NCBI RefSeq assembly: GCF_963678975.1
Contig: NC_089272.1
Coordinates: 61,020,574-61,084,573, forward strand
DNA: 64,000 bases
Direction of reading: 5' to 3'
Origin: Dysidea avara
Taxonomy: Eukaryota > Porifera > Demospongiae > Dictyoceratida > Dysideidae
Part shown: piece after piece, positions 1-64,000 of the stretch
How the letters are laid out: every line of letters begins with the position of its first letter
Numbering within the stretch: the stretch's first letter is position 1
Notes under the pieces: model-generated
Seen by the model: only the letters and a program-made list of their open reading frames with translations
Told to the model about the DNA's origin: nothing
The model's database searches: none
Made by a program: the position numbers and the translations under genes

Positions 1-583
1 CTCATGACAAACAGACTGTTTTATTTTACTTGATGATCCTAATATAGATTGCAGTAACTAAGCCAGAAGTGGGGAAGTACTGTATAGTCACTAGTGTATA
101 CTGTGACAAACAGATTGTTTTCATGTTATATACCTGATGATCCTGACATAGATATAGCTGCATGCATGCAATGTTTATATTTTCAAAATAATTTCAATAC
201 AGTGCAGCTCATTCACATGTGATCATGTTGCATCACATGACCACGAGGATTTCCAACGCAGAGTAAGTACCAAGGTAGTAAAATCCTTGCGATCACACAC
301 ACACACACACACACACATCACAATACTACTGTTTAACAAGGAATCTCATTTAACAATGCTCACGTGATTATTTTGCATTACGTGGCCTTTGTATGAAGTG
401 ATTTGCAACATGGAATTTCCTTTAACAATGCTCACGTGATTACTTTGCATGACGTGGCGTTAGTATCACGTGATTTACGAAGTTACGTAAAATCTTCCCA
501 GGAGTAAGGCTCTCAAGTGGATTTCCTACCTTCTACCAGCATTTTACGTGAGTGTAAAGTACGTAAAATCTTCCCATGAGTGA
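1..583. other. Non-coding repeat-rich leader region
   Basis: I see no gene here. A motif (GACAAACAGA-TTGTTTT followed by TGATGATCCT) occurs twice, near 7-50 and 105-150, so this looks like a degraded duplication. A (CA)n run lies at 296-317 and a 72-bp tandem pair follows it. Confidence 0.5.
351..494. repeat. 72-bp tandem pair with CACGTGA cores
   Basis: TAACAATGCTCACGTGATTA begins at 351 and again at 423, exactly 72 bp apart. Each unit continues with TTTGCAT-ACGTGG and a GTGATTT end. The copies differ by a few substitutions. Confidence 0.7.
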
Positions 584-640
584 CCCATGGGACTGCTCAC
601 GTTAAATCTTCCCATGGGAACCCCATGGGAATCCCATGGG
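584..640. repeat. Cluster of CCCATGGG palindromes
   Basis: CCCATGGG occurs at 584, 611, 622 and 633; the last three are spaced exactly 11 bp. The related phrase AAATCTTCCCA also occurs upstream near 488 and 565. No function is visible. Confidence 0.7.
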
Positions 641-654
641 ATTAAGTGTCTTTT

Positions 655-2319
655 TACGTCAAGATGGGTACGACCGGTTAAGTGGTGCTACTCACAACCT
701 GCTGAGCTTCGTTTTGGTTCTAGACGTATCATGGCCTCATCTGGTGTACAACAAGGTGATCCTTTGGGCCCTTTGCTTTTTTTTTAGTTTTGTTGCAGTT
801 TATTGATTTTGTCAAGCTTCATGATTTAGTCAACTTACATCTGTGGTATTTAGATGATGGGACATTTATTGGTTCGAAATCTTCCTTACTGAAGCTTTTA
901 GATTCTTTCTCAATTCATGGTCCCCGATTTGGTCTTCATTTAAATCTGTCCAAGTGCGAACTATTCTGGCCTCTTGGAGACCCATTCCCTGAATTTCCCA
1001 CCAGTATCAACCGAGCTGGTGAAGGTTTGGAGCTTTTGGGATCTCCTATTTGGGAAACTGACAACTTTTTCGATCAGTTCTTGTCCTCTCGTTTAGCCAA
1101 GGTTATAGCTGCTCAAGACAGCATTGCAATTTTAGAAGACCCTCAAGTCAAGCTTCATTTACTACGCAGCTGCCTTGGATGCTGCAAGATCATTCATCTT
1201 TTGCGCACAGTGCCATTCTGTATATTGTACTCCTTTTTAGAACAGTTTGATTCTAATCTTAAAACTTGCTTAAGTCGCATAATACAATGTAGTCTTCCTA
1301 ATGATTCTTGGTGCCAAGCCACTTTACCATTTCGCTTGGGGGGTCTGGGCTTGCGCTCATCCTTTCCTTCTGCTGCTGTGGCCTTTTTGGGTTCATGTAA
1401 TAGTGTTCGTCTCTTGGCTTCTCATCTTCTATCCCAGGACTTTCATGATCTAGTGTTTCCAAATGAAGAACATGCTGTTACTACCTTTGAAAGGTTTACA
1501 TCTGATATCTTTATTCCCTCTGCTACCCAGCAGGACTTACAGGCTCTGTCAGATCAAAATCAGTATGACCAACTATTTGCTTCTTTCAACATCCGAAACC
1601 ATGCTCGACTTACTGCTCTCTCTCTCACTCATCTGGTACTAGCAGTGGATGGCTCAAAGTTATTCCTCAAGTCTCCCTTGCTCTGGCTATTCTTGGTCCT
1701 GAGTTTGTTGTTGGCCTTCGTTTGTGGCTCGGAATTCCTCTATTTCCACTTTCCCCATTATGTGTGTGTCTTGCTTCCATTGACCAATTTGGTGACCATC
1801 TTCTGGAATGTTCCCATGGTCCTATGAGAATTCATCGCCATGATGCTCTAGTTGACATTGTTTGTCATGCTTTGTCCCAGAGTCACTCAGGAGTTTTGAA
1901 GGAACAATGTGTTTCTTATGAAGATAATTCTCGCCCAGGTGATGTATACCACCCTGATTTTCAGTATGGTCGTCAAGCTTATTTTGATGTGTCTGTTCGT
2001 AGCACTACCCAGCCTTCTCACATTTTTTTTTCTTCTTCTTGTGCTGGGGTAGCTTCTGCAGCTGTTGAGTTAGCCAAGGACCAGAGACATCAAGATGCTG
2101 TAGAGGAGGTGGAGTGTGACTTTGTCCCACTTGTTGTAGAAACTTTTGGTGTTTGGTCACCATTTGCGCTTCAAACCCTTCGTACCATTGCTGAATGCAC
2201 CACAGCCAGAAGTGGTGCGTCAACCAAACAGGCTCGTAAACATTTGTTACAACAACTTTCAGTTTCTTTATGGATGAACAAAGCTCGTATGATGTTACGG
2301 TACTGGGCTTTGCAGTGTG
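655..2319 (+). pseudogene. 5'-truncated LINE: reverse transcriptase plus restriction-like endonuclease
   Basis: This is the C-terminal half of a non-LTR retrotransposon polyprotein, spread over three frames. The first frame (to 787) has RT motif B, GVQQGDPLGPLLF. The second (790-1827) has the catalytic motif YLDDGTFIG (palm and thumb). The third (from 1722) has RPGDVYHPDF and a downstream FDVSV, the acidic pattern of a PD-(D/E)XK-like endonuclease, then a basic C-terminus. There are thus two frameshifts, near 785 and in 1722-1827. RT palm motif A and everything N-terminal are missing, so the copy is 5' truncated. The ORF runs into a CACTA transposon at 2320. Reading across the empty site (2319 to 10494) adds about a dozen codons ending at a TAA. 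The clade is not resolved. Confidence 0.85.
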
Positions 2320-2345
2320 CACTGCTTGGAAGCTGATGCATTACT
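2320..2345 (+). repeat. Left terminal inverted repeat of the CACTA element
   Basis: CACTGCTTGGAAGCTG followed by TGCATTACT. It matches the right end in inverted orientation with one mismatch in the first 16 bases. Confidence 0.92.
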
Positions 2346-2490
2346 ACGCAGTAAAACTTCAGTAGACAGTCAATTTACTGAAAGTTTACTGTCAGGTAAA
2401 CTTATTAGTAAGCTTCCAGTAGATGGAACATACAGTTTTACTGGATAATTACCACCCTGGTATTACTTCAGTTGTTTTGCAGTAAAACAG
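2346..2490. promoter_or_regulatory. Left subterminal repeat array (TTTACTG/CAGTAAA)
   Basis: At least five copies of TTTACTG or its complement lie within 150 bp of the left end, in both orientations. The right end (10330-10470) has the same motif. CACTA elements use subterminal repeats as transposase/accessory-protein binding sites, so this role is inferred from position. Confidence 0.65.
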
Positions 2491-2577
2491 CAATACTATA
2501 TCAAGATTATTTGAAAAACACTTAATGGAATCAAACAAAAGAAAAAAGAACAGTTAGCTGTTCACTGATAACTGATA

Positions 2578-4168
2578 TCAGTCTGAAGCTGAATCAACAT
2601 CACTGTGTTCTCCTGATCCTGATGAACTACACATGAGGCGTCCATGCTCTATAAGTGAACAGTAATAGTAACATGCACACACACACACACAAAAATTGAA
2701 CATACGTCTTCTCCAGTTTTTACTAATTGTCAATGATGGAGCACTAGCAGGGGGTATCATTTCTGCGACGACTCCATCTCTTCTTGGTTTGCGTGGAGCA
2801 GCATGATGCTTGGATGACTCAATAGCTGCATCAGCCCTTGCATCGAGGGTTTTCAAATACTCTTCAAGTTCTAAAATATTTCACATGAAAGTAGGACAAA
2901 AAAAGGAAGCTAAACTTTTTGATCGCCATGATAAATGGTGCACTATTTTTGTATCATCTTCCTCATCACTGGATTCTAAACTCATGTACTCAATTGACAA
3001 CTGGTTCCACCATTCTAATCCATCACACTGAACATATTTCTTGCGCCGATCAAACAACTAAAGAGTAGTACCCAAATAATCTCATCAACAAATGGACATT
3101 AATTTTTTAGTTATAAACTTACGCGTTGATGCCTTGACCTTCTTTTTCGTTGCTTTTCTTGACCATTCACCATCTCCTTTTGATTAGGCTTTGACTCTCT
3201 CAGTATTTGCTTTTGTGATTCAAAGTAACGCTTGATGGCAGCTGCAGAAGAGCAAACATCTCAATTAAATCTCTATAGTTGTACAATAAGCCATCACCAG
3301 TAATAATGCTAGAAGAATACTTATTTTCTTTATCAAGGATGATCTGTTCTTTCAGTGACTTCTTTACTTCAGTATTCCAAGCAGAATTAGACCTATGAAA
3401 CATTATTATATTTTTAGAAGATTTCTAACGAACAAACCTCTCTTCCAAGTTGAACTGCTTTTCATCAGGAAATGCCTGATAAATGGCACCAATTTTGCTC
3501 TAAAATTCATATAAATAAAACTGGTCAATATAGCAACCAATATGCTTACACTTAAGTCTGAAGGCAACCTCTTTTGCTTATCATCCGGTGTACTAGTACT
3601 ACTAGATGACAATGATGAATCTGCCACCTCAATACCAGATTGGTGTTCAATTTTATCAACTCGAATCATTATTCCATTCACTTACTGCTTCAGTTCGTTT
3701 TGCGCTTTTAATATCTTCCTCAAAGTATCTTCCATTGAAATGATTTCATCACTTTCAGTTAATGGCAATTTCCGTACAGGTGGAGGCTGCAATTGCAATT
3801 GTATTCTAGTTGGGGTATCAGGTGGTGTACACCGGGGTATTGGGTGAGCCACATCAGTACCAGACTCTTGTGTAGATGGAGAAAACGAAGGAATTGCACT
3901 ACCAGGTGGCCAATAGTAAGAGTTTTCCGGCTGCTCCATGTAGGATGACCTTGACGGGCGTCGCACCGCATAACTCGCCTCGAAATTTGCTGCCTGTAGT
4001 GGCTGTAAACAAAACATGGCGGCATCAGTGTTCAGTGTTACTATATACTAACCAATCTAAACTTACATTTCGTCTTTCTTCCATGTGGCCCGAGTGAACT
4101 GGGTAACAATACTCGCCGTACTGCCTGTGTACAGGCGTCCTCTTCGAGGTCCTGTCAGATGTCGCCAT
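2578..4168 (-). pseudogene. CACTA accessory protein, eight exons, one nonsense codon
   Basis: Exons read on the minus strand: 4168-4067, 4002-3550, 3499-3438, 3392-3298, 3241-3123, 3057-2916, 2870-2706 and 2648-2578. Nearly all junctions are GT/AG and every phase matches, giving 403 codons. The only lesion is an in-frame TAA at 3684-3682 (codon 141), inside a heptad-like helix (ILKAQNELKQ, stop, then RVDKIEH). The product would have a Pro/Ser-rich N-terminus, a coiled coil, a central IKRYFESQK segment, a basic RKRRSRHQR stretch and a WRSKKLEEYL segment near an acidic tail. I recognise it as the second gene seen in animal CACTA elements. A DNA-binding accessory role is inferred from element architecture and the basic/coiled-coil layout. 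It diverges from the transposase across about 110 bp. Confidence 0.8.
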
Positions 4169-4277
4169 GCCTTCTCTCTGTACATGTGTGTGAACACGCG
4201 CCAAATACTGAGAATACGCGCCAAAATATACGGAAAGGTCCACGAATGGCGGCTATGTAACTCGGAAATATGAAACA
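4169..4277. promoter_or_regulatory. Divergent promoter interval between the two CACTA genes
   Basis: These 109 bp separate the two start codons (4168 minus, 4278 plus). A near-repeat GCGCCAAATACTGAGAATAC then GCGCCAAAATA (4198-4226) resembles paired TTTSGCGC-type sites. No canonical TATA box is obvious. Confidence 0.45.
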
Positions 4278-7200
4278 ATGGCTTTAGATGAAAAGCGACA
4301 TTATGCCAGGAAATATTGTGACCACTGTGGCTGTTATGTATGTAAGACAACGTGGTACAATCATCGTCTAGGCATGTCTTCTCAAAGTCTCACAACAGAG
4401 GAAACTGAAGTAGTTGCTGAAGAAACAGTGTCGGAAACCTCAGTGATTATACCAGCATCAGCAAAGGTATGTACATACAGGGCATGGTGAGGTATTTGCT
4501 GCTACATTGGTAACTACTGTATAGCATGTCTTATACATATCATGGATTTCCCTTGCCTACCACACCCCAGTACACACTGAAACCAAAGCTAATATAGTTG
4601 CTTTAATATATAAAATGTTTACCGGTTATATTAGGTAGTGGAACTGGCTATCATAGTATATTGAAGTTAACGTGCAATCATTGCAAGAATGCATTGGGCT
4701 CCTGTAATATCCCAGAATAAGCCAACAATGACAGCAGACAATGGATGACACGTGTCTATTTAATTAACACACACTCACCACACTGTACCTGTATTATCAT
4801 AGTAATACTACAGCACAATCAAGTCACCCAGTAGTGACTGCAACTACATTTCAAGTCACCCTGTAGAGAATTTTTTAGCTAGGAGGTCAGCTACACCACT
4901 GCCAAGTTGTTGTCTAGTTTTTCTGTCATATTCACATCAAATAAAATAATATGTACGCCGATGGATTTAGTTGTTGTATCATTGTAACTTATGATTATCT
5001 TTCTTGAATAAATTATGTGCAAAAATTGCTGTTCCTAGTTCTTGATAAAAATTAGGTATAGTATCATTCCGTGATGCAATTATTCTTAAATGTTTTACGT
5101 AGCCATGCTTGTGGGTCATGCCACCAGACTAACTGGGATTATAACATTCATGATCATGACTTGCCCAATCCCTATAGGTATAGGTATACCAGTGTTGAAA
5201 CTGGGTCAGGTCATCCGGGTCACATTTTGTCTAAGTGTGACCCACTGTATGAGTCCTACCCATGTATGAAATAAAGTACTTAGTTGGAAGTGTAGAAATT
5301 CATCAGGCTAGTCTAGTCCTGGTGCAGCCCAGCTGTTTTGTGAGCCACACCCAATTATCAGGAATATGTCATACTAATTATATGGCTAAATTAGATAGAT
5401 AACATGACTCAGAATGTAACTTTCTCAGTCTGTCATCAGCCACCATTGCCAGGTACAATAATTATTATAGATGCGGTACAAAAAAAGGGTAGATGAGAAA
5501 CAAAAGTTTACGTGTTTTAGTGATACACACATATTTGTGGCCTGTGTCTGACTTGTTGTCTCCATCCGTTTTGATAATTTCCATCCCACCACCACCACAC
5601 ATTTCTATTAGTGTGAGGATCTATACACTATTCAAATTTATGTCTAGATTCATATTAATGCAAAACTCTAAGTTCACAAACTGAGCTTATCTGTAGTACA
5701 AGCAATGAAATAAATTCAAATGCATAGTAGCATACAGAAGTTACATTACTATTAATGTTATTATGTATTTGTACTGATTTCCTTTTATGCATGCACAGTT
5801 TGATTTTAGCAAGACATATTCTGATGATGACAGTTCTGATTGTGGAAGTGATTATAATGTAGATATGGAATGGTATCATACACCACTTTTTGGAGACGAG
5901 CAAAATGAATCAAGTGACAATGGAGAATTTGATGTTGATGAAGACACAGTATGTGTATTATGAAGTTGTATGTAGCTATATTTGTATGTAATGCATGCAT
6001 ACACATTCAGTATTCATTGGGTGCATTTTTCACTACACCTAGTACATATGCATGTGTACACACAATGATTAAAATGCTTGTACCCTTTATTTTAAATTGT
6101 GTGGTTGTGCTTTGCTAAAGCTAGGCATAGTGCTGCACATTTGTTGTCAACATCCTCATTATTATGACTGTACATTTATGTGTGCAATGCTTTTCATTAC
6201 AAGAAAACAATCAGAACTAAAATTATACTATACCATATGGCTTCAAATTTTTGTAGTTTTTGTAACTACAGCAATCCTACAAAAATTTGATAAGTGCTGA
6301 ATAATTTGGTATTGTGTACGAGGCAATGCTTAAGACAAAATGAAGAGTTTGCCAGCTTTGTCACCTTCACAGCAAAAATATTATGAGCATTTAGGAGCTC
6401 ACGAGTACAAGGGAATATTTCACCTCGCACCAGCATCTGTTCGTCTTGGTGTGCACATGGAAACCTCTCACACAGTCTGGCAGCACCCACCCCTTTACAT
6501 AAAGAAGTATCTGGTTACTCTAGCATTACAGAGTTGTAACAATGGAATGTTATTAAGCAATGATGTCACAATAATGGCAGCAAGAATGGCATGTCTAGCA
6601 ACCATACTAAGTAAGTTCTTGAAATAAGTCAACAAACAGCTACTAACACAACCAAAGATACTTTCCATATCAATTAGGTAGCATCACTAGTACATCTAAA
6701 CGATCCTTTACTACTTTTATCTTTTGTTCTTTTAAAGAACAGGCAATTACAAGCAGCCTCAATCATAATGCATCTTCACAAAACTTTGTGATGCAAAAAT
6801 TACATAATTCTATAGTATCTATCTCCCTCTGTCCGACCTAATTGTGTTGCAAATTTGTGTGTATATTAAATAAATAAATAAATTTAAAATATCTTCAAAA
6901 GAAACGTCATAAAAAATTTTTAATTGCTAATAGCGCAGTTTGATTGGTGTTACCTGTTTTCTGTAACATGCTACAAATTTTGAATGTTATGCTGACCAGA
7001 CCCTTCCTCTTTATATATATGAAGGGGTGGACACCACCAGACTATAGTGTCTCACACACAAGTCAAGATTTGCCTCAAGGGCTCTTCCAGTAGTTGCCAT
7101 CACTGCATCGTGCTTCCACGTGTTTTGCATCTCATGCCTATGTATGATGAAACCATCATTCTGTGCATGTGTTTCACAAAAAAAAATTATGAGTTTATCT

Positions 7201-10143
7201 TATGAAAAATTTGATGAACCCAAAATGGATCAAAAAAATATTAAACTACGAAAATTTGGAGCCGTACGGTGGTATACAGTGTATGATTTTTGTATTGATC
7301 TATTATTATGAGAAGCACATATGGGGTCATTAATTTTCATGCTGTTTATAATACAACGGCATTCACACAAAATTGTAAGAGCTGATAGCCATTAGCATAA
7401 AATCTGATATTGGTGATGCCATATAAAATTTTCAGTAAGTCAGTAAAATTCCATATAGTGGTAAACTGCTATTGTGAGCATGAGTGCATGATTGTTTAAA
7501 TGTGTCAATTGCATATAGGACCATTTATCAAATGCTTCTTCTGGACCAGAGATATGGAGCGATTCTGATGATGAAGATGGACCTCTACAAGATGAGGAAC
7601 CTTTACAAGATGAGGAATCTTTATAAGATGAGGAACCTTTACAAGTTCACCTAAATACCTATAAAACAACAGTACGACTATTGGTATTATTTCTATTCAT
7701 GTGGAAGGTGATGTTCCAAATTTCAAACATAGCAACAGAAATGTTGCTGCGGGGTTTGTATTTGATTTTACATCATATTGCCACTATTACATCTTCAGGC
7801 AACTTCATACAAGCAATAAATTTTTTTCCGGACACAATTGCCAAAGCCAGAAAGTTCATAAATTTAGAGCAGGAAAATTTTGAGCAGTATGTGTGTTGTC
7901 CTAAATGCTGTGCCATTTTTAAAATAGGAGATTGTTTTGAACAAATAGGTAGTTGTACAGTTCCAAAAGTTTGTTCAGCTGTTAAATATCCTCGACATCC
8001 AAGACCTTCTTGTAGGGGTCACTGTCAATACAATCTTTTGAAGGTGGTAAGAATGAATAAAAAAGAAGTTTTTAGACCACTGAAAACTTACTGTTATAAA
8101 TCAGTCACATCATCATTGACTGACATTCTATCTCGCCCTGGTATTTTGCACATTTGTGAGCAATGGAGAAGCTGCTACATTTTTCCTGAACTTTTTGCCG
8201 ATATTTGTGATGGAGCAGTATGGAAGCATTTTGAGGACAATGGACATTTCTCTCAATCATATTCATATGGCTTGATGCTCAATGTAGACTGGATGGAGCC
8301 TTTTGAGCACAGCATATATTCTGTTGGAGTGATTTATTTATCATTATTGAACCTGCCTCGTGAAATTCGCTATGCCCAAGAAAATATTATAATATGTGGT
8401 TTGATTCCTGGCCCTAAAGAACCATCCTATAACATTAATTCATTTCTTGAGCCATTAGTAACAGACCTCCTGCATTTGTGGAGGGGTACAGAGATTACCC
8501 TTCCACATGGCAAAATAAAAATTAGGGCTGCTTTGATATGTGTAGCATGTGACTCACCTGCCACAAGAAAAGTTGGAGGATTTTTGTCACATGCAGCGAA
8601 GAAAGGTTGTTTTAGGTGTCATAAGACTTTTCCATGTGAAAGATTTGGAAAGAAATCGGATTACAGTGGGTTTGATCGTGAGAACTGGATTTTGAGAACA
8701 CATGCAGAATGCTTTGCACTTGGTATGAAGCACAAACATGCAAAGACTGCTTCAGACCAGATTTCTATTGAAAAAGAACATGGAATTCGGTATACAGCCC
8801 TGATAAATTTACCATATTATAATGCAGTGAACTTTTGCATAGTAGATTCTATGCATAATTTGCTGCTTGGCAGTGCAAAAAAATTCGTAGAACTTTGGAA
8901 GAAAAGTAATGGAGTAGGACTTAGTGAGCTAGAAGTTATACAACAGGCTGTTGATCAATTTACTGTTCCTGCTGGAATTGGGCGATTCCCCAGAAAAGTT
9001 GAAGGTGGAAGTGGGTTTTCAAATTTTAAAGCTGAAGAGTGGAAAAATTGGGTGCTAATATATTCATTAATTTGCTTCAAGCCTATTCTTAATCCGGAGC
9101 TCTATTCACTATGGATAGTATTCACACATGCCTGTGCATTACTTTGTTCTCGTGCAATCACCGGTTCAAACATAAACCGTGCTGACCATCTTATTCATGG
9201 ATACTGTTGTATGTTTGAAGTTGTATTTGGAAAAGAGAATTGTTACCCAAATTTACATTTACACTGCTATCTTAATAATTGTTTATTTGATTACGGTCCA
9301 TCGTCATCATTCTGGCTGTTTGGATTTGAACGAATGAATGGAGTTTTAGGTAGTGTACACACAAATAAACAAGCAGTCGAAATTCAGCTGTTTAGAAAGT
9401 TTATCAGCAAGCAACAAGTAGGCAGTATTGAATGGCCAAGTGGTGAACTAGCTAAGACTCTAAAACCTTTATTAGACAGTATGCAGCCTGATAGAGATAA
9501 AATTAACTATGGAGGATGTTTTCTTCATATATTATATCCCTTTGATAGTGCAGCTATCTTGGAGTCAAACAAATGCTGTAAACTGCTACCAAGTATCAAG
9601 GAGAAAGCCTTTTCAGCTAATGACCATCATTTAATTCATCAATATTTTGCTTTTCACTATGGAGATGTGTATACAAAAACACTTATTTTGCACAAAGAAT
9701 CGTCATCAGTGATGTTTAACGGATCCTTGTATGGAGGATATTTTTCCAGACAAAAGAACAGTTCACTTGTCATTGCGCGTACAAAAAGCATATCTGGTGA
9801 GGTCCAAGAGCAGCCCTTCCTTGTTATAAGGTTTGTTGAGTGCACAGTTGTGTTTAAGCAATCAAGATCACCCCAAACTTGTTCTAATGTGTTGGCTAAA
9901 GTCATTCCTCTTCAACATCACCCTCAAAAATGCTTTTACCCTAAACCTGTTGAAGTCTGGAATAGACCTGAAGATGATTCAATTAAAAATCCTTCACTTC
10001 ATAGATATGTTTTTATTTCATCTATTCTGTGCCGTTGTGCACATTGTCCGTTTGTCAGCACTGCAAGCCAAGATGTAGATTGTATGACTGCAATTGCAGT
10101 GATTCCATGTAACTCTTATTTTGGATGTGGAAATTATATTTGA
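4278..10143 (+). pseudogene. CACTA tnp2-type transposase, three exons, one nonsense codon
   Basis: Exons are 4278-4466, 5799-5948 and 7519-10143, all phase 0, with AAG|gtatgt and ACA|gtatgt donors. Exon 1 encodes a small Cys/His module (CDHCGCYVC then TWYNHR). Exon 2 is acidic. Exon 3 is a long transposase of about 870 codons with the family's PRPSCRGHCQYNLL, LMLNVDWMEPF, GLIPGPKEPSYNI, ALICVACDSPATRKVGGF and VDSMHNLLLGSAKKF blocks. That last block is the diagnostic tnp2 D-x-MH region. A TAA at 7624-7626 (overall codon 149) interrupts an 18-bp repeat encoding LQDEEP/S; sister repeats have CAA there, so it is a C-to-T change. Otherwise the reading frame is open to 10141. It would catalyse excision and insertion by binding the element ends. 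Confidence 0.88.
6190..6490 (-). pseudogene. HIRAN-like domain fragment inside the transposase intron
   Basis: Intron 2 of the transposase (5949-7518) contains a minus-strand remnant. One frame gives VRGFHVH; the next gives RGEIFPCTRELLNAHNIFAVKVTK; a third gives ALPRTQYQIIQH. Together they follow the HIRAN order (GxHxY, then GE.l.C.RE..N..D.fAV, then GH.PR). At least two frameshifts are needed. This could be a captured or inserted host fragment. The match is by motif order only. Confidence 0.4.
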
Positions 10144-10329
10144 CTTTCAGTTGAATGTTTAAATAGGCACTCAGCCTGTAGCTAAAACTTGCAGGATTTT
10201 GAATTGAATTATTATTTGAAAATTTTGTACTTGTGTATGCATACTGTGTACTTGTACATATGGCATTATGATCAGCATAATAGCTAGCTTAACAATTAGT
10301 AATCATTTTTCCTTTAATGGCATTCTCTT

Positions 10330-10474
10330 GTTTACTGTAAAATTACTTACCAGTATAACAAATTGGTTTAGCTTTACTTCATAGTAATCTTTCAGTAAGT
10401 ATTCAGGTGGTATACTGTCAGTAAATTTTTGGTGGATTGCTCAGTTACTGTAATTTACTAAAAAAGTAAATAAG
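10330..10474. promoter_or_regulatory. Right subterminal repeat array of the CACTA element
   Basis: TTTACTG, TTACTG and CAGTAAA motifs recur in both orientations here, mirroring the left end. Confidence 0.6.
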
Positions 10475-10490
10475 CAGCTTTCAAGCAGTG
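10475..10490 (-). repeat. Right terminal inverted repeat of the CACTA element
   Basis: On the minus strand it reads CACTGCTTGAAAGCTG, one mismatch from the left end. GTG follows on the plus strand. Confidence 0.92.
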
Positions 10491-10493
10491 GTG

Positions 10494-10640
10494 AGGACTC
10501 TGATTTTCCTTTCCCCAAACCGCTGTTGTAATTAATTGTGTTTGTAGTTTAGTTGTAGAGTAGTTTGTATTGTAGCTGTATTTTGTGCTTTTCCCTTTAT
10601 ATAACACTTTTACAAGTGTGCGAAAAGAATACTTTTCAGA
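10494..10640 (+). pseudogene. 3' end of the interrupted LINE
   Basis: Joined to 2319, this continues the LINE frame for about 12 codons (including a PFPKP segment) to a TAA near 10530. An AT-rich 3' UTR follows. The outer end of the LINE is not certain. Confidence 0.65.
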
Positions 10641-11244
10641 CGATAATGAGTGATATCCGCAATTACGTTTCTTGATGTAGCCAGTGGCGTAGCTACACTG
10701 GGGCCCACTGCAGCCTGTGCCCCACCGTTAGTAAATGTTGCAAGTCACGTGATTCGACGTGAGACGATTTTTCACAACGCTACCATGCAGATTTTTATAT
10801 GAAAATCATTGCTGCAGATACAATTTCTTGTTATTTCGCTATTACTAACATCATCGGACAAAGAAAATTAAAATCCATTAAATGCCCACTATCACGTGAT
10901 CGCGAGTTCAAATTTTATTGTTTATTGTTAATCAGCAGGACCCTCCAGGGGTATAATGCTGATGTGCAATTACATGTGTACAATTTCCATTAGTTACTTA
11001 ACTATATAAGTATGTACAATTACGACAAGTTACCAAATGTGTGAGTTGGAAGGAAGGTGTCAGTAAAATGAGGCTGTACACATCGTGATTATATCAAGTC
11101 GGTGATAACATACTACTCTATGACAGGTGTTGAGTGAGGTGTTCTTAATAGAAGACGTGCAAGAGGTTTAATCAATGAAGTATTCCTTTTAATGCTCACT
11201 GCAAAAGGTGGTGAATAGTGAGCTGATAGTGATTGGAGATTAGA
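10641..11244. other. Non-coding; one unpaired transposon-like end
   Basis: CAGTGGCGTAGCTACACTGGGG at 10683 resembles the terminal repeat of the CAG-GGCG elements found elsewhere in this window, but I find no matching right end. No coding sequence is supported. Confidence 0.4.
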
Positions 11245-11413
11245 CCTATTTTATTTTATTTTAATTTTTTTATTTTAATACTTTTTAATGCAGTTCAAGA
11301 CTGCATTAAAGGTCAGTGGGTAATAGATACCCACTGCCAAAGAAACATACATACAATGCAATGCAATAACTAATTAATTACAACTATTAGTTACTTATAA
11401 TTACAATAGATAA

Positions 11414-14361
11414 CTAGAGTTTGTTAAAATTGGTAGAAATTGGCGCTCTAGAGCAGCGGTGGCAAGGGCACAAAAAGTGAAATGTACAAGCTCTCTCAGG
11501 GTTGAACTTATTAGTAAAATGCGACCATAAATAGTTAGTTAAACGATATTTAATTGTGTTGGTAGATAGTGAAAGATCAATGACTGGTAAGTAATTGTAT
11601 AGTCTGGCTATCCTGTTAAAGTAAAAATGATGTTGTGTTACTGATGATGTCCTTGGATGATTCAGGTTTTGGTCAATCCCAGATCTGGTGTTGCCTCTTG
11701 CAAAAGTGATGTAGTTGTAGATGTTAAAGTTATCAGTGGGTGACTTTAATGATTTTATTAGAAACAGTACATCTTGGAGTTCGTAGTGATACATGAGAGG
11801 CAGGAGATGCAGTTGTTCCAGTCTGAGTTTGTATGAGGATGTGTAATCGTTAAGGATATATTTAGTGGCTCTTCGTTGAATGCGTTCTAGTGCAGTAATG
11901 TCTCTTATTAGTTGAGGCCTCAATAGTTGTGAACAATATAATAGTTGTGATCTGACTAGTGCTAGGTATAGACGTTTCTTTGCCTAAGCACTGTTAACCT
12001 GGAATGTTCTTCTGATAAGTCCTAAGGTTTGGTAAGCTTTCATACATATGTTGTTATAATGTGCTGACCAGCTGAAGTCAGATGTGAATGTTACTCCAAG
12101 ATCTTTATGCTGTGCTAAACATTTAATAGGATTTTCATTGATGGTGTATGTAGGGGGGACTGTTGTAGTCGAGAAGAAACGTAAATGAATAAATTTGGAT
12201 TCGTTGAAAAGTAAGTCAGTCAGGGTGCTCCAATTAGAAGCTCTGTTGATATCAGTTTGTAACTTTGTAGTATCTTCACGAGATCTAATTGCATATAGAA
12301 GTTTGGTGTCATCAGCGTATATAAAAGGAGTTGCAAATTGAATGAATTCGGGTAGGTTGTTAATGAAAATGACGAATAACAAGGGTCCTAAGACACTTCC
12401 TTGGGGCACCCCTGAATGTACATAACATAATTCTGACAGTGAATCTCCTATCTTGACACATTGATAGCGATTGTGTAGATATGCTTCAAACCACTGTCTT
12501 GCTTTACCAGTTATTCCAAAGGTTTGTAATTTGCCAAGTAAGTGGTGGTGAGAGACAGAGTCAAACGCTTTCTTGAAATCCATGTATTCTACATCCACTT
12601 CACATTTGTTAGGTTCAAAGACTTTTTCTGCAAATACTAGTAGCTGCTGAAACGTAGATCTTCTAGGAAGGAAACCAAACTGATGTTTGGTGGATTGTTC
12701 TCTGACACGATTAATTATATTATTATACACAATTCTTTCTAGAACCTTTGATAAAATACATAACAGTGAGATGGGTCTGTAGTTGCTCACAGAACTTTTG
12801 TCCCCAGATTTGTACACAGGAACCACACAATGAGTGCGCCAGTCAAGAGGAATAAAACTGCATGATATACTCATGTGAAAAAGATGGCAAATTATATGAA
12901 GTAATGGCCCTGCACAGTGTTTGAAGATTTTTGGGCTAAAGCTGTCAATGCCACAAGCTTTGGTTTCATCAAGAGATATAAGTAAGTCAAGGACGTCAGA
13001 ATCAGAAAACAGAGTATCTTGAACATGAGGAGTGACACTGCTTGATTGTGAGTCAGATACAGATGATGTTGAACCTGTAAATGTAGAAAAAACTGAGTGG
13101 AAATAATTGTTAAATAGTTGAGCTTTTTCCGAGTCAGTGGATGCTGATTCATTTATGTAGTGCATTTTAGCAGGAAAGCTTTCTCGCCCTTTGATACTTG
13201 ATATATATTTAAAAATTTTGTTGCTATTACTGTGAGCATAATTTAAAGCTAGATTTGTTTCATAATCATGCTTAGCTTCAGTTATCATCTGTTGTAGTTC
13301 CCTTTGTAGATCCTCCACTTTAAGTCTTTTCCTTTCTGTAGGATGTCTCACAAGTTGTCTCTTAGTAGTGCGGAGGCACTTGATTTTGTGACGGATTGTT
13401 GAGTTAAACCACTTAGGATGATTTGATTCTTTAATAGAGATCTTAGGAACATATAGATTTAAAGCACTATTTATGGCAGTTTTCAGGTATAGCCAGATAA
13501 ACTCGACATTTTTAGAATTCAATGCTAAGGTAAAGTCATATTCGGTAAGGAATTGGTTCATGTCCTCCCAGTTAACTTTATTGTAATCTAATCTTTGTAT
13601 ACGTATTTTTTGTAGGTTTGCTGAGGACATGGTTAATGAGAAGTTTTATCAAATAATGGTCAGATGAGAGGTTGGGTGGTAGGTTTGTGCAGGTTTCAAT
13701 ATGTTGAAGGCCACTAATATTAGACAAGGCTATGTCTAGGGTGTTCCCAGTGCTATATGTGTGGGGCCAGTTACGCATTGAATCAAATTGAGTCCATATA
13801 CTACTTCTGCGAAATCATCAGCTGTGGGGGAACTACCACTGTAGATACTCCAGTCTATGTCAGGAAATTTAAATCTCCCAATAATACAATGTTTTGGGTA
13901 CTATCAAATGAATTGAGGTATGCCATGAGTGAGGTATTATATTGATCAGAACAGTTAGGTGGACGATATATCAGACACACGAGCAAATTTGGGTCTATCT
14001 CAGCAGAGACTATTTCTAAATCATTTGGAGAGGATAACTGCGTTACTGTGAGGAAAGATTTGAAAGCTAATAATACACCACCACCTCTACTATCTCGATC
14101 TTTTCTTAAAACAGTGTAGCAAGAGGGAAATATTTCATTAGTAAAAATGTTAGTTGAGAGCCAAGTTTCAGTTACTCCAATTATGTCAAAAGTTTGAGAG
14201 TACACATACGATTGAAAAGCAGTAATTTGTTTGTTTAAACTACGTGCGTTCCATAGGAGAACTTTGAGATTACTGCTGCCACTTTTAGTATCTGATTCTT
14301 TGAAATTGATTGTGTGATCATGTGTATAATTTGTAGAATCATGAACTTGTCTGTTAGGTAG
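11414..14361 (-). pseudogene. LINE ORF2: AP endonuclease and reverse transcriptase, broken
   Basis: The endonuclease begins near 14290 with LLWNARSLNKQ, then ITVTETW-like GVTETWLS, LIYRPPN and LLGDLNF. The RT (13630-11984) has YMDFKKAFDSV (motif A), SGVPQGSVLGPLLF (B) and FIYADDTKLL (C). The C-terminus (11923-11414) has the usual LINE RIQRRATKYIL helix. Lesions: a 1-bp loss near 13858 at the NFPDIDW position, frameshifts near 13765 and 13640, and an in-frame TAG at 11983-11981. It is in the same frame as ORF1, separated by one TGA, and no ATG lies near its 5' end. Confidence 0.87.
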
Positions 14362-15378
14362 TCAGTTTGATGATGAATCCATTTGAGTGGGAGAATCATG
14401 GTCAGCAGTAACTTTGTTGTGGGTAGCATCTATTTCATCTCTATCTTGTTGAGACCGAGACGGGACAAATACTGAATCAATAACTTGACCATGTAACTTA
14501 TTTCGTATGTAGATCTTGTTGTTATGCATTTTGATATGTTTGTGTTCAATTCCCTTGTCAATTTGTTGCCGTCTTACTTTAAGAAGAAGTGACTCTACAA
14601 GTCTTTCTTCCTTGGACATGTCAGGCTTGACTCTTATGTCTTTAGGCAATGCACTGGCCTTGGATAACAAAAGTGAAGAGTCAACAGCTCGATTGAATCT
14701 AACCAGTATTGGTCGAGGTTTCTTGGAATTGTCACGGTACTTTCCCAGTCACAGAAGGTCACGTATAGATAAAGGATTTATGTTAGTCTTAGCCTCAGTA
14801 ACAATAGTGGTAACTTTGTGTAAGTCATGATTTAGTCTCTCATGCCTAGGTATTCCCTTATCACACTCATCAATGCCATATACTACCACATTAAACTTAC
14901 GATCTCCTCTGCTGGATGGATTTGTCTTTGTGATAGTAGGTGGTTGAGTTTGCTTACCAGCTGCAGTTGAAATTGTCTGAGATTCTTGTAGTGGTCGTTG
15001 TTGAGGAGTTGAAGATGGTGACTTTGGGGCTTGTTGATCGGATGCCATAGATTTGAGTGAGACCACCTCCTTGGATAAAACATCTACCATACTCTTCAAC
15101 TCCTACAGTTGCTTGTCCTGTGAGACCAGGCGACAATGGGGACAGTAAAAAGGCTCATCACTTTCCTCAAATACTTTGAATAGAACTTGAGATAGGCCAG
15201 CACACTGGCGGTGTATCCAAGAGTTACAAGTACTTTCACAAAATATTGCTTCTTGGCCTTCAGTGTTTTCAGTAGAATCTAGAATAGGGTCAAGGCAGAC
15301 TGGGCAAATTGTTGAATTTTCCCCAGGGGAACTCAGTTGTGGTCTCTTTCTTTTGTGGGGTCGTTGAGGTGTCGTCAT
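14362..15378 (-). pseudogene. LINE ORF1 with PHD finger, two nonsense codons
   Basis: The ATG is at 15378 after a TCACC context. Residues 25-85 form a C4HC3 PHD-type finger (CPVC, FCESTC, WIHRQC, FYCPHC). A helix follows, then a Ser/Pro-rich linker, a FNVVVYGIDEC segment and an RRM-like/C-terminal block (RPILVRFNRAVDSSLLLSKA). Stops at about 15102-15100 (TAG for a likely CAG) and 14748-14746 (TGA for a likely CGA) are in frame with the rest, so the 338-codon ORF is otherwise continuous. Such proteins coat LINE RNA; the PHD finger may bind histone tails (family knowledge). Confidence 0.8.
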
Positions 15379-15440
15379 GGTGACAAAAATTCACAACTGA
15401 AAATGTTACAACAAAACACAGTACAGGTGATAAATTGATT

Positions 15441-15795
15441 TCTTGCCTTTTATGGTACCGTTTTACCAATCCTAGCGAGGTTGGACACCACGGTACGAGG
15501 TGAGTCGCTTAGTTGTGGGCGTTAATTGGGGTGAAGAGGATCCCAGAGTGTACCCAGTAGCTAGCAGACGACGTAAAATCACACTACCAGTCCGAAAATG
15601 TCTAGGTCTTGTTGGGGGCGATGATAGAGTAGCAATGAACAGTCGTCGTGTAGCAGACGAATCTCTTACGCAACCGCCATCTTCTAGTCTGACCCGTCGA
15701 TTTGATAAACTAGTACAGCAATATACTGATGTGACAAATAACTGATATGATTTTTAGTATGGAAAACAGAGTTGCTGTTAAAAAGCCCATCTCTA
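15441..15795. other. CpG-richer interval with a short open frame
   Basis: A plus-strand frame of 81 codons (15500-15745) starts at GTG and is rich in Arg codons, with more CG dinucleotides than its surroundings. I do not recognise a family. It may be LINE 5' leader or a remnant of a host CpG-rich start region. Confidence 0.3.
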
Positions 15796-15998
15796 CCTGG
15801 ATACCTGCCTCTATTACACGACCCAGACAATCAGCTACCACAAACATTTTACATGTAATGCATGCTCCCACAAAGGCTTGTCCGGATTACTCTGCATTTT
15901 GATGAGTTGTCAAGATGGCTAGTGTATACAGCAGGTTGTTTACTACTTAGTGGTGCAGTTCTTTACACTTAAAGTGTAACAGCTACTGTTTTTAGTAA

Positions 15999-16452
15999 GG
16001 CCCCTATTCGGTGATTATTAGTTTCTCATCCAGCCTTTCTAATTATTATGATGCGGGCGGGAGGGTATTACCATTATGCCATTATTTTATAATATTAACA
16101 CACTGATGTACAGACCTTGTCCAAATTGTCTTTCTTTCTTACTACAAACATTTCCTTCACCAGCTGATTCTACTTTTCGTGATCGCCAACTGTTTTTAGA
16201 CAGTCAACTGAAAGCCTGCTTTGATGAAGTCGATAGAGCACGATTGCAACTGGCACTGCAGCAATTTGCTAAGGAAACAACAGTTCTCCTGGCGATACAT
16301 AGGGAATTTTAGCGTTCATCAACAAAAAATTATAACAGTTTGGTATCACGTGTTCTTCTGAGCATGCACAGAGTAAATAATGGCTTACCATGCGGTAGCT
16401 TAAGAAGGATGCGGGCGGTGGATGAGAAACTAATAATCACCAAATAGGGGCC
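15999..16452. mobile_element. Harbinger-like MITE, 454 bp, TAA target duplication
   Basis: The left end GGCCCCTATTCGGTGATTAT is mirrored at the right end over about 33 bp with one or two mismatches. TAA flanks both sides (15996-15998, 16453-16455). GGC-type ends with TWA duplications are typical of PIF/Harbinger. A GATGCGGGCGG motif lies just inside both ends in the same orientation. No transposase is encoded. Confidence 0.85.
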
Positions 16453-16527
16453 TAATCCATAACAGCAGCACTTACACACGCGTATTTATATGGCTTCTCG
16501 TAAAGTTGCATTTTATAGTACAGGTAA

Positions 16528-17649
16528 GGCCACTCCAAGTCATACCTTAGTTTCTGGTCACTCCCAAGCCTACAAATGGATGCGGGCGGGCGGATGATCA
16601 GGACTTCAGGACTATAGACTCTACTGTGACAATATATTGTATGGTATTATTATTTGTTCAATTTAGCAAATTCATGTTGATTTTATACTTAACCAACAAC
16701 ATAAGTAGTTGTGCTTCGGCAAAAAATGCACTAGGAAAGTTGTTGATGGATCATGGCTAGCTATACACTGATGTATAGCATTTAAGTATAATTATATTTA
16801 TTTATTTATTTAGAATATACTATAGGAAATGTTTTGCTCATGTAGCTACTTATGCTTTCCAAGTGAAATAAATGTCTCATTAGCTATGTCAGGAAAGTAT
16901 TACTATGACTTATAGCTAAGTTGTTCATATGATCATGATACACAATGAAATTTAACTTCTATTTTCACATCAGAAATTCTTCATTCAAATGTAAAGTCTT
17001 AGCCCACTAGCTATGTGTTTCCAGCCTTCTATTCAGTAACCTTGAGAAAAGTAACTGTCAAAGTTTTGAGTCATTGAGTGCTCCAGACTACTGTTTTTTA
17101 GTGATCATCTGGGAATGTTTAAACTATAAGGGTTTCTACTTGCCAATCTAATTTTAGTTATGGAAAAGTTTAAGTTTAAGCTCACCGAATGTTGCCGGCT
17201 TTCCATACCCCTGTAGTGTTCAGTGATAAGGAATTAGACTAATCATTAGAGGACTACATTTGAATTATAAAGTTAAAGCTATGGTCCATCTGCATGGACT
17301 AGTAGTTAATGCTACTGAAATTACTTTGGTTACAGAAGCATTAGTAACAGTTATAATCTGAACAGCTATATAATCAAGGACAAAACTAGCTATAGTTAGA
17401 AACATTTTATTAGTGTAGCATATGTACCTAATATATACCTAATATTAGAGTTAAGAGTAGTGTGACTGCTCTATTGGAATCCCTGAATGCTCTATTAGAG
17501 TATATCGATCTTTTGCAGTAAAAATAAGTGTCTTGCTGGGTCACGTGCACTTAAGCACCTGTAATATTAATAATAGTCCTCATAAACTAGGGTTTCAGGT
17601 TTACCATGCGGGCGGGTGACCAGAAACTAAGGTTTGACTTGGTGTGGCC
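16528..17649. mobile_element. Harbinger-like element, 1.12 kb, TAA target duplication
   Basis: The ends GGCCACTCCAAGTCATACCT and GGCCACACCAAGTCAAACCT (inverted) share about 33 bp and continue with TAGTTTCTGGTCAC. TAA flanks both sides (16525-16527, 17650-17652). GGATGCGGGCGG or CATGCGGGCGG sits inside each end in direct orientation, as in the smaller neighbour. The interior is AT-rich without a recognisable transposase. Confidence 0.85.
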
Positions 17650-17699
17650 TAAATAAAGAGGCTTTCTATTTGAATATCTACATTGTTATAGTAATGGAG

Positions 17700-17795
17700 C
17701 AAACTTCGATATATCGATATTTACCAAATACAGTATCGTCTTATTTGCTGTATCGATATATTGCCGTATCGATATTTATTGCAGATCCCTACCCG
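17700..17795. promoter_or_regulatory. Cluster of TATCGATA motifs
   Basis: ATATCGATATT, GTATCGATATATT and GTATCGATATTTA fall within 90 bp, with a further GTATCGT. TATCGATA is the DREF-type replication-related element in insects. Whether it acts here is unknown, and no gene starts nearby. Confidence 0.4.
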
Positions 17796-18545
17796 GATGT
17801 GACCCGGATTAATTAAAGCCGAGGCATGCTATAAGAGCTATGTTTAGGGTAGTCTGACTACGTTTTGAACGTTCGATTCGTGTTGAGTGAACAAGTAGTT
17901 TATATGTGGTAACTGTATTAAAGCCGGTAAATTTATAATTTAAAAATCAGTCAGTGGGTTTTGGTTCCTCGTAGCTTCTGCGAGTTTGCAGACAGCAATT
18001 GGGTGTGGCTTTCTGCGTACCTATTATTACAATTTTCCGATGTATTGAAGTGGGTGTGACTCACAAAGGTACTTATCCTGCTGCAATACTATAGACTAGG
18101 TATAACTGGTACAATAATTGATTAGTGGGCATGGCTCCATGTAAGCTTGCAGACAGCCAACGGACACAGTTTCGTGCTACAGACTGCACTTACTAATAAA
18201 TGGGGCGTGGCTGAGCGTATGTTTGTAACGCGATAAGTGAGCGTGGTTCACGTGTACTGGAAAGAGTTACGCGATAGCGTTTATACGTTTTCACGTACAA
18301 TTTCGTTTCTCACGTGATCCAATCCGGGGATAAATGCTAGGTACAGGGTAAAAGTCGCACGTGTATTTTACTACAACAAAAATACATTGAATTACACAGG
18401 CCTTTAATTAGGACGAGGACAAGCTTAAGATTGCAAGATAGGATGCAAGATTGAGGACCAACTCGCTCTCGGACCAACTGGATGAGCGAGATTGAGGGCC
18501 TACTGAATGACATTGGCGATGGCTGTGAGCAATGTAAGTATGAAG
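17796..18545. other. Non-coding, degenerate GGGCGTGGCT-type repeats
   Basis: Variants of GTGGGCGTGGCT occur near 17999, 18047, 18121, 18197 and 18237. TTGCAGACAGC recurs near 17985 and 18150. It looks like a decayed tandem duplication. No coding sequence is seen. Confidence 0.4.
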
Positions 18546-18847
18546 CAGGGGCGGATCCAGAGTCTGGAAAGAGGGGGGGCACCTTGCTGAAAAAAAATTG
18601 AAGAGCAAAAAAAAAAAAGGTCACAACAATAATAGCTAGTTATCCTTTACCAAATATATTATATCACGTATGTTATGTAAAATAAAATCCTATTTATAGC
18701 TTCATAAACAAGCTGCACTGCCTCATGAACATTGTGACTGCTTTATTAGAGTAATTGACTGCTCTATTAGAGTATCTCGATCTTGTATGCAATTTCTTGA
18801 GGGGGGGGGGCATTTGCCCCAAATGCCCCATCCTGGATCCGCCATTG
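18546..18847. mobile_element. hAT-like MITE with CAGGGGCGGATCC ends, 5-bp duplication
   Basis: The left end is CAGGGGCGGATCCAG and the right end inverted is CAATGGCGGATCCAG. TGAAG occurs immediately outside both ends (18541-18545, 18848-18852). It interrupts a 36-bp tandem repeat. Ends and duplication length match the elements at 39154 and 57379. Confidence 0.8.
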
Positions 18848-18849
18848 TG

Positions 18850-18952
18850 AAGCTGCACATGTTCAGCCATGTAAGTACGAAGCCTGAGCTGCACATGTTC
18901 AGCCATGTAAGTACGAAGCCTGAGCTGCACATGTTCAGCCAGGTTCTCATCC
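18850..18952. repeat. 36-bp tandem repeat, about 2.8 copies
   Basis: AGCTGCACATGTTCAGCC plus ATGTAAGTACGAAGCCTG recurs at a 36-bp spacing. A diverged unit is seen left of the MITE near 18520-18545, so the MITE landed in the array. Confidence 0.8.
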
Positions 18953-19894
18953 CAGGCGTAACTTTTAATAGTATATAGGTACAGTACCTTTGTCAATAAA
19001 GCATTAGGTAGGTCTGAAGGGCCGGTGTTTACTTATACTACAAAGATCACCTCTTTACAAAGAGTCCCATACATGTACAGTGCTTAATGACTATGAATTG
19101 TTAAAGAGAACAAATGCTTGTAATTCATCCAAATTATTTATATAAGGTCAAAAAAAGTGGGCTTTAAGAGGTGGTAGCTTAGCAAGGTTTTACTCTAGCA
19201 TATTGCATATATAAGTTTGACCATTTCCACTGTTTTCAATTTGTTCTGTGTGTTTTACCGTACTTCATTAATGTCTGTATTGAAGTGGGTTAGTCATGCA
19301 TCGTCATTCATCTCAGGTTGGGAAATATAATGATATATTGTTAGTATCATGATAAAAGTATGAGATGATAATTGTATTGAGGCTATGATTTTCTTAAGAT
19401 GCTGTAATACTCTACATAATAGTGGTGCAGCACCACTTCTTGGTCTTATCATGACTTTTGGCTTAATTTGGATGGGTACAACAATACAAGCTATAGTCAA
19501 ACTTGTACAAACGAATATAACATGGTTTCTCTAATGTGCATATAATATATTATTGTGATGAACGGTTCCATGTTATATCGTGATGCACTTTGCCCAACCC
19601 TAAAAAAATTTTGAACCATGCATTGGAACAAATTTAACTTTGATACCTTTTAATATTCTAATGGACGGATTGTATTTCAGTTCCATAACCCCTACAAATC
19701 TTCTAAATACAATGTACTGTTTTCAAAGCCTTAACACTTGAAACAATGCTCTGTTTTGTAGTCATATGTAGCTGCTATATGATTATCAACTTCCTCTGGT
19801 ATTGCAAGTTTTGAAGGCCAAAATATTCTGCCCTTGTATGGGTTTGTATGGTTTACCCATATGTGTCATAGGTTATAAATGCTATTTAGATAAA
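18953..19894. other. No gene seen
   Basis: AT-rich sequence without splice-supported frames. No strong repeat structure was noticed. Confidence 0.4.
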
Positions 19895-20494
19895 TGTGAC
19901 CCAGTCTGGGAAACTGGTCTTATTGCCTATTTAAAAGTATCGAGAAACACCGGTTTCTTTGTAGCTCACCAGCAGTTGAAGCTATGTGCACCAAATTTTC
20001 ACTTATTTTACACCAATTCCTTAGCTTCCAGGGCATCCACTATGCAACTAACCAACAACCAAGTTTCCGATAGTTTTTAAACTGTGGTTGACTGTATCAG
20101 GCTAGCTTTAAAGGGAGGATCCTAGAAGGAAGGAAAGAAGCTGTTCAAAAAATTGTAAAGGACGGTGTAGGGGTGAAATAGGCCAAGTTTTGGGCCATTC
20201 AGGTATCAAAACTTGCTAAAATGAAAGGAAATTCACGTATTTATTCAACACCACGGAGCTGTACAGCCACATACAGCCATCCCCAGGCTGACCAGAGCTC
20301 CATTAAGGCCCCACACCATACATACAGATCGCCACTGGGCTTGGCAAAAGCAGCCAGCAAAACCAGACCACTCAAGTCTAGCTGGTTTTGATTGTGAACT
20401 TAGGTATTTGTTTATTCATGTAGCTTGTGTTCTGGGTAAAAAAATCCAATTGGCTGACATGGGTGATCAGACCGGTTTCCCAGACTGGATCACA
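19895..20494. mobile_element. Inverted-repeat element with TGTGACCCAGTCTGGG ends
   Basis: TGTGACCCAGTCTGGGAAAC at the left is matched on the minus strand at the right by TGTGATCCAGTCTGGGAAAC, and the similarity continues through CGGTCT. Target duplication is unclear (AT-rich flanks). Its TGTGACC start resembles the TA-flanked element at 37927. Confidence 0.6.
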
Positions 20495-20640
20495 AATAAG
20501 GAAATTTGCTACAATCTGCTAAACAAATGAAACGAATAATAAATTGAACTATAAGGTTATGAAGTGATGTCTATATAACTTTTAGCCCCTAAAAGTACAG
20601 GAACTGAGCTGCTACACTTTCCAGTTCTTTGTGACACTAC

Positions 20641-21051
20641 TCAGTCATAGTGCGTCCTATCCCAATAGAGCAGTTCAAAGTGATGCAGTTCTGTGGCCTT
20701 AAGAAACAAATCACATACAGTTGTGTCTTTAAGGGTGTGTGTCACTTCCCAGTGACAGAAACTATCGTCACTTATTTTGCAGTAATAAACTGGGACTTGG
20801 ATCATGGTAGCAACAGCTATAACTTCAACTTGCGTCGCCCAAATATTGGGTTGTTGTAGTAGTTTGATATGTTCATGAGATGAAGGCTTGTTCTCTGGTG
20901 GCATTTGAAACTTGGTGAAGAGGTGTTCATAATGATTTTCAAACTTTAATACTTCTGCTCACACAAACAAGTGTTCGCTTTCATCTCCAAAGAGATGAAA
21001 AGCTACAGACCTAAAAAAGCAGTTACCGTCTGGCACAATGTGTTTGATAGC
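20641..21051 (-). pseudogene. OTU-family cysteine protease domain remnant
   Basis: The catalytic block VPDGNCFFRSVAFHLFG supplies the Asp and Cys. NIWATQVEVIAVATMIQVPV is the conserved central strand. HFELLYWDRTHYD supplies the C-terminal His. An in-frame TGA at 20961-20959 (likely from CGA) splits it and the N-terminal side is out of frame. OTU enzymes cleave ubiquitin-type linkages; this copy cannot make a whole domain. Confidence 0.8.
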
Positions 21052-21159
21052 TCATCCAGTTTGATGTAGAAAGGGTGAAGGAGAATCCATTGTCTATCTA
21101 TGGAATGTATATTACACTTACAACATCCTTATGATACTACACTGTACCTTGTAAAACTG

Positions 21160-21560
21160 CATAGTCTGATTAACCACAGTCAAAGAGCTGGTGGACTTTA
21201 TATAGAACATATCAAGAATGCTAACAATATAAATTATTTAACCATACCTTGCATAGTGTGTACCCTCATCACCTTTGTTGTCTGGCACTATTACATGCTC
21301 AATAGGTGCATTATAAACAGTCGAAGAGCTGGTGGACTTTATGATATAACGTGTAATTAAGTACACTATAGCAATAGAGGTTATTTAACCATACCTTACA
21401 AATCTGTGTATCCTTATGACCCGGCACTATTATATGCTCAATAGGTTGTTTGGTTTTAACAGTTGAAGAGCTGGTGGACTTTATATAGAACATGTTAAGT
21501 ACACTAATTGTTTAGAAATTATTTGACAGCACCTTATAAATCTGTGTACTCTTATTAGTC
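21160..21560 (-). repeat. 141-bp tandem repeat containing a repeated mini-exon
   Basis: AAGAGCTGGTGGACTTTAT recurs at a 141-bp spacing (about 21182, 21323, 21464). On the minus strand two of the units carry a PIEHVIVP/PIEHIIVP frame, ending in GTHYAR or DTQICK before a GT donor. The upstream CXXC exon ends similarly in STQIYK. Exon and intron start were therefore amplified together. Confidence 0.75.
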
Positions 21561-21702
21561 TTTTCATTAACACATTTCCTCTTACTACATCGCTGTTTCT
21601 TCCTTCCAGGACCACCAAACTTCACCATGTCTTTACAATATTTGCAAGTACCACAGTCAAGCAAGGCACAGCCGGAAAAATTACACTTTCTGGAGAGAAC
21701 AC
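21514..21702 (-). pseudogene. CXXC-type zinc-finger exon
   Basis: After a TTTCATGCAG acceptor (exon start 21702) the frame reads [19 protein letters not shown], then [16 protein letters not shown] and KRKC. This is the C-x2-C / KFGG / Q-x-C pattern of CXXC domains that bind unmethylated CpG (family knowledge). The exon appears to end at AAG|gtgctg near 21526. Confidence 0.8.
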
Positions 21703-22414
21703 CTGCATGAAAGGAAGAATAGGCTCACATGTTTGTAAATGTTCACATTTTTTCATTATATACTGTATCAATTAATACACTGTATGACAAATTAAATTAC
21801 ATAAAATAACCTTTTCTGTTGCTTTCTTTCTTTAAACTATTTTTTGTAATATATAACTCATGATAACATAACAAGATATTTAACATGAATTATACCTGAT
21901 AAGAACATTCCATTTTGGTTGTACCATCCTTAGTTTTTTTTCACAATTCTATAAAACAATTATATTCAAAGATCAAAGTATCCAGCTACTTGGCAGTGAT
22001 AGTCTATTATTCATTATTCCAATTTGGGACCTTAAAGAATGCTACAGAAAGCCCAGGGAGTAACACACTTGACACTGAGACTGTTTATTAAGAAGTCCCA
22101 GACCATGAGTGGTAACTTGAGGTAGTGATAACAGCTGTGTGCAGTTGCATCACATTGCAAAACATAGCTATACCATATACGTACAATATTTTCAAGGTGT
22201 GTAATTTTTGTGGATTAATTGAACACATTTCAAGATTTTAAAATTTTGTGAACTGGCATAAAATCCACAAAAATTATGCCCCTCAAAACAATAAAATCTT
22301 GTCATTGAAAACCAAAATTGTAACTGTCTGAATCAAATGCTTAATTTGTTTCAGCTCTAACCAAAGTGTATATTTATAACAGTTTAATTTCTAGCAAGCA
22401 ACACTGCTTACATA

Positions 22415-23213
22415 CAGTGGAACCACTCTAAGACGGACACCATTGGGGAAATTAAACATGTCCTTTATAATATGGAGGTGCCCTTATTTTAAGAGGTTTT
22501 CTAATATTTTAAAATAATCAGTTTTAAGTGGTGGAGCAAGATGGTCCAAGTGGTGGAGCAAGATGGGTTATGGTACCATGTGAACCAGATATGATCAGCA
22601 ACAGATTGAAGTGATGTTATTTTGAGCATGGGTTACCTATGGTGTGTGGCCTCTACTACACTATCCAGACAATTAGCACCACAAAAATTTTACGCATGCT
22701 CCCATAAAGACTTGTCCAGATTATCATTTATCAAGATGGTAGGCTATACAGATTATGTAGTTTATCCTGCACTGCAGTTTATTCTTAAAGTGCACCAGCT
22801 GCTATTTTCAGAAGGCCTGGGTAAGAACATTAACAGCAGTACTTGTATACACATGCATATGGCTTCTCATAACTTCAGCATTTTGTCCTGCACAGAGGCT
22901 GCACTATAGTGCACTTTGTAGAATAGGCAATATGGAGACAGTGCTTTCTGCACTAAATGATGTAGTTCGATTGATTGTTGTAACTGGAAATGAACCATTG
23001 TTACTTGTGTTCGTAATTAGCGAGGTGTTGTACTGTAGTGCTTGCCATGTCTGGGAATTGTGCAGTGTCCAGTTTATGGAATAGAGAGGTGTCCGCTATT
23101 GAGGGGGCATTACTACACACAGGTATTGGAAGTTGCATTTGGGACTTTATTAATTGTCCATTATAAAGAGGCTGCCCGCCATTCAGGAGTGTTTGTTAAG
23201 AGGGGTTCCACTG
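22415..23213. mobile_element. Pogo/Tigger-like element, 799 bp, TA duplication
   Basis: Inverted ends CAGTGGAACCACTCTAA and CAGTGGAACCCCTCTTAA, flanked by TA (22413-22414, 23214-23215). It lies in the intron of the MULE-type gene. No transposase is recognisable, so it is non-autonomous or decayed. Confidence 0.8.
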
Positions 23214-23249
23214 TATACACCCTCTATTTATATTATGAACTCCCTTGGT

Positions 23250-23286
23250 CAAGAATTTGTAATATAAATTATATTATGAACTCTTG
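23250..23286. mobile_element. Short CAAGA...CTCTTG palindrome (foldback-family end)
   Basis: A 37-bp near-palindrome, CAAGAATTTGTAATATAA facing TTATATTATGAACTCTTG. A further right-end-like TATATTATGAACTC lies just upstream (23229). No 7-bp duplication is visible, unlike its relatives at 26858 and 30067. Confidence 0.5.
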
Positions 23287-24469
23287 TATATACATATCAA
23301 ATTAATGTACACATACCGTTTGGTCACCATCATCTTCAATGACAGTCAAGTCAGTCAATAGTGAGCTAGAAAGTTTCTGTTTTCTGTTGTCAAGAAGTAC
23401 TGTGCTTGTTTCTTCGCTCACTTGTCTAGGAAACCTCCACTTTCCCTTCATAGTCTTTTCAGTCTTGGACGACCCAATGGGGTTGTTTTTGCATCTTCAA
23501 GAAAATTCCTCGATACTGATTGCAGTTTATTATTGCCTGTGTTTTGTAATGGCAATGTCCTGCTACTCCCAGGACATATTCTGGCTGTGTCACTGCTAGA
23601 AATTAAGCCACTTGGTTTGGTGTCTGTCTCAATGGTATCTCCACAGTAATCCATGTGAACTTCGTGATCATTGATACCCTTCCTACCACCAACATTACCC
23701 AATATAAATGGAGCAGTGTTCTCTTTAAGGCTTTGATCCACACTGACTGTACATGGCATTTTGAGTTTCTTCCTTGAAAAAGAACTTCCTTTACAGGATT
23801 GGTTTGACGGCACAGTAGTTTTCTTTTTTTACTGACATTGTCGACTGAAGCCTTAGCCAGCGCAGGAAAGACTGGTAAACTGTTAACAGTACTTGATGAA
23901 TCTGCAGCTGCTAACTCCACTAGCTCACAATACAAATTTTCTGCATTTTTAATGACATCTTCTAAAACTGAGCAATCAGTTGTTAAGTAGCACAAATCTT
24001 TACACTTTGTTAAAACTGCATGTACATTTTTCTGAAGTGATTGCAACTTGTGTGCTGATGTTTGTGCCTTTGGGATCTTTTAAACAGGTTCATCATCTTC
24101 CCTACTTGTGTTACCATTATCCATTTCAACATCAACACTATGATCAACATCTGAATTGAACTTCAGTTTATCATCACTCTTTTGATTCTCATTAGTACTG
24201 TCAACAGTGCAAGTGGATGCATCTGGCATGTCTCCTGTTGAAATGGTGGTGCATGCTGAGCCTTGCTCTAATAGTGAAGCTTCCAATGTCATGTAAGTAC
24301 TTTCGGTCAGTCATACTGGAATCTTGATGAAGTTGTAGATACCGTGTCCTCAGTGTATGGTTGAATGCTTCAGTAAGATTATCTGTGTCAATCTCAGCAT
24401 GGAAATCTTGGTGGTATACATGTGACCAAAGCTAATTAGAGATATGTGATATGTACGTGTACATGAATG

Positions 24470-24752
24470 CATAGGCGATTCTAAGGGGGGGCCATGGCCC
24501 CCCCTGCTAAAAAATAACTTTATCTTGGGGAAAAGTTGCAGTATAGATCAGCATTGTTATTTTTAGCATTTTCCATGTTTTTAGAATAAATTTTAGGCTG
24601 TTTTCAAACCTTTAAATTGTAAAAATCCTGCAGCTTCTTGGGGTTGCACCCCCAGACCCCCCTGAAATTCTACTTTATACTATAACCAAACAACAATAGT
24701 TATGCTGTTCCCTACTTGGCCCCCATATAGGTCAGGTCTAGAATCGCCACTG
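24470..24752 (+). mobile_element. hAT-like MITE, 283 bp, 8-bp duplication
   Basis: Ends CATAGGCGATTCTA and, inverted, CAGTGGCGATTCTA. CATGAATG/CATGAATA flank it (24462-24469, 24753-24760). It lies in the intron between two MULE-type exons. It is the same family as 63100-63381 in the opposite orientation; both carry long G and C runs just inside the ends. Confidence 0.88.
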
Positions 24753-24897
24753 CATGAATACAAACTCATGTAAAGCATGTGCTAACATACCGGTTTTGAT
24801 GTGAGCCACTCCTCTGCAAGATACTTTTGCAACACTTCATTACTGGTGTACCAAGGTTGAGACTGCATGTAAAGCAGAACTACTTCAAATTCCTTAT

Positions 24898-26282
24898 CTA
24901 AAAGTTATGGGACAAATATACATAACATATGTGACCGGATTTCATATAACCGCATTACCCACAATCATGTACATTTTTTGGCAATCTCTAATAGTACACA
25001 CACTCACCTCGTATGTACTATTAGAGACTTTTAATTGCTGTAACAAATGACGCGATAAAACTATTGTATTTTTATTATTATTGTGTTATAGTAGTTATTA
25101 CATCATTTGATAACAGTACGGTACTTATGGTGCTCATTCTGGCCGAGGTTTTGGCACACTGGTATACTTCCTTGCAAAAGCGCCACTAAATTGTGCAGCA
25201 AGCGCACATTCTTGACTGAGAAATATTTGTTTCTATTAGCGCCACCGGTGACACGGAAGCCATTCTGGGAGTGAAGACATCGCATCGCCTAGCAGAAAAC
25301 TCTGTTTCAAGGTACCCTTTTCCTGTTTTATATTGCGTTCGTGTATGGTAAGGGGTGACACTAGTAGTGAGGTGATATTCGAGCATAGATTATATAATTC
25401 TGTAATCTGTGATTCGAGATACGCCTTGCTGTAAGTAGATCGACGATATGGTTAAACAACATTAACAATTATAATAGACTTGTGAAGCAGGGTATATCTT
25501 GTAACTTCACAATTACTAGTAGTTTACACTCAGTTGAGCTGTGGGTTTGAAATTTTCGTTAGAGCCTTTAGACTAAGAAGGGCCAGTTCACTTTATTATT
25601 ATTGATTCGTTGGATGCTAATTCTTTTTAAAAGTCTCAAGAGAGCCTTACAACCTACAACACCGGTTTATGCATTGTTTTGTTGATTCAAATTAACACTT
25701 TTAAAATTTTGCTCAGACTTTTCTGGTGGTCTTGTCCCCAGCCACACTTAGTGGAATTTTAAAACATTTTCATTTAGCAGAATTTTTACTTGACTGCTGC
25801 TTACCTTACCAGCGGGTTAAACTTTCATGGATTGACTGCTATCCACTAAAATTTGATCCCTTCAAAATTTGCAGCTCCATTGAAATGTCATGTGTAAAAA
25901 CAGCCTTCACTTATTCTGTCTTGTAGAATTCTGGTTGCAGGTTTCTTACAATCCTTAGGTAGCATGATTCTAACTTTTAACAAACATAAAATTAATGAGA
26001 AGACCAGTCTGACGTCCCACATGGCTGAGAGTAAATGTGGGTTTCAGGCTAGAATGGCAACACACAAGCACAACTTGTCCAATGTCTGTGCGATAGTAAT
26101 TCAGCATAAATGGTACCACACCATTCAGTAAAATGTAGTTCCCCACCTACGTACCAGTGAATTTCCCAACTGTTGTGGAGTGTACTATAAACAATTATAC
26201 ACTGAGAATAGACACTACAAGAGTCTCTAATACTAATATGTTTCCAGTATCATCATCATACAATATGATAGTACTGTATAAT
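24898..26282. other. No gene seen; one perfect hairpin and one MITE-like end
   Basis: TGTGACCGGATTTCATATAA (24931) resembles the TGTGACC ends found elsewhere. TCTCTAATAGTAC at 24983-24995 faces GTACTATTAGAGA at 25014-25026, a 13-bp perfect stem. No coding support further on. Confidence 0.4.
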
Positions 26283-27000
26283 AGGGACTACAAAGGTGTG
26301 GGCTTGGCCCATGAAAAAACATCACCAGCCTCAATTTTCTCTGACGACAATTAGGTAGTATTTGTTAGGTAAAACTAAACCCAAACAAGCTTTCAGATCA
26401 ATCCAAACTGCTTTCAACGAGTTGCTATGGAAATGGAATTTTCTACTCACTGACTGACTGACTCTGATGCCTTCAGAAAGTGTAACTCGATAACAGGTAA
26501 GGCTATGGGCTTGATTTTTTTTGCTGTTCGGTGCCTTTTGGCTTACCGCAGTATGTACAATGTATTCTTCATGGACTTACAGTGTCCTCCTTTGTGTCCC
26601 ATTCATCTTGGCTGACAGCAAAAAGTGTCTATTTGGTGGTAGAATATCTGGCTTCCCTTAATAACGGGGAAAACGTCATAGTGGCTACTTTGGTTTGCAC
26701 AATCCCTAAAAATTTGACAATAGCACCAGGTTGGTACATTTATTTCCTAATTTTTCGGCCAGACATGAATGGAATTACATGTAATTTATTTCTGCTGATT
26801 TTTTAGGGAATCTATGGTATTATAACTTTTTATTGTTTTACTATGATTTATTATCGTCAAGAGTACATACGTAATAATGCTTATTATGTACTCTTGTTAT
26901 CGTGCACTACTCCAGCTTGTTTCAGTACTTTTTATTGGTGTGCTATGATATACTCTAGTTGATAATTCCAATTTATTGTGTACTTGTCATTGTTATCATT
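26283..27000 (+). repeat. Dispersed repeat, copy 1
   Basis: From GGCTTGGCCCATGAAAAAAC onward (GACTGACTGA, GATGCCTTCAG, TAACTCGATAA, TTTTGGC-TACCGCAGTA) it matches 29453-29830 in the same orientation. The right part (26905-27000) matches the arms of the foldback at 30893-31190. No coding frame is conserved between copies. Confidence 0.75.
26858..26896. mobile_element. 39-bp palindromic micro-element with perfect 7-bp duplication
   Basis: CAAGAGTACATACGTAATAA faces TTATTATGTACTCTTG. TTATCGT stands directly outside both ends (26851-26857 and 26897-26903). The termini match the longer foldback elements at 43416, 44149 and 54396, which also have 7-bp duplications. Confidence 0.85.
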
Positions 27001-28130
27001 GCCTTCCTGGGTAGTAGTTATGTTCAGCCCGGTGACCCTTCCAACATAGGTGCCCTATTTGTAAAAATTGTAGTATGATCTATAATGTGTGGCTTGTAAT
27101 AGGTTCCTTCCTATGTGAACGAATAGTGCGGTATCTTATCATGCTACACTAGATTGATGCTGCAACCAAGATATTATTCATCCATCTCTACATAACAAGA
27201 AGCCAATTGACAATGATGATACCTACCTAAGTGAGTGTTAATTGATCAAGTTAACTTGTCTGTTAACTCTATATACACTTACATCCACATACCAGAACCT
27301 CACAACATGTATATGTACAGTAGGCTTTCCAAATTAGCACATTGTAACCCACTATTACCTTAGTAAATTCACTTACAGTCCATAGTTGAGTCCATCCACT
27401 CCCTGCCTACAAGTCCAAAAGTTTATCTACCAACAAGGTTATACATCGACACACCAAACCGACAGTTTGTGCCCAGAGGTATGACATGAAATAAGTGCCT
27501 TCAGAAAGGATTGCATACTTAGAACTTTTTAAACTGCAAAAAGTAATGTCGTAACAGTCTTTGAAGGATTTTAAGGCTCTCTGAACACTGTTTACTTCAT
27601 TATAAGTAGTGCTCTTCCCTGGTGGCTGCTTATCCTCCATTTCATGTAGAGTTCATACTATTATTGGGGGGGGAGTATTCTGTAGGTGTCAATTATCCTA
27701 ATGCCTACCAGTGATGCCACGATACATTGTATACGTGTGATAGAAGCCATTGCATGATGATTGCGATAGAGAAAAATCAAATTATGTAGTGAAAAATGAC
27801 TTGATATATTTTGTAAATAAAAAATTATGAGGATATTTCTCTGGCAATATGTGGTGATGCCTAAAACACAAGTGTCAACTTTGTCAAATCATTGTAAATC
27901 GATTGAATAAAACTTGTCCTGTGAAAGCATTAACATATTCAATTCATTTAATACATCATGCCTATCATGATATACAGTAAATCCCATGTTATTGTGACAT
28001 TAAAATTTTCACCTTGTGGGATCACTACTACCTACAGTGTACATGTGTTGGTTGGTCAGGCTTTTGCTCAGTTTATAGCTACAAAGATTGTTGTAGGGCA
28101 GCTTCAATAAGCAACCCATTGGAGGTACTA
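27001..28130. other. Mostly featureless interval
   Basis: Apart from the weak frame at 27407-27640 I see no gene. A G-run lies at 27666-27673. Confidence 0.35.
27407..27640 (-). CDS. Unrecognised 77-codon open frame
   Basis: A minus-strand frame starting with MEDKQPPGK and ending in a Leu-rich segment. No family is recognised and no splice partners were found. It may be a chance frame; I list it only because it starts at a proper ATG outside identified repeats. Confidence 0.2.
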   Translation of the reverse strand: MEDKQPPGKSTTYNEVNSVQRALKSFKDCYDITFCSLKSSKYAILSEGTYFMSYLWAQTVGLVCRCITLLVDKLLDL

Positions 28131-28320
28131 CCATATAGCCTAAATATTTCGAGGTTGAACAATGTTGCTAAAATAAAAATTTTGTGGATTTGCAAACACT
28201 CCCAAAATGTATTAGACTATATGGAGGTCTAAATAATTCAAGGCTAAAATTTTTGCTGATATACCCCAAAACTACGAATTCAGCAAAAAATTTCCCCCTC
28301 GTAATATTTAGGTTGTACAG
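28131..28320. mobile_element. 190-bp MITE with TA duplication
   Basis: The left end CCATATAGCCTAAATATTTC, then GAGG, mirrors the right end read on the minus strand (CTGTACAACCTAAATATTAC, then GAGG). TA flanks both sides (28129-28130, 28321-28322). Mariner-type insertion is inferred from the TA site. Confidence 0.75.
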
Positions 28321-29452
28321 TATCAACACTCAAAGTGTTAAAGTGATATCCTACAGATTTCAGTGTTTTACTGAAATACTTCATGCCATTGCATAACTTA
28401 ACAGATTCCCATCTGTACAGGCTATACTGAAGTAGGATACTCCCCCTATAATGTTCTGAATTCTCGACGTTATTTGTCACAAGACAATAGACTGATTACA
28501 CCACTGAATTTAGCACAAGAAAAGTTTTCGATTGGTACATAGTTTGTAGTACCACCCCTTCAAAACAAGCTCTCTATATAAGCCTTATGGTGCTCATGTA
28601 AACGTCATACCTCTATACCAGTTGTGGGTCATTTTATGAGAAAGATGCTGTTTGGTCACACTTAGGTGACTTAAGAGTCAGTGCTTGAAAATCCACTGTG
28701 TCATGCATACATACATTTGTACACATATGTATGCTTACTTTATTATAGGTTTCTTTCATGGGATACACCCAATAACAATGGCTACTGGATTACTTTGACA
28801 CTACATAATATGATCAAAGATACACGTTGAACTAGTTCCACCCAAGATGAATATTTGTGATATGACACACTTTATTACTTAGCGACATAGTCATAGATGT
28901 ATGCATACAATGTATATTTTTTTACACTTGTTAATCTATTGTATATCATTTATATCTCTTATAAAAGGTTTATAACTCCTTCAACTTTATCACTAGCATT
29001 TCCTGCAAGAAAAGGTATTCAGAACTAAACAAAATTATCATTCCTTACTTTGAGTTGCTGTTCCTCTGTTAAACACTGGAACTTGTGGAGTGTTCTATGC
29101 AAAAACCATTCAAAGAATAAATCAGTAAGTCTATGAAAACTTTAATGAGGGAAATTACACTTAAGTTGTACTAAATTAATTAGAATATATGTCAGGAAAG
29201 GGCATTTTTGTACACACTTCTGACTTAAGATGACATACAATATCAAAGGAAAGGGTGTATTTCTTTAACTGAAAATGTTGAAAAAAAATTACAGAATAGT
29301 TCTGATCTTGAATTTACCACCTTTTGTAATTCTTGTATCCACTGTGCTAGGGATGCAGAACTCTGAAATTTCGATCACACTGTAAATAATAATAATCTAG
29401 CCTATATAGTAATGAAGGTAAACGGTAGTATTAGTAGGAACCACTAAGAAGT
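28321..29452. other. No gene seen
   Basis: AT-rich, no supported frames, no strong repeats noticed. Confidence 0.4.
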
Positions 29453-30060
29453 AGGCATGGCCCATGAAAAAACATCACAAAAACTAGCCTCACCTTTTCC
29501 AGACAATGGTGAGGCAGTACTGGTTAGACAAAACTAAGCCCAATCAAGCTTTGAGATTAACCCAATATGCTTCAATAAGTGCTACAGAATTTTTAAAAAT
29601 TAACAGAGTTTTCTAGCGAGTAACTGACTGACTGATGCCTTCAGACAAGCGTAACTCGATAATGGCTAAGGATACAGGCTTCACTGTTCGATGTCACTTT
29701 AGTCTGAGAGGTGCCTTTTGGCATACCGCAGTACGTACAATGGAATCTTCATGCACTTACCAGTGTCCTCCTTTGTGTCCTATTCATCTTTGCTGACAGT
29801 GAAAAGTGTCAATTTGGTAGTAGCATGTGATGGCTTCTCTTCGTAATGGAAATCGTCCATATCATTCATTTTGGCTATTTGATTGCAGAGGTGCTTTCAA
29901 ACAGTTCTTGATTCGTAATGCTATGTAATGGGTTGAACATAGCTGTATAATGGATACTTCACTTTTCAGACAATTATTGATAGCTAGGGCGCTCAGCACC
30001 ATTTCTTTCGTTTTATGCAGTATGAGTGGTTATAATAATTTTATTACAAAACAGTTAAGG
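29453..30060 (+). repeat. Dispersed repeat, copy 2
   Basis: Aligns with 26283-26650 through the GACTGACTGA, GATGCCTTCAG and ACCGCAGTA landmarks, then diverges. It is followed by its own micro-palindrome at a non-homologous position. Confidence 0.75.
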
Positions 30061-30066
30061 TAGCAG

Positions 30067-30097
30067 CAAGAGTAAATAATTCCATTATTTACTCTTG
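30067..30097. mobile_element. 31-bp palindromic micro-element with perfect 7-bp duplication
   Basis: CAAGAGTAAATAAT faces ATTATTTACTCTTG around a 3-base centre (14-bp perfect arms). GTAGCAG stands directly outside both ends (30060-30066 and 30098-30104). Confidence 0.85.
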
Positions 30098-30104
30098 GTA
30101 GCAG

Positions 30105-30892
30105 TCAGTCACCTTTTATGAAGCCTTGGAAACGTGAAGCCATATGTCTTGCCACAAGAATCCATTAGTTGTGTCATGTAATTAGTTTTTGCATAATATT
30201 AAAATAGCCACTCTGCATGGTAAGGGCCAGAGCTTTGCAACAAGAAGATTGTTGTTGTTCTGCAAAATTTATTATAGAAGACACCCCTAAAAGTAAGTAG
30301 AATAACAGATGCCTTGTTTAAGAAAGTTTGTGTCACTTGCACGAAACTTTTGGCAGTATTCATCACCTGTGGTTTAGGATGGTATGCTAGAGAGCTTATA
30401 TACTTTCTGCATCAGTTTATTCTTGTATACTAGTGAGGGAGACCTGTGTAATATGAGTGATGAGTAGTAGGCGGCGGCATGTCAAGGAAAAAATTTATTT
30501 GTACTGCCTGTCGATGTTATAGTGGCTTTTGGCTCCTTTTGAACGTTTTGACATCAGCTAGTGTTGTTTCTACTTGGCATAGTGTTAAATGGTGTTCACT
30601 GCATACTGCATAAAACTATTGGAGAATAGATTGTAGATGAGTTTGCCTTTAATACACCAAGAGTTTTGCGTGAAGTGACGCCGAAAGAATTTTTGCATGC
30701 TTCTACAATGACCTCATAATTTAACTCTCAACAAGCCACCACCATGAACGTTAGCATAGAAATAGTATAAGAATTGATGTATCGCCTGGTGTTGAGTTCT
30801 TGTGCATACTGCATACATGGTTAGACAAGCTCGCAGCGGAGTTTTGAAAATACACACTTCAGACCGGAAGTTCAGGTGACTGCCACCTGAAC
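30105..30892. other. No gene seen
   Basis: No supported frames or clear repeat. Confidence 0.35.
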
Positions 30893-31190
30893 AAACAAGT
30901 ATGGAATTTTCAACTAGAGTAGGGAGCATAGCACATCGATAAAAAGTACTGAAACAAGCTAGAGCAGTGTACAATATTAAATTACAGTAAAACAATAATT
31001 AGTGTTATATACCTGCTGTGCTTAAGATACCACAAAGAAGAGCACAGCAGAGATATAACACTTCTTATTGATTTAATATTGTGCACTATATATATAGCTA
31101 CTCAAACTTGTTTCTGTACTTTTTATCAATGTGCTATGGTCTCTACTACAGTTGAAAACTCCAAATTGTTGTGTACTTGTGGTTACATAG
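30893..31190. repeat. Large foldback, arms about 125-145 bp
   Basis: The left arm (30893-31022) and right arm (31040-31190) are imperfect inverted copies. Shared blocks include TTTTCAACT, CATAGCACAT-GATAAAAAGTAC, ACAATATTAAAT, AGTGTTATAT and GCTGTGCT. The right arm also matches 26905-27000. Confidence 0.75.
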
Positions 31191-31262
31191 TAATTGTCTA
31201 TTCACTGGTTTATCTAATTGTGACCAGATCTGTAAAAACCAAACACAATCATGGGGAGATGA

Positions 31263-32088
31263 GGTGGCCACTGTAAGATGGGTTATCTCAGCAGCAAATG
31301 ACCAAATGCACACTGTATGGCTACAACTACTGTGTTAGTCCCCCCTGTCGAAAGATGGAACATCTTGGCAGGTGGCCACTGTAAGATGAGTCATCTTAGC
31401 GGCAAAGGACCAAATGTATGCTCTGTATGGCTATAACTACTGTGTTGGTCCCCCTGTCGAAAGATGGAACATCTTGGCAGGTGGCCACTGTAAGATGAGT
31501 CATCTTAGCGGCAAAGGACCAAATGTATGTTCTGTATGGCTATAACTACTGTGTTGGTCCCCCTGTCGAAAGATGGAACATCTTGGCAGGTGGCCACTGT
31601 AAGATGAATCATCTTAGCGGTAAAGGACCAAATGTATGCTCTGTATGGCTATAACTACTGTGCTGGTCCCCCTGTCGAAAGATGGAACATCTTGGCAGGT
31701 GGCCACTGTAAGATGAGTCATCTTAGCGGCAAAGGACCAAATGTATGCTCTGTATGGCTATAACTACTGTGCTGGTCCCCCTGTCGAAAGATGGAACATC
31801 TTGGCAGGTGGCCACTGTAAGATGAGTCATCTTAGCAGCAAAGGACCAAATGTATGCTCAGTATGGCTATAACTACCGTGTTGGTCCCCCTGTCGAAAGA
31901 TGGAACATCTTGGCAGGTGGCCACTGTAAGATGAGTCATCTTAGCGGCAAAGGACCAAATGTATGCTCTGTATGGCTATAACTACCGTGTTGGTCCCCCT
32001 GTCGAAAGATGGAACATCTTGGCAGGTGGCCACTGTAAGATGAGTCATCTTAGCGGCAAAGGACCAAATGTATGCTCTGTATGGCTAA
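31263..32088. repeat. 109-bp satellite array, about 7.6 units
   Basis: GATGGAACATCTTGGCAGG starts at 31354, 31463, 31572, 31681, 31790, 31899 and 32008, exactly 109 bp apart each time. Units contain AAGATGAGTCATCTT, a palindrome holding TGAGTCA (AP-1 type), in six of eight units; the first unit is diverged and one has TGAATCA. Each unit also has AAGATGGAACATCTT. The array ends 447 bp before the kinase ATG. Confidence 0.93.
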
Positions 32089-32535
32089 ACTATTGTGTTG
32101 TGGGAACTAAAATACATTGATAAATGATGCACAAAGAGTTTAATCTAGGTTTTACGAAAGTTTAAGGCTTAGGTTCTTACCCCCGTAGTACAGCACTGGA
32201 AAGAATATGTAGTTGTGGCGTGGCAGGCCTACTTTTTTCACAGATCAGAGTAGTCCACACGAGACTAGTTGTGGTACATTATATCTCACCATTTATTGAA
32301 TTCCCTGGGCAAGTACTTGTTCTCCGCGGTATAATATTGTCCATAGACCAACGAATATTTCTTCCTGCTTCATGGTAGTCACGTGCAGACAGTGGCCGGC
32401 GCAAAATCACGTTTCACCATTCACTTCGCACGCCCCATAACCAGATTGCAGCATTAGCTATATAGCTAACTATGTGAAATAGCTAGCAATTGTATCATAT
32501 AGCTACTGGTTTATTCACAGTCCCTATTCGCTGCC
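32089..32535 (+). promoter_or_regulatory. Upstream region of the kinase gene
   Basis: No other gene lies between the satellite and the ATG. A GCCGGCGCAAAATCACG stretch near 32395 and several AGCTA repeats near 32455-32490 are present. Promoter role is inferred from position only. Confidence 0.35.
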
Positions 32536-33749
32536 ATGGATGGTGAAGAAGGCAGCTGTTCTCATTCTGAGCAAAGACGTACCCCCACATTTCGAAGAAA
32601 TACACGAGAGGAAAAACGCTCAATGAGAAATTCTCGTGCAAGGCGTCTTCGTAAAATGAAGCTGAAAAAGCGAATGGAAACTTCCCTGGCAGAATCACAC
32701 GAGGAAAACGCTGATCTTAGGCGTCAAGTTAAAACCACTCAAACAGAAATGGATAAGGCAAAGAGTCAAATTGTTACTTTGAAGTGCATGTCAAGAACCT
32801 TTTGGGAGCATTGGAGGTGGGAAGCAGAAAAGAGGAAAGAAGAATTCATAAGCAGCAGAAAATTCGGTAGTAGGCCATTAAGTGACAAACTCAGCCATGA
32901 TATTCATGAAATCGATCCACTGTTACTGACCAATCCAAGTGGAAGGCAGGAAAACCACTACCTTGGTCGTGGTAGTTTTGGTATTGTAACACTGAAAATT
33001 TACCGAGGTATTTATGCTGCTGTAAAGCAAATGCATGTCAAGACTGCGGTACAAGATATTATAAATGAAGCCAAAATGCTGGCATGCCTTTGTCATCCAT
33101 TTCTGCCCTTTTTGTTAGGAGTGTGTACATCAACAGAACCTTTTAAGATAGTCATGCAGTTTCATGGCTTATTTGGTAGTGAGCTTCCTTACTCAACCAC
33201 ACTGAGGCGAGAGTTAGACCAACGTCATCTTGGCTTGAGTGATGCTGACTGGATCAGTGCTTGTGCGCAAATATTGGAAGCATTTGATTATTTGCACAAC
33301 ACAGTTGAGATTATTCATAATGATGCAACTGGTACCAATGTGCTACTGGGCAGTCCAACAACACTTCCATTGGAATCCTCATCACCTGTGTGCCAGGCTG
33401 GAACAGGAAGGTATCAAATACTTGTAATTGACGGAAAGCAACCAAGGAAAAACTGGGTAATTTTCTTTATTTAAGTGCACGTGAACAAGTTGAATATCAG
33501 CGAAAATTTCCCCAAATTGCTCCAGAAATTGTGGAGGGTGGAAAAAGGCAGTCGACATTTAGTGACATGTACTCTGTTGGAGGAATACTATACCAAATTG
33601 CCGAGAGTGACTGCATTTTTTGCAGCTCATCAAAAAAAGCACTTTTAACAATTGCAGAGAAATGCCGAAATGTGCAATATTTAAAGCGATTAACTGCAAA
33701 GCAAGCAATGCAACAATTACAAGACAGTGTAGTGGACTCAGCAGAGTAA
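32536..33749 (+). pseudogene. Protein kinase with N-terminal coiled coil, frame broken at DFG
   Basis: The start ATG has a GCCATGG context. Residues 18-50 are very basic, and 45-85 form a coiled coil. The kinase domain follows: glycine loop GRGSFG (144-149), AVK lysine (164), helix-C Glu (about 178), catalytic HNDATGTNVLL (261-271) and VID (297-299). HND replaces HRD, and the usual loop Lys is absent. Immediately after this Asp the expected Phe-Gly codons are disturbed, and the frame is lost until 33474. The correct frame resumes with EQVEYQRKFPQIAPEIVEGG (the APE motif) and runs to 33747. The net change is one base short of the frame. The C-terminal AGAGTAAGTATG could hide a splice donor. 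Tyrosine-kinase-like group is possible; substrate unknown. Confidence 0.8.
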
Positions 33750-34701
33750 GTATGTTCTAGATATTATTATTAAGTGTAATTCATTATTTGTAAGCATTGA
33801 CAAGTCAGACTAATAAAGATTAAGTGTTTTAAATCAAAATGCATGGGGAACCTAGAGTCTATACAACTCTTCTTTCAGTCTATTTAGTAAACGCACTTCC
33901 TAGAGTCTCTCTGCTCAGCCAATTGTAGCTATCAAACACTTTCTATACAGATGTACTCATTTGCACGATATAGTTAGTGATTGAATCTAGCTCAGTGCAG
34001 CATTAGATCTACCTATTTTCCCCTCCTCACTGTACATTCTCTGCAACACTACATAATAACCCCCACATAATAAACTCGCAAATCTGAAAGGATTTTTATC
34101 CGTATTCAAATACATTTTTCATTCGTCGAATCCAAAATTCTATTCAAGAATTGAATATAATTTTGGATTCATTGAATGCCAAATTATATTCTGAGGCCAA
34201 AATGGATAATGATATCATGCACTGAATGGCAATTATACTCAATAATTCAATAGAATTTGCTATCCGTAAATGTAATTCGGCATTAATTTTAATGAAACCA
34301 AATGGCCATAGGCCCATAGCCACATTGCTGGATTGGGTCTTGTTTATCCACTATTTTTCATTACTTTGCGGCCAATACTAACTATATCCAGCAGTACTGA
34401 CCTAGCATATAATCACAGTGCATCATTTGTTGCACTAGAAAGGAATTCATAATTATGATTATGTTTCCATATAACTTCAGCCTCATGGTTATGCATCTAT
34501 ACATGGTGAACGGGGTTCTGATTTGAAAAGAAGTTCTATTGTGCATTTTGTCACATGATTTGAAAAGAATTTCTGTTGTGTCTGCTACTGTGCTGTGTTG
34601 GTATGCTGTGAGGACACACCAGCTGCCATGAAGAGACATGACACTGCATGGGTCTGTTCCTTTCACACAAATTATCTTAGGTATACAACACATACACAGG
34701 T
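33750..34701. other. No gene seen
   Basis: AT-rich; locally self-similar ATTCGAAT/AATTGAAT words near 34100-34290, but no defined element. Confidence 0.35.
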
Positions 34702-34790
34702 CAGTGTTGGGCGTAACACATTATTTTAGTAACGTGTTATATAATATTATTACTTAATACAGTAACGAAGTAGAAAAGCATTTCCCTAGC
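34702..34790 (+). mobile_element. Left end of a CAGTGTTGGG hAT-type element
   Basis: CAGTGTTGGGCGTAACACAT then a stretch of GTAACG/TTAC words, the same terminus as the element at 56968-59354. A second terminus in the same orientation is at 35481. No matching inverted right end was found. Confidence 0.55.
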
Positions 34791-35869
34791 ACATTATTTG
34801 TTTCATTGGTTTTAGCTAGATATTTATATGGCTGTTACCATGCAACCTTCAGAAAAAGTCACTAAAAATGATTGATCTTTATGAACTAATACCTCTGTCT
34901 TAAGCTCAGCAGGAGCTCAGTTATAAGTGCCAAAGGTATGTGGTGCTTATGAGTTCCTGGCTCAGGTATACATAGATCCCTATACACTAACTTTAATGTT
35001 TCGCCTCTGATACATGCAAAGCTTACTCAACACATTATTGTAGGTTTAGTCATCAACAGGCTTTGATTTATGTCAACATCACCAGTGACCAGAGACATGA
35101 AGTGCACCGGCAAGAAAAATTCATTTAATACCTATGCATGTAGACCTATAAACTACCAGGAATAGTGTCTTTTGTCAGGCCAGCATTGCTGTGTTTTGTG
35201 TTATATATATGACTGAGAGTGACATGAGGTGCATGTTTGTCTAGATGGTTTACTATAGCTATATGGGCTGGGTGCATATTTAACATTAGCCGACCAATAT
35301 TTTTTGCTGATGCCAAAGCCATCAACAAGTTAGTCTGGTTATCAAGGAAGTTTATGATCTTACATAATAAAGCAATTGACAGTGGGGTTACTGGTCAATA
35401 ATGAGCAACACCTTAATGACCTAAGCTATTCAGTAGAGTGATTTGAATGGAAGTAAATGCTTTAGTGTAGTCTGTCAGGTCAGTGTTGGGCGTAAATAAC
35501 AGCTGCAATGATGATGATGCATGTAACTGAGGTGCATGTTTGTCTCTTACTGAAGATGGTTGGCTATGTGCAGTGTATTAAGACTAACCAACCTATATTA
35601 TAGTAATAGTTAATCTTCTCTTTTATGAATTGATTCTGCCCAATGTGGCATCTAAGCAAACATCAATATTATTGTTATAAATTAAACTATTATTAATAGG
35701 TTTTCTAGTGTTACAACAAACATTATTGTATACAATTACAAGTTGTGGGAACGCATTAATTATAGGATTTCCACTAAAGGTAGTTGCCACTATGTATTTG
35801 AAATCTAGGTTTGTGAATGTAGCATTGACTTAGTAGTGGTTAAGAAACTGTTTGGCAACTCCTTCTTGG
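34791..35869. other. Diverged copy of the downstream duplicated block; no gene
   Basis: GCCAAAGCCATCAACAAG and AATGACCTAAGCTATT in 35310-35440 echo 36230-36420 and 37520-37630, so this is a third, more diverged unit. Confidence 0.45.
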
Positions 35870-37800
35870 CAACCATCTTTACTCGTTGACAACATTTGAG
35901 CTAATTTGCTTTATAACCACAAATTGAACTCTCTGCCTTATTGACCCATACAAATTGATACAACAGATCTCTTGTAGGTAATATAGACTGGGCAATATGG
36001 TAATGTTGTGTGCCATTTATACTTCAGGTAGTGTCCTGTATTTTATACAAGATGAACACACAACTTGAAGTGGCATTTTTAAGGTTTGCGTAACTATACA
36101 TGTATGTGTAAATGCTTCTTGGTAGTTATACCACCTTCTAAGCAAGCAGCAATTTAAATTGTTACTGGTTGATTTGAGATAAGGGGTGCATGTAGCCGGC
36201 ATTGATGTATATTTTGTACTCAGTAGTGAGGTACACAGATCACCCTTCAGTGATCTTCTTGATACATGCTAAAGCCAACAGCAGGTTAAAAGTAATCATC
36301 AACTATAAAGTGTTTATAACTTTGGCTGCATGATGAAGCCATCAACAGCTGGGTTGATACTTGGTCAAAAGTCTACAAATTACACCAAGGGTGAATGACC
36401 TAAGCTATAATTAGCCACCAATTATACTCTGAATCCACTTTAGTGCTGTCAGTCAGGCTAGAGCATTTGCTTGGCTGCTGCTATGTGTAAATAACACCTG
36501 TGTAGCGATATCTACCACCCTTGGTGCAGATATGGTGAATACCATCCAGTAGAATCATCAACTTTATGTACGTGATGCCCAGCTCAGCTTATGAGTGATA
36601 AACATTTTACACACAAGCACTACACTCACACAGACACATTGTAACACACAAACCAGACAAGCAAATGATACACACATGTATACAGTCACGTGCAGTCGTG
36701 CACACAGAGACAGGATATACATACACATATGCACATGCACTATCCAGTATTGTACACTTGTACACTCACACAAAATAGATGGCTACACAGACTTAATTGC
36801 CTACCACTACACACATAAAACTATAATAGTATTATACTATGTACTACACTTTTGTTTTCATTGTTAGTGAAGCAAACTTGAAAAACATCCCTATGCTTGC
36901 TTGGTCATTTACGCAACTTTGCATGGTGCTTGAACTCCTGTATACTAACTTGTTGACATGCAGGTATTTAATTTATAACCACTAATTGAATCTATCTGTC
37001 TGGTTGGCACATACAATAATGTGTTTTTCCTGTAGGTCTCCAATATACATAGACTGAGTAATACATTTGTTTATATATCACTATAGCTGCTTAGCCTCAG
37101 ATATAATGTCCTTGTTGTATAAATTCTATCCAAGATGCACACACAACTTGAAGTGACATTTTTAAGTTGTCATGGTGATGTATCATGACTGAAGATGTAT
37201 ACCGCTTCCTATCAAATAGTGACCATGCTGTAAACAGGTGAAGACACTGTATAAATAAACAAATGCCTGAAAGGTAATTCACATGTCTCTGATGGCTAGA
37301 TAGACACAATTTTCCTGTGTGGTAGATTGTGTAGCTGCATATAGCTTTATTTGTAATATCTAAGCAATGCCATTCACATACTGATAAATTAAATGCTTCT
37401 TGGTAGTTATGCCACCTTCTAAGCAAGCAGCAATTGAACTTGTTAGTGGTCGATTTTTGAGATATAGCATGCAGTGTGGATATAGCCAGCAGTGATGTGG
37501 TACACAGATCACTTTTCAGATGCATGCCAAAGCCAGCAGCAAGTATTTGGCTGATGAAGCCATCAACAATAGGGCTGGTACTTGGTCAAGCCTATAATTA
37601 CACCCAGGGTGAATGACCTAAGCTATTAGCCACCAAAGTATATGCTCTGAATCCACTTTAGTGCTGTCAGTCTGGCTAGAGCGTTTGCTTGGCTGCTGTT
37701 AAGTATGTGTAAATAACACTTGATATGGTGGGTATACTGTCCATGCAGTAGTGTCAACTTTTATGTACATGCCAGCTCAGCTTATGACTATGAGTTTTAT
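35870..37800. repeat. Tandem duplication of a non-coding block, about 1.1-1.3 kb apart
   Basis: 36043-36600 and 37118-37790 share long phrases in order: AACACACAACTTGAAGTG, AAATGCTTCTTGGTAGTTAT, CTTCTAAGCAAGCAGCAATT, GGTGAATGACCTAAGCTAT and GCTTGGCTGCTG. Earlier flanks 35880-36000 and 36950-37080 also align. No conserved frame. Confidence 0.8.
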
Positions 37801-37831
37801 TATAAATATTAATATTATTTTGTTCATTTCA

Positions 37832-37853
37832 CACACACACACACACACACACA
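37832..37853. repeat. (CA)n microsatellite
   Basis: About 11 CA units. The nearby 36600-36780 is also CA-rich but imperfect. Confidence 0.9.
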
Positions 37854-37926
37854 TTCTAACACACTCACAGACAGATAACTGTCATCCTAAATGCCTGCAT
37901 GATCACTGGTTGACAGAAAGTACATA

Positions 37927-38165
37927 TGTGACCGAATTTGACAAAACAAGGCTTCCACACACATCCAATTTTCTGACTTTAACCAGCTGTAATTTGACTA
38001 CTCAGCAAGCTATTGGCTTCAACTTTTCACATAGTCCTTCCATAGCATAGTACAATACCAGGTCAAACTTTGAGACTAATGGCTTACTGCTACATCACGT
38101 TATGGTACTTCAAAGTCATAAAAGTGGATGTGTGTGGAAGCCTTGTTTTGTAAAATTCGGTCACA
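37927..38165. mobile_element. 239-bp mariner-like MITE, 46-bp inverted ends
   Basis: TGTGACCGAATTTGACAAAA continues through CAAGGCTTCCACACACATCC. It is mirrored at the right with two mismatches in 46 bases. TA flanks both sides (37925-37926, 38166-38167). Confidence 0.87.
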
Positions 38166-39153
38166 TATTATGATCTTCAGTTATGCATCAACCATGAGTC
38201 CATATATATGCACATGTGTATGTAACCATAACCAATGTCACTTCAAGTTGTTGAGGCTGGCGATGGAGCAGTGCATAAAATAGTACACAGTTATATTGTC
38301 CAATCTATCAGATTATCACCTATAGGAGAAAGGAAAGTATTTTATTGTATGTCAGATAGTTTTAATTAGTGGTTATACAATGCAATCAAATCTTGAATAG
38401 ATGGTTGCCAAGCAGGAGTTCAAACACCAAAGTTGCTATAGAAACACGCAAGTATAGGGATGTTCTTCTAGTTTGCTCCACTAGCAGTGAAAACAAAAGG
38501 TTGCTTTATAGTTTTTTGTTGTTTTTTTCTACATGTGTGTAGTGGTGTGCATGGTGAGTGTACAATACGTTATTATGCATGTGCATATGTGTACAGTCTA
38601 TTATGTGTGTATCAGTCTGTATGCAGTTTGAGAAATTAAATTAATCAGTCAAAGGTTAGGGAGTTTTAAAACATGTCAATATACAAGTCGGTTATCCAAG
38701 TCAGTTCCTTTTATTCACATCATGTTCTGATGGTGGCCTATTTTATATAATCACTAAGGATTGATTATGGCTTGTAGGACTGGATACTGATACATTAGGA
38801 TCTTTTCAGCAAGTGTTTCAGTGACTAATAAACTTATTCCTGCCTACAACATGTACTACATTCTTGAAGCCATATCTTCACCTATGAATAAGCTATTTTC
38901 ACTCTGTCTGTGCCAATCGGTAGGTCTATAGGTGGTAAACCTGTGTCTCTAAGTTTCATTTCAATCCAAGGAACTGTAAGTCTGTGAGACACTTCGAAAA
39001 ACATACAAATTTGTATGGGAACCAATGTGTGGTTTAGAAAATATGTACTCCAGACATTGCCAACCCTTAATTAAATTCCTCATGCCTAAATAAAGTGGTC
39101 TATTACTGTACATTGCTATTACCACATAGGTTGCTTGGAAAAGAATCCATTAC
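38166..39153. other. No gene seen
   Basis: No supported frames. Confidence 0.35.
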
Positions 39154-39986
39154 CAAGGGCGTAGGCAGGGGGGGTTCAGATGGTTCGGACAAACCCCCCT
39201 TTCAGAAGCAGATTTTAAAAAAATTAAAAATCACACCAAATCTTACAGCCCTGGAGCTCTCCGGTAGCTACTTTCCAACTGGCGCTCCTCTGTACTACTC
39301 TTGAGGGTCACATCACATTAATGCTGAACCCTGCAAATCATATCTATTGCATCACGTGATCACTTGCGCATGTGACGAATGTCGCAAGTGAAACGGCGAA
39401 GGACAGTTCAGTGATTGGTTGAGACATATTACAAGCTTAAGGCAGCAGCTACTAAACTTGAGTGGTCGAGTTATACATGTATCAGGTTAGCACGAACTGT
39501 GAATTGTTGATGTATACTTTACTTACCTGATGAATTGTTTGTTTATTTATTACATGTTGTGGTCACGTGATGTCTCGAACATATTGGAGTACAAGCCAAG
39601 TCTGAAGTTATTGACCATCAACAGGAGGACCGGCCGAGAATAATGTATATAGCTGGAAAAAAGTATTGCCGACTAAGGGACTCAAGTGTGGAGGGCTTCC
39701 GTGTGCCAGGAAATTGAAGTTGGCTGTCAGTATGCTGTCTGGAAGTGAAGATTAGTTAGTATTACAATAGGTTTATAGTTTCTATAAGCTGCATAAACAG
39801 CAGTGTGTAGGTTTTAGCTAGTTAGATGCACAAACATCTTTTAATGTTACTGCCTAAGGGCACATTTTGTGTATGCAAAATTTTCATTCAAACGTGGTCT
39901 AGGGGAAGCACCCAGGCCTTCCCCTTAAGACAATCCAGTTACTTTAAATCCAAACCCCCTTCAAAATATTCCTGGCTACGCCCCTG
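39154..39986. mobile_element. 833-bp element, CA-GGGCGTAG ends, 5-bp duplication
   Basis: Ends CAAGGGCGTAGGCAGG and, inverted, CAGGGGCGTAGCCAGG. ATTAC stands outside both ends (39149-39153, 39987-39991). Related in ends and duplication length to 18546-18847 and 57379-58930. The interior is without a recognisable transposase. Confidence 0.82.
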
Positions 39987-40009
39987 ATTACATTGACACT
40001 CCATTACCA

Positions 40010-40012
<3 letters not shown>

Positions 40013-40048
<36 letters not shown>
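40013..40048. repeat. (CA)n microsatellite
   Basis: About 18 CA units. Confidence 0.9.
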
Positions 40049-40055
<7 letters not shown>

Positions 40056-40069
40056 AGTAGCTAAAGTTT

Positions 40070-40150
40070 TTGAGCAGGCTGTAGGACCAGGTGTCCTACA
40101 GACCTTCAGCACTTGTGCTGTAAAGCATTAATAAATAAATAATAAATAAA
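40070..40150 (+). repeat. LINE-like 3' tail
   Basis: Two small hairpins (GTAGGACCAGGTGTCCTAC and CAGCACTTGTGCTG) precede a short AATAAATA repeat, the usual make-up of LINE 3' ends in this window. No upstream coding part was found. Confidence 0.45.
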
Positions 40151-40654
40151 ACACACCACACACACACACAGATAGACAGACACACACTCACACTACTACA
40201 CTACACACACAAACCAAGCAAAGCCTATGATAGCATTGCAGAACACAGCTATTGCCATCCAGTAAGCCAGTTCAAAAGCCTGCGTCTTGTGCAGACAAAA
40301 CTGGGTGGGCTGCTTCCCAGTTGAAAAATCAGGTCACCAGGTGCCCATGTAAACAGCTGAGTATATTGGAGCAATGTGAGCAGGGGTTTATCTAGGGGGT
40401 GGGACACAGGCCCCCCTGGGTTAGCTATTGCCTTCCATGGGTTTATACCTATAGCCTTGACAAATGGAAAGGTTTAATTGATCCCAAAGTTGTATAATTG
40501 GCATCACAGTAAAATTTCACAAAAATTGAGTATATTTACACCTAAATGTTCCTGGGGGAACTTCCCCTGGACCTCCTTAGAATCCAAAGCGGCTTACTTT
40601 GCCCACCTAGCTTAATATTCTGGATTGAGCCAAAGATTCTTGCTGAAGTAAGCA

Positions 40655-40742
40655 ACAACAGCAAGTTGGCATAACTGGGCATCAAACCTGAAAACTCTCA
40701 ATTACTGGGATGGTGCTTTAGCCACTTAGCTATGCTGCCTCA
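40655..40742 (-). repeat. Possible tRNA-derived SINE head
   Basis: On the minus strand, AGCATAGCTAAGTGGCTAAA (A-box-like TAGCTAAGTGG) is followed about 45 bases later by GGTTTGATGCC (B-box-like). The body would run to lower coordinates. Its 3' end is not identified. Confidence 0.45.
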
Positions 40743-41775
40743 CAACACACACAGGTGCGTGCATACACACACTACGCAGACACATGCATCACAGCTAATC
40801 TCATCTAGGACTAACAATCATCAAGAATGACTGTCCAAGTCTTATGGGTAGAAGCCTGGGAACCCAAGCTTCCACAATATGACCTTAGGATGAGACAAAG
40901 AAAGAGTGGCATTTATTTCCTTAGTGGATGCTTAGTTTGTTGCTCAAGAAAAAAGAACTGGCTATCATGGAGTCCAACCTAGTGCACCATGCAGGGGAGG
41001 TTGGACGTACTCATGTGAGCTGTACATTTCATGGGTAATAAATCTTCGTTTAGAGACAATTTTTTTCAAACTATAGTACATTTAAATATTTATGCTTTTT
41101 TAAACCCAGCCCAACTTGGTAAAAAAAATCGTTGATTGGTGCTTATGCATTTTCTGTGAACAAGTGATTGATCCATAGATAATACAGTATAAATAGGTAT
41201 TCACAGCAGTGGTGTTCTCATATGAACTACACAATAGGTTGTCTAAGTTTTATAGGGCAGCTTGAACGATTTCATCAGTTTACAGACAATATCTAAATTA
41301 AGCAATGTTTTCATCAAAGTGACAAAACAACACTAACTTTAGTAAAATCATAATAGAGTTGCTCACTGCTCTAATATATTAGACTATCCCGATTTTACCA
41401 CAAATGTTTATTAATAATTACAGAGGAATGCAGTAAGGAAAAATAATGGTATCATGTATAGCACAGCACAAATATACAATACAGCATTAAAAATGTTTCT
41501 CTACAATGAATCCATTCATTAAGCACGGGTGTTTATAATTCTGTGAATTAACACCTACACAGTAGTGGAGAAAGGATCGGACACAAAATAGGGGACAAAG
41601 GTTAATTCATGTTAACTACATTGTAGAAAAGGATTAAAGTCTTTGGTCCCAAATGCCCCACAGTAGCTTTAGTCCCAAATGCCACACAGTAGCTACAGCG
41701 AACGAGGCGCTCGCCCACAGCTGGCAAAATACTGGCAATGGTTGCATGCCTGGTTTACTGAAATTGTTTTCAGAA

Positions 41776-41778
<3 letters not shown>
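40743..41778. other. No gene seen
   Basis: Contains a CACTGCTCTAATATATTAGACTATCCCGAT-like variant of the dispersed CTCTATTAGAG motif near 41360. Confidence 0.35.
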
Positions 41779-41852
<74 letters not shown>

Positions 41853-41939
41853 TATGTATGTATGTATGTATGTATGTATGTATGTATGTATGTATGTATG
41901 TATGTATGTATACATGTACGTATGTATGAATGTTTCTTT
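41779..41939. repeat. (TG)n(TATG)n compound microsatellite
   Basis: About 36 TG units to 41849, then about 20 TATG/TGTA units. It produces long Cys/Val or His/Thr/Tyr pseudo-frames that are not genes. Confidence 0.97.
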
Positions 41940-43415
41940 GTCTGTCTACACCCGCACTTATGCAACAAAGTAGCTTAATGATAAAAAGTAGCCATTGGGA
42001 ATGCTTATAGACCCTGTAGTAAACTTTGGCACAGGTAAGCTTTGGTTCAAAGGTGGTTTCTTTTCCCCATAAAAAGAACAGGTGTAGCAACTCTCTATGA
42101 ACACTGTGAGTGGCCTTCCCAATGGGCTTTTCAGGTGTTTAACAACCAAAAGACACCATTGTAGGCCCATAGACTCCCAGGAAAAGCATATCTTTTTGAC
42201 TTGAAAGTGGGCGTGATCAGTGCAAATGAATAAATTAATAATGAAAAGCATCCTAGAGGCTTTGTTGTTAGAATTTGTGGAAAATAATATAATAGACAAA
42301 CTATAATGAAACAGTTGAGAAGATACTTCCGTGTGTATTATGAAGTTTGTTACAATACGCATCCTTGGCAGTACACAGCAATGTAATTGGGAATTATAAG
42401 GTATTCATAAATAATATTAAGAATTACAACACTACAAAATGACTAAGTAATTGATACCTCTAGCATATCAACTTGTAACAGATAGAAAATGAAGGAAAAA
42501 TTACTCCAGAAACATGAAAAAATCAATCTAGTTCCTTTCGACCTCCCATCATGCTCAAGTATGAAGGAGCTCCCAAACAAAGTTCACAAGAATGGAGATT
42601 GACCACACAGTAGTGTGGTCAAATCCATTTACACATAGGATATTCCATTTACAAGATTCACATCTTTGAATGCATGCATGTAGTGAGAGCCACTATAGTG
42701 GTGTTCACTTTTAATGGAACGCTTTCTTTACAAATCTTGGGGGCCAAAGGGAATAAATTATGCAGATGATCACTTCTCTGAGACAAAGTAAAATGTGTGG
42801 ACTGCATAAAGTGTGCATGGCAAATGCATTGCTGTTTACTGTTACAATGTGTTACATGAAAATTATTTTCATCAATTTTGTCAGAAAAAAGTTTAGAAAA
42901 AATATATTAAGCATAGTCCAAATATGTTGCAACCTCCTGTTACCCCTAATTTTGCATACTGACTATCAAAGCTTACATGAAATTGCAGACAAACTATGTA
43001 ATTAATCAAAAAGTAAAAGTAGTGTGTTGCAGACCTCTTCTGCAGCCATGATATGAAGCTGGCGAAAAGGTACATCTTGGGCTTAAGCAATGGAAAATAG
43101 TGAAGTAATCAGGCCCATAATATTACCCACATTAAGTTATGTTTGGCTGAACTAAGGCATCAGGTAGTAAGTTGATTAGTAGAAATTCATAGACAATTTT
43201 TAAAATTCTGTAGAAATACTGTAGACATTTGTTGGAAAGTGTTTGGGATTGTTATGAATTATTTTGGTTGACTATGGAACCACTATTGCGAAGACCCAAA
43301 CCTCCATGATCCCTATACCGGAAGACTTTTGGAGGCCACTACTACAGAATCTCATAAACTATTTTACGCAAGGTAATGGAAGGTATATGATCACAATTTA
43401 AATGTCTAGTGACAT
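41940..43415. other. No gene seen
   Basis: Short open frames lack start context, splice partners or family likeness. Confidence 0.4.
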
Positions 43416-43669
43416 CAAGAGTACATAATATTTATATGTGGGAGAGTATTTAACTTGAATGCATTCACCAAACACCCTGTGTAAAGTAACAGTTCAGCCT
43501 TTTGTGAGAACAAAGGTTTTGCCCTCATCAACACAAATCAACAGTTCTCTATTTCCAGTGAAGGTGATGATTTGATGAAAGGTGAACTTTGGTGAACTTT
43601 ACACAGGGTGTTTGTACAGGCCATACTGAGTGTTAGATACTCTCCCCATATAAATATTATGTACTCTAG
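43416..43669. mobile_element. 254-bp foldback element, CAAGAGTAC ends, 7-bp duplication
   Basis: CAAGAGTACATAATATTTAT is mirrored at the right, and the arms continue through GGGAGAGTA and AAACACCCTGTGTAAAGT. Flanks GTGACAT (43409-43415) and GTTACAT (43670-43676) differ at one base. The last bases are CTCTAG instead of CTCTTG. Confidence 0.8.
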
Positions 43670-44113
43670 GTTACATGTTAAAAATAAAAATTTAAAATAC
43701 CTTGATCTTTATGAAGAAAAACTTTGATATCAACTTATTCATATACTCAAGAGGAGTTCAAAAAAATCATTCTTTAATTCCAGTAGATCAAAGGAAACAA
43801 AAATTATGTTGTTTGTTTGCATCGCATTGAAGCAATAGTAGGTGATCAATTTTTCTTCATTGATTTCGTCTTTTGTGGTGAAAAGGTAAGAGAAGGAAAA
43901 ACTTACCCAGCAATGGATTCCCCTTATCATGGCAAACGTAATGGTGAAAATTTTAACTCTGTATACCATTGTGTTCATAAGTTACAACTGTTTTAGTAAG
44001 CAGCTGTAATTTACTTTCTCTAACTTGCTATACACATTGATCTTTCTGTTGCTGGGCTATAAATCCAGGATATATGAGGCTGCAACTTCATGTCACAGCA
44101 TACACTTGGATAA

Positions 44114-44147
<34 letters not shown>

Positions 44148-44148
44148 C
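43670..44148. other. No gene; (TA)n run
   Basis: A (TA)n run of about 15 units lies at 44116-44146, directly before the next foldback element. Confidence 0.6.
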
Positions 44149-44608
44149 CAAGAGTTCATAATATACATACTAAGGAGAGTATCCTACTCTCATATACCCC
44201 TGTAGAAAGGCGTATCGTGAAGTTATGACGTAACACTTCTGAGTTCGCCCGTTTTTCTTTGTATAATTAATGATGTCATTAGTTGAACATGGTATCGATT
44301 GAACGCGTGCCTACCAACGTCGCTAGCAACCAAATTAACTCCAGCTCTAAGCGTTTCTCACCCAACTACAATCGTTCCTTCATGGGGTAAGACCGCTTCG
44401 TAGGCGTTTCTTACTAGGCCATTCGCGAATACGGCTATCCTGAGCATCGCAAGTATGAAACGGTGCTAACGATTCTTGCACTATTACGGCTTCCTGTACG
44501 TCACAAACCACAACATCTTGTCGTTACGTCATAACTTCACGATACGCCTTTCTACAGGGATATATGAGAGTAGGATACTCTCCTTAGTATATATATTATG
44601 AACTCTTG
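44149..44608. mobile_element. 460-bp foldback element, about 87-bp inverted ends, 7-bp duplication
   Basis: CAAGAGTTCATAATATACAT starts arms that stay nearly identical through GGAGAGTATCCTACTCTCAT and GAAAGGCGTATCGTGAAGTT to GACGTAAC. ATATAGC flanks both sides (44142-44148, 44609-44615). The interior is CpG-richer and lacks a gene. Confidence 0.88.
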
Positions 44609-45585
44609 ATATAGCTAAGTATTTAATACAATGGAATTTGAAAAATGTGTCAGATCTTGCCAGGTAAAGTATTTGATCTCTCAGCATGCACGTATGGAAA
44701 TGTAGGCACTAATACCTGTGCAGTGATCTGTCCTTTAAAATTACCTATTATCTCTTTGCACAGAAATCAGCTCAAGTGGCTCCCTTGTGAGGTAAAGCTG
44801 AAGGAGGGGTTAGCTACCTTGTCGAAGACTGAGTTGAGGTAATGGATGGATACAAGCTGAGACACAAGCATAGATAGTGTGTTGCAGGCTTTTATTTTTA
44901 CTACAAGCTAAATGTATTGTTCACTCCGAGTAGCCTCGCGAGACTATACACTAAACCATAACCACCCCGATTAAACAACAGTGCAGTACTAGCCAAACAA
45001 AACGTGTCAACTTACTAAAAACGTAATTTCTTCGCCTCAAGTAGAGCGATAAAATGCCGTAGACGATCAGGAAGAAGTCTCACTTGCATGTTCTACTAGG
45101 TTCCAATCTAACACCGCAAGCGCCATCAAGCGCACTGGATAAACGCGCAGTGGCCCTGGCTAATTGTGGGAATAACTTTCATAGCGCTAGTTGCGTGCTT
45201 CCTCAAAGATTACGTGGAGATGAACTGACAAGTAGCAGATGTGAGTGTTGTAGTGATGTCTTTACAATGTAAGGAAAAGGGCCATTCTTGTAATAGAAGT
45301 TTCGATAGATGTTGGTGTGTTTGAAGACCCCTCAAGAATTTACGGATAATGACTCTGAGTTCACTGATCGCTTAGAAAGACGACATCAACAAGTGATATA
45401 GAAGTACAAAGTGGTTGGCCCAGAAGATCCAACTAGGACGAAGGTATACTCGAGAGATATAGTCTTAGTGTGATTTACTGCGTGAGCAGCTTTTGAGGAA
45501 GTGCTTTTTTGTGAAAATGTACGGGATTTCCGATAGTCGATCATTAAAAAAAAAAGTTTGAGTTGCCGCGATTTTGGGGTAGTGC
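44609..45585. other. Unassigned; CpG-richer block near 44930-45270
   Basis: A 62-codon plus frame (45084-45272) lies in locally CG-rich sequence (GCGCCATCAAGCGCACTGG). I cannot assign it. It could be a first-exon remnant. Confidence 0.3.
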
Positions 45586-46097
45586 AAGGCTTCCACACAC
45601 ACAAAATCAAACTTACGATTTTACCAGAAATGGATTGCTGGTCTAATACACTATCATATTTCACACTGTACTTCCTTCAGCACTGGCAAGTCTGGTTTCT
45701 GTAGCAGCTTTCTTCCGACCCTGTCAAAACCACGAGTGTGAGATTGGCACCATTAAATGGCCATGGCTTTGTGATAATGGTGTGCAGTGAGCTGGGACTT
45801 CACAGAGAGCTCGCCAATAGTGTTCTCAGTCAATTTGGAGTAATTTGAGGGCCATGGAGAGCCCAAACTTGGCCCCTCGAAAAAAGCTGCGCAAAATAGG
45901 GCAAAGTTTGGGTATCAGAAATGTATACACCCACTCAGTGATAGCCAGTGAACAGATGAACGTGACAATTGGTGCAAAGTTTGTTTGCACAGCTGTAGGC
46001 ACTGGGAAGTTATTACACAATGATTCCTTAAAATCGTCATATCTCCTAACAAAGCCTTGTGCGTCGAAGCCTTGTTTTGTCAAATTCAGTCACATAC
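45586..46097. mobile_element. Copy of the TGTGACT/CAAGGCTTC composite element, left end lost
   Basis: From CAAGGCTTCCACACACACAA to the right end (CAAATTCAGTCACA) it matches 52565-53190 at high identity, lacking about 110 bp present there (52863-52978). The outer left terminus is missing. Confidence 0.75.
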
Positions 46098-46462
46098 ATA
46101 GCTGAAAAAATCACTTTTACTCTACCACACAGGAGGCTGGAACACTGCTTGCAAAACTGTGCGTAAGCGGAAAAGTTGAAGTTAATAACTGTCACATTTC
46201 ATCAAATCCCATGATCTGTTAAGAAGAGTGGTAATATGGCTGGAGATTTGTCTGGTGGCACCCGACCCTTCGGGAGGGATGCATACCACCAGACCAGTCA
46301 AAATATATTGTATTTTTAACAGGTAGCTACACAGTATGTTCTATGCTCACACACAATAGGAGCAAGGAGGAAACATGTCAACAATCTGGTAGATGACAAG
46401 TGGAGCTAGAGTTTCTGATCATGGAGTGTAGTTTAGTGAAGTTACTAAGTGCCATGACTATA

Positions 46463-46820
46463 CACTACTGGAAAAATTGACCTTAAAAACCCAATGAAAA
46501 TTTTCAAACAACCAATGAAAATTCAAAATTTCATTGGTGGACCCAATGAATGAATTTTGATTTTCTTTATATTTTCATGGGGCTAATCCAGTGAAACTCT
46601 GGTGAAATTCCAGTCAAACTTACCAATGAAAATTATATGAAAGTGATGTCATGGACTATTCATTGGTGAAGCTTTATTGGATTATCATTGGATTTTCGTA
46701 TGGTATAGCCTATGAAAAAGAAATTTTATATTTTCACGTGCCACCCAATGAAATTTTAACTTTTTCATTTTTTGTTTCTTTGGGTTTTCATAAAATTTGA
46801 TGTGAATCCTTCCAGTAGTG
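46463..46820. mobile_element. CACTACTGGAA foldback MITE (in duplication copy 1)
   Basis: CACTACTGGAAAAATTGACC faces an inverted TTCCAGTAGTG, with TATA on both sides. The interior repeats CCAATGAAAATTT words. The same element is at 60306-60674 in copy 2. Confidence 0.75.
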
Positions 46821-47558
46821 TATAGTTTGGTTATAGTTACAAGTGACAATATACTCTAATAGAACAGTGAAAGTATCCCATAGCCTCCTACTAGCCTTCT
46901 CAAATAGACAACTAGGGCACAGAAAGTTACTCCTCCTTCCTCTTTCATTGTCCCCTTGCCCCAATCCACTCCCAACGATCTTATCGGTCTGTGCACTGTA
47001 GTGACTGGCATGGGTCTTAAAAGTGTTTACTGATCATGGAGTGTGGTTTATTATAGTAACCAAGTGCCGCTGGTAATTGCTGGTTTATTCTCTAGTGATA
47101 CAAGTTTAAGTTGTGTAGTACTTTGCTACACGTAGCCTCTATACATAAAGTGTATTACAGTAGTGATGGTGACGATATAACCTAATAGTACAGTCATCGA
47201 TGTCAGAGCCACTAACTAGCCCTTACAGACCACTAGTGAATAGAAAGTTTCTCCACCTTCCACTTTCATTGTCCCCTTGCCCCTAACCCACTTCCAACAA
47301 TCTTATTGGTCTTTAGTGACAACGACAACAATTATTAAACACTATACAGTACACACACAATATACACTAAGATTAACTACACGATCAATAGTAGAATATA
47401 GCCTGGCCAGCAGTCAAGTTGTATCATGCACAACACGAACTGAAGTTCTTATTCACTGGGAACATGTTGTCTTCTTGATCTCGCATAACTGTACACTACA
47501 AAATGACAGACATACATATTAAGATTTATTGGACACATACAGCAATCCAGCTACTTAC

Positions 47559-47715
47559 TGGCTTCATTCTGTATGTGGATTAGCTATCTATCCCAGGCTC
47601 TGTGTCTAACAGCTGAAACACTCTTCTTGCAGATAGGATGGCATTGGAATGGTAGGGTAGAAAAGCACTGATTCGACCACTCTGTACACCCACCATCACC
47701 AGGGCAATGACCACT
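47559..47715 (-). pseudogene. ABCB (MDR-type) transporter exon, dead copy 1
   Basis: After a TTTATACAG acceptor the frame reads VVIALVMVGVQSGRISAF and ends with SARRVFQLLDTEPGIDS. This is the last membrane helix to linker of an ABCB half-transporter, just before the nucleotide-binding domain. A TAA then replaces the Tyr of the usual IDSYS, followed by MKP and a GTAAGT donor. No other ABCB exon is recognisable nearby. Confidence 0.7.
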
Positions 47716-48186
47716 CTGTATAAACAACCACAACTGTAAGGCATGTACAATAGCTTAAAGTGTACAATTCCCTTATAAATTAAACAGAGTATGGCAATCA
47801 TACAGTGTAAGTGATAAAAGTGGGATCATGCTCTCCCTCTCCCCTTCCCGTCACTACTTGTAACAATGATACTTCAACAGAGTATGGTATCCATGTCTGT
47901 GGAATTCTAGTAGGTACTGTAGCTTTCATTGGCAAATTTTTGCTCCCCTCCCCTACATACATCACTCACTGTTTGGGCTACTCCAACACCCCTGCAACTA
48001 GCAAAGGTATGTGTACGTATACCAAAAGCTTGCAACACAGACATACAGCTTATTACTCAAGCCATTGTTACAGTATTAAAACGTAGATGGTGCATATACA
48101 CTTGTGAATTTAAAATGCTATGTAATACTCGTAACTGCTTTATCTAAAATAAAGCACACCGGCTTTGGCACCTCAACCCATTCGTA

Positions 48187-48387
48187 TCATGCAATGTAAC
48201 TATGACACACAAATGCCCATCTGTCCCAGACTGTTTGAAAGATACTTCCCTCAGTAACACTATCATCAGAGATACTGAAAAATGTGGCCCTTAAGAATCC
48301 AGAAAGACCACCACATTCCCCAATGGCAATGATTGCACCAGCCAAGGGATGAGAGTTCTCTTCAGCTGTTTCCGCATAGCCAAACTC
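48187..48387 (-). pseudogene. Unassigned splice-flanked frame (duplication copy 1)
   Basis: After a CTCTATACAG acceptor an open frame begins EFGYAETAEENSHPLAGAI and runs about 66 codons. The copy at 62010-62215 keeps most residues but diverges at the end. AE-x-NS-HPL resembles the P1B-ATPase N-domain motif, but the key Glu of SEHPL is missing, so I do not assign it. Confidence 0.3.
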
Positions 48388-48565
48388 CTGTATAGAGGTA
48401 CAATAATGTTCTTCAAAGAGAAAATCATTGACTTTTAAACATGTAGGTACAGTATTCAAGACTTACACAAGTATTTGTAATCACTTTTAAAAAATAAAAC
48501 CACCACCTGTAATTAGTTAATATGCCAGTGTTTTTTTGTTTTTTTTTGCCTCTCTAGGAGACACA

Positions 48566-48717
48566 TAATTTATTGTGGTCATCTGCTAGATTGAAGTCCT
48601 GATTTTCCTGCATTTCAATAAGCACTGCTTTAATGGGATAGTTCATCCTTGAATTAACTCCTACCCAGATTCTTTCGATCACATGATTCTATTGATTCTT
48701 TTTTTCTTTTCGGATCC
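48566..48717 (-). pseudogene. Extra copy of an integrase-core exon
   Basis: Minus strand NHVIERIWVGVNSRMNYPIK parallels exon 49519-49315 (NHVIERIWVEVNGRVNYPIK). It carries the catalytic-Glu region but ends at a stop after about 45 codons. It abuts the end of the segmental duplication. Confidence 0.75.
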
Positions 48718-48943
48718 ACAACACTTCACCACCACATCTCATGAAGACCATGAGGAACTGTTGGGCAATTATATTTATAATAGCTATTATATTTGCTAGT
48801 TACCAGGACATAGCCAGACATTAATTTGTTTTACTTTAAAAATCAGACATTTTTTAGCTGATTAAACATCACATATATTAGTAACAGGTTATAATATGAA
48901 GAAATAAAGCAAGTTAGACAATTAAATTGCATGTGAAATTCTC

Positions 48944-51833
48944 TCACAGCTGTGTTGTTAGTTGCATACTTATATCAATGAAACATAACAGTCCATCACG
49001 AAACATTGTTATGGTATTGTTGACAATTCCATGAAAAATATTGTCAAAGCTTGGCCATTGCTCATAAAATCTTTCCATCCTGATAGTTATCAAATCCCCA
49101 TTTCCTGTTAATGGGTCTCGTCCAAACTCATTAAATAGAGTTAGATGACCTCCGTTAGCTTCATACAGTCTACCAGCTTCATCAACTGTTGGCACCAGAG
49201 AGTTGTCTATTTGTTTAGACTGGTTATTTTGTGCCATCATCACATTTGGGATTCCTTTGTTTGCACCTACAGAAATAGTAATATTTCATAATAGACAGGC
49301 ATGGAGAAATATACCTGATATACGATGCTCATTCCAGGCTGTCACAAACACTGTTGTCTCAACTTGGCCAACATGTATAGTGTACCACGAGACGCAGTAT
49401 TTGACATGTTTATCTTCTAAGTTGAAATCACCATTTTCTTGCATTTCAATTAGTGCAGCTTTGATGGGGTAGTTGACCCTTCCATTGACCTCTACCCATA
49501 TCCTTTCTATCACATGATTCTACAACAAGACATGTCAGTTAACACCAAAGCCAACGCTAACTTAACATGAAACAATGCAACAGTGATTACATGCGTGTCC
49601 TCATTCTTAGATCTTAATGATAGAATATCAGGTGAGAGATTTTTTCACCCTGTGTATCCAATTACAATAACTGTTGTTAAATGTCAGTAATCTGTTATAG
49701 CATTTTTATAGCTACATCAGATGCTAGCTATCTGTTTTTCATTTCATCACAAAAATCTCACTTGAGTCGAGGATGTCTGTAAATGAGGTGGTCCAGAAGG
49801 CTTTCTTCGGTATCCAGCCAGGTGTTCTTGTATGTATAACATTAGGTACCACTCCCTTCTGTGGTCAACCCTAATTTGATCCCACATGCCATACTGGCAT
49901 ACGGTTTGCCTAAACAATAATAATATGTTCACATGCTTAAGAGTGAAACTTCAAAGAATATCGCATATGGGTACTCAATACATATAGAACTGCAATAATA
50001 TGAAATATACCACTGATATGGATGAACATGTTTACTTGATAAGTTATTGTGTGTGCTGTGTTGCAGTGCAGTGTAGTTATTGCAAGTAATGAAATACCTG
50101 TACACCGTATCATAAATCAGATTGTTGTTTTTTATTGGCATGGTGCTGAACGCTACTATTTTCTGGCTGAATCCATCCACTGCACAGATATGTGTCACCC
50201 CGAACATTACATTCTTTTTGTTTTGGTCTATATGAAGTTTGTGACCAAAATAATTTGCCCTGCAGTAGCTTGCAGGATTCGTCATCCTGGCAACTGAATT
50301 TGTACGGGCTTGGCAGTACACAGGTGACACATATCTCAACGATTCGCCGACTCTCCTTTCTCCAGCTTTAACTCCTCTTGATGCCAATAACCCTGTAAGT
50401 GTTCTGCGTCCATACACAGTACCCGCCTATAACAAATAGTATGGTTTTACATTCAGTTGTTGGGATAACAAAGTTGTGTAATGCACATGTAGAAATCACA
50501 CTTTGTTCAAAACTACTCATGGTTATTTGTGTATTATTCTAAATGAAGTAGCTACCTAGTGGCTGAAGTAGCTAAATGAAGTTGTAAAAATGCTGAATGT
50601 CTGTTAACTTAGCAAAATAAATTACTCTATGTAATGTGTAACACATTGTAGCTACGTATATTTATGGAGCATGCCCAAATTCAACAGAAACAATATAAAG
50701 TACAGTCATATTATTGTACCTCATTGACAGCAGTGGCTACTACTTCATCTAATTCAGGTGTTCTGAGCCGGCTTGTTTTGTGTATGCCTCTATCACAGCA
50801 GAACCTATAGAATGAACCAATGATTGCATGTTAATTATTTAGTAAACACATGGAATCTTACAATTGAATTCTTACAATTGAATTTGTAATTACACTTGAG
50901 TACATGGTAATCTGCCGTACATTAAGTAGCTGCACTATATAGCTAGCTACTAGCACATAAAATTGGCAATGAAAGATAACTTGAAGTATATATGCCTTTG
51001 GTTAACACCAACACACATGATTGTCAGTTTTACTTGGCCAGTAATAATTGGAATCTATGTACAGTATTGTATAACGCTAGTCTGGTCTTGTAGTACCAAA
51101 TGATTCCTAATGTGCTGTTCTAGGCTGGTTTGGGGTGGGACAGGTGATTGACACTGATTTTCTGTGGTGTGTTGTATAGTCTGCCATCATTAAATCAAAC
51201 TGCTACCAGAGCCCATCATGATCAGAAATTTAATCATATACAATCTTCAGTAAACACGTATCTCTATTCATTCCTACCCAGAACTATTCCCCATTGGAAC
51301 GATCTATGTATCCCAAATCTATCTACCATTGATCTTGAAACATTTAAACAATCAACTACTCCTACTTTATAACTGTAACTTAGCACTTATTGTATTTATT
51401 GTAACTTAGCACTCACTGTAATGTAGTACTCATTGTAATTCTAGCACTTATTGTAACTTACCACTTACTGTAATTTAGCACTAGTTGTAACCTAGCACCT
51501 ATTGTAACTTAGCACTTATTGTAACTTAGTACTAATCATTATTGTAACCTAAATTATAGGCACTTATGTTATTGTAACTTAAACTAGGCACTTATGTGTA
51601 TGTACCTTGTACATTAGCGTAAAAACCCTATTGGGTGTTTGCTAATCAATAAATAAATAAATAAAATAAATACAAGGTACAGAAGCACTGACACACACAA
51701 ACAATTAGGTAATACAATGCATGATATAGCTCTGGAGCTAGCTTATAGCTGATACAGCTATACATATAGCTACAAACCTCTCCAAGGAGCGAACACTCAG
51801 CCCTTTGTTGTTAGGATATCTGTATTGAAGATA
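48944..51833 (-). CDS. Integrase-core (IS3EU-like) transposase-derived gene, six exons, 5' end unresolved
   Basis: Minus-strand exons: 51833-51778, 50804-50720, 50426-50098, 49909-49762, 49519-49315 and 49266-48944 (TGA). All phases join, with GT donors and AG acceptors, and no stop or frameshift occurs over about 380 codons. Order: RYPNNKGLSVRSLER, CCDRGIHKTSRL and YGRRTLTGLL (helix-turn-helix-like N-terminus), then a DDE core with Asp in HKLHIDQNKKN, Asp in CAVDGFSQKIV and Glu in NHVIERIWVEVN. A conserved C-terminus follows (NEFGRDPLTG, DNIFHGIVNN). No ATG-bearing first exon was identified above 51833. The 50805-51777 intron holds a LINE fragment. Either an active transposon gene or a domesticated one; I cannot tell which. 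Confidence 0.75.
51148..51672 (+). mobile_element. 3' end of a LINE, inserted in an intron
   Basis: A frame with RTIPHWNDLCIPN and STIDLETFK is the conserved C-terminal end of CR1-type ORF2. It is followed by degenerate repeats of TTGTAACTTAGCACTTA and a terminal AATAAATA tract at 51650-51672. Confidence 0.8.
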
Positions 51834-52403
51834 CTATTGGAATCCATACGAGGGAGCGTAGATTTGGCCAAACCTGATGGTAAATACACATGAACATTCG
51901 TGACCGGATCTGCGAAAAAGGGACATAGAGTCTAATAGCACAAGCCTAAATTTACAGTATAAAGCATTAATTCCGTAAATTTTTTTAACCCCTCTTTTTT
52001 AGTGAAGGAAGGGACTAACAATAAAAACCTGGGTATCATCTTATTCGCCTGCGCAATAGGAGTTAGAAAATCTTTGTTTCGCTGCAGTGGACCCAAGGAC
52101 ACGTAAGTTATGAGCGTTTGTTTATGTCATGTCGAAGCGATCGTACGCGATCAATTTATCTTCATGCATTCGCCTTTGTATGCAGTGAAGAAGGACGAGT
52201 AAAGGAAAAACTTACCCAGTAATTTATTCCCCTGTTCATGGCGAACACGATGGTGAAACGTTTAGCTCTGTACCTTGATCCGTTGGTAAGTTACAACCGT
52301 TTTTGTAAGCTCCTGTAATTTATTCTCTCTATACTTGCTGTACAAATCGTTTTTTCTGTTGTTGCTACTTTGCAGGGCTGTAACTCCCAGAGTGTTTGGC
52401 ATA
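51834..52403. other. No gene identified
   Basis: GTAAGAGAAGGA/ACTTACCCAG-type sequence at 52190-52330 resembles 43870-44010 in this window, so a diverged repeat is likely. The missing first integrase exon could lie here, but I could not define it. Confidence 0.4.
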
Positions 52404-53190
52404 TATGACTGAATTTGACAAAACCCGGCTTCGACGCACAAAGCTTCGTTAGGAGATATGACGATTTTAAGTAATCATTGTGTAATAACTTCCCAGTGCC
52501 TACAGCTGTGCAAACACAATTTGCACCAAGTATGCATCTATTTGTGACCGGATTTCACATAACAAGGCTTCCACACACACAAAATCAAACTTACGATTTT
52601 ACCAGAAATGGATTGCTGGTCTAATACACTATCATATTTCACACTGTTCTTCCTTCAGCACTGACAAGTCTGGTTTCTGTAGCAGCTTTCTTCCGACCCT
52701 GTCAAAGCCACGAGTGTGAGATTGGCACCATTAAATGGCCATGGCTCTGTGATAATGGTGTGTAGTGAGCTGGGACTTCACAGAGAGCTCGCCAATAGTG
52801 TTCTCAGTCAATTTGGAGTAATCTGAGTGCCATGGAGGGCCATGGAGAGCCCAAACTTGGCCTCTGGATTCCAATCGTCTTCTTACTTCATTTTATACCC
52901 GTATACCCGTATATTAAGACCACCGTCCACCCCCACCCTCCCACCCTATTAGTACCGCCTGTGATATTATTACCCGCTCGAAAAAAGCTGCTCAAAACAG
53001 GGCAAATTTTGGGTATCAGAAATGTATACACCCACTCAGTGATAGCTAGTGAACAGATGAACAATTGGTGCAAATTTTGTTTGCACAGCTGTAGGCACTG
53101 GGAAGTTATTACACAATGATTCCTTAAAATCGCCATATCTCCTAACAAAGCTTTGTGCGTCGAAGCCTTGTTTTGTCAAATTCAGTCACA
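52404..53190. mobile_element. Composite TGTGACT element with about 140-bp inverted arms
   Basis: Left 52404-52540 and right 53050-53190 are inverted near-copies (ACTGAATTTGACAAAAC, GGCTTCGACGCACAAAG, TAACTTCCCAGTGCCTACAG). A second TGTGACCGGATTTCACATAA start lies inside at 52542, so one element is nested in another. 45586-46097 is a shorter copy. Confidence 0.75.
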
Positions 53191-54395
53191 TTTATTGTAC
53201 TATTATTGTATTCACTCAGTATTGTATTAATTTACTAGCTATCACTGAGTGGGTTTATACATTTCGGTGGGTGGGCTTAATATAGGGGTATAAAATGAAG
53301 CCAGAAGACAATTGGAATCCAGAGGCCAAGTTTGGGCTCTCCATGGCCCTCAAATCAGGTGGGGTCTATTCTACGGAACGGAACGGAACGGAACGGAACG
53401 GAACGGAACGGAATGATGGACTAAACTGCGGAACGGAATGCTTTCTCAGATTGAAGCTTGCAGCTTACCATTGCTGTACAAGTTATCAGTGGCACTTCCA
53501 GCAGGTAATCAAACGTACCCCAAGAAAGATAAAACGAATTTAAGGATCGATTGTGGGTTCTTGTTGGTTGTCATTAGTAACGAAGTACTAATTGTGGGAA
53601 TAGCTGACTCAGTGTGTTCATCTTCGGATATATCAAGTAGGGAACTTAATGCATGACTTGTTTTTACTAGTATGTGAGTTATTTTTACTTACTTGACTTT
53701 AGAATGTACAGTCTGAGGCCCAGCCTTTCTAATCGACATAAATCAGTATGTGTATAGCTACACTACAAAGGAAACAAGTATGGTGACAAGCTGAATCAAC
53801 TCAGTCTAAGCAGAATCTAAAGGAATTTTGTGCAGTGTGTGAGGAACAAACATTCAGATACCTCAAGGAGGCTATATTGTGTGAACATCAATAATTCATT
53901 AACAGAGTAGTGGACTATTGTCAGATATCTCAGCCTGAGTACTGAGTTGAATTCTGGATGGGGTCTATTTTACAGAATGGAATGCTTTCTGAATCAACTT
54001 GCAGCTTGGCTAACTGCTATCATTGCTGAAATTGCATTTTATCAGTGGAACCTCCAGGAAAATGGAATAGGATAATTATAAAACATTAATTAAGTGATTG
54101 TTTAGGTAATCATGACTTTATTCAGTCTAATAAACAGAATATATGGTTGATTGAGTGAGGTATCACTTTCAGAATGTTCAGACGACCAGTGATGAGATGC
54201 ATGGATTCATCGAATTTTTGTTGTAGTTGGAGACATTAAATATCCAAAAGCAAACTGACTGTATAATATTAATTCACTTTCTTTATATTTTCTCAATTTT
54301 GAGCCCGTATACAAATAATTGAATTTTCCTTGTCAATAGAAATCCTAGAATAAGATTGGAGAGAAACTTATCTTTGTTTACCTATACTGTACAAC
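53191..54395. repeat. Inverted echo of the composite element, (GGAAC)n, and a duplicated block
   Basis: 53215-53355 is an inverted copy of parts of 52825-53050 (for example CCAGAGGCCAAGTTTGGGCT). (GGAAC)n of about 8 units lies at 53374-53413. GGGGTCTATT-TAC-GAA...GGAATGCTTTCT and the following 150 bp at 53360-53560 recur diverged at 53955-54110. Confidence 0.7.
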
Positions 54396-54642
54396 CAAGA
54401 GTTTGTAATACTGATTTGTATGGGGGAGAGTGTCTAACTCTCAGTATGGCCTGTACAAACACCCTGCGTAAAGTTCACCTTTCATCAAATCAACACCTTA
54501 ACTGGGGGATAGAAAACTGTTGATTAGTGTTGCTGAAGAAGGTAAAGCCTTTGTTCTGAAATAAGGCCGACGTGTTACTTTAAGCAGGGTGTTTGGTGAG
54601 TGCATTCAAGTTAGACACTCTCCACTTTATTACGAACTCTTG
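54396..54642. mobile_element. 247-bp foldback element, perfect 7-bp duplication
   Basis: CAAGAGTTTGTAATA faces an inverted CAAGAGTTCGTAATA. The arms share GGAGAGTGTCTAACT and AAACACCCTGC-TAAAGT. GTACAAC flanks both sides (54389-54395, 54643-54649). Same family as 43416, 44149 and the micro-elements. Confidence 0.9.
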
Positions 54643-55562
54643 GTACAACTTCAAAGGAAAATGAAGAAAACATACAGATGAATCAATAAAATCACTACAG
54701 TAAGGTGAATTACAGACTAGTGAGATCTTAGTTAATTAATGACAGTGGTTGGAAATTAAGTGTGGTAGCTTCTTGTTCTTGAATATGTTGCAAAGTGGAA
54801 GTACAAATCAAAATGGGATATCAATTTCATTATGAAAAATTTGTATACATAAATAATCTAGCATTACTATTTCATTTGTCCTCCACTTAAACATGCTACA
54901 ACAGTACTAGTGTCAGTACATTGGCAGTCTACCTTGAAATTTCAACTCTAGAGTAGATCCAACACAGGACAGCCCGCACTGTAACAAATACATGTGATCC
55001 CATTGTAATTTCATGGACCAGCTGGACTGGGAATCACTTGAAAATAGACAAACAAATTTAACCTGTTTTGTTTGAAGTGAAGCATGTGAAATGTTACACT
55101 TAAGAAATCCTAGGATTCTTAGGTGGTATGTAATTAATGTGAGTGTTCCATTTCAGATCTGACTAGATACATTGAAATTACACACACATCCTGGTCCAAA
55201 TCACGTTTGCCTGGTGGCTACGGGCATGGTTTCACATGCGGCTTATAATAGAGATTTGGCTGATCTTGGAGTTTTGGCATTTAGCCTGATTCAAGGCTAG
55301 CAGTCAGACACATCCTTGAATTGTGCAACAGATAAAATCAGCTCACTATTGAATACGGCATTAGTCCACTGCACCAGCTGTTAATATATCAATAACTCCA
55401 TGCATACACTTCAGTGATGTTTGCAGAATATACCCTCCTTGCGGTCTGCCAAAATATTTGCTCCTCACACACTGCACAAAATTCTTCAAGTTTTAATTCA
55501 GCTGGCTCTTTTCTGTTACCAGTATCTTCCTGCTTGCTTTATTTATAGGCAGGTTATATAGA
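54643..55562. other. No gene seen
   Basis: No supported frames or repeats. Confidence 0.4.
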
Positions 55563-55988
55563 GCCGGTACCGGTTACACTGTTTTGCCGGCTATTTTGCC
55601 GGCAGTGGAGGGTATAATACTTAGAATGTTACGTGCATTAAAAAAAAAACTTGTACTAAGAAAGCGAAAAAAAAAGTTGTCTAAGCGGGGGTTCGAACCC
55701 GGGCATCCGTACTCATAAGCAATGTTTGTAACGATTATACCACCGGTGCTGCAGCTAGTCATATTATTTAGTTTCTACTTTATAAACATCCGACTGAAGT
55801 GACTTCTATGTGAAGAAGAAACCAAAGCTGAACCCTAGCCTACCCCTAACGCTAAGGAACTACTTTTCGCATCCCCTAAAGTTGAATGCTCGGGGCAACC
55901 TACTAGACGCGTGCCCTAAAGTTGAATGCTCGGGGCAACCTACTAGTGCCGGCACAATAGCCGTTAGTGTTTGCAAACCGGTACCGGC
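55563..55988. mobile_element. 426-bp element with GCCGGTACCGG ends carrying a tRNA-like unit
   Basis: GCCGGTACCGGTTACACT with TTTTGCCGGCTATTTTGCCG at the left is mirrored at the right (GCCGGTACCGGTTTGC, ACGGCTATTGTGCCGGCAC). Flanks are TA-rich (TATAGA/TAAATATA) with no clear duplication. A 40-bp direct repeat (CCTAAAGTTGAATGCTCGGG onward) lies at 55914-55952 and just upstream. CpG-rich compared with its surroundings. Confidence 0.72.
55681..55752 (-). repeat. tRNA-like sequence (SINE head or tRNA pseudogene)
   Basis: The minus strand reads GCAGCACCGGTGGTATAATC then, about 35 bases on, GGGTTCGAACCCC, a perfect B-box loop; GGTGGTATAATCG is A-box-like. The T-stem has one mismatch and the acceptor and anticodon stems do not pair well, so it is not called as a working tRNA. 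Confidence 0.45.
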
Positions 55989-56483
55989 TAAATATACACT
56001 TTGTATTTCTAACAGAGTCTCTCCTTGTTTCTCCATGATGAATGCAGACGAGCGTCCCGAAAAATATGTAAGCGCCTAAAATAGAGTTGGCAGCACCAGA
56101 CTAGACGAGGTTAGCGACACGGCCTTGGTTTTATATGAGCGATGGCATGCACTGGCACTTACTGCTTACGCATGACGAAGCTATGGCAACGTATTTATAG
56201 CTGTCACTTCAACTATTGCCAAGATTACGGAGAATTTAGATCTTCCAGTAGTGCCGGAGTTATGCGAGTATTTCACAATTAGCGCTTACTGCCTGCGATT
56301 CTGTTTGAATGCTAACCACATAGTGGGCAATTGGAAAAAGTGAAAATGGAAACTGGAAATTGGAAACGGAAATTGTCTAATTTTCATATACATGAGAGAT
56401 CAGAGAACCATCGTGATGCAAATAATGTATGACATACACAGAAACTAAATCGTGGTATATCCTCAGGCACATACAACCACAAA
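55989..56483. other. No gene seen
   Basis: Moderate CpG content to 56300, then GGAAA/TGGAAAT repeats. No supported frame. Confidence 0.35.
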
Positions 56484-56967
56484 ATGGAAAAATGGTCTTG
56501 GTTCAAGAACTATTTGACTATTATCAAAGGGTTTCTTTCAACAACTGCTATTCTGATTTACTTTGGTGTCCCACAGGGTAGTATTCTTGGTCCCTTACTG
56601 TTTTCAATGACATGCCTTCATACATTCATGAAAGCCAACTACTCAAATTTGCTGACGATGCCAAGTGCTTTATCCATGTTAGAACACTCTCTGATCATAA
56701 GGCTCTTCAAGATGACATCACTGCTCTTTTAACTTGGTCAAGGGATGTTGATCTGGATTTCAGTTAAAAGAAATTTATTCATTTATCATTCAAACGTAAA
56801 CTAGACACCACTTATTCTATGTCCAATTCAATTATACCTCATGTCGATTCTCATAAAGATCTTGGATTAGTATTATCTGAAGACCTAGCTAAGTTGGGAT
56901 AAACGTTACAAAGACATCACCGCTCGTGCATACAAAATGCTTGGACTAATTCACCGTACTTTGCCCC
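56484..56967 (+). pseudogene. LINE reverse-transcriptase fragment
   Basis: GVPQGSILGPLLFS (motif B) is followed after a frameshift near 56605 by LLKFADDAKCFIHV (motif C), then a TAA near 56766 and a thumb segment (HKDLGLVLSEDL, ARAYKMLGLIHRT). It is cut at 56968 by a hAT element. A short downstream part (NNNYITFNSTNT) appears after 59355, with intervening coding missing. Confidence 0.8.
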
Positions 56968-57378
56968 CAGTGTTGGGAGTAACGCGTTACATAAGTAACG
57001 CTTTACGTAATATTACTTTTGTGGTAACTAAGTAATATAACGAAATACGCTATAAAGATGGGTAATATAACTCAAGTTACTTTACTTACAAATGTAACGC
57101 GTTACCTAAGTAATATAGTTACCGTAACGAGCCTAATATTACGTAATATTATTACTACAAGTAACAAAGTTACTAATCTCGTTAGTTATCCTCTGAGTAA
57201 CGCCTAGCCACAACGAAGTAACGAAGCCTACCGAATGAAGCTTATTCACAAGCTTCTTACTTATAACCAAGATTTGCACATTGTTCAACAGCGTAATCAT
57301 GTCACGTGATAAAGTGGTAGTTTCACACATGACAGCTTAAGGCTGTGGACACAAAGTAATATAATATGTAATATTATT

Positions 57379-58930
57379 CAGGGGCGGATCTAGGATTTAC
57401 AAAAGGGGGGGGGCTAACTCAAGGTACTAATCTTACTTAGGTGTAGCGATTAATAACACTAGCTATGTCATGGTCATCACATATACAAACAGTAAGTAAC
57501 AGAGCAACCAAAGTGCTAAATTTTATTAAACGAAACCTAAACAACTGCCCATCTGATACTAAAAGAACAGCGTATTTAACATTGGTTCGACCAATTATGG
57601 AATATGCTGCCCCAGTTTGGGATCCGTATTATAACACTGACATTTATAAGTTAGAAAAAGTGCAAAGAAGAGCTGCTCGATGGATTTTATCAGATTACTC
57701 CAGAAATAGTGTTACGTCATTATTGTCCTCTCTTAGTATACCTACATTACAACAACGCCGTCAGTCATCAAGATTAACACTATTCTATAAAATAATTAAT
57801 AATACACTACTGATCTCCATCCCCTCACATTATCAAAGAACTCAATTTTGTACCAGGCAACATCACCCCAATCATTTCATTCTGCCACAAGCAACCCTCA
57901 ACACCTATAAATATAGTTATTATCCTAGAACTGTTAAAGACTGGAATAAGTTGCCAATTAATATAATAGAATCAAGAAATTTGGATGAATTTATTTACGT
58001 ACTTAACCTTCACTACTGTAATTAATTATCAAATTGCATGTATGTGTACCATTTGGGGTTTTCACCCCCTGGGCAAACCAGCTGAGCTGACTGCCCAGTA
58101 CCTAATCTTAAATCTAAATCTTAAATCTCTTGGGTAGAGGTGTGCAAAGCACACTTCCCAGCATGCAAAGCATGCTGGAACTAGGGGGGTCTGGGGGCAT
58201 GCCCCCCAGGAAAATTTTGAAAAATAGATGCTAAAATACTGCAATTTGGAGACATTTCCACATAAAATTCATAAAATTTTCTGCCTGTAGATATTTTATA
58301 TACTGCCTTTAGATTATAGGTATGGCTCTCTGAAGCATTTTGCTAATGGAAAAGTTTGGGTAGGTACAGACAACCAAGTACATGATGCACCCCTCTCACA
58401 ATTGCACAACACTGAATATGTGCATGTTAGAATAAGAATGTTGAAAGTGGAAAATTTTGAAATTTGAACAATACAAGATTGAATCTGAAATGGTAATTGT
58501 GTACCTGAATTAAGTATTGCCATACATATTAACTACACAAGTAGATGAATGTAGCCCTTTAAACAGACCAATGCACTTCATTGTATGCATAGGTGCAGGC
58601 AGATTTGGAAAAATTCCATAACAGAACCAACTACATGTTTCCAGTGAATGTTCTATTAGAGTAGTTAGCTGACTGCTCTATTAGAGTATCTCGATCTTGT
58701 ACACCTCCAATGCTGATCCAGGTCCTTGTTGCATAAACTTTAGCATAAATCCACTGATAATACCTTGGAAAGATGTTTATAAGGTGGTTTTATGAGTATT
58801 TGTATTATTAGTGATCATATACTTATGCTAAGACAAAATTTCATTATAATACTCAGCATATTGATCAAGTAAAGCCTAAATATGAAGGGGGGGCTTCAGC
58901 CCCCAAAGCCCCCCCCTGGATCTGCCCCTG
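57379..58930. mobile_element. 1.55-kb element, CAGGGGCGGATC ends, 5-bp duplication
   Basis: Ends CAGGGGCGGATCTAGG and, inverted, CAGGGGCAGATCCAGG, with TTATT outside both (57374-57378, 58931-58935). It encloses a LINE 3' fragment. The sub-terminal ACTGCTCTATTAGAGTATCT stretch (58670) is shared with the 18546-18847 element. Confidence 0.82.
57437..58135 (+). pseudogene. LINE ORF2 C-terminus and 3' end inside a DNA transposon
   Basis: From LSWSSHIQTVSNRATKVLNF through LTLVRPIMEYAAPVWDP, KVQRRAARWIL and YYPRTVKDWNKLP to the stop at 58025. A short 3' UTR with a GGGTTTTCACCCCCTGGG hairpin and ATCTTAAATCTAAATCTTAA tail follows. The frame is open for 186 codons, so the copy is fairly young, but the catalytic RT part is absent. 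Confidence 0.85.
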
Positions 58931-59003
58931 TTATTATAGTTACTTTATTTTATGGGTAATGTGTAACTGTAACTAAATAGTTCAGTTGCAAGTACTATGT
59001 AAT

Positions 59004-59309
59004 GGGGTATCTCCAAACTGATTTTAGTACGCTTAACGTCATAATGTCGTTAAGGGGGGAGGGGGGGTTCAGCCCATGACGTTATTAATTTTTATTAAAG
59101 CAGTTATAGTGTAAATAGCTATAGAACAGAGAAAGTGACGTGATTAAACAGCTATACTGTTTGTAGACTATGTTTTCAGGTAAAGAATGTAACGTTTTGT
59201 GCTTCTATTGCCAATGCATTGTTTTCATAGTGTGACGTTAAGGAGGGGGGGTCTGAAGTTAGCGTCATTATGACGTTAAGCGTACCAAAATCAGTTTGGA
59301 GATGTCCCC
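59004..59309. mobile_element. 306-bp MITE, TAAT duplication
   Basis: GGGGTATCTCCAAACTGATT at the left mirrors GGGGACATCTCCAAACTGAT at the right, extending through GTACGCTTAACGTCATAATG. TAAT flanks both sides (59000-59003, 59310-59313). Confidence 0.82.
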
Positions 59310-59499
59310 TAATATGTAACTAGTTACTTTTACAAAGTAACTTTCCCAACACTGTTTGCATGCCCCCATGCTGTTCGAATCTATCAAATCACCAATTAAT
59401 CAGTTCAGCAACAATAATTACATCACTTTCAACTCTACCAATACTAGCACTATGAAAAAAGAGGGATATAAGATGGTATATCGATGCAGGGACCTTTCC

Positions 59500-59924
59500 G
59501 CCATCCAAAAACTAACCTAAACAAAGCATAAAACTTTAGCGCTTGGGCATTATTGAATATTGGATTTGATGAAATCCAACTTCCAACTTTTATATTTTAA
59601 GTGCCCACAGCCTTTAATGCGATGGTATCTGTGGTTGCTGTGGCCTATAGGCGATAATTGAAGCCATTGTATATAGACCATACTGTAAGATTTTCTGTCT
59701 CCAGTAGGGTTTCTGTGTAGCTATTGCTTAAAGGAAGAATGCTAAATGTATTATCTACATTATATAGCTACAGGCTTTGAGCTGCAGCTCTTGCTAAAGA
59801 TCGAACTACCCTAATAGAACAGTCAGTATAGTCATAAATGAACAGATGTTCAAGTGTTCATGTTGTGTTGTATGTGATGTGCTGTTTTGGTTTATTTTTG
59901 TACTCTTTATAGCTATACATATAT
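59500..59924. other. No gene seen
   Basis: AT-rich; one CTAATAGAACAGTCA word (59810) belongs to the dispersed CTCTATTAGAG motif set. Confidence 0.35.
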
Positions 59925-60305
59925 ATAGCTGAAAAAATCACTTTTACTCTACCACACAGGAGGCTGGAACACTGCTTGCAAAACTGTGCATAAGCGGAAA
60001 AGTTGAAGTTAATAACTGTCACATTTTATCAAATCCCATGATCTGTTAAGAAGAGTGGTAATATGTGGTAATATGGCTAGAGATTTGTCTGGTGGCACCC
60101 GACCCTTCGGGAGGGATGCATACCACCAAACCAGTCAAAGTATATTGTATTTTAACTGGTATACTATAGCTGCACAGTATGTTCTATGCCCACACACAAT
60201 AGGAGCAAGGAGGAAACATGTCAGCAATCTGGTAGATGACAAGTGGAGCTAGAGTTTCTGATCATGGAGTGTAGTTTAGTAAAGTTACTAAGTGCCATGG
60301 CTATA

Positions 60306-60674
60306 CACTACTGGGCAAATTGACCTTAAAAACCCTATGAAAATTTTCAAGTAACCAATGAAAAAAGTTTCATTGGTGGACTCAATGAATGAATTTTAAT
60401 TTTCATTATATTTTCATGGGGCTAATGCAGTGAAACTCCGGTGAAATTCCAGTCTAACTTACCAATGAAAATTCTGTGAAAGTGATCTCATGGACTATAC
60501 ATTGGTGAAACTTTATTGGATTATCATTGGATTTTCGTATGGTATATATAGCCTATGAAAAAGAAATTTTATATTTTCACGTGGCACCCAATGAAATTTT
60601 TAAACTTTTCACATGGTTTTAATTTTTGTTTCTTTGGGTTTTCATAAAATTTGATGTGAATCCTTCCAGTAGTG
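60306..60674. mobile_element. CACTACTGG foldback MITE (duplication copy 2)
   Basis: Counterpart of 46463-46820, with TATA on both sides and the same CCAATGAAA-rich interior. Confidence 0.75.
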
Positions 60675-61373
60675 TATAGTTTGGTTATAGTTACAAGTGA
60701 CAATATACTCTAATAGAACAGTCAAATTATCCCATAGCCTCCTACTAGCCTTTAGCTTCTCAAATAGACAACTAGGGCACAGAAAGTTACCCTTCCTTCC
60801 TCTTTCATTGTCCCCTTGTCGCAATCCACTCCCAACGATCTTATCGGTCTGTGCACTGTAGTGACTGGCATGGGTCTTAAAAGTGTTTACTGATCATGGA
60901 GTGTAGTTTAGTAAAGTAACCAAGTGCCGCTGGTAATTGCTGGTTTATTCTCTAGTGATACAAGTTTGAGTTGTGTAGTACTTCGCTACATGTAGCCTCT
61001 ATACATAAAGTGTATTACAGTAGTGATGGTGACGATATAACCTAATAGTACAGTCACTGATGTCAGAGCCACTAACTAGCCCTTACAGACCACTAGTGAA
61101 TAGAAAGTTTCTCCACCTTCCACTTTCATTGTCCCCTTGCCCCTAACCCACTTCCAACAATCTTATTGGTCTTTAGTGACAACGACAACAATTATTAAAC
61201 ACTATACAGTACACACAATATACACTAAGATTAACTACACGATCAATAGTAGAATACATTCTGGCCAGCAGTCAAGTTGTACATGTTGTCTTCTTGATCT
61301 CACATAACTGTACTCTACAAATTGACATACATATTAAGATTTATTGGACACATACAGCAATCCTGCTACTTAC

Positions 61374-61530
61374 TGGCTTCAATCCTTATGTAGATTAGCT
61401 ATCTATCCTAGGCTCTGTGTCTAACAGCTGGAACACTCTTCTTGCAGATAGGATTGCATTGGAATGGTAGGGTAAAAAAGCACTGATTCGACCACTCTGT
61501 ACACCCACCATCACCAGGGCAATGACCACT
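61374..61530 (-). pseudogene. ABCB transporter exon, dead copy 2
   Basis: Counterpart of 47559-47715, with the same TAA after IDS and a further in-frame TAA a few codons later. The splice acceptor and GTAAGT donor are kept. Confidence 0.7.
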
Positions 61531-62009
61531 CTGTATAAACAACCACAACTGTAAGCCATGTACAATAGCTTAAAGTGTACAATTCCCCTATAAATTAAAC
61601 AGAGTATGGCAACCATACAGTGTAAGTGATAAAAGTGGGATCATGCTCTCCCTCTCCCCTTCCCGTCACTACTTGTAACAATGATACTTCAACAGAGTAT
61701 GGTATCCATGTCTGTTGAATTCTAGTAGGTACTGTAGTTTTCATTGGCAAATTTTTGCTCCCCTCCCCTACATACATCACTCACTGTTTGGGCTACACCA
61801 ACACCCCTGCAACTAGCAAAGGTATGTGTATGTATACCAAAACCTTGCAACACAGACATACAGCTTATTACTCAAGCCATTGTTACAGTATTAAAACATA
61901 GATGGTGCATATACACTTGTGAATTTAAAATGCATGTAATACTCATAACTGCTTTATCTAAAATAAAGCACACTTTGGCACCTCAACCCATTCGTATCAT
62001 GTACCGTAA

Positions 62010-62215
62010 CTATGACACACAAATGACCACCTGTCCCAGACTGTGTTTAAAGATACATCCCTCAGTAACACTTTCATCAGAGATACTGAAAAATGTGGCC
62101 CTTAAGAATCCAGAAAGACCACCACATTCCCCAATGGCAATGATTGCACTAGCCAAGGGATGAGAGCTCTCTTCAACTGTTTCTGCATAGCCAAACTCCT
62201 GTATAGAGGTACAAT
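62010..62215 (-). pseudogene. Unassigned splice-flanked frame (duplication copy 2)
   Basis: Counterpart of 48187-48387. EFGYAETVEESSHPLASAI keeps most residues, and the C-terminal end is altered by an indel. Confidence 0.3.
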
Positions 62216-62389
62216 AATGTTCTTCAAAGAGAAAATCATTGACTTTTAAACATGTAGGTACAGTATTCAAGACTTACACAAGTATTTGTAATCACTTTTA
62301 AAAAATAAAACCACCGCCTATAATTAGTTAATATGCCAGTGTTTTTTTGTTGTTTTTTTGCCTCAGAGGTTCGCTAAAACTAAAAGTCC

Positions 62390-62830
62390 ACTTTAAAGTT
62401 TACTTGTGACACACACTTAAGTTTACGTGTGACACACACTTGTGACCACCACGGAACAAGACACTGTTATTGCTACTAACTGACATAACATTGTTATAAT
62501 ATTTGCTACACAGCTAGCTTATTTAATAACCTGGAACTATCAATGGTGATGTGATCAATGGTGATGTGTCAACCATCAAGTAGCTAGAATGATCAAGTAG
62601 CTAGAATGGTCAGTTGTTGTCTGTGTAAAAATCATCTCATAATGCAATGGTTGATTATGAAGAGTCAACCATCAAGTAGCTAGAATAGTCTGTGGTTGCC
62701 TGTGTAGACCACCTCACATGCAATGATCAATGGTGATGTGTCAACCATCAAGTAGCTAGAATGGTCTGTGTAAAAATCATTTCACAATGCAATGGTTGAT
62801 TAATCATCTCACAATGCACTGCATTGTCAA
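62390..62830. repeat. Degenerate minisatellite
   Basis: GTCAACCATCAAGTAGCTAG recurs at about 62567, 62663 and 62736 with ATCAATGGTGATGTG and AATGCAATGGTTGATTA words between. A TTTACTTGTGACACACACTT pair lies at 62400-62450. Confidence 0.7.
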
Positions 62831-63099
62831 GAATCACAAAGTTGACTGGGCTTTTGAGTAGAAATCACATAACAGCCATTTCTTGGCATTGGTTGTTTTG
62901 AGTGCACACACTTTTTATGTGCAAGGTGAGGGTGGTGGAATTAGCAACCAGCATAGAGCGCTCTCCACCTTGATACCCTTAACTTGTTGAAAATGCGTAT
63001 GCACTCTGCGGTTAGTGCTGTACAGCACAAAAACAGTGGTGGAGCTAATCCTTTAAAAGACAATTTTTTGTGCATTCCACTGCTTTTGTACTGTACATT
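62831..63099. other. No gene seen
   Basis: No supported frames. Confidence 0.4.
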
Positions 63100-63381
63100 C
63101 AGTGGCGATTCTAGACCTGACCTACAGGGGGGGCCCAGTAGGGAACAACATAACTATTGTTGTTTGGCTATAGTATAAAGTAGAATTTTCAGGGGGGTCT
63201 GGGGGTGCAACCCCCAAAAGCTGCAGGATTTTTTGCAATTTAAAGGCTTGAAAACAGCCTAAAATTTGTTCTAAAAACATGAAAAATGCTAAAAATAACA
63301 ATGCCAATCTATACAGCAACTTTTCCCCAAGATTTGTTTAAAAGTTATTTTTTAACAGGCCCCCCCTTAGAATCGCCTATG
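63100..63381 (-). mobile_element. hAT-like MITE, 282 bp, perfect 8-bp duplication
   Basis: Ends CAGTGGCGATTCTA and, inverted, CATAGGCGATTCTA. TGTACATT flanks both sides (63092-63099, 63382-63389). It is the inverted-orientation sister of 24470-24752 and aligns over its whole length. Confidence 0.92.
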
Positions 63382-64000
63382 TGTACATTGTTAATAGCAA
63401 GGTGCAGGATCATAGCTAACTGCAGTGCTCAATAAATTCAACCATAGAATATTATGATTGAGAAAAAAATATATATGTCACTCCAGTTTTCCAGTCCAGT
63501 TGTCTGGCCCATTATAAAGCCCCACAAGTGCTATTATGAAACAAGTTTACAGAGACAATTTTTAAAATACGTTCCCTTTGCTCTGGCCTCATGATAGCGG
63601 TAACAGGAGCCATAATATCTAACACTAAGATCATAAATTAAATAAAAACTGGCTGCCATGACATTGTTCAATGGGACTGGTCTGGCCGTTATACTGTGTG
63701 TATGCTGTGTAAAAATTCATTAATTCCCAACAATGGCCATTCTGGAATGTTTAGTGGTTATTAATGCATTAATGATACTGCAATACTGAGTTAAAACTTG
63801 TGAAGAATACATGAGCAAATATGCACCGTTTGATCATGTGAAAGGTTTCTTTTAATTTTGAAGTCACAGTGCATTGTTATTTTGAATATGCATCTAGCAA
63901 ATTGCAGTGTACATTTGCACTGTGTTGTGGTATCTGTGATGTTATAGTTTTAAAAGTATGTTTGCCTGTGTGCTGTATGTGGTTTGTAAGCTTATTGCTT
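63382..64000. other. No gene seen to the window end
   Basis: No supported frames or repeats. Confidence 0.4.

Follow-up and report, generated by a model that had tools for sequence, protein, structure and literature searches.

Excision footprints of P elements are already known, as are foldback P elements that duplicate 7 bp of their target. In Drosophila, the P transposase leaves 17-nt 3' tails, and two reports outline repair-mutant junctions in which microhomology or templated insertions link these tails, with a target copy on each side (PMC2895639, PMC7776569). The short palindromes analysed here resemble the end-joined P sites of Drosophila melanogaster, in which, according to the same outlines, the duplications flank up to 17 terminal nucleotides of each inverted repeat, with microhomology or templated filler (PMC2895639, PMC7776569). 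Drosophila P has an 8-bp duplication, a fixed 17-nt tail and laboratory junctions from repair mutants, whereas here the duplication is 7 bp, the kept arms reach 29 nt, the outer terminal modules reach 32 nt, and the palindromes have accumulated naturally, in thousands. Galileo, a Drosophila transposon of the P superfamily, shares with the elements described here a P-type transposase, foldback-like copies and 7-bp duplications (PMC3573991, PMC2775673, PMC4168063), and the view, taken earlier for this DNA, that no described family combines foldback structure with a 7-bp duplication does not hold. The ends of Galileo differ from those found here, and the available parts of these papers do not mention a class of micro-palindromes (PMC3573991, PMC2775673, PMC4168063). 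Zebrafish Pdre2 and THAP9 are alike in belonging to the P superfamily, in having ends that start with CA and in being excised with subsequent end joining; as summarised, they differ in an 8-bp duplication and in the bigger flanking deletions seen after the zebrafish enzyme has excised an element in fly cells (PMC10983969). Stowaway and mariner elements are also described as leaving short terminal remnants and a duplicated target after excision (PMC4561436).

The window (the whole 64-kb stretch of DNA analysed) contains two near-perfect palindromes of the form CAAGAGT...ACTCTTG. The first, 39 bp long (26858-26896), lies between perfect copies of TTATCGT (26851-26857 and 26897-26903); the second, 31 bp long with arms of 14 bp and a 3-nt centre (30067-30097), lies between perfect copies of GTAGCAG (30060-30066 and 30098-30104). 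Both are proposed excision footprints. A third candidate footprint of this family (37 bp, 23250-23286) is decayed or complex and lacks matching 7-mers. Three larger elements in the window share the ends of the micro-palindromes: a non-autonomous 254-bp element with the inner motif GGGAGAGTATC (43416-43669), in which the right end is damaged (CTAG in place of CAAG) and the 7-bp repeat has one mismatch (GTGACAT/GTTACAT); a 460-bp foldback element with 86-nt arms that are 98% complementary, flanked by a perfect repeat of ATATAGC (44149-44608); and a non-autonomous 247-bp element, also with the inner motif, flanked by a perfect repeat of GTACAAC (54396-54642). The window was also scanned without reference to any family, for 8-bp inverted ends directly abutted by direct repeats of 6-10 bp, over spans of 18-700. 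Six matches were obtained. Four of them (26858-26896, 30067-30097, 44149-44608 and 54396-54642) were CAAGAGT elements, and each had a perfect 7-bp repeat. Twenty Markov-shuffled windows contained no case that combined a span of 60 or less with a repeat of 7 or longer. The coordinates reported for the two palindromes in the sequence-only reading were exact, and the scan found both again.

Other features of the window include an open 838-aa frame that matches Transposase_21 (tnp2) at 7627-10143, and a reverse transcriptase frame (RVT_1) at 11984-13645 with more frames on the same strand upstream and downstream; IMG/VR contigs contained no relative of this reverse transcriptase. A tandem array with a 109-bp unit (7.7 copies, 96% matches) occupies 31262-32100, just upstream of a protein-kinase-like frame (32503-33474). 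The presence of kinase, reverse transcriptase and tnp2 frames together would suit an animal host. Neither an Rfam family at the gathering threshold nor a tRNA was detected in the 64 kb.

Next, the host genome (550.8 Mb, 108 contigs) was searched, using the reversed pattern as control. The pattern CAAGAGT-N(11-30)-ACTCTTG (25-44 bp) was present 2178 times compared to 41 in the control. IMG/VR contigs held no exact micro patterns. Numbers dropped with size (707 vs. 23 at 45-74 bp, 194 vs. 32 at 75-104 bp), with the class petering out beyond about 60 bp. Among the 75-104-bp matches listed, many were unrelated repeats and a few were ordinary derivatives formed by deletion, with the inner motif retained (e.g. 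C1:25307554 and C3:8932655). Many of these matches belonged to a dispersed repeat starting with CAAGAGTCAGGACTTCATATGG or its reverse, which is separate from the CAAGAGT family.

We examined the flanks at 50 places of the 25-44-bp class, a non-random sample that corresponds to the first 13.4 Mb of contig C1. The adjoining 7-mers were identical at 27/50 places and matched at 6/7 positions or better at 37/50, compared to 0.9% and 3.5% of mispaired flanks (n = 2450); repeat lengths of 4-6 and 8-11 gave no perfect repeats at these places. Genuine 7-bp target duplications across the genome are supported. The 7-mers differed by two or more mismatches at 13/50 places, and two of these (L012 and L039) resolve into somewhat larger elements whose 7-bp repeat is perfect. 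Both are nested, with an additional copy of the end within a larger palindrome whose outer 7-bp repeat is perfect, and they resemble the templated insertions of Drosophila. When copies borne on larger repeats were counted once, 21/42 sites had perfect repeats and 29/42 had at least 6/7. The 45-74-bp class (20 places, the first 22 listed minus two already in the sample) had 9/20 perfect repeats, 12/20 with at least 6/7 and 8/20 with two or more mismatches. The 34 perfect duplications at CAAGAGT sites, once symmetrised, favoured T at position 2 and A at position 6 (88% each), and the same bases prevail in the GTANTAC consensus given for Galileo duplications (PMC4168063).

That the duplicated 7-mer is derived rather than ancestral, as the sequence-only reading had supposed, was borne out at the one repeat family tested. 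The flanks of a 28-bp palindrome (L029) were joined with one copy of the 7-mer and searched against the genome, and 40 of 2139 candidates were scored. The joined flanks aligned to 40 dispersed-repeat copies with 90-95% identity, and no copy differed in net length by more than 5 bases; therefore none of the 40 paralogues holds the 28-bp insert. In the four paralogues aligned (4/4), the palindrome was absent and the 7-mer was single, indicating that the duplication at this site is derived.

The long CAAGAGT elements begin with CAAGAGT, continue with 12-24 variable bases and then reach the conserved inner motif GAGAGTGTCTAAC (1035 and 954 ends genome-wide, none in the control). The outer module was 20-32 nt long across 42 CAAGAGT ends compared, all among the matches listed, and 18-32 nt over all the ends compared from this and a second family described below. 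Two pairs of inverted CAAGAGT ends had the spacing of autonomous elements, one of 4.9 kb (C1:15277064-15281997) and one of 5.1 kb (C1:16001075-16006177). The central 2 kb of the first was read and contains a frame that matches PF21787, the RNase H domain of the P-element/THAP9 transposase, at 37.6 bits (cut-off 24.6). This element of autonomous size, of the kind that the sequence-only reading suggested looking for, is about 4.9 kb long and encodes a P-type transposase. The hAT, Dada and Mutator groups, considered as options for a 7-bp duplication, were dropped once this transposase was found inside a CAAGAGT element.

PF21787 had at least 151 matches in the genome (150 of 447 candidates scored), and 13 of the matching P-transposase loci were chosen for analysis of their ends. 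Seven of the 13 had CATAGAT ends in inverted orientation and a perfect 7-bp repeat, over spans of 4.5-5.6 kb. One further locus (L056) has inverted ends and lacks a clean repeat, and its left side abuts another putative footprint; in L051, L052, L054, L057 and L101, no inverted ends with a 7- or 8-bp repeat were present in the stretch examined. One CATAGAT element (L053) matched both PF21787 and PF21789. This 4467-bp element (L053:573-5039) also has a 373-aa frame on the opposite strand (L053:547-1668) with no Pfam match at E 0.01. A sequence search against solved structures gave no match for either transposase fragment, and the frames scanned for a THAP domain, which are gene parts and not spliced models, gave none either. 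The two families combine a P/THAP9-type transposase, a 7-bp target duplication and inverted repeats starting with CA (CAAGAGT and CATAGAT), all of them traits of the P superfamily, in which duplications are 7 or 8 bp long; ends reported for it elsewhere are CATGATG and CATACCT (PMC10983969, PMC2895639, in the parts available).

The micro-palindromes were then compared with the long elements. The inner motif was present in 0/73 micro-elements (fetched and window sequences together). Parental ends were taken by hand from among the matches listed, and 63 arms matched CAAGAGT ends over at least 17 nt; none passed the G/AGAGTGTC junction of the best-matching end and four ended exactly on it. The arms were cut back unevenly and independently, from the full outer module down to about 8 nt, and several micro-elements retained just 8-12 bp or so of one arm. 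The longest kept arms were 29 nt. A limit of 17 nt, as in Drosophila, was considered and dropped when arms of 20-29 nt appeared. Stowaway and mariner elements, whose transposase is of a class other than P-type, leave remnants much shorter than these. That kept arms stop at the inner motif would be compatible with staggered cleavage leaving long 3' tails. The idea that the inner motif is a THAP site is not favoured, as the THAP sites of P and Galileo are placed about 41-70 bp from the end in the account available (PMC3688188).

An in-place internal deletion, by replication slippage over a foldback hairpin or by abortive gap repair, would draw on the foldback arms that are present and on the ordinary derivatives, noted above, that keep the inner motif (C1:25307554, C3:8932655). 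Such deletions should end on both sides of the inner motif, yet 0/63 arms cross it and 0/73 elements contain it, and the class thins out beyond some 60 bp. P elements that are not foldbacks also leave remnants that stop at this limit, and we consider internal deletion very unlikely. These non-foldback elements are of the CATAGAT type, with inverted repeats of just 31-41 bp. CATAGAT-N(11-30)-ATCTATG occurs 2327 times in the genome compared to 65 in the control. At the first 20 places listed, 7/20 had a perfect 7-bp repeat, 10/20 had at least 6/7 and 10/20 had two or more mismatches, while mispaired flanks gave 1/380 perfect and 3/380 with at least 6/7. None of 51 CATAGAT elements contained the inner motif; two arms exceeded the junction, by 1 and 2 nt, the 2-nt case being ambiguous owing to microhomology. 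One micro-palindrome (C1:2489682) retains the outer module of L053 exactly (25/25 nt), and another, beside L055, retains 17/18 nt of the L055 outer module. The nine perfect duplications at CATAGAT sites, symmetrised, had T at position 2 and A at position 6 (67% each). In a separate case (L037:1459-1535), a CATAGAT and a CAAGAGT candidate footprint adjoin, with three copies of the 7-mer ATATAAC separating and flanking them; one target seems to have been used successively by two P-type families.

True micro-transposons, that is, elements of 25-45 bp that are themselves cut and pasted with the terminal 14-18 bp sufficing, would account for the perfect 7-bp duplications and the shared ends, and they also predict the empty sites without an insert. 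The 42 independent sites carry 41 distinct sequences, so there is no copied family, nor the many near-identical copies at independent sites that mark a MITE; several palindromes have merely 8-12 bp or so of one arm, and the inner motif seen in the long elements is present in 0/73. Micro-elements that recurred unchanged at several sites were considered as a sign of transposition and proved to form five groups of larger-repeat copies, each carrying one putative footprint. Cut-and-paste of such elements is accordingly a most improbable account. Hairpins, either as intermediates that insert or as hairpinned donor ends like those of hAT/RAG excision, are suggested by the folding of all three small window palindromes, as single strands, into hairpins with 3-nt loops. 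Opening of hAT/RAG hairpins leaves a few palindromic bases, in contrast to the 20-29 nt of transposon end kept here; the arms are often unequal and the transposase found is P-type, which leaves the hairpin account with next to no credibility. The sequence-only reading had described complete insertions that need only 14-18 terminal bp or that arise from inserting hairpin intermediates, and none of these claims is supported (41/42 sites distinct, arms often uneven, inner motif in 0/73). Support was obtained for the ends shared with ordinary foldback elements, the 7-bp duplications, their derived state at the one repeat family tested and the autonomous-size element.

Judged on sequence, the micro-palindromes are probably footprints left by the excision of P-superfamily transposons and of short non-autonomous elements related to them (probability roughly 0.88), and most likely not micro-transposons. 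Remnants of both ends lie between the target duplications and differ at each site. This reading is preferred because the remnants lack the inner motif and their arms were trimmed independently, because 41/42 independent sites are distinct and members longer than about 60 bp become scarce, and because the architecture is that of Drosophila P excision junctions from repair mutants.

In the mechanism that we propose, a P-type transposase would insert the element with a 7-bp target duplication, and both the transposase and the duplication are visible in the sequence. At excision, the cut at the 3' end would coincide with the border of the element and the cut in the 5' strand would lie further in; to judge from the sequence kept, this inner cut would fall at the junction between the variable outer module (18-32 nt) and the conserved inner motif. 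Both donor flanks would then bear 3' tails of nearly identical sequence. By enzymes such as those acting in Drosophila, the break may be sealed by end joining, which would use short microhomologies, many of them palindromic, and in some cases copy in filler. The expected product, with remnants of the left and then the right tail between two copies of the duplication, is the pattern observed, while the site of the inner cut, the 3' tails and the mode of repair are inferred. We give even odds to a more specific proposal, in which the P-type transposase here would set its second cut by the inner motif and not by a fixed 17-nt ruler, so that modules of 18-32 nt would leave matching tails. The outer module would then be a freely evolving spacer, and the thousands of scars would amount to a naturally made collection of microhomology-mediated end-joining events from the germ line of an animal.

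The scale appears to be new, as do retained tails of up to 29 nt whose kept length apparently depends on the position of the inner motif; literature searched by title and abstract opening yielded no survey of P-type footprints across a whole genome. This one genome contains about 5,000 candidate scars in excess of the control, copies within larger repeats included. For annotators, short palindromes with target duplications can be scars and not minimal transposons, and transposon activity gauged by full copies alone overlooks the excised ones. The scars would let P-element cutting and repair be studied by sequence alone, and they could show the site of the inner cut for terminal repeats of each length, the microhomologies chosen and the frequency of copied filler.
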